IMG/VR virus record: IMGVR_UViG_3300002933_000024
Location: 1-40,295 of that record
Length of the DNA stretch: 40,295 nt
Source of the DNA: a virus
Reading direction: 5' to 3' (one strand)
The position numbers and the translations under genes were made by a program. The number at the start of each line of letters is the position of its first letter. Position 1 is the stretch's first letter. This document shows, piece by piece, positions 1-40,295 of this stretch. The notes under the pieces were generated by a model that ran no database searches, was not told where the DNA came from, and worked only from the letters and a program-made list of their open reading frames with translations.

Positions 1-1406
1 TTTTGGCCGGATCCATCAGTAGGCATATCAGGAAGAACGAAAGTGGTGTTTAGCCCAGGAGGTAAAGGAGCAGGAGTAGGTGCGCTGCACACCTGAAGGA
101 ACATCTGTTCGTCAACTAAGGTAGTAGCGATAACAGTTGCGTTAAATGGGACATAACCAGGAGTAGAGGTAGCGACTGTAGTAGAGGCTGAATTTCCCCA
201 CTGGATTTGCTGTTGGACAATATTGCCGTTCCCATCCAAAACATTTTCAAGAACATAGTCCACACCATTGATGAAATCAGCGCGGTTTGGTCCCAATCCA
301 ACTTGGTTTATTGCAACAACATTTGTAGATGGGAGAAGGTCATATGTATCTTGGTAGGTATTAGTGAAATAAGAAATAGACAAAGTATTTCCGGATGGCA
401 CTGGATTAGTCAAAGTAACCAATCCCTGTAAACCATTTACAGCCGAAATAGACACTTTCACATTGTTTACGTAAGCAGTAACATGAGTAGGGCTATTTGT
501 TACTACGCCACCGTTAGTCCCATCAACAATAGGAATATGATTAACCTTAAAAACGGTATTTGAGGCAGGACCGGCACCACCAGTCATAAGGGTGGCTGTA
601 ACGAAATAGGCAGGGGTATTTGAATAGGCAGCGGTTAGAGATTTAACAGTTACATTCCCAGCATTCAAAGTGGGGATATTCCCCAAGTTGGAAATTAAGG
701 CTGCGATTGCTGCCCAAGAACGAATGGAGTTATCAGCAGAATTTCTAGCCTCAATGGAAATCGCGTCTGTTCCACTTCCAGTGATGGCAGCATAATCAGT
801 AACTCCAGAGCCACTTGTAGCAACAGTAACAGCGATAGACACCTGATTTCCTAAATATCCAGGTTGATCAAGAGTTAATGTCAAGGGAGAAGCTGTTCCA
901 GTAGTTAAGCTATTGGCAGGAATGGCGAGAGAAGCATAGGAAGGAACTTGATCTGAAAGAACGTCAGTAAATAGAGTGTCAGATCTCTTAAAATAGTAAG
1001 TAGCTGAAAGTTGATCTCCAGCAGCAGGGGCAATTAGAAGGGTCACAACACCAGTGGCACCATTAAGAGAGGACACTACAACAGGAACTCCATTATCAGT
1101 AACGGTAACATACTGAACATTATTAGTGATGGTTCCAGTGTTATTGCCAGTGACAACGGGCCAGTAACCCAGTTGGAAGACAGCGGTGGAACCGGTAACC
1201 TGGGCTGAGAGGTCTTCGCTAACTACCGCATCATCTGAGGAAGCACTAGACCCTCTATGGAGTTCTGAGTTTTGAATAAGGAATGTCTCAGAACCTTCTC
1301 CAATGAAGATTGGAATATTAAGACCACTTTGGAGTGTGGTGCCAGGATTAGCAACTATCTCTGTGGTGTAAACTCCTGGTGCGGTGTACTGGTCAAAAAG
1401 TGCCAT
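1..1406 (-). CDS. Tail sheath protein, C-terminus outside window
   Basis: The frame is open from an ATG at 1404-1406 to the left window edge (468 codons, no stop), so this is the N-terminal part of a longer protein. It opens MALFDQYTAPGVYTTEI; a short 'TAPGVY-TE' start is typical of contractile-tail sheath proteins, which polymerise around the tail tube. A good ribosome binding site (AAGGGGAG) precedes the ATG. Residues about 76-150 and 285-358 are an internal duplication: both have the order VF, PIV/PVV, TNN/TNS, VNG or LNG, GxVTL, then YF and a D-L ending, so the sheath probably carries two copies of a surface beta domain. The segment around residues 370-390 (LGPNRADFINGVDYVLE) resembles the later sheath core. 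The family call rests on the N-terminus and context; another large tail or baseplate protein is the main alternative. Confidence 0.7.
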   Translation of the reverse strand, partial: MALFDQYTAPGVYTTEIVANPGTTLQSGLNIPIFIGEGSETFLIQNSELHRGSSASSDDAVVSEDLSAQVTGSTAVFQLGYWPVVTGNNTGTITNNVQYVTVTDNGVPVVVSSLNGATGVVTLLIAPAAGDQLSATYYFKRSDTLFTDVLSDQVPSYASLAIPANSLTTGTASPLTLTLDQPGYLGNQVSIAVTVATSGSGVTDYAAITGSGTDAISIEARNSADNSIRSWAAIAALISNLGNIPTLNAGNVTVKSLTAAYSNTPAYFVTATLMTGGAGPASNTVFKVNHIPIVDGTNGGVVTNSPTHVTAYVNNVKVSISAVNGLQGLVTLTNPVPSGNTLSISYFTNTYQDTYDLLPSTNVVAINQVGLGPNRADFINGVDYVLENVLDGNGNIVQQQIQWGNSASTTVATSTPGYVPFNATVIATTLVDEQMFLQVCSAPTPAPLPPGLNTTFVLPDMPTDGSGQ

Positions 1407-1499
1407 GTTAGATCTCCCCTTGGATGTCGGTTAAAAGTGTTTCAATAGCCCTGATAATAAAATTCTCTCAAAAGTAGGATTGAAAATCCGGTTTTTATT

Positions 1500-1922
1500 T
1501 CACTTATGATTGATAAGCTTTGCATCATCAGAGGAATCAAAAGTTTGTTTATGCCCTGAAATGGGTAAAATTTCATTCAACTCTGATCTTCGTTCTTTGT
1601 CTTCGATAGTTAGAGGAGCAAACTGATCCCTACCAACCATAGAAATTCCTACTGATCCGCTTTCTTTTCTTACCTTATCTCGGATTTCTTGTCTTCGATG
1701 AATATTTTCCCATCGTCTTTCTGAATCTTTTCCAATGATATTATCAAGAGGAGCCTGGGAAAATGAAGAAACTCCTAAGGAAATACTAGTTGGAATTTCA
1801 AGGTAAGAGGCGTTTCCTTTACATTTAGGACAAGAAATACTCTCTTTTATTTCTTGAGAGGCGTTAATAATTTTTTCAGTGATCAAGTTACAATCTTGGC
1901 ACTTATACTCTCTAATAGCCAT
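1500..1922 (-). CDS. Small FmdB-type zinc ribbon protein
   Basis: A 140-residue protein with an N-terminal zinc ribbon: Cys8 and Cys11 (CQDC) and Cys31 and Cys34 (CPKC), in the arrangement seen in FmdB-like putative regulatory ribbons (REYKCxxC ... SCPKC). The rest (residues 50-140) is charged and probably helical, without a motif I recognise. The ATG is preceded by AAAGGAG. It sits 11 bases after the 519-residue protein upstream and 93 bases before the tail sheath gene, so it is co-transcribed with tail genes. Such ribbons are common as small phage ORFs, but their function is not established. Metal binding is a fair inference; a regulatory or assembly role is only a guess. Confidence 0.55.
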   Translation of the reverse strand: MAIREYKCQDCNLITEKIINASQEIKESISCPKCKGNASYLEIPTSISLGVSSFSQAPLDNIIGKDSERRWENIHRRQEIRDKVRKESGSVGISMVGRDQFAPLTIEDKERRSELNEILPISGHKQTFDSSDDAKLINHK

Positions 1923-1932
1923 AAAATCTCCT

Positions 1933-3492
1933 TTAAGAATAGTTGGGTAGAAATTGAGTAGCCCCTAAAGTTTTGAATCTGGGGGTGGTTGTGATTTTTC
2001 CTAAAAAGTCACTCTGAGTAGTTTCGGTTACATCCACTTCAAATTGAGAAATACGAGTCACAAGTGGGATGTAAAGTTCCCAATCAGCGGCAGCGGAGAC
2101 AGACATAGTGTAAGTAGTTGACGGGGCAGTACCTGAGTCATCTCTCGAATCATAATTAGCTTCTCTAGAAATTTCAAAAACAGTCAGGCCATTTGCTTCC
2201 ATAATAGCTCTATCACGAATTAAAAATGCTCCTTTTATCATTTCTGACACTTCGGAAGCAGTCATTCTATCATTAGCTTTGACCTCTATAGTAAAAGTCA
2301 AATTATCTTTAGAGCCGTAAACCTCATAAACTTCTGATTGGTAAGGAGAAACGAGAATAGCACATTGATCTCCTACAAAAACTTGATCCCCAATAGCGAT
2401 GGATAATCCTGGAATTAAATTTAGATTAGACTCCATTTTTCTTGCTCTATGTTGCGTTTGACCAAGATCTACACGGGATTCCCAATAGAAACGCTCTCCA
2501 GTGACTAATAATGTTGATAACCATGTTTCCCCATTTGGTAAAACAATGAAATCAGAAGCAGCAGATCTATTAAGAAGGGAGGAGTAAACAATGGTTTGAG
2601 TTGGAGTCTCATCTGGAGGTAGATTTGGTGCAATTAAATTTTCTGGGTTAACCGCTAAATTAGTAGTTGGACTAACTGGGGCAACAAAAGAACAAGTTAG
2701 AGTTGTACCGGATGGAGTCCATTGGCTAGTTTGAATACTACTTCCGAAAATAATATAGTCTATATTCTCTCTCAAAACATAACCATCTTGGTCTGAAATA
2801 GACATAGAAACCCAATTTGATATTGGAAGGGCAATAATCTGCTCTCCTCCTAAAGTTGATTGACAGATTATATCTGAATTTTGTCTTAGATACCAGAAAT
2901 CTGTCATTGGGATTAAAGGGGTTGAAATTCCACTAGAATTGGTGGCCTGAAGTTCTAAAAAATTAGGATAGAAATTGGTTAGAACGAGATTATTACCTTG
3001 GTATACATATTGAACTGTGGAATCTATCGGTGTTACAGTTGAAACATCAATATTAGAATTAAAGTATACGAGTGAACCTGAAGCCAGTTCGGGAGTTTGT
3101 CTTATCCATTGATAATTTTGAATAGTTAACAAAATGTCTCTGGTGCCTTCGTTAACTGCATCTATATTAAAGTAATAAACACCGGACGCAGGGAGGGTGG
3201 AGCCATTATCTCGGATTTCTTGCACCCATTCGATAAATAATCCGTCATAATTTTCTAACTTAGCTAATAAAGCTCGACCATATTGATTACAAATGAAATA
3301 GTCAGGACTTAATCTATTACCTGAAGAATTGATTCGGCTAATAGTAATACGCAGATCACCCCAGGCCACCATATTATTAGTGGACACCGTAACATCTCCA
3401 CCTAATCTTCTAAAGCGTGGATTTCTATTGACGATATCTTTTATTTCTCGTAAAAGATATGTCGAGAGGTTCTCACCTGTAAGCTCTATCAT
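1933..3492 (-). CDS. Putative virion structural protein, 519 residues
   Basis: A long minus-strand gene between the terminase region and the tail sheath. The ATG at 3490-3492 (MIELTGENLSTYLL) was chosen because AAGAGG lies about 6 bases upstream. The frame can be opened 18 codons further to 3546, but that would overlap the preceding gene by 44 bases and has no better ribosome site. The product is rich in beta-prone, Ser/Thr/Asn-rich segments with aromatic residues (for instance around YYFNIDAVNEGTRDILLTI), without signal peptide or membrane segment. I see no named family. Its position directly upstream of the zinc ribbon and sheath genes suggests a tail, collar or baseplate component; that is inference from context. 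Confidence 0.55.
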   Translation of the reverse strand: MIELTGENLSTYLLREIKDIVNRNPRFRRLGGDVTVSTNNMVAWGDLRITISRINSSGNRLSPDYFICNQYGRALLAKLENYDGLFIEWVQEIRDNGSTLPASGVYYFNIDAVNEGTRDILLTIQNYQWIRQTPELASGSLVYFNSNIDVSTVTPIDSTVQYVYQGNNLVLTNFYPNFLELQATNSSGISTPLIPMTDFWYLRQNSDIICQSTLGGEQIIALPISNWVSMSISDQDGYVLRENIDYIIFGSSIQTSQWTPSGTTLTCSFVAPVSPTTNLAVNPENLIAPNLPPDETPTQTIVYSSLLNRSAASDFIVLPNGETWLSTLLVTGERFYWESRVDLGQTQHRARKMESNLNLIPGLSIAIGDQVFVGDQCAILVSPYQSEVYEVYGSKDNLTFTIEVKANDRMTASEVSEMIKGAFLIRDRAIMEANGLTVFEISREANYDSRDDSGTAPSTTYTMSVSAAADWELYIPLVTRISQFEVDVTETTQSDFLGKITTTPRFKTLGATQFLPNYS

Positions 3493-3502
3493 GAATACCT
3501 CT

Positions 3503-3889
3503 TTATTGGTATTCCACAGCAGAAACTGGGGGAGGAACACGGACATTAACTGGTTCTATCCACATAGCGATAGAGCGGCGAATATCAGCTTGGCCTACAT
3601 TAGCAATCTGACGAGGATACCAGCGATTTTCAATCTCCACTCTACTATCCCAATCATAAGCTGTAATAAGCCATTGAGAGCCATCGTGGGCCTCAAACAC
3701 GGCTCCAGGCATCAAATAGGTGAAGAACGCCTCATCACCCATAATGGGGCTGAGGGGATTAGGCATAGTATTGTCTACAGCGGGAGCTTTTTGAGCAAAA
3801 GATTGAGTGGCTTCTGCGCGAGGACCAGTGGAGCAAATTCCAGCAATGTCACAAACAGATTCGGCAAGTTTAGTTGGGTTAAATGGCAT
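3503..3889 (-). CDS. Hypothetical protein, possible virion component
   Basis: 128 residues, beginning MPFNPTKLAESVCDIAG. It ends 10 bases before the start of the 519-residue gene, so the two are probably translated from one message. The middle part (SQWLITAYDWDSRVEIENRWYPRQI) has the alternating hydrophobic pattern of a small beta-barrel, of the kind seen in head-tail joining and tail-completion proteins. No family is recognised and the comparison is weak. The ATG is preceded by GAGG, and a conserved leader motif (3904-3925) lies 14 bases upstream. Cys13 and Cys19 near the N-terminus are isolated and do not form a clear metal site. Confidence 0.5.
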   Translation of the reverse strand: MPFNPTKLAESVCDIAGICSTGPRAEATQSFAQKAPAVDNTMPNPLSPIMGDEAFFTYLMPGAVFEAHDGSQWLITAYDWDSRVEIENRWYPRQIANVGQADIRRSIAMWIEPVNVRVPPPVSAVEYQ

Positions 3890-3903
3890 AGTTTAATACC
3901 TCA

Positions 3904-3925
3904 TTCACAAAGGAGTTGGAAAGTT
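3904..3925 (-). promoter_or_regulatory. Leader motif ending TTTGTGAA, copy 1
   Basis: On the minus strand these 22 bases, ending TCCTTTGTGAA, lie 14 bases before the ATG at 3889 and just upstream of the ribosome binding site. Fourteen of 22 positions are identical in copies before the portal gene (11171-11192) and before the gene starting at 28345. It could be an initiation-region promoter element or an RNA leader signal; no function is shown. Confidence 0.35.
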
Positions 3926-3926
3926 A

Positions 3927-4478
3927 TTATTTACGAGTTTCATTTTTTTGAAGTTTATGGTCCAGAAGATCAGTAATTTTTTGTTCTCTTTTAGCTAATC
4001 TTTCTTCCATTTGTTGAAGTATCTCTATCTCGGCCTTGGATTGTTCCAGTCTAGTTGCTTTTTGACCTTCTGTATAAAAATAGAAAAAAGAAGAAATAGC
4101 TCCTATAATGATAAAATTCCAAAAAGCGCGGAGAAAAAAATTAGTCCAACGTTCAAAGCGTAAAACTCCTTCGGGAACTTTGTCCCCTTTCTCATTGTAA
4201 CCGTTTGATAAATAAATGATTTTAGCCATTTTTTCCAAATGTAATCTAGCTAGATCTAAGACTTCGGTGGCGGCGTCAGATCGTGTACTTAAATGCTCTA
4301 GTGTTTGAAGCTCGCTCAAAATCATAAGCTGAGTGTCGTTAACACCTCTGAGAGTTTCAATAATTTCCTCTGTCTGACTAGCATTTCGGGCATAAAGTTG
4401 TTGTAAATCATCTTTTATGGGAGATTGACTAGGTAAAAATCCAGAATCCATTGTTCTTCTATTGTAATCTCCTGACAT
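3927..4478 (-). CDS. Membrane-anchored coiled-coil protein, unknown
   Basis: 183 residues. The N-terminal half is hydrophilic and helical. One transmembrane segment follows at about residues 116-137 (FWNFIIIGAISSFFYFYTEG), and then a charged heptad-like helix to the end (ARLEQSKAEIEILQQMEERLAKREQKITDLLDHKL pattern, rich in E, K and L). A single membrane span with coiled coils on both sides could fit an accessory lysis, superinfection or membrane-tethering protein, but it lacks the compact size of a typical holin. An AAGGGG ribosome site precedes the ATG, 11 bases after the small gene at 4490-4669. Function unknown. Confidence 0.5.
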   Translation of the reverse strand: MSGDYNRRTMDSGFLPSQSPIKDDLQQLYARNASQTEEIIETLRGVNDTQLMILSELQTLEHLSTRSDAATEVLDLARLHLEKMAKIIYLSNGYNEKGDKVPEGVLRFERWTNFFLRAFWNFIIIGAISSFFYFYTEGQKATRLEQSKAEIEILQQMEERLAKREQKITDLLDHKLQKNETRK

Positions 4479-4489
4479 AGCTACGCCCC

Positions 4490-4669
4490 TTACCCTATTC
4501 TATCTCTTAATTTTGAGACAGCTTCGTCCAAACTAGCTAAAGCGTAACTAATATCTGTTAGGACATTGAGGCTATCATCATCCCCTTTTCTGATAAGTTT
4601 TTCAATACTATCAAATTTTTCCGCGATCTCCCTCCTTAAATCGTTTAGTCTGCTTAGATCTTCACTCAT
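4490..4669 (-). CDS. Small helical protein, 59 residues
   Basis: A short ORF starting MSEDLSRLNDLRREIAEKF and ending with TAA at 4490-4492. It has an AGAGGA ribosome site 7 bases before the ATG and fills the gap between terL and the membrane protein gene, with tight spacing on both sides, which supports it being real. The sequence is strongly helical, with a heptad-like spread of L and I (SIEKLIRK, DISYALASLDEAVSKLRDRI), so it may form a small coiled coil. No family recognised. Confidence 0.6.
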   Translation of the reverse strand: MSEDLSRLNDLRREIAEKFDSIEKLIRKGDDDSLNVLTDISYALASLDEAVSKLRDRIG

Positions 4670-4716
4670 CAGATGTTCCTCTAAAGAGGAATCAAAAAAT
4701 GATTTTTATACACTTA

Positions 4717-7700
4717 TCATCTTCTTCTAAAAGGATTAACAACGGAATTGAGATTTGATCTCTGTAATATACCAAGCTGTCTTTCATGTGATTTTAGTTC
4801 CGCCATAGAACTAATATTAGGATCAAACCCCAAAGACATAAGACCATGATTTCGGGCCAGTCTAGCAGGGTCTATGCCACTTAAGATATCTGCAAATTCT
4901 CTAGCCCCTTCGTTCATAGCCCATTGTTGAGCAACCCAGGAAGCAAGAGCCACAGCATCGGCCTGATCATCATGAGCATCTTTTTCTGCTGGGGCCTGAA
5001 CTTTTATTTGATATTTTCCAACATAATGAGCTTCTACCAATTTCATTTCATCAATAAACTTCTTCTCTGCTGGAAATGATGCTTTTTTCTGTTCCATCAA
5101 TCCTTTAAGGGTTAAATACATCTGAGAATTTATACCGGAAGTTAAATGAACTAATTCTAACCCATTGATTCCATATTTCTCCAATAATTGAACGAGCATA
5201 GAACCACCATGTTGATCAGTTGCCCCTTTAAAACAAGGTAGGAGTCCGTTCATGCGTTTTAACCATAGTAAGATATCGTCCAATGGTAATTGTTTAACAT
5301 TTGAATACTCTTCTTCTCCTACTATTTTTCTATCTATAAAATCATATACTAAAGTAGCTCCAGGAATCAAATCGAAAGTAGGTTGCCAATGACAAACAGC
5401 TAAAGCAGTTCCGTCATATTGCATACCTAAATCCAACCCCCAAAAATATTTTACTCCTATAGTTTCCGGAGTAAACTGACAGAAATTTTTTCTTTCTTGA
5501 TCAATACAGGATTCAAACACAGATAGTTTGACATAAGATTCCGCCGCTTCTAGGAATTCTCCACCATATTCAGCCTTGAACACATCGGGATTCTCTCTAT
5601 GTTCTTTTTTTAAGAAATCTACATCAGAACGAGGATTCATCTCTGCCGTAGAGCATCGAAAAGCTAGAATGTCAGAATCATTCCCCATTTTCATAGCGGA
5701 ACTGTAAAGTTCATAGTACTTACCTATCTTACCGTTAGGAGAAGTAATAATGAGAATCATGGATTCTCGTTTCCCCCCTCTAGTCCCTCCAGCCTTAAAC
5801 TGCATGGTGGCGGGGGCAGCGGCTTTATAAATGGCTTCAGAGTTAACTCCAATTTGATTTCTATAGAAAGCGAACTCGTCTAATGCCAATAAGAATGAAC
5901 TAGGGCCACGAACTTTGTTAGTGGTGCAATTGTGAACCACTGCAAATTTAGTTAAGAAAGAATGGGTATCCTCTACTTCAATATCAACAACAGGATGTTT
6001 ATTTTCAATAGGAGTGATAGCCGTTATCTTTGACCAATAGTAGTTTACTCCCTTAACTTTTTGAAAAAATCTACAATGGTTATCTTGTTTACAAATTTCT
6101 ACATACCAGGAATCCTTATGAATTACTTCTTTTTGTTTATATTTAGTTATATAGCCTGGGCGAAACAGAATTGACGGTCGTTGTCCAGTCTGAATTAATA
6201 AATTGAAGAGAGAATAAGCTAGTTTTTTTGATACTGTTGGAGCAATTCTCCTATTATCACACCCATCTCCTTCATAATACCCTTGGATCAACGCTTTTTG
6301 TAATTCGATGGGCCAATAGAGAGCTTCATTGGGAACAACTTTATTTTCGCATCCTTCTCCAAACCAGAAGGCCAGCCCTCTTGCTAATTCTGATGAGGAG
6401 CAGAATACATCACATCTATTACACTCAGGAGTTAAGATTAACGTGCTGTTCAGTCCAAATTCCGTTTGAAGAGTTTGTTGAATAAACGCAGCATAAGTGG
6501 TTTGCTCATTTATATGGAAGGTCCACTTAACTGAATTTTTAAATTTTCCTACTTTCCCCATAGTTGAGCCTTCAGCTATGTATAACCCATATAATCGGCA
6601 TGAATCAACTGTCACAGGTAGTTCAACAGAGCTACATCTAACTGAAGTATGTTCACAAAGCTTCCCTCCTAAATGTTTTTGAAAATAGGCTGGTGACTTT
6701 GCTTGAGTATTGTCAAGTGAAGAGGCCACTCTTTGATTCAAAGAAATTTGGGGATATAGAAAATAGTCCCCCTCAGCTAATTTGCTGGCATAATCCTCTG
6801 TTAGTGTGATATCTATACCCTTAGTATCATCTCGTTTGCTATTATTCAAGCAATCTTTAAGCCCTTTTCCAGCGAGATTCCATTTGTATAAATATGGAAG
6901 TTTTTCAAAAGCCTCTTTGTTAGATACTGAAATACAAGTGTGTTGAGGGGTTAAAAGAAGGGGGTCACCCTTAAAATTACGAGTAGAAACTGCCAATAGG
7001 CTTTCTTCATTGTAAGTTTTGTTCAAAACTTTTTTCAAATTTCCATTCATGTCCCACACTAAATCCCCTATTTGTGTGTCCTTAATTGGGGTTAGTCCTT
7101 TAGAAGTCCATATTAATTCATTCTCTTCTAAACAAGGCAAGCTGGCAACGGTAATTGAAGGAGTGATATCTCTTTTATATCGGTCAGCATCAGAAACGAA
7201 AGTCATTTCCTCTGTGGTCATATTTTTTAAATAGGGAGCAAAGAAAGGGGCACGGTTAACGTCTTCCTTCATTTTATCAAATAAACGAGAGGAGCCTTCT
7301 GTGTCCTGGGCCATAAAAGTAAAATCTATGGGAGATCCAGGAATCAAACCATAATGGTCCTGAGGGGAACGAATATTCAAAAGACGATAAAGCTTATAGG
7401 ATGCAATTGCCGAAACTAGGGCGCTATTATGTGTTACATTGAAATTATCTCCGAATAGAAACAAGCCATCTGGGCTATCAACGGTTATACATCGAACTTC
7501 TTGCTCTTTTTCTGGCTCTACAGATACGATGAACCTTCTGTTTTGACAAGGTTTTGAAGTAGTCTGAAGTTCAGCCAATTTTCTTGTTAATCTAAATACC
7601 GGCTTAGTAGAAGTCCAGGTAACTCTGTAACATGTTCCACAATCTTTTCCGTAATAAGTTGCTCTTTTTTCATTCCAATAAGGCTTAAGACCAAGAGAGG

Positions 7701-8907
7701 CGGCTAAATAGAAAACGCCCCTTGCTATATTTTCATTAGTATTATTAAACTCACATCGACTTCTATGGCACCCCCCATCTGTGTCCATCAATCCTTGGAG
7801 TAAGGCTAATCGCTGATCAATGGAGGATATCAAGTAAATTTCTGGAATGTGTTTATTCTTTAAGATTCCCATTTCTCTGAATTTAGACAGAAGGATATTT
7901 CTATCAGGGCTGTTTCCCCATTCTCCTTTTTTAGAGCCGTGCTGTTTAGAAGTTAAAGAGTATTCAGAGGCTTTAGAACCATTAGAGTTAATTGTAACCT
8001 CTAATCCATATGATTCAGCTATTTTATAAATGTAGTTCTTAATCTCTTCATCCATAGTAGTTATGGATACATTGGCACTATGTCCATCCCCAAGCCAAAG
8101 TCCCAAAAAATAAGGATCTAATGGGAGTAGCTGGGAGTTGAACTCAACTGGGTTAGAAAGTGCTATAGAGTGATTTGTTTCTTGTTTTCCATCAGACCTT
8201 GAATAAAATAAAGAGTCTTTTATCTCTAAAGTAGTTTTAACGGATCCTATAGAGTCCTCTTTGCACATAGAGGGCCTTGGACCATTTTTGGGCCATCTTC
8301 TAGCGTTATTCTTTCTTTCAGTACGAGTCATAGTATGCCATAAGTGGCCCCCATGGCATACTACGGAAGTTTTATCATCAAAAGTTACTCGGTAAGTTTT
8401 ATCCACAAAAGGTTGATGTGCTTGTATCACCTTTATAGCTTTACCACTTGGACTGAAAACAGAATCTCCTTCTTTCAAATCTTCAATATTTTTAAATCCA
8501 TGAGGCGTAGGAATAGGTGTCCTGAAGGCGAGAGCTTTTCCCCCTCTTCTCCCAACAATAGCAACAGTTTCATTATAACCGTCAGGGGAGGCATCTTGCC
8601 AAGAGGTTAAATTTATACGTCCTTGATCATGGACATATTTAATATATTCTGTTTCTTTCAAATTATATAGTAGTTCATCACAAAAAATGTCATATACTGG
8701 AACAAGCTTCTCGTCTTTATCCATAGGAATGCCAAATATCAGTTTTATAAGCACTCTTTGTACTGGATATAATTGAATACCAAGCCCCTGTGGAGATTCA
8801 ATAAACTCCAAGGCGTCCATTATATTAGTAGAGTCTGTAATGTGGTCCTGAATTAAACCACTAAATAAAGACTCCCTAGCGTCTTTACTAAACTTCTTTT
8901 TTGGCAT
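4717..8907 (-). CDS. terL: Terminase large subunit with two inteins
   Basis: 1396 residues before splicing, 624 after removal of two inteins, which is normal for a large terminase. The protein is the ATP-driven DNA packaging motor and nuclease that docks on the portal. The N-extein ends at Lys124 in GRRGGK and continues after intein 1 with Ser495, rebuilding a Walker A GRRGGKS. The Walker B motif FLLALDEF lies at about 1004-1012, with Asp1010 and catalytic Glu1011. LIITSPNG at about 1052-1059 looks like the coupling motif. The RNase H-like nuclease domain shows Asp1159 (GLDLG), Asp1231 (ATDQHGG) and the DDQAD motif ending at Asp1317. The ATG overlaps the portal stop by one base (TAATG), indicating translational coupling. 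Without splicing the P-loop is split, so the unspliced form should be inactive. Confidence 0.95.
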   Translation of the reverse strand: MPKKKFSKDARESLFSGLIQDHITDSTNIMDALEFIESPQGLGIQLYPVQRVLIKLIFGIPMDKDEKLVPVYDIFCDELLYNLKETEYIKYVHDQGRINLTSWQDASPDGYNETVAIVGRRGGKALAFRTPIPTPHGFKNIEDLKEGDSVFSPSGKAIKVIQAHQPFVDKTYRVTFDDKTSVVCHGGHLWHTMTRTERKNNARRWPKNGPRPSMCKEDSIGSVKTTLEIKDSLFYSRSDGKQETNHSIALSNPVEFNSQLLPLDPYFLGLWLGDGHSANVSITTMDEEIKNYIYKIAESYGLEVTINSNGSKASEYSLTSKQHGSKKGEWGNSPDRNILLSKFREMGILKNKHIPEIYLISSIDQRLALLQGLMDTDGGCHRSRCEFNNTNENIARGVFYLAASLGLKPYWNEKRATYYGKDCGTCYRVTWTSTKPVFRLTRKLAELQTTSKPCQNRRFIVSVEPEKEQEVRCITVDSPDGLFLFGDNFNVTHNSALVSAIASYKLYRLLNIRSPQDHYGLIPGSPIDFTFMAQDTEGSSRLFDKMKEDVNRAPFFAPYLKNMTTEEMTFVSDADRYKRDITPSITVASLPCLEENELIWTSKGLTPIKDTQIGDLVWDMNGNLKKVLNKTYNEESLLAVSTRNFKGDPLLLTPQHTCISVSNKEAFEKLPYLYKWNLAGKGLKDCLNNSKRDDTKGIDITLTEDYASKLAEGDYFLYPQISLNQRVASSLDNTQAKSPAYFQKHLGGKLCEHTSVRCSSVELPVTVDSCRLYGLYIAEGSTMGKVGKFKNSVKWTFHINEQTTYAAFIQQTLQTEFGLNSTLILTPECNRCDVFCSSSELARGLAFWFGEGCENKVVPNEALYWPIELQKALIQGYYEGDGCDNRRIAPTVSKKLAYSLFNLLIQTGQRPSILFRPGYITKYKQKEVIHKDSWYVEICKQDNHCRFFQKVKGVNYYWSKITAITPIENKHPVVDIEVEDTHSFLTKFAVVHNCTTNKVRGPSSFLLALDEFAFYRNQIGVNSEAIYKAAAPATMQFKAGGTRGGKRESMILIITSPNGKIGKYYELYSSAMKMGNDSDILAFRCSTAEMNPRSDVDFLKKEHRENPDVFKAEYGGEFLEAAESYVKLSVFESCIDQERKNFCQFTPETIGVKYFWGLDLGMQYDGTALAVCHWQPTFDLIPGATLVYDFIDRKIVGEEEYSNVKQLPLDDILLWLKRMNGLLPCFKGATDQHGGSMLVQLLEKYGINGLELVHLTSGINSQMYLTLKGLMEQKKASFPAEKKFIDEMKLVEAHYVGKYQIKVQAPAEKDAHDDQADAVALASWVAQQWAMNEGAREFADILSGIDPARLARNHGLMSLGFDPNISSMAELKSHERQLGILQRSNLNSVVNPFRRR
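5929..7134 (-). mobile_element. TerL intein 2, class 1, LAGLIDADG
   Basis: Residues 592-993 of the terminase precursor (402 residues). It starts CLEENELIWTSKG, has a block B TPQH near residue 653, and ends FAVVHN followed by Cys994 of the C-extein, so Cys1, His-Asn and +1 Cys are all present, as in standard class 1 inteins. Two LAGLIDADG-type motifs are visible: LYGLYIAEG (about 772-780) and LIQGYYEGDG (about 873-882), typical of a DOD homing endonuclease. The insertion lies 10 to 12 residues before Walker B (joined extein SLP-CTTNKVRGPSSF). Both splice junctions fall on codon boundaries that I checked in the DNA. Confidence 0.9.
7426..8535 (-). mobile_element. TerL intein 1 in Walker A, class 3 type
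   Basis: Residues 125-494 of the precursor (370 residues), inserted between Lys and Ser of the P-loop. The first residue is Ala (ALAFRTPIPTPHGFKNIEDL), so the usual Cys1/Ser1 nucleophile is missing. Instead the triplet that defines class 3 inteins is present: Trp190 in block B (GGHLWHT), Cys473 in block F (VRCITVDSPDGLF) and Thr492 just before the C-terminal His-Asn (VTHN), followed by Ser495. The homing endonuclease motifs are LGLWLGDG (about 268-275) and LLQGLMDTDG (about 369-378). In class 3 splicing the block F Cys starts the reaction; that is known chemistry applied here by inference. Confidence 0.9.
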
Positions 8908-11159
8908 TACATCCCTTCCCCAGAACCTTCAATCTCGCTATCCTCTACCTCTTTTTCCTTCAGGCCAAGAGTTTTACGAATTCTATCCAAAAGATTAGTT
9001 TCGGTCTTCAATTTCTCGTCTGCTCCAAGGGAAGAGTAAAGAGATTCAAGGAAAGTATTGAATTTTGAGTCATTAACTGAGAACAGATCATTCTCCAAAA
9101 GCTTTTTACAAGATTCAGGATCAACATCAAGAAGCTCCAGAATAACAGAGACAGGAATTGAGCCTTTAGAATACATATCAAATAACATCTGGTAAGTATC
9201 TCCCGAATTACGAAGGGCCATACGTCCGAAAGTCACAGATGGGTAAATCCAACGAGGGCGACCATATTTATCTAATTCATAAAACCCTTTTTTCATTGCG
9301 ATAGGCTTAAAAATTAGTTCCTGTACAATATAAGAAACAAGATCTCGGTATTGAACGTAAGTAGTGCTTAAAATTTCCAGTTGAATTTTAGTGCCAGAGT
9401 ATAATCCCTCTCCATTTAAAATGTCAGGAGAAAATCCAAGTCCAATAGCAAGATCATTAGCTGTGTGTACCCATTCGGTATCAAGAGCTAGTAGTCTACC
9501 CTCTGACCCAATTTCGTCCCAACGAGCTTCATAGTTGACAACAATAGTATAATCAGGATCCGACTTAGCTTCATCAGCATGAGAACGAAGAACCATAACC
9601 TCATTAGAACTAATTCCTGGGGCTACAATAAAAGTTTTAGGAGTCATATTACGGCTAGCCAAAGTGGTCTGGACCTGACGAAGCTTTTCACGATAAATAA
9701 TGGTTCTCATGCAACGTTGGAGAATGGAGCGACCGTGATCTTCAAACGGAGCCTTTTTACGAGCAAAATGAATGCAATATGACCCCTTAAATGGATCATT
9801 ATTTAATGGAATTAGACCTTCTGATTGTAGGGCCTCTCTAACTTCTTCGGGAGTATCGGGATCTTGAATATATGCTGCTTTTTGATCCTCAGGAGGACGA
9901 TAGAAGACTGTGGAGTCCTCTCCGAATACTTGAGACTTCTTTATTTCTACATTTTCTGGTGGGAGAAGTTGCACTCTATCAAATCCAGTGTATTCCTTAT
10001 TGACAAGATGCTTAAAAAGTTCAATATCGTTAGCTCTAGCTTCACGAACTGCTTTTAATTCCTCTAGAAGATCCTTTTTTTTCTTCAGAAGTTCTAAATA
10101 ATGCTTTAAATCTCTAGTTTCTTTATCTTCTGGAGCTTGGTCAACCCCCATACCTGAAGATTCATCCATGGGGAGAGGAGGTGGAAGGATGCCGCCGCCG
10201 CCAGTACCTCCACTGAAATCACCACCAGAAGACATATCAGATGTATCTGTGCCTTCGGCGTCTGGACCACCTTCATCTGCAATAGCAGGATCTGCGCCAC
10301 CACCAGGGTTGTCTCCTGCATCAGCAGGATCCCCCTCATCTGCTAATTTTCTGGTTACAACCTTTGCAATTTTAGCAATTTCATGATTTAAAGAAGGCAG
10401 ATCTTCAAATTTATTCTTTGAAAATCCAGCTATGAGAGAAGATAATTTGGTAATTTCTATAAGAGAGGAACGTTTGGGATCCAGCATTTTCATAATTCCC
10501 AAATCACTGGTTCCCCATGAAGGATTATTGGACTCTTGAAGGGCTGTACTCCCTCCAGCATTACGTTCATCGTCCTTGTTATTACCATTAACAAATTTAG
10601 CAGCCATAGGAGAAGGGTCAATATCTGGATCATCCTCTACGTAAAGAAAAGCCTCTCCAATTGTCCAATATTCTCTAGAAGCATGAAGAAGGGTTTCAAA
10701 TAAACGAGAATTTGTAACAAGAGATTGGTAAAAATCAAAAATATAATCAGCAAAAGCTTCGGAGGAGCATTTAGGGCGTTCCAAAGTAATTTTAGACATG
10801 GGGATTTCAGTATGTAGATCAATACCTCGACCTACAATGGGATCACGATCATAAGCTAAACGATAATAACGAAGCTCCTGCGCCCTGGATTGGGGGAGTT
10901 CCAAGGAGTCCACTGGGAACTCAAAGCTGTAATATCCAATATTATTACTATCAGAGATATTAGCACCAGCGTTAGTGGGGCCAGCAAAATAGTCAGCAGT
11001 TTTCTGCATTTTTCCAGCCATTCTCGCTAATCTTATTTTTTCTTTAACTTCTGGCGATTCACTATCTTCATTAGAGGAAGAGGTGTATCTCCCCGCAGAA
11101 AAAGCGGCAAAGGGGGGAGTTGGGGGTGATTGAGCAGGTTTATTACGTCTATTAGCCAT
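8907..11159 (-). CDS. Portal protein
   Basis: 750 residues, directly upstream of terL with a one-base overlap of stop and start codons, the classic portal-terminase pairing. The dodecameric portal forms the head vertex through which DNA enters. Portal-like features are the N-terminal segment with RAQELRYYRLAYDRDPIVGR and the IDLHTEIPMSKITLERP stretch, and later 'LGFSPDILNGEGLYSGTK' and 'QYRDLVSYIVQELIFKPI', typical of the crown and wing regions of large-phage portals. Residues about 275-335 are a low-complexity insert of Gly, Asp and Pro (GGGADPAIADEGG, GGTGGGGILPPPLP), probably a disordered loop; it is bordered by charged helices. A leader motif shared with two other genes lies at 11171-11192. 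Confidence 0.85.
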   Translation of the reverse strand: MANRRNKPAQSPPTPPFAAFSAGRYTSSSNEDSESPEVKEKIRLARMAGKMQKTADYFAGPTNAGANISDSNNIGYYSFEFPVDSLELPQSRAQELRYYRLAYDRDPIVGRGIDLHTEIPMSKITLERPKCSSEAFADYIFDFYQSLVTNSRLFETLLHASREYWTIGEAFLYVEDDPDIDPSPMAAKFVNGNNKDDERNAGGSTALQESNNPSWGTSDLGIMKMLDPKRSSLIEITKLSSLIAGFSKNKFEDLPSLNHEIAKIAKVVTRKLADEGDPADAGDNPGGGADPAIADEGGPDAEGTDTSDMSSGGDFSGGTGGGGILPPPLPMDESSGMGVDQAPEDKETRDLKHYLELLKKKKDLLEELKAVREARANDIELFKHLVNKEYTGFDRVQLLPPENVEIKKSQVFGEDSTVFYRPPEDQKAAYIQDPDTPEEVREALQSEGLIPLNNDPFKGSYCIHFARKKAPFEDHGRSILQRCMRTIIYREKLRQVQTTLASRNMTPKTFIVAPGISSNEVMVLRSHADEAKSDPDYTIVVNYEARWDEIGSEGRLLALDTEWVHTANDLAIGLGFSPDILNGEGLYSGTKIQLEILSTTYVQYRDLVSYIVQELIFKPIAMKKGFYELDKYGRPRWIYPSVTFGRMALRNSGDTYQMLFDMYSKGSIPVSVILELLDVDPESCKKLLENDLFSVNDSKFNTFLESLYSSLGADEKLKTETNLLDRIRKTLGLKEKEVEDSEIEGSGEGM

Positions 11160-11170
11160 GGGTATCCATC

Positions 11171-11192
11171 TTCACAAAAGAACTAGGAAGTC
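11171..11192 (-). promoter_or_regulatory. Leader motif ending TTTGTGAA, copy 2
   Basis: Minus-strand copy of the shared leader motif, ending TTCTTTTGTGAA, 11 bases before the portal ATG. It overlaps the stop codon of the upstream gene. Its similarity to the copies at 3904-3925 and 28357-28378 extends over 22 bases. A promoter or translation role is inference. Confidence 0.35.
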
Positions 11193-11596
11193 AATTTTTC
11201 TTTTTCAGCTTGAGAGAGAACGTTATTCCTTTTTTCATTTTCCATTTTCTTTATAAGTTTTTGATAATTCTTCTCAGCTTTTATAAGTTCTTTATCCTGT
11301 TCATTGAGATCCGAAATAGATTCACGTAATTGGGAAGAAGTTACTTGTTGAACCATAGCCGAGGCCATAGATAATTTCTGAAGGGTGAGTTTATCTTTTG
11401 CTATCTTTTCTAAAATTTCATTAGAGAAATCCATTTCGAGACAATCTGTATAGTGAGCATCAAGAAGAGAAAGTTTATGAAGAAATGCGGTAAGAATTCT
11501 TTGAGACTCCCCTAATAATTGAATTTTTTTAGTAGTGGCAGCTAATATTCTGCCTAAATGAACATGGTTCTTATCCCTAGAAATAATAACTGTCAT
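11183..11596 (-). CDS. Hypothetical helical protein between pol and portal
   Basis: 137 residues, starting with an ATGA overlap (4 bases) on the end of the DNA polymerase gene, so translation is probably coupled. It is almost wholly helical, with a C-terminal charged coiled coil (residues about 90-135: ISDLNEQDKELIKAEKNYQK and on). No family motif is visible. Its place directly before the portal and terminase genes allows the guess of a small packaging or assembly factor, but nothing in the residues proves this. Confidence 0.5.
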   Translation of the reverse strand: MTVIISRDKNHVHLGRILAATTKKIQLLGESQRILTAFLHKLSLLDAHYTDCLEMDFSNEILEKIAKDKLTLQKLSMASAMVQQVTSSQLRESISDLNEQDKELIKAEKNYQKLIKKMENEKRNNVLSQAEKEKLTS

Positions 11597-14500
11597 TGAA
11601 TATACTCCGGGGGAATTTTACTCACATTAGCAAGCTTCATGATAGTTCCTTGATAGTCAAAAACCACTGTAGCGGAGCCAATCCCTAGCTTCTCAATAAA
11701 AACAGAAAGTTCTCTTTCAGTAAGTGATTTAATTTTTGGAATTATGGCTGGAATCGGAGCTAAAATAGCTTTCTTGGGGGATTCATAAAATAAATCGTCC
11801 TCCCCTAAAGACTCTTCTTCAGCTTTTTTTACCTCAACTTCAATTTTTACCTCTTTTTCTCTAAATTTCTCTTCAATTTTATTATCAATTTGATCATAGG
11901 TAGCCACGATTGACCACTCAGGATTAGATGAAGGAGGTTCCACTTCTACATGGTCAGGATTTTCCATTGTAGGCTTGGGTTTAATAGCGATTTCCTTATG
12001 TTCAGGAAGTTCAAATCTGTTCCTGTCAGCATATTCCTTAACAGACTCTTCTAATGCTCCTGCTTCATCCTCATCGATCCTCCAGAATTCATCAAGCTGG
12101 AACATCGTAACAATATGTCGCCTCATAAGCTCTTCGGTTTTAGCTTTCTCAATAGATGAGAGGATACTATGTGTCCTAGAGTGAGTGTTTACCTTCAACC
12201 AACCCGTAACTTTCTCAATTTTTTCGGCCAAAAGTGAAGAAACTAGCTTATTAACTAAATTCTCGTCAAAATCTTGAGGAATATAAGTTTGCATACCTGG
12301 TACATCGTACCATCCAGAGGCTTCGTGGTCTTTATCACCAGTCAAATGGTAGTCAATATCCCAAGTTTGACCATACTCGCAATCAGTTTCAAGAGGAACT
12401 TTCCATTCTTTAGCTGTGTGTAACTGACGTAATTTCATAAAACGGTTCAAACGAGGAACGATGTAAGGAGCAAACTCATTCTTGACAGAGAAGTCAATTT
12501 CGTCATGCACTGTGCAATGAAGTTTAAAAACATCCTCTACACCTGGGGTATTTGTGGCCCAAATACGAATTTTATTCAAAGCAGAGCGCATTAAATCACC
12601 AGCGGTTCCTTGAAGTGGAATATTAATGGAGACACGCTCTGCCTTACCCAAGAAACGAGTATACTCTCCATAATTTTTAACGCCGGATTCAGGATTACTG
12701 TATAAAGCATTAGCGGCTCTTTCAGCGGCCAAAGCCTCATCTTTCATATCTTGTTTTTTGTAAACTTCCACAGAACGCTTCAATTCTCTATATTTATAAT
12801 AGTACTCTTTGTGTTCCGGCTTAGGTATGGAAATTTTATAGTGCTTCATGGCCGAATGAAAACCAATAATTCGGCCTGTGGGAGTCTTACACATCAATTT
12901 AGTTCTAGCAGTATTACGTTTACCTTCGCACCATGCGGCAAAGACCGGAACAGACTCCCAATATTTGTTGACTAGAGTTTGTGCCTCTTCAAAAGTGATT
13001 TCATGACCATCTTTTACCATATTTTCAAAGATAGTGTATGCGGTTCCACCATAAAGGAGGGCAAAGTTAATAATTTTAGATAACGATCTAAGTTGTTTTT
13101 TCCTACCTTTGCTTGTGTTAGGATCAGAAAATTCAGGAAACAAAGCTCTAGCAGTAAGAGAGTGGAAATCCCCTTCCCCGTTTAAAAATTCATCCAAAAA
13201 TAGTGGTTCTCCTGAAACATTAGCTGCCACGCGCATTTCAACGTTGCAGTTGTGACTGAGCATTCCCTCAGCGATAAAAGTATGAGTTGAAGTCTGAAGT
13301 GCTATTACTTCTTGTTTTCCAACTGGGGTAATAGATAAAATAGTAGCGGCTACCCCGGTTTTACTTTGATATGTTTGTCCTTCCCAAATCTTTTTTGCAT
13401 TTTTAATAATTCTTTCAGGACGAATTTTCCCTAAAAACTTAAAGGTTTCAATCCTTCCACCATTAAATCTTAAAGTATCTACTTTACAACTTTTTGGTCT
13501 GTCCCTTACAACATTATACCCCTTAGATAGAAGTAATGATTCTACTTTATCTAAGACCAAACCTGGATTTTGACCAAATCCCACTGTCTGACCACTAACC
13601 CAGCCTTCACCATCAAATACACCACTAAGATAACCTGCCTCCCAAGACTTATCTTCTTCCCAGACATCACAAAAATAGGCTATCTTCATTCCACTTTTCA
13701 ATTGATCCGCTTGTCTCCAATCATAAAGTCCGCGAAGTCTGTTTGATCTGGGGCCACCACCTCTCACTTTAGCTAACCAACTATGATCAATGGAGCATAT
13801 CACAGTCCCTTTATCTGTTTTTATCTCTAAACAATCTTTTACTACAATCTTTTTTTTCTCAATAACAGTAGTTCTAAGCCTTCTTCTCCCTTTTTTATTA
13901 AGTTCTTTTGGAGGAAGATATTCATCAAAACCAACTAGTTCATCACCTTCTTGCAAGTCTCTAATCGTAACCCATCGTAAATCAGGAGTTAAAAGACGAG
14001 TAGAGGGAGCTAAACAATAATCCGTTGTAAAATAAGTCCATCCTGGTTCAGCAATAAAAAGACCACGAAGATTGATAACTTCATTTACATCCACCTTTGT
14101 CTTATTACCCTGACAAACATTACAGGAAGGAACTAGGCAATAACGCTTACCAAAGTAAGTTCCAAAGTGATTTCCTTCAATATTTGGAGCTTTATTACCA
14201 TCTTTAAAGCAAGAAGGGTCTAAATCAATCTCATTAAACTGAGGTTCATCTCCGGTTACCTCTTGACTAGTCAAAAGTTTCCCTTTAACCCACCAATTCC
14301 CACCAACCTTCTTAATAGCCTGAGGATTAAGACCACAGCCACCGTCTTTTTCAAATTCACCACCAGCAGCGGCTAAACGACCACCAGCAACTACGTTTTG
14401 TTTAAAATAAATACGAGCGGTGTGGTCCCTTGGTTCATATTTCAAATTTTCAGGATGAAGGGCTGCATATTCTCTGAAAGCAAGCAACTTATCAAGGAAT

Positions 14501-15678
14501 TCGTCTTCTGGATACTGTTTTTTAAGCTCCGTAAGTACCCCGATGGCCGTAGAAGCCTCTTGAGTTTTCTCTGAAAATTCTACTGGGGTCATTCCTCTCT
14601 TATTAAAAAGAACTTCACGAAGCTGGGGAGTAGACCCTGGATTAAAATTCTCAATTCCTGATAAAGCCGCTAATTCCTCAGTCAACTTATTCAGTTTACT
14701 CTTATGGAATGAGATGGTATCGTTAAGCCTCTCTACATCCACTGTGACACGCTGACGCTCAATCCAGGTCAAGGTATCCACTAACAAATGGTCAAGCCTG
14801 TGAACAGCCTTCATAGCTCTGGCCTTGTCCTTTATGAGATACCACAAGAGCCAAGTGGTAATAGCATCACCAGCAGCATACCAAAGAGCAATATAGGTAG
14901 GAACCCAAGTAAAGGGGGCCAAAACGGTCTTTTGTGTGTTTTTTTGAAGCTCCTCATTCCAAACGGAAGCCTTCACTTTAGCAATTTGACTCAATTCAAT
15001 CTGTTCAAAACCCAATCTAGCCTTAGTTAAAGCCTTCAAACCACCAATTTGAAGGCCACCAGACCCACTGGTATCAACCGAAGCCTTGGGGTCTTCAAGA
15101 TAGTTCAAAATTTGAACATCTTCAAAGTAGGGAAAGTCCCTGAAAACAATGCCGAGAGTAATTCTTAAAACTTCTCTATCATATTTGGCGTTAAAAAAGA
15201 TTAAATGGCTTTGATCAAACAGATTTTGAAGAATACGCCTCAAATCTTCTGCCGGAATATTATTTCCATCCTCATGATTGACCGAAATGTATAATCCTTC
15301 AATACCATCAGCCGATAGGCAAATACCAGCCAATTTAATATTAGCTTCATTATTAACAACTCTAGTATCTAGGCCATCAGTCTCAGTATCTACAGCTATT
15401 ACAGGACAAGTATGGTCTTCAAAAGAATGATGCCTAGAAGTATCTTCAAGAACCGCAATAGCCCAGGCTTCTAGTTCAGATGCTGTAGTAATTAGTCTAA
15501 AACTCTTCTGAGCCATCCATGGTTGCTTGATAGATTCCAAATCTAACACAGCAATATGTTCATTAAAGATAGTCCTCAGGTCCTTTTTAACCTTTGGAGT
15601 CTTTGTAACTTTTGGCTTTTTGGCTTTTTTGACTACTATTGACAAATTTTCTGAAACTACTTCTTCATCTTCTGACAC
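11593..15678 (-). CDS. polA: DNA polymerase family A with intein in motif A
   Basis: 1361 residues, 1105 after removal of one intein. The N-terminal 3'-5' exonuclease domain has Exo I DTETDG (Asp97, Glu99), Exo II FFNAKYD (Asn163, Asp167) and Exo III YAAGD (Tyr267, Asp271). The polymerase domain has motif A TDYCNVEMR, rebuilt across the intein (Asp553, Tyr554, then Cys811), the O-helix motif B with Arg864, Lys868, Phe872 and Tyr876-Gly877, and motif C HDE at 1058-1060. Before motif A is a cysteine knuckle (Cys514, Cys519, Cys522) not usual in PolA. A lysine-rich N-terminus and an acidic C-terminal extension of about 200 residues make it longer than bacterial Pol I. It replicates or repairs phage DNA. 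It overlaps the primase-type gene by 14 bases and the next gene by 4. Confidence 0.93.
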   Translation of the reverse strand: MSEDEEVVSENLSIVVKKAKKPKVTKTPKVKKDLRTIFNEHIAVLDLESIKQPWMAQKSFRLITTASELEAWAIAVLEDTSRHHSFEDHTCPVIAVDTETDGLDTRVVNNEANIKLAGICLSADGIEGLYISVNHEDGNNIPAEDLRRILQNLFDQSHLIFFNAKYDREVLRITLGIVFRDFPYFEDVQILNYLEDPKASVDTSGSGGLQIGGLKALTKARLGFEQIELSQIAKVKASVWNEELQKNTQKTVLAPFTWVPTYIALWYAAGDAITTWLLWYLIKDKARAMKAVHRLDHLLVDTLTWIERQRVTVDVERLNDTISFHKSKLNKLTEELAALSGIENFNPGSTPQLREVLFNKRGMTPVEFSEKTQEASTAIGVLTELKKQYPEDEFLDKLLAFREYAALHPENLKYEPRDHTARIYFKQNVVAGGRLAAAGGEFEKDGGCGLNPQAIKKVGGNWWVKGKLLTSQEVTGDEPQFNEIDLDPSCFKDGNKAPNIEGNHFGTYFGKRYCLVPSCNVCQGNKTKVDVNEVINLRGLFIAEPGWTYFTTDYCLAPSTRLLTPDLRWVTIRDLQEGDELVGFDEYLPPKELNKKGRRRLRTTVIEKKKIVVKDCLEIKTDKGTVICSIDHSWLAKVRGGGPRSNRLRGLYDWRQADQLKSGMKIAYFCDVWEEDKSWEAGYLSGVFDGEGWVSGQTVGFGQNPGLVLDKVESLLLSKGYNVVRDRPKSCKVDTLRFNGGRIETFKFLGKIRPERIIKNAKKIWEGQTYQSKTGVAATILSITPVGKQEVIALQTSTHTFIAEGMLSHNCNVEMRVAANVSGEPLFLDEFLNGEGDFHSLTARALFPEFSDPNTSKGRKKQLRSLSKIINFALLYGGTAYTIFENMVKDGHEITFEEAQTLVNKYWESVPVFAAWCEGKRNTARTKLMCKTPTGRIIGFHSAMKHYKISIPKPEHKEYYYKYRELKRSVEVYKKQDMKDEALAAERAANALYSNPESGVKNYGEYTRFLGKAERVSINIPLQGTAGDLMRSALNKIRIWATNTPGVEDVFKLHCTVHDEIDFSVKNEFAPYIVPRLNRFMKLRQLHTAKEWKVPLETDCEYGQTWDIDYHLTGDKDHEASGWYDVPGMQTYIPQDFDENLVNKLVSSLLAEKIEKVTGWLKVNTHSRTHSILSSIEKAKTEELMRRHIVTMFQLDEFWRIDEDEAGALEESVKEYADRNRFELPEHKEIAIKPKPTMENPDHVEVEPPSSNPEWSIVATYDQIDNKIEEKFREKEVKIEVEVKKAEEESLGEDDLFYESPKKAILAPIPAIIPKIKSLTERELSVFIEKLGIGSATVVFDYQGTIMKLANVSKIPPEYIQ
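13249..14016 (-). mobile_element. DNA polymerase intein, short, class 1
   Basis: Residues 555-810 of the polymerase precursor (256 residues). It starts CLAPSTRLLTPDLRWVTI with Cys1, has a block B-like CSIDHSW (about 628-634), and ends MLSHN followed by Cys811. It sits inside polymerase motif A, between the DY of the catalytic aspartate motif and CNVEMR. Only one clear LAGLIDADG-type motif is visible (YLSGVFDGEGW, about 683-693), so the endonuclease is either a single-motif type or reduced. Splice junctions were checked at codon level (TGT at 14014-14016, AAC at 13249-13251 in sense). Confidence 0.9.
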
Positions 15679-16339
15679 TTTCCACCTTTTTATTTAAAAT
15701 TTTGACAATTCTGTTCTTACCAAGCACTTTTGCTAAAGGAAGGGGGTCTTTTTCGTGTTCTGCCTTAAAATAAATCCGAAGAAGCTCTTTAACTCTATCG
15801 GTGTTACTATCTAATACTGAGGATAGAGATAGAAATGGCTCCCTAAGATCATCGAAGTCCAAAGACACACGCTCTTCGTCTTCCTCTTCCCCTTCTTCAT
15901 CTATCTGACTAAAAATTCTTGGGGTTTCAAGTGGAGGGAGTTTATATTTTTTCTCCAACCAAATAAGGGCCTCTCGTTTAGAAATATTAAAAATCAAAGA
16001 CACCAATTTCACGTTATCATAGCATTGATTGGAGGTTGGAGCCTCACAGCCGAAGCAGTAAGCTGAGTTGGAGGCTGGATAAAAAGTAAAACTAGGGCCT
16101 GAGTCCCCATCCACCCCTCCATGAATCGGGCATGAAATTTTATTACCTTTATGGTTTCTTAAAAGTTTGTGATCTTCTAACAGGGCTAAAGTCATATCCC
16201 AAAAATCGATACTCCACCGAACACGTTCCCAGCGTTCAGTGGAGATATCTGATTTATCGTATTGTCTCAGGCGTTCAGCCTCTTCGACTGACCAATCTAG
16301 GTCATCCTCCGTCCCCGGCTTTCGCTTTATCTCGCTCAT
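15665..16339 (-). CDS. Primase-type CHC2 zinc finger protein
   Basis: 224 residues. Residues about 68-98 match the zinc-binding domain at the N-terminus of DnaG-type primases: SCPIHG (Cys70, His73), then PSFTFYP, then YCFGC (Cys95, Cys98). This ribbon recognises the template during primer synthesis. The rest of the protein has an acidic patch and no TOPRIM catalytic core that I can see, so it is either a separate zinc-binding subunit or a reduced relative; a catalytic part may lie elsewhere in the genome. AAAGGA lies 8 bases before the ATG. The gene overlaps its upstream neighbour by 38 bases and the polymerase by 14, putting primase-like and polymerase functions in one operon. Confidence 0.7.
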   Translation of the reverse strand: MSEIKRKPGTEDDLDWSVEEAERLRQYDKSDISTERWERVRWSIDFWDMTLALLEDHKLLRNHKGNKISCPIHGGVDGDSGPSFTFYPASNSAYCFGCEAPTSNQCYDNVKLVSLIFNISKREALIWLEKKYKLPPLETPRIFSQIDEEGEEEDEERVSLDFDDLREPFLSLSSVLDSNTDRVKELLRIYFKAEHEKDPLPLAKVLGKNRIVKILNKKVESVRR

Positions 16340-16652
16340 CCAGAAATTCCTTTATTTTTAGGGCCAAGTCGGGGTAAAGACTCTTATCCCCTGTCTCCTC
16401 TCCTTTTAAATACTTCATCATTACTGCCCTATCCCGAAACTGCATAATTAGTTTGGTATTAGGCTGAAAAGGATTAGCCCCTTGGATGTTAATACTCGCA
16501 ATCCCGCAATAACTGAGTAGACTTTGACTGATTTTAGCTGGGCCATGCTGAATGACAGTAATGAAATCAACAACATCAGCAGTTCCACCCATATCCCATG
16601 GAGTCATTTCAAATATGGCTACGGGATTGTTAGGGTCAATCTGTATTCGCAT
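16302..16652 (-). CDS. Hypothetical protein, 116 residues
   Basis: Starts MRIQIDPNNPVAIFEMTPWD within the end of the upstream gene (17-base overlap) and ends inside the next gene (38-base overlap), so it belongs to the same compact operon as the primase-type and polymerase genes. The sequence looks like a small alpha/beta domain with a lysine-rich C-terminal tail (KIKEFLDERDKAKAG). No motif or family is recognised. Its neighbours suggest a role in DNA replication or its control, but that is context only. Confidence 0.5.
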   Translation of the reverse strand: MRIQIDPNNPVAIFEMTPWDMGGTADVVDFITVIQHGPAKISQSLLSYCGIASINIQGANPFQPNTKLIMQFRDRAVMMKYLKGEETGDKSLYPDLALKIKEFLDERDKAKAGDGG

Positions 16653-17436
16653 ATGAACCCTTGAGGTAGTTCTTGCCTAGAGAAATAAGCGCACGGCGAT
16701 CTCTTTGGAACTGAGCGGGGTCTTCCACCTTACCCTCGTTCATGATAACGTTAATGGTAGGGAGAAGGTCGGGACGTTCCTGCTCCACCATATCCAAGAA
16801 GCGTTCCACGAAAAGCACTTTGTAAATGCTGGACTGCTCTTCTTTCATCATTTCCTGCACAACCGAAGACTGATCAACAATGAAACCTTCATAAGTTGAG
16901 CCTTCCTTATTCTCTTCTACCTGAAAATCGTCATTTCGATTGTTAGAATGAGTGGTAGCATTAAACGGAATGACGGAAAACCCATTTAGGGCATCCTTCT
17001 TCTGCTTCACGCTAATAGTGAAGTGTTTGTTAGCAAGACAACGATTGATGTAACCGAAGAAACGCCTTGCAGAAGCACCAAAACTACTCCAAGGATTATA
17101 GACATCAACAACATCCTTGAACCCCCTGGCCTTCATCTTGGAAGTTGGGGGAAGAGTGCGGAGAAAAAGACTGAGTTCAGATGTCCAATCTTCAACCATG
17201 GGGTCAAAGGGCATCTTCTGAAGGCGGCGACATACCCAATTACGAACATAATTAGGGTAACGTTGCTCCATTTCTTCAAAAGGATTAGGAACAATGAACG
17301 AATCTCCCCCAACAAAGTGATCCCCGTTGCTGGTAAACACATCACCTTCGTAAGAAGGTATATCCCAACTATTCATGGACTTCATACTAGGGTAGTAGCT
17401 ATCGTTCACTGAGAATTTCTCTTTCGCTTCTCGCAT
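16636..17436 (-). CDS. Possible sigma-like transcription factor
   Basis: 266 residues, first gene of the long minus-strand operon that follows the promoter at 17465-17495. The ATG is preceded by AAAGGAAG. The middle part (FKDVVDVYNPWSSFGASARR, then FFGYINRCLANKHF) has the rhythm of sigma70 region 2 (a 'D-x-F-x-P-x-F-x-A-x-Y-x-x-x-N' layout): an aromatic helix followed by a basic, asparagine-containing turn. The C-terminal half is helical and acidic, with a final basic tail (QRDRRALISLGKNYLKG) that could carry a helix-turn-helix. This is a weak structural impression, not a motif match; it may equally be an unrelated early or replication protein. As first gene of a replication and morphogenesis operon, a transcription role would make sense. 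Confidence 0.4.
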   Translation of the reverse strand: MREAKEKFSVNDSYYPSMKSMNSWDIPSYEGDVFTSNGDHFVGGDSFIVPNPFEEMEQRYPNYVRNWVCRRLQKMPFDPMVEDWTSELSLFLRTLPPTSKMKARGFKDVVDVYNPWSSFGASARRFFGYINRCLANKHFTISVKQKKDALNGFSVIPFNATTHSNNRNDDFQVEENKEGSTYEGFIVDQSSVVQEMMKEEQSSIYKVLFVERFLDMVEQERPDLLPTINVIMNEGKVEDPAQFQRDRRALISLGKNYLKGSYANTD

Positions 17437-17464
17437 GGCTTCCTTTCAGAAAAGACCTCACCTG

Positions 17465-17495
17465 ATTATACCTGGAAATTGAGAAAATGTGGCAA
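17465..17495 (-). promoter_or_regulatory. Sigma70-like promoter before the main operon
   Basis: On the minus strand a perfect TATAAT (17465-17470) follows TTGCCA (17490-17495) with a 19-base spacer, longer than the ideal 17. It lies just after the hairpin at 17504-17532 and 29 bases before the ATG at 17436. Promoter identity is inferred from hexamers and position. Confidence 0.55.
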
Positions 17496-17503
17496 GAAAT
17501 TTT

Positions 17504-17532
17504 AAGCGGGTCAGCCTTAACTGAACCCGCTT
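17504..17532 (-). terminator. Hairpin terminator after the 17581-17991 gene
   Basis: Stem AAGCGGGT pairs with ACCCGCTT, extended by CAG/CTG with one bulged base, and a small loop. In the minus-strand transcript it comes about 49 bases after the stop of the 136-residue gene and is followed by TTAAAATTTC. The U-tract is weak, but the GC-rich stem stands out in this AT-rich sequence and separates two operons. Confidence 0.6.
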
Positions 17533-17580
17533 ATAACTAATACTCAGTATTTTTTAAAAAATTATAGTATAAAATTTTTA

Positions 17581-17991
17581 TTAATAGACTTTTTCCTCTT
17601 CTTCACCTTCAGGAGTCTCTGAAAACTTACCTGGATTTTCTATATCATCATAGGGGTTTTCTTGGTAGAAGTCATCTGGGGCATACTCCCCTTCTTTTTC
17701 CATTCCTTCATTAGAGGCGTCATCTTGAATATCTTCCCATAAATCTTCTGCTTCTTCCACTGAATCAAAAAGAGCAGCCTCAACTTGTCCATCAGCTTCA
17801 TAAAGGATAACTGCTTCATTAGAGGTTAATTGTTCTTGATCTATGGGAGATAAATTAGAAAATTCTGGATCTTCTACTCCTAAATCACCTAGGTATAGGC
17901 CATGCCATCCTATTCCATCTATAGTTCCACATTCTTCGTCCGGTTCTAATTTATAAAGAAATTCTGCAACAGGGGTTTTAAAATTTGGCAT
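17581..17991 (-). CDS. Acidic hypothetical protein, 136 residues
   Basis: Starts with a one-base overlap on the stop codon of the 1133-residue gene and is the last gene before the hairpin at 17504-17532. The composition is very acidic (for example VEEAEDLWEDIQDDASNEG, and an E-rich C-terminus), with an N-terminal part that may fold as a small domain (ECGTIDGIGWHGLYLGDLG). No family is recognised. Strongly acidic phage proteins are sometimes DNA mimics or inhibitors of host proteins, but there is no specific sign of that here. Confidence 0.5.
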   Translation of the reverse strand: MPNFKTPVAEFLYKLEPDEECGTIDGIGWHGLYLGDLGVEDPEFSNLSPIDQEQLTSNEAVILYEADGQVEAALFDSVEEAEDLWEDIQDDASNEGMEKEGEYAPDDFYQENPYDDIENPGKFSETPEGEEEEKVY

Positions 17992-20900
17992 TATTTCTCC
18001 TTTTTCTTCGCAACAAATTTATAAGATATTGTCATGTTATCAATATCAACTGATTCTATTCTCACGAAAACTTCGTATAAAAAGCCGTTAGCGTTATCTT
18101 CTTTCCATACCGCACTTTGCGCCCACGCAGCGTTAATAGCATCAGTAAGCTCATTATCGTTTAGTCCATTAAAGAACATCTCTAACTGAGAAACAATAGG
18201 ATCTTGAACATCGCGGGATAACATTGGATTTAAAAATACAGACGGAGAGGATTTTAAATCAATTTTTCCTTCTGTGGGAATGTCAATAAAATTGAGTTTT
18301 GGCTCTACCACAAATGCTGCGAGTAAAGAAGAAGCAATCTCAGCAGCCAAACTTGAGAGATAAGTTTCAACAAGTGCCACTTTATCTGTTTCTGCTGCTA
18401 ATTTATTCAAAGAAGACTTAATAACTAAAGAAGAAGCAGGAATATCAGCATGGATTTTGTAAAATTGATCGGTAAAAAAGGGACCACGGATATTTCTTTC
18501 CCCAGAGCGAAGTGGTGCGCCTGATGCTCCACCCTCTTCAGTTGATATCAAACCTGGAGAAGTCAAGGTGTGTTTTTCTTTTGATTCGTGGTCATTTAGT
18601 GTAATGTCATCATTAGCACTTCCTTCTCGTTCTTGTTCATCAGGTTTTACTGGGTGATAGTCATCTTTATCATGCATATTAGTTTGAAGTTGATTTCTCA
18701 TTTCAGGATAGAAATCTCTTAAAACCTGATCAGGAGCCATCCAATCAAAAGCTAATTTTCTATAATGACTTTTTTTAGGATTAATTTTTAAATCTGGAGC
18801 TTTAATTTTAGAAGATTCATTAAGAAGCATATCATCAGTTGAATCATTGGAGGGATCAATTTTATTCATTCCATCTCCAAAAGCTTGTTCTACATAGGAA
18901 AAACCAGCGGCGGTCTTCTTACCTTGAATGCCAATTCCTCTAAGAAAACCCTTATCCATTTCTTGTTCCTCTGAATTTTGTTCAAAAGAAGGGTCTGGAA
19001 TGGCCTCACCGCCATACTCCATCGCAGCATCTTCTGCTTCATAAGAGCTATTAAAGCGAGTAGCATCTGCTAAATCCCAAGCCCATTCCCCTCCTTCATC
19101 CGTGAGTGCCAAATACTCATTCCTAAAGGATTTTACAATAAAGACCCCATCACGATCCATTACTTTAAGTCTACGACCTGAATTTTTTACTTGCCCTGGT
19201 CGAAGTAACCTCCGAAAATTTTTCAAACCACCAGTCCTTTGAGTAGGGAGCTTAGTGGAATGGTCAGGCTCAGAACTATCTAATTTTTTAGATGGAAGTT
19301 CCGTCTTTCGGTCAGGTTCGTTATATTTTGTTTCTTTAATTTTTTCTGATTCTCTTTTAGACTGAGGTTCAACTTTTCGCTTAGGCTCGACATAATCCCT
19401 ATCAATATGAGAGATAGTCCCGTCTGCTTGTTTTAGCCCACCCATTCTTGTTGCCTTTGGTAATTTATTTAAACGATACTCTTCTGCCTCAGCAGCTTCT
19501 TTAGTGTCAAATTCTGCAATAGTTCCATTGTGAATATGTACAACAAAGAATTTTCCATTTTCGGGATGAACGTAATATTCCTGAAAAGCAGTTTTACGGT
19601 TACTTGTTTTTTCATGATCGGGCCAAGGCCAGTTATTACCATTATAAGTATTTTTAGGAGTGCCTTTTTCTGCGTCAAAGGTCAGCCATGTATTAACTTT
19701 ACCTAATTTACCTTCTTTATCCATATCTGGTAAAATAAATCCAAATCTCCAAAGATGAAACATGGCTTTTTTAAATTCTGAATAGCCTAGTTCTTCTCCC
19801 ATAATTTTTTGAATTTGCTCATTGGTAGCAGATTTCTTACCTTTGAAACACTTATCATAAATTTTTCTAGCAAGATGATTATCGTCCTTATCCACAGTCT
19901 TTCCGCCAAGTTTTCCATCGACAAAAGCTTCTGTCGTTTCACAGCCTGGGCAGGTTTCTAATATTCCTGCCTCTTCTTCAAATGGATGTTCGTCTAAATC
20001 TTTGCTAACTCCATCACATTGGGGACAAAAAACTAAGTCTTCATCAATGGTGCCAGGAGGAACACTTGTTAAAGCCCCACAACCTTTACATTTTGTAAAG
20101 AAATCAATAAAGGAATGTTTACTTTTACTACTGATTACTGGTTTTTCCCAACCACTCTGTTTATCCAACTCGTCTAATTCAGCTTGAAGATCAGGGGGGA
20201 GAGAATCATCGGCCATAGTTCCGATATCAATATCCTCTCCACTTTCATCATGTAATCCTGTCCCTATCCCACCTTGAATAAGTTCTTTGACTCTTTCAGC
20301 CACAGCCTCTGCAATATCATAAGGAACTGATTTAAGGGCCATAATTTCATAAATAGCCTCATCAGTAGACTCTCCATAAATATCAGCATCAACATCTTCT
20401 ATCAAACTCATGGTATCATCAGAGGAAGATAGGTAATTATCATTAATTTTTTCTTTTGCTTCATCAGCTACGGATTGAGCCAAGGCTTCAATCGAAGTAT
20501 CTTCGGTATCTTCTAGTGATAGTTTCTCTTTAGATTGACAATCTTCACAAAGAAGATTTCCATCAACAGTAGGGGCAGCGCAGGACTCGCACACTCCCAT
20601 TCCTGCTTTCTTAGCAACATGAACTTTTTTCTCTACCACATCTTCAAGTTCATCAATTACTGCTTGCTCTTCTGGAGAAAGAAGTTCATTTTTGATAGCG
20701 TCAAGTTCTGAGGCGGTAAAACGAAGGTAGGCTTTCTTAGTTGAAGCCTTCTTCTCCACTCTGCCAAGAATGGGGTAAGTATTAGAGGCGCTCATTAAAT
20801 CAAAGACTGGACCAAAATGATCGTGTTGTAAATTTTTAACATCTAATTTTGAATCACTTTCTTCCAAAGTTTCAAACAAAGCGGATAGCGAAGGATTAAA

Positions 20901-21392
20901 ATAAGCACTAAAAACAAGATGTCGAATAAGTTGTTCTAATTTACTGATTTCTTTTTCAAATTTAAAACCAATAAAATCGCGGGGATTTGCCCAAGCTGGA
21001 AGGAACATAACAATACAAGTGTATTTTCCATCTTCGTCTTTGAAAACTTTATCCTTGAACTCAACAAAATCTTTATTGGTAAGTTGATCAAATTCTGATT
21101 CAGCAAGACGGTGAGAGTCATAAGCAGAAGCAGCTTCAGCGTCAAATAAATTCAGAATGGCCCCCTTGAATAAAGGAAGGGGAACTTTCTCTTGATTATC
21201 CATAACAGCAGGAGGAACGACTAAGACTTTACCGATGTAAATGTCTTGACGAAGACCTGGACGAAGAATATCTAGAGTTTGAATTTCTTTAGAGCTTTTA
21301 GCTAATTTTTCCGCTTCAATAACCGCAGCGGTGACATTAGAGAGGATTACTCCCAAGCCCTTAGTAGTGAATGATTTCTGAACGTTACCCAT
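17991..21392 (-). CDS. Large multidomain protein with zinc ribbons
   Basis: 1133 residues, start preceded by AAGGGGAG. I do not recognise a family. Visible parts: an N-terminal globular domain (1-240); a CxxC-x10-CxxC zinc ribbon (Cys268, 271, 282, 285); an acidic linker; a second ribbon CKGC ... CPQC (435, 438, 456, 459) followed by CPGC (481, 484); a region around 500-570 with helices and aromatic residues (FKKAMFHLWRFGFILPDMD) that could be a winged-helix-like fold; a basic, repetitive stretch at about 668-720 with repeated EPxRKxxxP units; two further small domains (740-830); and a C-terminal domain (1015-1133). Size and modularity suggest a virion-associated or large accessory protein; it sits mid-operon in a cluster of unknown genes. 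Confidence 0.5.
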   Translation of the reverse strand: MGNVQKSFTTKGLGVILSNVTAAVIEAEKLAKSSKEIQTLDILRPGLRQDIYIGKVLVVPPAVMDNQEKVPLPLFKGAILNLFDAEAASAYDSHRLAESEFDQLTNKDFVEFKDKVFKDEDGKYTCIVMFLPAWANPRDFIGFKFEKEISKLEQLIRHLVFSAYFNPSLSALFETLEESDSKLDVKNLQHDHFGPVFDLMSASNTYPILGRVEKKASTKKAYLRFTASELDAIKNELLSPEEQAVIDELEDVVEKKVHVAKKAGMGVCESCAAPTVDGNLLCEDCQSKEKLSLEDTEDTSIEALAQSVADEAKEKINDNYLSSSDDTMSLIEDVDADIYGESTDEAIYEIMALKSVPYDIAEAVAERVKELIQGGIGTGLHDESGEDIDIGTMADDSLPPDLQAELDELDKQSGWEKPVISSKSKHSFIDFFTKCKGCGALTSVPPGTIDEDLVFCPQCDGVSKDLDEHPFEEEAGILETCPGCETTEAFVDGKLGGKTVDKDDNHLARKIYDKCFKGKKSATNEQIQKIMGEELGYSEFKKAMFHLWRFGFILPDMDKEGKLGKVNTWLTFDAEKGTPKNTYNGNNWPWPDHEKTSNRKTAFQEYYVHPENGKFFVVHIHNGTIAEFDTKEAAEAEEYRLNKLPKATRMGGLKQADGTISHIDRDYVEPKRKVEPQSKRESEKIKETKYNEPDRKTELPSKKLDSSEPDHSTKLPTQRTGGLKNFRRLLRPGQVKNSGRRLKVMDRDGVFIVKSFRNEYLALTDEGGEWAWDLADATRFNSSYEAEDAAMEYGGEAIPDPSFEQNSEEQEMDKGFLRGIGIQGKKTAAGFSYVEQAFGDGMNKIDPSNDSTDDMLLNESSKIKAPDLKINPKKSHYRKLAFDWMAPDQVLRDFYPEMRNQLQTNMHDKDDYHPVKPDEQEREGSANDDITLNDHESKEKHTLTSPGLISTEEGGASGAPLRSGERNIRGPFFTDQFYKIHADIPASSLVIKSSLNKLAAETDKVALVETYLSSLAAEIASSLLAAFVVEPKLNFIDIPTEGKIDLKSSPSVFLNPMLSRDVQDPIVSQLEMFFNGLNDNELTDAINAAWAQSAVWKEDNANGFLYEVFVRIESVDIDNMTISYKFVAKKKEK

Positions 21393-21402
21393 ATTACTCC
21401 CC

Positions 21403-21906
21403 TTACTTCTTTACAAAAGTAGATTCAACTTTGTCAGTTTGCCTTCGTAGATCTATTTCTTTCATTGCCATTACATCACGGAAATTTCTGAGAACTTCAT
21501 TTGCAGATGTCTCTGGAAGTCCGGTTTCCTTCATTGCTTTCTTAAAACATGCAATAATTTCTTGAAAAACGTATTGGAATTTTGGTCCATCAAAATTTAA
21601 GATGTCTTTTTTGGAGAGAGTTTCGCTATCGGCTAAAGTTTTTGACAATTCTCTTAAAGCTTTGATACGCTCTGACAAAAATTTAATTTTATATCCATCT
21701 GTTTGGTTCAATTCAGCCATTTGAGTAGTGACCGAAGCAAGTTCCCCGGCAATCATTCTGCTAATGTCAGAAACAGGTTTCTGAGGATCATTAATGAAAT
21801 CCAGAATATCTGTCATTCTTTTTATAGATAGACTAGCGAGAGTTGAGGCTTCTTCAGGGAGAGGCTTCTCGCTACTATCAACAAAAGTGATTACAGTTTC
21901 TTTCAT
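21403..21906 (-). CDS. Hypothetical helical protein, 167 residues
   Basis: Overlaps the end of the cysteine-rich 442-residue gene by 4 bases (ATGA), so translation is coupled, and is followed 10 bases later by the 1133-residue gene. It is helical throughout, with regular hydrophobic spacing (SIKRMTDILDFIND, IKFLSERIKALRELSKTLAD), and has no cysteine cluster or catalytic motif. It could be a small structural or assembly protein. No homologous family comes to mind and no more specific claim is justified. Confidence 0.5.
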   Translation of the reverse strand: MKETVITFVDSSEKPLPEEASTLASLSIKRMTDILDFINDPQKPVSDISRMIAGELASVTTQMAELNQTDGYKIKFLSERIKALRELSKTLADSETLSKKDILNFDGPKFQYVFQEIIACFKKAMKETGLPETSANEVLRNFRDVMAMKEIDLRRQTDKVESTFVKK

Positions 21907-23231
21907 TCTACGTCAATCCTTGAAGAAGAGCTAAGTTCCACATCTGTAGGGGCTTGTTCTGGCTCTCTAATATCTAAAGGAGTGTCATCTTTAACATCCA
22001 ATTCCCACTCTTTTAACATCTGCTGACCATCAACAGCTTCTCCTTCATTTCCTATTTTCTTAGTTGCTACACGGTTCATACCTGGAAAAGAAATAAGAGT
22101 TCCACCGGTTAAGCCACAATGCATACAATCACGATAAGTACAGGAACCACATTTGCTGGCCCCAATAATAGGGTTACTGGCGGCTAATTTTCCTTTTAAA
22201 TAAGAACAATCTAAAGAAGAGATGATAACCTTGGCCTTACTTTGTTTAAGAGAAGCAATATAGCGTTTCACGGCATTAACCACTTGGCCTTTTCCATAAA
22301 CAGCGGCGGCGGATTTAAAAACTTTACTAAGAGGGATACCAGCTTGAAGAGAAACTCCAATTTCTTCGGCTGTGGCTTCTTTTTTAATAATTTTATTCTT
22401 ATCTCCAGCAGTTCGGATTTCACCAGTATTAGGGGAAGCTGTGATAGATGGAGTGTGTATTTTTTCTCCCCCACTAGCTAGTTTTGTCAGCCCTTCTTTA
22501 AGGGAGGCGCATTTAATATTTTTTCTTGTTAGTTCGGCTTTTATAACTTGCTCTAGTTCTTTGGAGGAAGCTACGATAGGTCTACTATACAGAGAGCAAC
22601 TACCGCAATTATTATACTTGCAACCATTACATGCAGCAACTTTTTTAACCGATAAAGCCCTCAAGTTTCCTTCTTTCTTCACTTTTTCAAAGGATTGATC
22701 ACAGGACTTCATATAGAAATTTGGTTCCATATAAGCCATTCCAAGACCAGAGGAATAAGTTTTGGCAAAATCTGCACCCATTGAGGTATGGGAGTTGTCC
22801 ATTATGTTTAAATCAGCTAGTTTTTTCATATAACCAGCAATTTTTTCAGGAGTATAGCCGAGATTTAGTAATAAACGAAGACGAGTTTCAATTTCTTTGT
22901 CTGATAAACTCTTTTTTTGATAATCAGTCTTCTCAGCTTTAGTGATAGTTTGAAAAGCTTCACCGAGAGCATTATCATTCGTATCTTCGATCTTATTGTT
23001 TAACTGACGAGGTGTGTAACCTGCTGTTACTTGTCCAAGGGCTGTCTGATGCTTTGAATGACCCGCAATGCCATCCAGGAAGGACATATCTGCCTCGTCC
23101 CTAGAGAGAGATTTAAATGCTTCTCCGCTATCCATAGGCCCCTTTAATCCTATATCCCCAAAATCGGGTTCAACATCATCAAGAAATTGGTCTAGTAAGG
23201 AGGAGTACTGAGGTTTAGGTTGATCTGCCAT
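21903..23231 (-). CDS. Protein with duplicated five-cysteine motif
   Basis: 442 residues. Two separated segments share one cysteine pattern: Cys177, then CNGCKYNNCGSC (201, 204, 209, 212), and Cys342, then CGSCTYRDCMHC (361, 364, 369, 372). In both, a lone Cys lies 18-23 residues before CxxC-x4-CxxC, and a Tyr precedes the second pair by a few residues. The pattern could bind zinc or an iron-sulfur cluster. Segments around 105-145 (LLNLGYTPEKIAGYMKKLAD) look like a small helical domain. No known family is recognised. It lies in an operon with other zinc-ribbon proteins; a virion or packaging-associated role is possible but not shown. Confidence 0.5.
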   Translation of the reverse strand: MADQPKPQYSSLLDQFLDDVEPDFGDIGLKGPMDSGEAFKSLSRDEADMSFLDGIAGHSKHQTALGQVTAGYTPRQLNNKIEDTNDNALGEAFQTITKAEKTDYQKKSLSDKEIETRLRLLLNLGYTPEKIAGYMKKLADLNIMDNSHTSMGADFAKTYSSGLGMAYMEPNFYMKSCDQSFEKVKKEGNLRALSVKKVAACNGCKYNNCGSCSLYSRPIVASSKELEQVIKAELTRKNIKCASLKEGLTKLASGGEKIHTPSITASPNTGEIRTAGDKNKIIKKEATAEEIGVSLQAGIPLSKVFKSAAAVYGKGQVVNAVKRYIASLKQSKAKVIISSLDCSYLKGKLAASNPIIGASKCGSCTYRDCMHCGLTGGTLISFPGMNRVATKKIGNEGEAVDGQQMLKEWELDVKDDTPLDIREPEQAPTDVELSSSSRIDVE

Positions 23232-23243
23232 GATTATCTCTCT

Positions 23244-23537
23244 TTAAAATTCTAATTCGGATAAGATGTCCCTTAAAAATTTAGAGGGATTCTTAAAATC
23301 AGCGGGTTTTACTGTTTCCTTATTATCTACTTCTTTGCCAGTCAGGCGCAGGATCTTCCCCCCCTTGACTTTCCATAAGTCTTTGCTACTTTGACATTCA
23401 AAAAGGTTTCCAGCTACATGAGTAAACCCCATAGACGCCGCTTTTTTAATAAAATAGGGGGATGGGGTTGGTTCATCACTGGCTTGTCTAATTTTACCTA
23501 CATAATAAGCGAATGGACCGGAGTTATAAGACTGCAT
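23244..23537 (-). CDS. Hypothetical protein, 97 residues
   Basis: Begins MQSYNSGPFAYYVGKIRQAS, 12 bases before the start of the cysteine-rich gene and preceded by GAAGGGAAG, a good ribosome site. The middle (KAASMGFTHVAGNLFECQSS, then DLWKVKGGKILRLTG) has the look of a small antiparallel beta domain in which a short sequence is 'decoded' by basic residues, as in many small phage ORFs. No family is recognised and I can say nothing on function beyond its operon position. Confidence 0.5.
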   Translation of the reverse strand: MQSYNSGPFAYYVGKIRQASDEPTPSPYFIKKAASMGFTHVAGNLFECQSSKDLWKVKGGKILRLTGKEVDNKETVKPADFKNPSKFLRDILSELEF

Positions 23538-23598
23538 GGATAGGACTTCCCTTCAACATAGAAATCGAAAGTTGCAAAAGAGGGTTTTTACGTATTTT

Positions 23599-24336
23599 TT
23601 AATAATTTGCCTTGGTAACTAACAAATGCTCGAAATTTTTATCGGTCACATCAACTCTAAAAGACCCCAAAATAGGCGGATCGCGGCGATAAATTGTACA
23701 AATTTTGGCTTTCTCCCTAGAAGACAGCCCTTTTCCTTGAGCAGACGCTTTATCTATAAGTCCAAATACAAAAGCGCCGAGAGCCAACATAGGTATATCT
23801 TTTTGTTCAAGTAACTCTTTAGCTAGGCCGGATAAAGCTCTTCGGACATCTGGGCGTTTAATTTTAAAGTGAGCAGCGACCAACTTAAAGCTACGAGTTT
23901 TTGAGTACATGTCAATTAAATCAGCTAATTTCACATTCTCATTATAATTTGTGTGCCCTAATCGATCTAAAATAGAATTTATTTTTTCAATCGTAGGAAC
24001 CCCAAGCAACATGTAAGTTCCAACTTTTTTGATTGCTAGACGTAATTTAAAGCTGCAAAGTGTTTGAGTAGAATTGTGGACTCTAGCTAATGACCATTGA
24101 GTTTTGGACAAAAGGTAATAGCCGAGTAGAAGTTCTTGATCTTCAGGAGCTAAAAATTTCAATATACGTAAAAAATCTCTAAAATTGTCAAAAATATAAG
24201 ATGATATATCCTGGGCGATTATATCAGATTGAGTTTCAAGAGATACTGTATGATCCCCTTGATAATCGTCTGGGTCTAGAAGCATGGATCTATCGGCAAT
24301 TATACTATCAAAATATGCAGAGTTTTCAGGACTCAT
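23599..24336 (-). CDS. Putative DNA-binding protein, HTH-like
   Basis: 245 residues, first gene after the terminator palindrome at 24397-24428, with AGGGG before the ATG. Residues about 62-100 (LAPEDQELLLGYYLLSKTQW, then SLARVHNSTQTLCSFKLRLA) have the layout of a sigma region 4-like helix-turn-helix: 'L-x-x-x-D-Q-x-x-L-x-x-Y ... x-x-L-A-x-x-x-x-x-S'. A second helix-turn-helix-like stretch is at about 145-180 (KTRSFKLVAAHFKIKRPDVR). I infer DNA binding, possibly a transcription factor or a small terminase subunit; neither is established. As first gene of its operon, either would be plausible. Confidence 0.45.
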   Translation of the reverse strand: MSPENSAYFDSIIADRSMLLDPDDYQGDHTVSLETQSDIIAQDISSYIFDNFRDFLRILKFLAPEDQELLLGYYLLSKTQWSLARVHNSTQTLCSFKLRLAIKKVGTYMLLGVPTIEKINSILDRLGHTNYNENVKLADLIDMYSKTRSFKLVAAHFKIKRPDVRRALSGLAKELLEQKDIPMLALGAFVFGLIDKASAQGKGLSSREKAKICTIYRRDPPILGSFRVDVTDKNFEHLLVTKANY

Positions 24337-24396
24337 TTTATACCCCTAAAAGTAAATATTATCTTATTCTTTAATATAATACTGTAGGAAAATAAA

Positions 24397-24428
24397 AAAG
24401 GTGAAAACTTTTAAAAGTTTTCACCTTT
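24397..24428 (-). terminator. Perfect 32-bp palindromic terminator
   Basis: Two 16-base arms (AAAGGTGAAAACTTTT and its exact complement) with no spacer. In the minus-strand transcript the hairpin lies 20 bases after the stop of the 765-residue gene and is followed by TTTTTTATTTT, so it is a textbook intrinsic terminator. The reverse direction lacks a good U-tract. It separates two minus-strand operons. Confidence 0.88.
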
Positions 24429-24447
24429 AATACTACATTTTTAATGG

Positions 24448-26745
24448 TTATTCACCAAGACAGCCCTTAAGCTCTTCAAGTTCTTCACCAAAAGATTGTG
24501 AAGCATCCATATTATCTGTATCCATATAGATTTCTTCACCAGCTACCTTGCTATAAGCGGCTACAGGCTCTCCACTCTCAGTTAAAACAAATACAGGAGC
24601 ATACATCTTTCCATATTTAGGGTCTTTCAAATCCCAAGCACAATCTCTGTGCTGTCTGCAAAACTTAGCAAGTTCATCAGCATCAGCAGCCTCGTATTTA
24701 GTCCATTGTCCACCAGATTGAGTGGAACAAACAACAGCGGAAGCTCTCTTACGTTTACGGGAAGAGGTTTTTTCTTCTTCATACTCATCTAGAATATCAG
24801 AAGCATTCGCACCGATTTCTTCATCAAATTCATCAAGACCCTCTTCGCTACTTTCACCTTCTGAGGTTTCGGCTCCCGCATCAAACATAGTTTCGGCAGT
24901 GTCGGTGACATCGCCGCCTTCAAAATCAACCAAATCATCTTCGCCTTCGTCACTCTCTACTCCGAGATCAATATCAAGATTAGAGGCAAGGTTCTCAACA
25001 GCTTCTGCAATTTCATCAAGACTGTGGTATAGCTCTTGCACGGCTTCTTCAACAGCTTCTGGATTTTCACCAGCAATACGGCGAAGGGCAGCAGCATACT
25101 TCTTACGAGAGGCGACTTTTTCTGATAAAGAAGCATCATCTGAAGAAGCGGTTAGATTCAGATTTTCAGTGAGAGCTTCAGATGCTTCTTTCAATGAAGC
25201 AAAAGCAGCGGTGATTTCATTAAGAGCATGGCCGAGTTCCTGAGGTTCTTCGTTAGCAATACGCTGGAGGGTAGCATATTTATTAGCAGTGACTTTAATC
25301 TTAGAACCTTCAGGTTCTCCAGGCATAGAAACCATCTTGCGTTCATTATCAACAGTAAGAGTAGTGTGTTCAACATCTTTAGCAGATGGAGTCTTCTTAA
25401 AAGAAGGATTAACTTTTTCTGGCATGGAGGAAACAGGATCTTTACTTGAAGGATTATCACTTAATTTTTCAGGCATATCGGTAATTTCATCAGCTTTCTT
25501 TCTCTTCATAGCCGATACTTTCTTATTATTATCAACACAAGTTGGGCAAGGCTGTCCAGGGGCTGTTGCTGTTCCACAATTAGGGCAGTTAGACTGTCCA
25601 GGAGGGGCAGGGGTGGGAGCCTTAGCACCGGGGGCAGGGGGCGTGTTTGGGGTTGGCCTTCCAGTTGAAGTAACGGGAGGCTTGGGAGATGAAAGCCCAG
25701 TTTGAGTGTAAGGGGTAGTATCGGCTCGTCTTGAACGCATAGGTTCCTCCATGTTAGACTGTTTTAAAAGACCGGATTCTTCGGTTGTATTCAGCATTTT
25801 TCCTTCTGGTGTTTGAAGAAATTTCTGGACAAATCCAGGAAATGCTTTGTGGAAAATTCTTTGAGCGGCATATTCTGAGATATCCAAATTAGTAGCCAGT
25901 TCTGTAATAAGTTGAGAAGACTTCATGGCTGGGGAATCCAAAATAATATTCATGCAAGCAAGAACCCTGTCTCTTGAAGTATCCCTCATTGATAATTTAG
26001 TTATCCATTTAGTGAAGAGTGTGCGAAATTTTTCTAAATCGGCTCGTTTTATCACACTCTGTTGATCTTCATCCATTTCTCCATGTTCTAAAATAGGAGC
26101 GGCTTCTCCAGGTTCGGTCGGAGTTCCACCATCCATAATTAAAAGTTCATCACTTGTTCCATAAGTGCTATCAATCCAAGCAACGATTTTAGATTTTTGG
26201 TAAGAAAAATAATTTTTAAGATAAGAAGAAATTTGTTGAGCAAGTGGGAGGGCTTGATTTGTTTCAGATAATCTAGAAGGATCAAAATTTTTTAAAATAT
26301 CAATTTCAAAAAGAGTATGAATAAGCATATTATGAATAGCTTCATCCCTTCTCTCCTCCTGTGAAACGGTTGATTTGAAAACAGATTCAAGCCACTTGCT
26401 CCAATGCATTTTTTCATCTACTGGCATCCCATGTTCTTTAATAGCTGAGACTACATATAGATCAAAATCTTGATTATAAGAAAAAAACTTAAATAAGTTA
26501 GCTAATCTTATCTCTCCAGCAGTCTTCTTAGCAAGGTTGGTTAAACTGTCGCCTTTAATAGTCTTGACATCCCCATTTTTGTAAGCGATTTTGTATAATC
26601 GACCTTCTTTTCTATTAGTTGATGAAACAATTTGAAAAGGTTCTCCTACTCTTGGAATAATAAAAGCTCCAGGAGTAAATGTGGCTACTTTGTTCCTATT
26701 TTTTGATGGGAGTGAAGTATTAACATTTGAGGAAGGAAAAGACAT
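24448..26745 (-). CDS. Large acidic protein with zinc ribbon and repeats
   Basis: 765 residues, family not recognised. The N-terminal half (1-330) is globular and helical. A proline-rich linker (about 340-385) leads to a short zinc ribbon, CPNC (387-390) and CPTC (400-403). Two similar helical units follow at about 489-531 and 549-591, each starting KYA and LxRIA, with E and A rich helices ending NLxL/NLDI, so a 60-residue repeat. An acidic disordered region (595-665) and a C-terminal domain (about 672-765, from AVVCSTQSGGQWTKYEAAD) complete it. The last gene before the terminator palindrome, in a block that begins with a probable virion protein. A structural or scaffold-like role is possible. 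Confidence 0.5.
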   Translation of the reverse strand: MSFPSSNVNTSLPSKNRNKVATFTPGAFIIPRVGEPFQIVSSTNRKEGRLYKIAYKNGDVKTIKGDSLTNLAKKTAGEIRLANLFKFFSYNQDFDLYVVSAIKEHGMPVDEKMHWSKWLESVFKSTVSQEERRDEAIHNMLIHTLFEIDILKNFDPSRLSETNQALPLAQQISSYLKNYFSYQKSKIVAWIDSTYGTSDELLIMDGGTPTEPGEAAPILEHGEMDEDQQSVIKRADLEKFRTLFTKWITKLSMRDTSRDRVLACMNIILDSPAMKSSQLITELATNLDISEYAAQRIFHKAFPGFVQKFLQTPEGKMLNTTEESGLLKQSNMEEPMRSRRADTTPYTQTGLSSPKPPVTSTGRPTPNTPPAPGAKAPTPAPPGQSNCPNCGTATAPGQPCPTCVDNNKKVSAMKRKKADEITDMPEKLSDNPSSKDPVSSMPEKVNPSFKKTPSAKDVEHTTLTVDNERKMVSMPGEPEGSKIKVTANKYATLQRIANEEPQELGHALNEITAAFASLKEASEALTENLNLTASSDDASLSEKVASRKKYAAALRRIAGENPEAVEEAVQELYHSLDEIAEAVENLASNLDIDLGVESDEGEDDLVDFEGGDVTDTAETMFDAGAETSEGESSEEGLDEFDEEIGANASDILDEYEEEKTSSRKRKRASAVVCSTQSGGQWTKYEAADADELAKFCRQHRDCAWDLKDPKYGKMYAPVFVLTESGEPVAAYSKVAGEEIYMDTDNMDASQSFGEELEELKGCLGE

Positions 26746-26756
26746 TAGGTTTTTCC

Positions 26757-26972
26757 TTAGTCAAGAGTAATATCGCGCTCTTCCTGAGAGAAAGAATCTT
26801 TCTTGTCACTCTTTAGAATAGCTTCAAGAGTATCTAAATACTTCTTGTGGTCGGCAAATGCAACTGGATCAGCATTATCTTCTTCATTAGCGGTCTTGAT
26901 ACCAGCTTGCTTTAGTTCTTGAGCGTATAATCTGTTCATTGCAGAATTGTCGGCGGCAGCAATTTTAGCCAT
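26757..26972 (-). CDS. Small hypothetical protein, 71 residues
   Basis: MAKIAAADNSAMNRLYAQEL and on, with a good AAAGGAG ribosome site before the ATG. It ends 11 bases before the next gene start. The sequence is helical, with an acidic centre and a C-terminal charged stretch. No family is recognised. It is retained because of its ribosome site, tight spacing and normal composition. Confidence 0.55.
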   Translation of the reverse strand: MAKIAAADNSAMNRLYAQELKQAGIKTANEEDNADPVAFADHKKYLDTLEAILKSDKKDSFSQEERDITLD

Positions 26973-27039
26973 ATGGACTCCTTTAGAGAAAAACTCTACA
27001 GATAAGAATCCAAAAGTCAGCTTTTTGCGATACTTCTAT

Positions 27040-27477
27040 CTAACGATGCCTTCTTGCAGCACGAATTAATTTCGATTTTGCCTGTTTTGAAGCCGGGGCG
27101 TCTACACTAGTAATAGCTTGAAACAAATTTTTGTTAGTGGCCCTTTGAAACTCATTTAATTGTTCTTCATCAAGTCCTTTTGTTTTAATGAGGTATTGGT
27201 GAACCATTCTAGCCAAATAAGTTAGTGCAGCTTTTTCTTTAGGATCTTCCGCAGATAATTGGGTAATATCACATTTAGCCAGAGGCAAACCCGGCTTAAT
27301 CATAAAATTCTGAGAACCCTTTACCCTTGCGATACCTTCACGAATTTTCATCCAAATTGACTGGACATCCACAGCAGAGGAGGGATCTGGAACTTGAGAT
27401 TGTTGTGGAACTTGATGTCTTTTATAGTCAGCAGTTGGAAATCTTTTAGCTCTTTTGTTCATTAAATTGGATTTCAT
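27040..27477 (-). CDS. Basic hypothetical protein, 145 residues
   Basis: Follows the 283-residue gene by 16 bases, with TGGAGGA before the ATG. The N-terminus (about 1-30) and C-terminus (KLIRAARRHR) are basic, and a helical core lies between (EKAALTYLARMVHQYLIKTK). Basic ends with a helical core could bind DNA or another virion protein, but no motif supports a specific role. It lies in a block of probable virion genes; no family recognised. Confidence 0.5.
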   Translation of the reverse strand: MKSNLMNKRAKRFPTADYKRHQVPQQSQVPDPSSAVDVQSIWMKIREGIARVKGSQNFMIKPGLPLAKCDITQLSAEDPKEKAALTYLARMVHQYLIKTKGLDEEQLNEFQRATNKNLFQAITSVDAPASKQAKSKLIRAARRHR

Positions 27478-27493
27478 ATTTCCTCCATCAAAG

Positions 27494-28345
27494 TTAAATT
27501 AACCAACGTTGCTGTCTCAATCCAGCCGAATACGGTCTATTAGCTGCGGCAAGGGCGGCGATTTCATTAAATTCAGACTTGTATGCTTCTGCTAAAGCCA
27601 TATAAGTTGAAGCCTTATTAATATCCAAAGAAACCCCATTCAACGAATAACTAAATTCCTCAGCACCCCAACGGCAACCTTCAGCGGAAAGACATTTAGC
27701 GGCGGCACCGAGACAAGCAATTTTCCCCCAGGAGTCGGGAGCGGAATCAATAGTATAGAAGTATTCGTTTAATGGATTTATCATGTTCATTTGAGCCAAG
27801 GCTAATTGAAGCATACGATTAATAGTGGCATCTGTCCAAATAAACCCTGCCCTTGAAGTAAACCCGGCAACTACTTTTCCTGATGTGGGAGGTCTAAAAT
27901 GATAATTTCTATCCGGATCGGTATCTGACAATAATTCTCTTGTCATTTGAATTAAAACAGTGGATCTAGCAGATGTGGTTGGCTTTTGAGAGAGAAAAAC
28001 TGATGGGGCTTCAATGGAAGAAGTAGCCGGGGTAAAATTAACCACCTGAAATTCTTCATAAATAGTATCAAATGGAGAATCAAAGTAACGGCCAATCTTC
28101 CAAACTAAATTGTATCTCCCCTCCCATATTGAAGGAATGGACATATGTACATGATAGACCCCAACTGAATCTCTATGAGGTTGAGAGTCGGGGAGAGTGA
28201 CAAGAGTTTGAACGTTAGTTTCAACATCTACAGAATAAATGGAATAACATATAGTGTGCGGATCAAACAGGGAGCCATCTTCGTTCCTGATAAGAATATT
28301 TAAGTCACCTGGGCCAAGAATTTTGCCTGAAGCTAATGAAATCAT
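27494..28345 (-). CDS. Probable virion or head-tail joining protein
   Basis: 283 residues, first gene of the minus-strand block that faces the helicase gene. The N-terminal half is a beta-rich domain resembling an immunoglobulin-like module (YHVHMSIPSIWEGRYNLVWK, then IYEEFQVVNFTP). The C-terminal half is helical, with INRMLQLALAQMNMINPLNE and a strongly alanine-rich part. A beta domain followed by helices is seen in several phage head-tail connector and tail-associated proteins, so I infer a structural role with low certainty. The leader motif at 28357-28378 lies 11 bases upstream and AAAGGG precedes the ATG. Confidence 0.45.
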   Translation of the reverse strand: MISLASGKILGPGDLNILIRNEDGSLFDPHTICYSIYSVDVETNVQTLVTLPDSQPHRDSVGVYHVHMSIPSIWEGRYNLVWKIGRYFDSPFDTIYEEFQVVNFTPATSSIEAPSVFLSQKPTTSARSTVLIQMTRELLSDTDPDRNYHFRPPTSGKVVAGFTSRAGFIWTDATINRMLQLALAQMNMINPLNEYFYTIDSAPDSWGKIACLGAAAKCLSAEGCRWGAEEFSYSLNGVSLDINKASTYMALAEAYKSEFNEIAALAAANRPYSAGLRQQRWLI

Positions 28346-28356
28346 AAGATAGCCCT

Positions 28357-28378
28357 TTCACAAAGGAATTGAAAATTC
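28357..28378 (-). promoter_or_regulatory. Leader motif ending TTTGTGAA, copy 3
   Basis: Third minus-strand copy of the shared leader motif, ending TTCCTTTGTGAA, 11 bases before the ATG at 28345. Here CCTTT and AAAGG on the two sides of GTG could pair and cover part of the ribosome binding site. Role is inference. Confidence 0.35.
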
Positions 28379-28413
28379 AGATTTTTTAGGAGTATCAACA
28401 AATAGGGGGAAGT

Positions 28414-31188
28414 GTGAACCTGAATGAAGAGCAAAAATTGGCAGTTGAACATCCTTTAGACCATCCTGCGGTAGTCATGGCTGGGGCAGGAAGTGGCAAA
28501 ACAACCGTATTAACTCAACGATTGGCTTGGCTTATGGATGTTAAGGAGCAGAATCCTAAGAAACTTCTGGCCTTAACCTTTACAAATAAGGCGGCAAGAG
28601 AGCTAGTAGACCGTTTAAGTCTACGAGAGGAGCATGAAAGACCAAGAGTAACAACTATTCATAGTCTTGCTCTCTCTGCTATTCGTAGAAATCCTGTGGG
28701 GTTTGGGCTTAGTGAAAAAATTACTCCAATTGATGATTATAATCAGAAGCAAATCATAAAAAAGGTCATTGAGGAACAAAATTTAGTTGAAGAAGTCAAG
28801 GAATGGGATCTATTAGAGAAGATAGGATACCACAGGGCGCGAGGCATTGGTTTCAAGGTGGACTACACCAAAGAAGTCCATGAGAAGGCTCTGGTGGCCT
28901 ATGGGGGGCAAAGAGCGATATCCTCAGATGAACTCTCCGTGTGGGCAGGTTATGAGAAGTACAAACAGAAAATAAGCGTGGTTGATTTTGATGATATGCT
29001 TCATCTTGTCACCAGAAGAGGGAGAGAAGATGAAAAATGGCGTAATAATCTTCAAAAAATGTTCCATCATGTGCTTATGGATGAGAGTCAGGACACATCT
29101 GTAGTCCAGTGGGAGCTAATTAATCTATTGATTGGACCTACAAATAAGAATCTTTATTGCGTAGGAGATTTGAGTCAATGTCAACCCCCAGGAACAAAGA
29201 TAAAAGTAGTCACTAATCCAACTTTCAATGGACATAGGGGGGGGAATGGAAAAGCAAGAGCAATAGTAGTTAAAAAAAATATAGAAGATTTAACTAACCA
29301 GGATAAGGTTATCAGTTGGAATAAACATGATCAGATATCTTATAGTGCAGGAAAGAGCATAGAAGTTGGTAAACGATACTACTCTGGCCCATTATATTCT
29401 ATTTGTACAGATGAAGGGGTAACTAAATGCACCCCTAATCATTGGAATTGGGTTCGCTTTAATAAAAATTCTCATGGAAAATACGCCGTTTATCTAATGT
29501 GGCGACCAGATATGGGATTCAGAATCGGATTAACAGTGTTTAAAAGAAGCACAGGAGTAAGTGGTAGAGGTTCTTATGGATTAACCTCAAGAATGGTTCA
29601 AGAAAAGGCTGAAAGAGGTTGGATTCTTCGTATTTGTGAAACTAGACAAGAAGCAGAAGCGTGGGAAGAAGCATATTCCGTTAAATTCGGTATCCCAGAA
29701 TCTGTTTTTGAATGTGGGCCTTGCAGAAACAAAACACAAGAACAGATAAGATTAATATTTTCTCATGCGAACCCCTGTGGAGGTTTAAAATGTCTTGAGG
29801 AGCATGGTCTACTATTTGATTACCCAATTGTTACTTTGGGGCAGGGGGCTTCTTGGCGTGGATGGTTTAAAACTGCCACAGCTAATATTTTTCCAGTTAT
29901 TATGGATATTCCATTAGAAGGAAGAAATAAATCTACCCCTATTGTCGGAAAGACGGTAGAACATTACGAGGGATTAGTGTATTCCCTTGAAGTAGAAGAT
30001 TACCACACTTACATAGCTGATGGGTTAGTGGTGGGTAACTCTATTTACAGCTTCAATGGGAGTTCTCCTGAACTTCTTTATAATTATACAAAAGAATGGC
30101 GTGGAATTGTCCCAACTCTTTACAAGTTGGAAAAGAACCATCGCTCTGTCCCTGAAGTTGTAGCTTTAGCTAACAAAACTCAACGATTAATGACTGAGGT
30201 GGTTCCAATTCAAATGAAATCATATCGTGGAGAGCAAGGAGAGAAGGGCAATATTCTCTTAAGGGTAGCTGGAACACCTAAAGAGATTGCCTACTCCATG
30301 TCTGAAGATATTTTACGAAGGCATGAGGATGAGGAAGAATCTTTTAAGGATACAGCCATCTTAGTTCGTGCTGGATCTCAAGTCCGAGATATTGAAACTG
30401 AACTGGTCAGGAATCGTATTCCTTATATAGTTCGTGGGGCTATGGGATTGATGCAGACTGAAGAAGTTAAGGATATGTTGTCCTATATGCGTATTATGGT
30501 CAATCCAAAGGACTATTTTGCCATGCTCCGTTCCATTGCTATCCCCAAAAGAGGAGTAGGTGATGCTGTTCTAGAAAAAGTAAAGAAGAAAGCTGATGAG
30601 GAATTTGATGGAAATCTTCTAAGGGCGGCTATGGTTGGAAATCCTATTAAATTTGGCATGTATTTGAGTCTAGTTGATTCTCTCCTATGTGCGAAGGACG
30701 ATCCGATTACGGTTCTTAATCTCATTATTAAAATGACTGGTTATGAAAAGATCCTCAAGACCAAATACAAAAAAGATCCGGATAAAGTTGAAGTGAAATT
30801 AGCTAATCTTGAAAGATTGAAAGAAGTTATCGTCAATCTGACTACCATGAACCAATTGACTACAGAAGATGTGGTATTTCAATTAACTATGCAGGATCAG
30901 AAAGATGAGGATGATGGAGGAAGGGTCACTATTTCAACTATTCATGCGGCAAAGGGGTTAGAATGGCCTAATGTGTATGTGGCGGGGGTTTACGAGGGAA
31001 GTTTACCTCATAAATTCAGTAGTTCCCCAGAAGAAATTCAAGAGGAAAGGCGAGTTTTTTACGTTGCTTGCACTAGAGCAAAAAATAGATTAATTTTGTG
31101 TGTTCCAGGTATGGTGGAGTATTTTAACAAGGGAAGCGTTTTTGTTTCCCCAAGTCGTTTTCTTTCTGAGATAGGAGTGATGAAATAA
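28414..31188 (+). CDS. UvrD/Rep-type superfamily 1 helicase with intein
   Basis: 924 residues, 637 after removal of an intein; this fits the Rep/PcrA/UvrD group of 3'-5' DNA helicases used in replication and repair. Motifs visible: Walker A AGAGSGKTT (23-31), motif Ia LTFTNKAA (54-61), TIHSL (81-85), motif II LMDESQDT (221-228), motif III VGDLSQ rebuilt with SIYSFNG across the intein (250-255 then 543-549), motif IV with KNHRS, motif V TIHAAKGLEWPNVYV and motif VI YVACTRAKNRL near the C-terminus. The start is GTG with AGGGGGA upstream; no better start is visible. It is on the plus strand, divergent from the virion block. Confidence 0.95.
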   Translation: MNLNEEQKLAVEHPLDHPAVVMAGAGSGKTTVLTQRLAWLMDVKEQNPKKLLALTFTNKAARELVDRLSLREEHERPRVTTIHSLALSAIRRNPVGFGLSEKITPIDDYNQKQIIKKVIEEQNLVEEVKEWDLLEKIGYHRARGIGFKVDYTKEVHEKALVAYGGQRAISSDELSVWAGYEKYKQKISVVDFDDMLHLVTRRGREDEKWRNNLQKMFHHVLMDESQDTSVVQWELINLLIGPTNKNLYCVGDLSQCQPPGTKIKVVTNPTFNGHRGGNGKARAIVVKKNIEDLTNQDKVISWNKHDQISYSAGKSIEVGKRYYSGPLYSICTDEGVTKCTPNHWNWVRFNKNSHGKYAVYLMWRPDMGFRIGLTVFKRSTGVSGRGSYGLTSRMVQEKAERGWILRICETRQEAEAWEEAYSVKFGIPESVFECGPCRNKTQEQIRLIFSHANPCGGLKCLEEHGLLFDYPIVTLGQGASWRGWFKTATANIFPVIMDIPLEGRNKSTPIVGKTVEHYEGLVYSLEVEDYHTYIADGLVVGNSIYSFNGSSPELLYNYTKEWRGIVPTLYKLEKNHRSVPEVVALANKTQRLMTEVVPIQMKSYRGEQGEKGNILLRVAGTPKEIAYSMSEDILRRHEDEEESFKDTAILVRAGSQVRDIETELVRNRIPYIVRGAMGLMQTEEVKDMLSYMRIMVNPKDYFAMLRSIAIPKRGVGDAVLEKVKKKADEEFDGNLLRAAMVGNPIKFGMYLSLVDSLLCAKDDPITVLNLIIKMTGYEKILKTKYKKDPDKVEVKLANLERLKEVIVNLTTMNQLTTEDVVFQLTMQDQKDEDDGGRVTISTIHAAKGLEWPNVYVAGVYEGSLPHKFSSSPEEIQEERRVFYVACTRAKNRLILCVPGMVEYFNKGSVFVSPSRFLSEIGVMK
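29179..30039 (+). mobile_element. Helicase intein with GIY-YIG-like domain
   Basis: Residues 256-542 (287 residues), inserted in helicase motif III between VGDLSQ and SIYSF. It starts CQPPGTKIKVV, has block B CTPNHWNW (about 339-346) and block F LVYSLEVEDYHTYIADG (521-537), and ends VVGN with Gly, not His, before the final Asn, followed by Ser543. No LAGLIDADG motif is seen. Residues about 358-425 (VYLMWRPDMGFRIGLT ... RQEAEAWEEAYSVKFGIP) resemble a GIY-YIG nuclease in order: Y, RIG, then a Glu on a helix. The nuclease call is inference; splice sites are clear. Confidence 0.88.
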
Positions 31189-31244
31189 TAGAAAGAAATT
31201 ACAGTAATATAAACTGAATGTGAAATTAATGATGAGGGGATTTC

Positions 31245-32546
31245 ATGGTCTATAGAAAAAATGAGACAAGAAAAAAAGAAATCTATGGAATAACAGGTTT
31301 AAAAGAACATGGGAAAGACACTTTCGCCAATCTAATAGTGGGTAGCGGGAAGGTTGGAACTAGTTTTAGAATAGTTCATTTTGCGGATTCTTTGAAAAAT
31401 TTGGTTATGACGATTTTTAATTTAACAAAAGAGGATGTGTTTACTCTAGAAGGGAAGGAGAGACTATTCTCTATTCCAATAGTTATTGATACCCATCTTG
31501 AAACTTTAAAAAAGGTGACTGGACTTGAAATAACAGCCCATGAAATGATTGCGAGAAACCCGAGAGAACTACTTCAGTATGTTGGATCAGAGTATATACG
31601 AAATGTTGATAGAAACTACTGGCTTAACCAAATCAGACCAGAATTAACAAAAAATAGGAGGCTTTTAATCCCAGATGTGAGATTTCCTAATGAGGCGGAA
31701 ATTATCAGAGAGAATGAAGGCAAAATAATACGAATTATAAGAATTGATAGGGCAGAGAATATTGACACACATTCTTCTGAATTAGAGGGACTAAAAATTG
31801 AGGCAGATTTAGTCTTAGGGGTCAGAACTGGTGATTTATCTCTAGTGGAGAGGGTGGCCTATCTATTAGCTATGGGAAAGTGGGATTCAGCCATGAGATA
31901 TGATTATAGAAGAATTAAAACTGCGTTAGATCTATATCAAAAAGGAGAGCCGCTAATTAAATGTGTGAATGCTATAGGAGTAAAAAACGATGACTCTCAA
32001 GCATTCAGAGTTATTTTAGCCTATTACGGGGTTTCAGTTAGAAGGCCGGGAATTGTGACTAATCCCCATCGCTTTAATGATGGAAAAGAAGAAAAGCAGT
32101 GTAGCACCTGTAAGGAGTGGAAGGATTTGGGCCTATTTAATAAGAATGCAAAATCTTGGGATTTTCATCATTGTTTATGCCAATCCTGTGCATCTCAATA
32201 CCATAAGATACAATATCTCAAATATGAAAAAGAACTGTCCTTCAAGCAAATTTTAAATCAAGCGAGGCAGGGTGCCAGATTTAGAAATTTAAGCTTTAAC
32301 ATTGATGAAGATTACATAAAAAGTATGTGGGAAAATCAAAAAGGATTGTGTTTTTATACCAAAGAGCCAATGGTTTTTACTAAGGGAGAAACTAATAAGG
32401 TATCAATTGATAGATTAAATTCTAACATTGGTTACGAAAAAGATAATCTAGTTCTTTGCGAGGCAAGAGTTAACTTGATGAAAGGAAATTTGACTATTGT
32501 GGAATTTAAAGAATTAATAACTAAAATAAATAATAATTTTTGTTAA
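31245..32546 (+). CDS. dNMP kinase fused to HNH nuclease-like domain
   Basis: 433 residues. Residues 1-210 match phage deoxynucleoside monophosphate kinases (T4 gene 1 type): P-loop GITGLKEHGKDTF (Gly15-Phe27), PRELLQYVGSEYIR, and DVRFPNEAEIIRE, the usual signature near the acceptor site. These kinases make dNDPs for phage DNA synthesis. After a linker with a helical, HTH-like stretch (221-262) comes a metal-binding segment (Cys286, Cys289, Cys312, Cys315) and then an HNH-type core: GLCFYTKEPM, VSIDRLNSNIGYEKDNLVLC and N410-xx-K413, which match the layout of phage HNH homing endonucleases. The two parts are in one frame with no stop. The 3' end overlaps the next gene (opposite strand) by 4 bases. 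Confidence 0.82.
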   Translation: MVYRKNETRKKEIYGITGLKEHGKDTFANLIVGSGKVGTSFRIVHFADSLKNLVMTIFNLTKEDVFTLEGKERLFSIPIVIDTHLETLKKVTGLEITAHEMIARNPRELLQYVGSEYIRNVDRNYWLNQIRPELTKNRRLLIPDVRFPNEAEIIRENEGKIIRIIRIDRAENIDTHSSELEGLKIEADLVLGVRTGDLSLVERVAYLLAMGKWDSAMRYDYRRIKTALDLYQKGEPLIKCVNAIGVKNDDSQAFRVILAYYGVSVRRPGIVTNPHRFNDGKEEKQCSTCKEWKDLGLFNKNAKSWDFHHCLCQSCASQYHKIQYLKYEKELSFKQILNQARQGARFRNLSFNIDEDYIKSMWENQKGLCFYTKEPMVFTKGETNKVSIDRLNSNIGYEKDNLVLCEARVNLMKGNLTIVEFKELITKINNNFC

Positions 32547-32938
32547 CTTACCTGTTTTAATCTTTTCTTCAATTTCTCTTTACGGCAAGCATGGGGGAGG
32601 GCATCTACTGACTTCCCCACTCTTTTTTTATCTCCGATTGTATCCTCCAAAGAATCATACTCATTTGGAGAAATGTAAAACGCATCCATATCTAAATCCT
32701 CTTTGGGGGGAACATGGAGTGGATTCACCTTTCCAGTTACCACAGACTCCACAATAGGACGAAGATTCTGGGCCATGGGTTTATGGGAATCGTAGCCATC
32801 CCAAGGTGCCAATGTTTTTAGTCTAAGAGCAACTTCCATTACAACATATGCAGTTTTGGCTAATTCTCCATCCCTTTTTCTAATCGAATCAACTTCATTT
32901 TTAACAAGACATTTAATATCAGAATAATTTTTCAACAT
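32543..32938 (-). CDS. Hypothetical protein, 131 residues, embedded minus
   Basis: A minus-strand gene lying between two plus-strand genes, convergent with the kinase-HNH gene (4-base overlap). AAGGAG precedes the ATG at a distance slightly longer than ideal. The first half is helical, with KRDGELAKTAYVVMEVALRL. The second half is charged, with a basic end (KKRLKQVS). No family recognised. A weak TTGTTA/TATTTA pair upstream is too poor to call a promoter. Confidence 0.5.
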   Translation of the reverse strand: MLKNYSDIKCLVKNEVDSIRKRDGELAKTAYVVMEVALRLKTLAPWDGYDSHKPMAQNLRPIVESVVTGKVNPLHVPPKEDLDMDAFYISPNEYDSLEDTIGDKKRVGKSVDALPHACRKEKLKKRLKQVS

Positions 32939-33118
32939 AGCTTACGCAAACTCCTTATGAAGTTAATAAATAGGAAGAATCTTCATGTAATTAACAACTC
33001 AATTCATGGACTCCGAAAGCATAAATCGAAATACAAATTGGAGTTATCATACTGCTCTCCTGTCTTACAATAAGGAATTAAGAAGTTGATTTTGAGAGTC
33101 TTTTATGGAGTTGAATAT

Positions 33119-33805
33119 ATGGCAAATCTAGAAGGCATCGCTCGTAAATATTTGAATATGTTGCCAAGAGGATCAGAAATTCCTTCTCCAAAAATGCAGG
33201 TAGTGGATCAGTCCTCTGCGGATTGGGCTGGGCTTTCCGAATGGCACCATGATCAACAAATTCAAGGACTCATCAAAGTTCAAAAAAATGCTTTAAAAGA
33301 TGAGGCTACTCTTGAAAGAATTATTGCTCATGAAGTATGTCATTATTGGGAATTTTACTCAACTTTTGAATGGCGAGAGGGGGATCCTAAAGATATGGGG
33401 CATGGTGGGAAAAGTCTATGGGCCAGAGCAGCCAAGATAATCAATGGAAAACTGGGAGATCCTAGTTTTATTTCTGAATTGTCGGATACTTCTTATGTTT
33501 TTAGAAACAATAAGACGTTCTATGTTTTAGTGACACAGGGAATGTCTGAATTAGGATGGGTGTGGTTCTCTCAAGTAACCCCTGCTATGCAAATTGCCAT
33601 CAAAGAGTTAATGGCTAGTGGTCCTGTGGCAATATTAAGATCCAATAGAGATGCTTTTTTAACTAGTAATGCCAAACTTCCTTACATTGGAATTCCAAGA
33701 GGGGATAAAAATATGGCAAAGCTCCTCCAACAAGCATTTCAATATGCTAAGAAATGGGAACCGAACCAATTAGAGGAAGCTCTAAGAACTTCCCCAGAAA
33801 TTTAA
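33119..33805 (+). CDS. SprT-like zinc metallopeptidase
   Basis: 228 residues from the ATG at 33119, chosen because GGAG ends 8 bases upstream; a TTG at 33086 in the same frame would add 11 residues. The zincin motif is IIAHEVCHYWEF (His71, Glu72, His75), and 20 residues later GHGGKSLWARAAKIIN supplies the third histidine (His95) in the SprT-like 'HG-x-x-F/W' arrangement. SprT/Spartan-like proteins are known for metal-dependent protein cleavage, including of DNA-protein crosslinks; which target applies in this phage cannot be told. It lies next to the tail-fibre module on the opposite strand (4-base convergent overlap), so its role could be in DNA processing or virion maturation. Confidence 0.7.
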   Translation: MANLEGIARKYLNMLPRGSEIPSPKMQVVDQSSADWAGLSEWHHDQQIQGLIKVQKNALKDEATLERIIAHEVCHYWEFYSTFEWREGDPKDMGHGGKSLWARAAKIINGKLGDPSFISELSDTSYVFRNNKTFYVLVTQGMSELGWVWFSQVTPAMQIAIKELMASGPVAILRSNRDAFLTSNAKLPYIGIPRGDKNMAKLLQQAFQYAKKWEPNQLEEALRTSPEI

Positions 33806-34272
33806 TCAGCTAAGATTTGTGCTACAGGAGTTGCTACGATCCAGGCGGCTACAGAGGCCCAGGTAGTATCAGGAATAGCCCCAGCAGTATGTAGATTTTG
33901 TGAATATAGCGAGAATAATAAAGTAGGGTCCTGTAATAAAGCTGGTAAAGATGTAGCCGCTGTACCAGAAGCAGCCCAAGCAGCCATAACATCAGCCTCA
34001 GTAGCAGATGGATTAGCTTTTAAACAAGTCGCAGCACCTTGAATACCAGCATTGCGTTCAGTTACTAATAGTGCAGTTACAGAAGAAATGGTTCCAACTG
34101 TTCCGGATTGAATACCCTGAGCAACCGCAGTATCATAAGCAGCTTGAGCAGCTTGCATTGCTTGTAATGCTGTTAATCTTGTAGTATTTGCTGTATCTAA
34201 CGCAGCAGACGCGTTAGAAAATGCTGTTTGAGCTGTAGTAAGTGCTGTTTGAAGATCTTGAATAGTTGACAT
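33802..34272 (-). CDS. Tail-module protein, paralog of 35099-35557
   Basis: 156 residues. The N-terminal 50 residues are an alanine- and threonine-rich coiled coil (LQTALTTAQTAFSNASAALD). The rest shares a domain with the 152-residue protein at 35099-35557: the pattern LL-x-DP-x-LL, then YS-x-NL, then PD-x-x-WAS-x-x-AWI-x-ATP-x-A-x-I. Sequence similarity is clear by eye over about 90 residues. It is the last gene of the tail-fibre module. AAGGAT precedes the ATG. A trimeric coiled coil next to a fibre gene suggests a fibre-associated or fibre-attachment protein; that is inference. Confidence 0.6.
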   Translation of the reverse strand: MSTIQDLQTALTTAQTAFSNASAALDTANTTRLTALQAMQAAQAAYDTAVAQGIQSGTVGTISSVTALLVTERNAGIQGAATCLKANPSATEADVMAAWAASGTAATSLPALLQDPTLLFSLYSQNLHTAGAIPDTTWASVAAWIVATPVAQILAD

Positions 34273-34282
34273 TATTATATCC

Positions 34283-34672
34283 TTATGATTTAGTTGGTAT
34301 TAACGAGGTAGTTACTTCTATTATTAATTCTTTAAGAGAATAAGGCATATTTCCACAATTAGAAAAATCATGTAATGCCTGATCCCAAACATAAGTTACT
34401 TTTGCAATTCTCATATTATATTGTGTATAAATATGTAAGAGCCACTCAAACACTGCTGTACATTTAGGCAAACCTTTTGAAGCGCCTACTGTAATAAACA
34501 TTAATTCTGTCTCACTTACAAATTGTTTGTGATATGTAGTCATACTAGTTTTTAAATTATTAATATTATCTTGCTGTAATTGTATTAAACCAGCATCAAA
34601 TTGTTCTTGAGTAATGTCTGGGTTTTGTATCGGTCCCTCTCCATGGTCTACCCAAAGCGCGTAGTTAAGCAT
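34283..34672 (-). CDS. Hypothetical tail-module protein, 129 residues
   Basis: Starts MLNYALWVDHGEGPIQNPDI with AAGGAG before the ATG. It lies between the two paralogous coiled-coil genes. The sequence is alpha/beta-like, without cysteine clusters or a membrane segment (middle part: ELMFITVGASKGLPKCTAVF). I do not recognise it. Small genes next to long fibre genes often encode fibre chaperones or accessory proteins, so that is a possible role. Confidence 0.5.
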   Translation of the reverse strand: MLNYALWVDHGEGPIQNPDITQEQFDAGLIQLQQDNINNLKTSMTTYHKQFVSETELMFITVGASKGLPKCTAVFEWLLHIYTQYNMRIAKVTYVWDQALHDFSNCGNMPYSLKELIIEVTTSLIPTKS

Positions 34673-34681
34673 TTATTCTCC

Positions 34682-35035
34682 TTACCAGCCAGGAAGTTCT
34701 TGAACTGAAAATATAGCATGTTTCGTATCTGTTACAAAAAATACCGAGGTTGTATATGTGCCACCTGAGTAGTTGGCGTACATCTGGTAATAGTCTGTAG
34801 CTATAGCAGTTCCTTGATAAGTACCATCAACCGTAACATTTAAACTTGCTACATTATATGAAACAGCGGCTTCAATTAGGGCGGCATTTTTATAGAGATA
34901 TGTGGACATATTACACGCAGTAGAATTGGTGTTATTAGTCATCAACGTCCAATTGAATTCATATGAGCTTGGCCGTAAAATCACAAACTTACCACTTGCT
35001 GCCACCCGAAACGCAGCAGGTGCAGTATTATACAA
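34682..35035 (-). CDS. Small fibre-like protein, uncertain start
   Basis: 117 residues from a TTG at 35033-35035, which has no ribosome binding site. The frame upstream is open for 21 more codons (AQTFSNTSTTLLNLTTSLY...) up to a TAA at 35099-35101, which is the stop of the preceding gene in the same frame. So this ORF is in phase with its neighbour and separated from it by one stop codon. The sequence is beta-rich and rich in Ser, Thr, Asn and Tyr (YYQMYANYSGGTYTTSVFF), as in tail-fibre tips. It may be a separate gene reached by reinitiation, a readthrough extension, or a remnant after a nonsense change. Confidence 0.45.
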   Translation of the reverse strand: MYNTAPAAFRVAASGKFVILRPSSYEFNWTLMTNNTNSTACNMSTYLYKNAALIEAAVSYNVASLNVTVDGTYQGTAIATDYYQMYANYSGGTYTTSVFFVTDTKHAIFSVQELPGW

Positions 35036-35098
35036 ACTAGTAGTAAGATTGAGTAATGTAGTTGAAGTATTTGAAAATGTCTGAGCAGAACCTTCATT

Positions 35099-35557
35099 TT
35101 ATTCTGCCATTATTTCTGCTTCAGGTGTCGCAATAATCCAAGCTTGAAGAGATGCCCAGGAGTTGTCAGGAGCAAGCCCAAGTTTATAGAGATTATCCGA
35201 ATAGATTTGACAGAGAAGAGCTGGGTCTTCAAGAAGGGTAGCAAAAGTGGTAGCTGCTATTCCTGCGGTTGTCCATACTGCTAAGGCTCCAGCTTGGGTA
35301 GCTGTGGTGGGATTGGCTTGGATATACTGGATAGCCGCTTGTTTTCCAGCAAACCTTTCTGCTCTTAATAGCTGGTCAATACTTGAATATGGTCCAGCTG
35401 TTCCATTGGTTACCTGTTCTACTAATGCTGCCTGTGCTTGTGTTAATTCTGTTTGAGCAGCATTAACATCTTGTTGTGCTGTCTGATAAGCATTCCAAGT
35501 ATCTAATTGTTTCTGTTGTGCTGCTTCTAATGCTGCTTGTGCTGTTGCTAAATCCAT
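35099..35557 (-). CDS. Tail-module protein, paralog of 33802-34272
   Basis: 152 residues. It has an N-terminal coiled coil (AALEAAQQKQLDTWNAYQTA and on) and then the domain shared with the 156-residue protein at 33802-34272, ending ATPEAEIMAE. GGAG lies 9-10 bases before the ATG, and the gene begins 29 bases after the end of the giant fibre gene. The TAA stop (35099-35101) is in frame with the next ORF. The pair of paralogs on both sides of two other small genes suggests a local duplication. Role probably in fibre attachment or assembly; not proven. Confidence 0.6.
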   Translation of the reverse strand: MDLATAQAALEAAQQKQLDTWNAYQTAQQDVNAAQTELTQAQAALVEQVTNGTAGPYSSIDQLLRAERFAGKQAAIQYIQANPTTATQAGALAVWTTAGIAATTFATLLEDPALLCQIYSDNLYKLGLAPDNSWASLQAWIIATPEAEIMAE

Positions 35558-35586
35558 TGTCTAATCTCCATTTATTTATTTCTTAA

Positions 35587-40295
<4,709 letters not shown>

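Follow-up and report, generated by a model that had tools for sequence, protein, structure and literature searches.

Class 3 inteins are defined by a Trp, a Cys and a Thr (WCT) at positions B:12, F:4 and G:5, together with a first residue (A:1) that carries no nucleophile (PMC5050341, PMC7891396), and the block B His is the proposed base of a Cys-His-Thr triad (PMC7664689). Intein sites in the P-loop of the large terminase subunit (TerL) were described in 2016, and insertion between Lys and Thr is the 'classic' P-loop insertion (PMC5050341). Five mycobacteriophage terminase inteins splice, with TerL1-c and TerL1-e belonging to class 3, and TerL1-b and TerL1-c cut intein-less terL (PMC5050341).

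The window analyzed here is a 40,295-nucleotide stretch of viral DNA, positions 1 to 40,295 of IMG/VR record IMGVR_UViG_3300002933_000024. It carries a terL gene whose 1396-aa open reading frame contains no internal stops and displays two inserts (Table 1). The encoded protein shares 45.6% identity over 99% with the annotated TerL of Tunturiibacter phage Tunturi_5. The first insert parts GRRGGK from SALVSAI and ends in Val-Thr-His-Asn, followed by Ser. An earlier note on this DNA had described an insert that begins with Ala and splits Walker A between Lys and Ser; its coordinates are exact, residue 125 is Ala, and the flanks are GRRGGK and S. Excision of both inserts leaves joined exteins of 624 residues, in which GRRGGKS, LALDE, D387 and HDDxxDA are all kept. 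The same note gave 624 residues for the joined protein, a length that is correct but requires removal of the second insert (aa 592-993) as well. Both inserts are missing from a TerL sequence with 75% identity (locus L003) and from the Tunturi_5 TerL (L009, 46%), each of which can be aligned with the joined exteins over its whole length; thus the intein boundaries are exact at the protein level.

Table 1. Features of the terL precursor gene in the window (residue numbers are those of the precursor unless marked intein)
Feature	Position	Strand	Extent or sequence	Basis
terL precursor gene	4717..8907	(-)	1396 aa, two inteins	open frame; PHROG terminase large subunit matches
N-extein	8536..8907	(-)	aa 1-124, ends GRRGGK (Walker A)	aligns to intein-less TerL L003, L009
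Class 3 intein	7426..8535	(-)	370 aa, aa 125-494, Ala1...Thr-His-Asn	
Block B His188 (B:10)	8344..8346	(-)	intein H64	invariant, 81/81; aligned to MchDnaB1 His65
Trp190 (B:12), W of WCT	8338..8340	(-)	intein W66	invariant, 81/81; aligned to 6rix Trp67
First LAGLIDADG motif	8083..8115	(-)	PYFLGLWLGDG, intein 141-151	conserved in alignments
Second LAGLIDADG motif	7774..7803	(-)	LLQGLMDTDG, intein 245-254	conserved in alignments; Pfam
Cys473 (F:4), class 3 nucleophile	7489..7491	(-)	intein C349	invariant, 81/81; aligned to 6rix Cys124
Thr492 (G:5), T of WCT	7432..7434	(-)	intein T368	invariant, 81/81
Ser+1	7423..7425	(-)	S495, doubles as Walker A Ser	alignment to empty-site TerL
Middle extein	7135..7425	(-)	97 aa	
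Second intein, class 1 type	5929..7134	(-)	402 aa, aa 592-993	
C-extein	4717..5928	(-)	Walker B (LALDE) and nuclease domain	

The first insert displays the features of class 3. Residue 1 is Ala125, so that the Cys or Ser nucleophile is absent from that position, and the block B His188, the C-terminal His493-Asn494 and the +1 Ser495 are all present. In an alignment of 81 sequences, which consists of the query and 80 IMG/VR homologues, the block B His, the Trp, the block F Cys, the block G Thr and the terminal Asn are invariant (81/81), and the same residues are invariant in 14 phage sequences. Among PDB sequences, the window intein is closest to the class 3 DnaB inteins 6bs8 (M. smegmatis) and 6rix/6riy (M. 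chimaera). Alignment with 6bs8/6rix runs from residue 1, with block B H/W, block F C and block G THN in register; the assignment of Trp190, Cys473 and Thr492 to the class 3 positions in the earlier note is thereby upheld. Block B of the window intein reads HxxH, whereas most class 3 inteins have DxxH; a His is found there in 3 of the 81 sequences. Splicing kinetics could differ for this reason.

A structure prediction, as the earlier note had suggested, gives a confident AlphaFold model of a Hint domain combined with a LAGLIDADG domain (pLDDT 92.7, pTM 0.90). With this model, Foldseek shows a full-length match to PI-SceI, which consists of intein and nuclease (E = 6e-20), and a match to the class 3 MchDnaB1 intein with 0.9 A rmsd over 69 columns. 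The model and the Foldseek matches thus agree on a Hint fold. Pfam intein models gave no hit above cut-off for the Walker A intein (Hint_2, 14.8 bits versus a cut-off of 28.4), so that Pfam alone would show the nuclease and miss the splicing domain. The predicted nuclease is detected by Hom_end (2.2e-13) and LAGLIDADG_3 (1e-9), and both motifs retain the acidic residue (WLGDG, LMDTDG), in keeping with the description of the nuclease as intact-looking. A dN/dS of 0.048 was obtained over the intein of the sister pair L130/L133, which occupies an upstream site and is not the window copy; dS had reached saturation across the nuclease region. Sequence and model together identify the insert as a class 3 intein whose homing nuclease looks intact, and splicing would remove it.

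The second intein starts with Cys1, shows a TxxH block B and a block F Asp, and ends in HN followed by Cys+1, shortly before the Walker B sequence LALDE. It carries LAGLIDADG motifs as well (YGLYIAEGS and QGYYEGDG). The second-intein site is filled in locus L141 by a copy with 50% identity and is empty in L003, L004 and L009. Only three phage records match the second intein, and these weakly.

Inteins are also found in other open reading frames of the window. A family A DNA polymerase open reading frame (11593..15678) contains a 256 aa class 1 type intein at 13249-14016 (-), with the boundaries DY/C...HN/C and a weak LAGLIDADG match. A UvrD/PcrA-like helicase carries a 287 aa intein at 29179-30039 (+), with the boundaries SQ/C...GN/S, where Gly replaces the penultimate His; its middle region resembles a GIY-YIG nuclease by eye, with no Pfam match. 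The deoxynucleoside monophosphate kinase open reading frame at 31245-32546 (+) has an endonuclease VII-like C-terminal part. In L148 (IMGVR_UViG_3300000553_000005, 108522-109520), a DinG-like helicase displays a P-loop class 1 intein, GIGK/C...VVHN/S, and the contig also bears the identical terL. In Acidovorax phage ACF1 (L018, about 460-1512) there is a TerL intein with the full WCT set, yet with Cys as the first residue after the Walker A GK. It is possibly an intermediate between class 1 and class 3.

A search for related TerL sequences gave 38 loci, the majority of which have no intein, and two contigs (L005, L006) bear an intein-containing terL gene identical to that of the window. Among Tunturi_5-like contigs, L128/L129, L130, L135, L137 and L141 carry a class 3 intein in Walker A; L130 and L133 carry one 27 residues farther upstream (R/C), which makes a second site. 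L141 resembles the window in pairing a class 3 intein at Walker A with a class 1 intein before Walker B. The window intein and the class 3 inteins of the related TerLs, from both sites, form a single clade (support 100/97). The extein tree intermixes intein-bearing and intein-free genes, e.g. L130 with two class 3 inteins lies beside L121 with none. A single intein clade set against a mixed extein tree points to a mobile element and not a fixed regulator. Judged at the sequence level, the distribution shows that class 3 inteins are gained or lost between close relatives. The two class 3 inteins of L130 (269-2632), situated 27 residues apart in one terminase, share 45% identity with each other.

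Signs of co-conversion were looked for in the same material. Between L130 and L121, mismatches within 45 bp of sites 124 and 221 number 44 against 12.7 expected, and 0.5% of circular shifts are equally high; this is only suggestive, because the enrichment weakens with other counting intervals and site choices and site 221 was added post hoc. L141 and L114, also compared for co-conversion, are too far diverged for such a signal to be recognized. Contig L004 (1-240) displays approximately 70-80% identity to the window from -120 to +111 bp around the empty second-intein site, and past +111 bp it is 100% identical over 4.5 to 4.7 kb, with all 66 mismatches situated before that point. The switch, which sits at the contig end, looks like an exchange or co-conversion at the second-intein site, but it could be an assembly join.

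The best explanation, with a probability of about 0.95, is that of a mobile class 3 intein with a LAGLIDADG nuclease, inserted between the Walker A Lys and Ser in the TerL of a phage related to Tunturi_5. The absence of a nucleophile at position 1 raises the alternative of a class 2-like or class 1-derived intein, in which Ser+1 attacks the N-terminal junction directly and the WCT residues are there by chance; class 2 inteins likewise have no Cys or Ser at position 1 (PMC7891396). Chance is difficult to reconcile with residues that are invariant in all 81 sequences, with the block F Asp changed to Cys and with nearest structures that are class 3. Neither the W nor the C occurs in class 1 relatives with this type of nuclease: in the phage inteins Segz_1 and pYD38-A, which have a similar nuclease, Leu and Gly replace these residues, and both are absent from the P-loop inteins of DinG-like helicases (L146-L148, from this phage and two relatives). 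On sequence grounds, such class 1 inteins are a useful negative control for WCT. Assignment to class 2 itself was rejected on the presence of WCT and of Cys in place of the block F Asp, and the chance reading is very improbable.

That the insert is splicing-dead or the gene damaged, leaving a terminase that is non-functional in this genome, might be entertained for a metagenomic virus record such as this one, but it has very little probability given 1396 open codons, conserved splicing residues and nuclease motifs, an extein whose alignment to relatives spans its full length and takes in Walker A, Walker B and the nuclease residues, and the identical gene in two more contigs. A further proposal, by analogy, is that the intein would in addition be a regulatory switch, with redox state or metal acting on Cys473 to delay TerL maturation. 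In M. smegmatis DnaB, the class 3 P-loop intein (DnaBi1) shows such a response (PMC6195587), and class and position in the window are as in that intein, with the P-loop site and a +1 Ser that is also the Walker A Ser; seven other cysteines are found in the window intein, and C60 is near the active-site block B. A redox trap homologous to Cys118-Cys48 of DnaBi1 was rejected, as the partner Cys is not conserved: the alignment places a Thr at the position of Cys48. Furthermore, the responsive DnaBi1 has no nuclease domain whereas the unresponsive DnaBi2 has one (PMC6195587), and patchy presence among close relatives fits a selfish element. A switch is unlikely. An extended version, in which the clade colonized two terL sites 27 residues apart (both filled in L130), the motor needs two mechanistically different inteins and the class 3 intein would slow packaging in response to redox state or metal, is slightly less likely still.

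For the mobile class 3 intein, the proposed scheme starts with the 1396-aa TerL precursor as read from the sequence, and its splicing steps are modelled on experimentally studied class 3 inteins (PMC5222942, PMC7664689, PMC6195587). With assistance from His188, and kept in place by Trp190 and Thr492, Cys473 would attack the Lys124-Ala125 bond and carry the N-extein as a thioester. Ser+1 would then accept the N-extein, and Asn494 would cyclize, joining the extein halves and restoring GRRGGKS. The class 1 intein would exit through its own Cys1 and Cys+1, resulting in the 624-aa TerL; both inteins have to be out for this enzyme because the class 1 intein precedes Walker B. Packaging is likely to depend on splicing, as the earlier note had reasoned, since Walker A is interrupted. 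In co-infecting relatives, intein-less terL would be cut at its Walker A codons by the nuclease, and the intein would be copied in during repair; this homing step is supported by the empty sites, the patchy distribution and the conserved nuclease motifs.

The related genes provide a natural series of terL with no intein, one intein and two inteins, with two neighboring sites and with class 3 beside class 1 inteins. In such a series one could test how inteins home, how they switch sites and what splicing costs a packaging ATPase.

The earlier note had considered such an intein unusual, a view that the phage records do not support. With an E-value limit of 1e-5, 744 of 50,697 phage records contain a relative of the 370-aa insert, the best match reaching 9e-59, and class 3 TerL P-loop inteins are present in many phages. 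A class 3 intein after the Walker A Lys and before Ser/Thr is found in the TerL of Synechococcus phage B23, mycobacteriophage JeTaime, the T4-like Escherichia phage ELT3 and Gordonia phage YungMoney. A residue-by-residue reading places a class 3 TerL intein at, or adjoining, the Walker A K/S or K/T junction in several other phages. With these records and examples, class 3 inteins cannot be called rare at the P-loop of terminases.

The TerL inteins of JeTaime, ELT3, B23 and YungMoney share WCT, the LAGLIDADG nuclease and the split Walker A with the window intein, but the intein identity is approximately 30-34% and they belong to other terminase families and hosts. Those of L128, L130, L135, L137 and L141 are alike in gene family, site and clade and are 47-51% identical; several inteins of the Tunturi_5-like contigs start with Leu or Met, whereas that of the window starts with Ala. 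M. smegmatis DnaB, similar to the window terL, combines a class 3 P-loop intein and Ser+1 with a class 1 intein, DnaBi2, elsewhere in the ATPase (PMC6195587). DnaBi1 differs in its helicase extein, in being a mini-intein without nuclease and in its redox partner Cys48 (6bs8). The TerL of cyanophage Mic1 also has two inteins in one terminase (PMC7156551). For these, insertion into the ATPase domain and the nuclease domain and a Cys at the boundary are described, and the passages concerned make no mention of class 3 (PMC7156551). What is known of class 3 inteins stays unchanged by the window intein, which joins a known kind, since class 3 inteins at TerL P-loops and ATPases with two inteins both have precedents.
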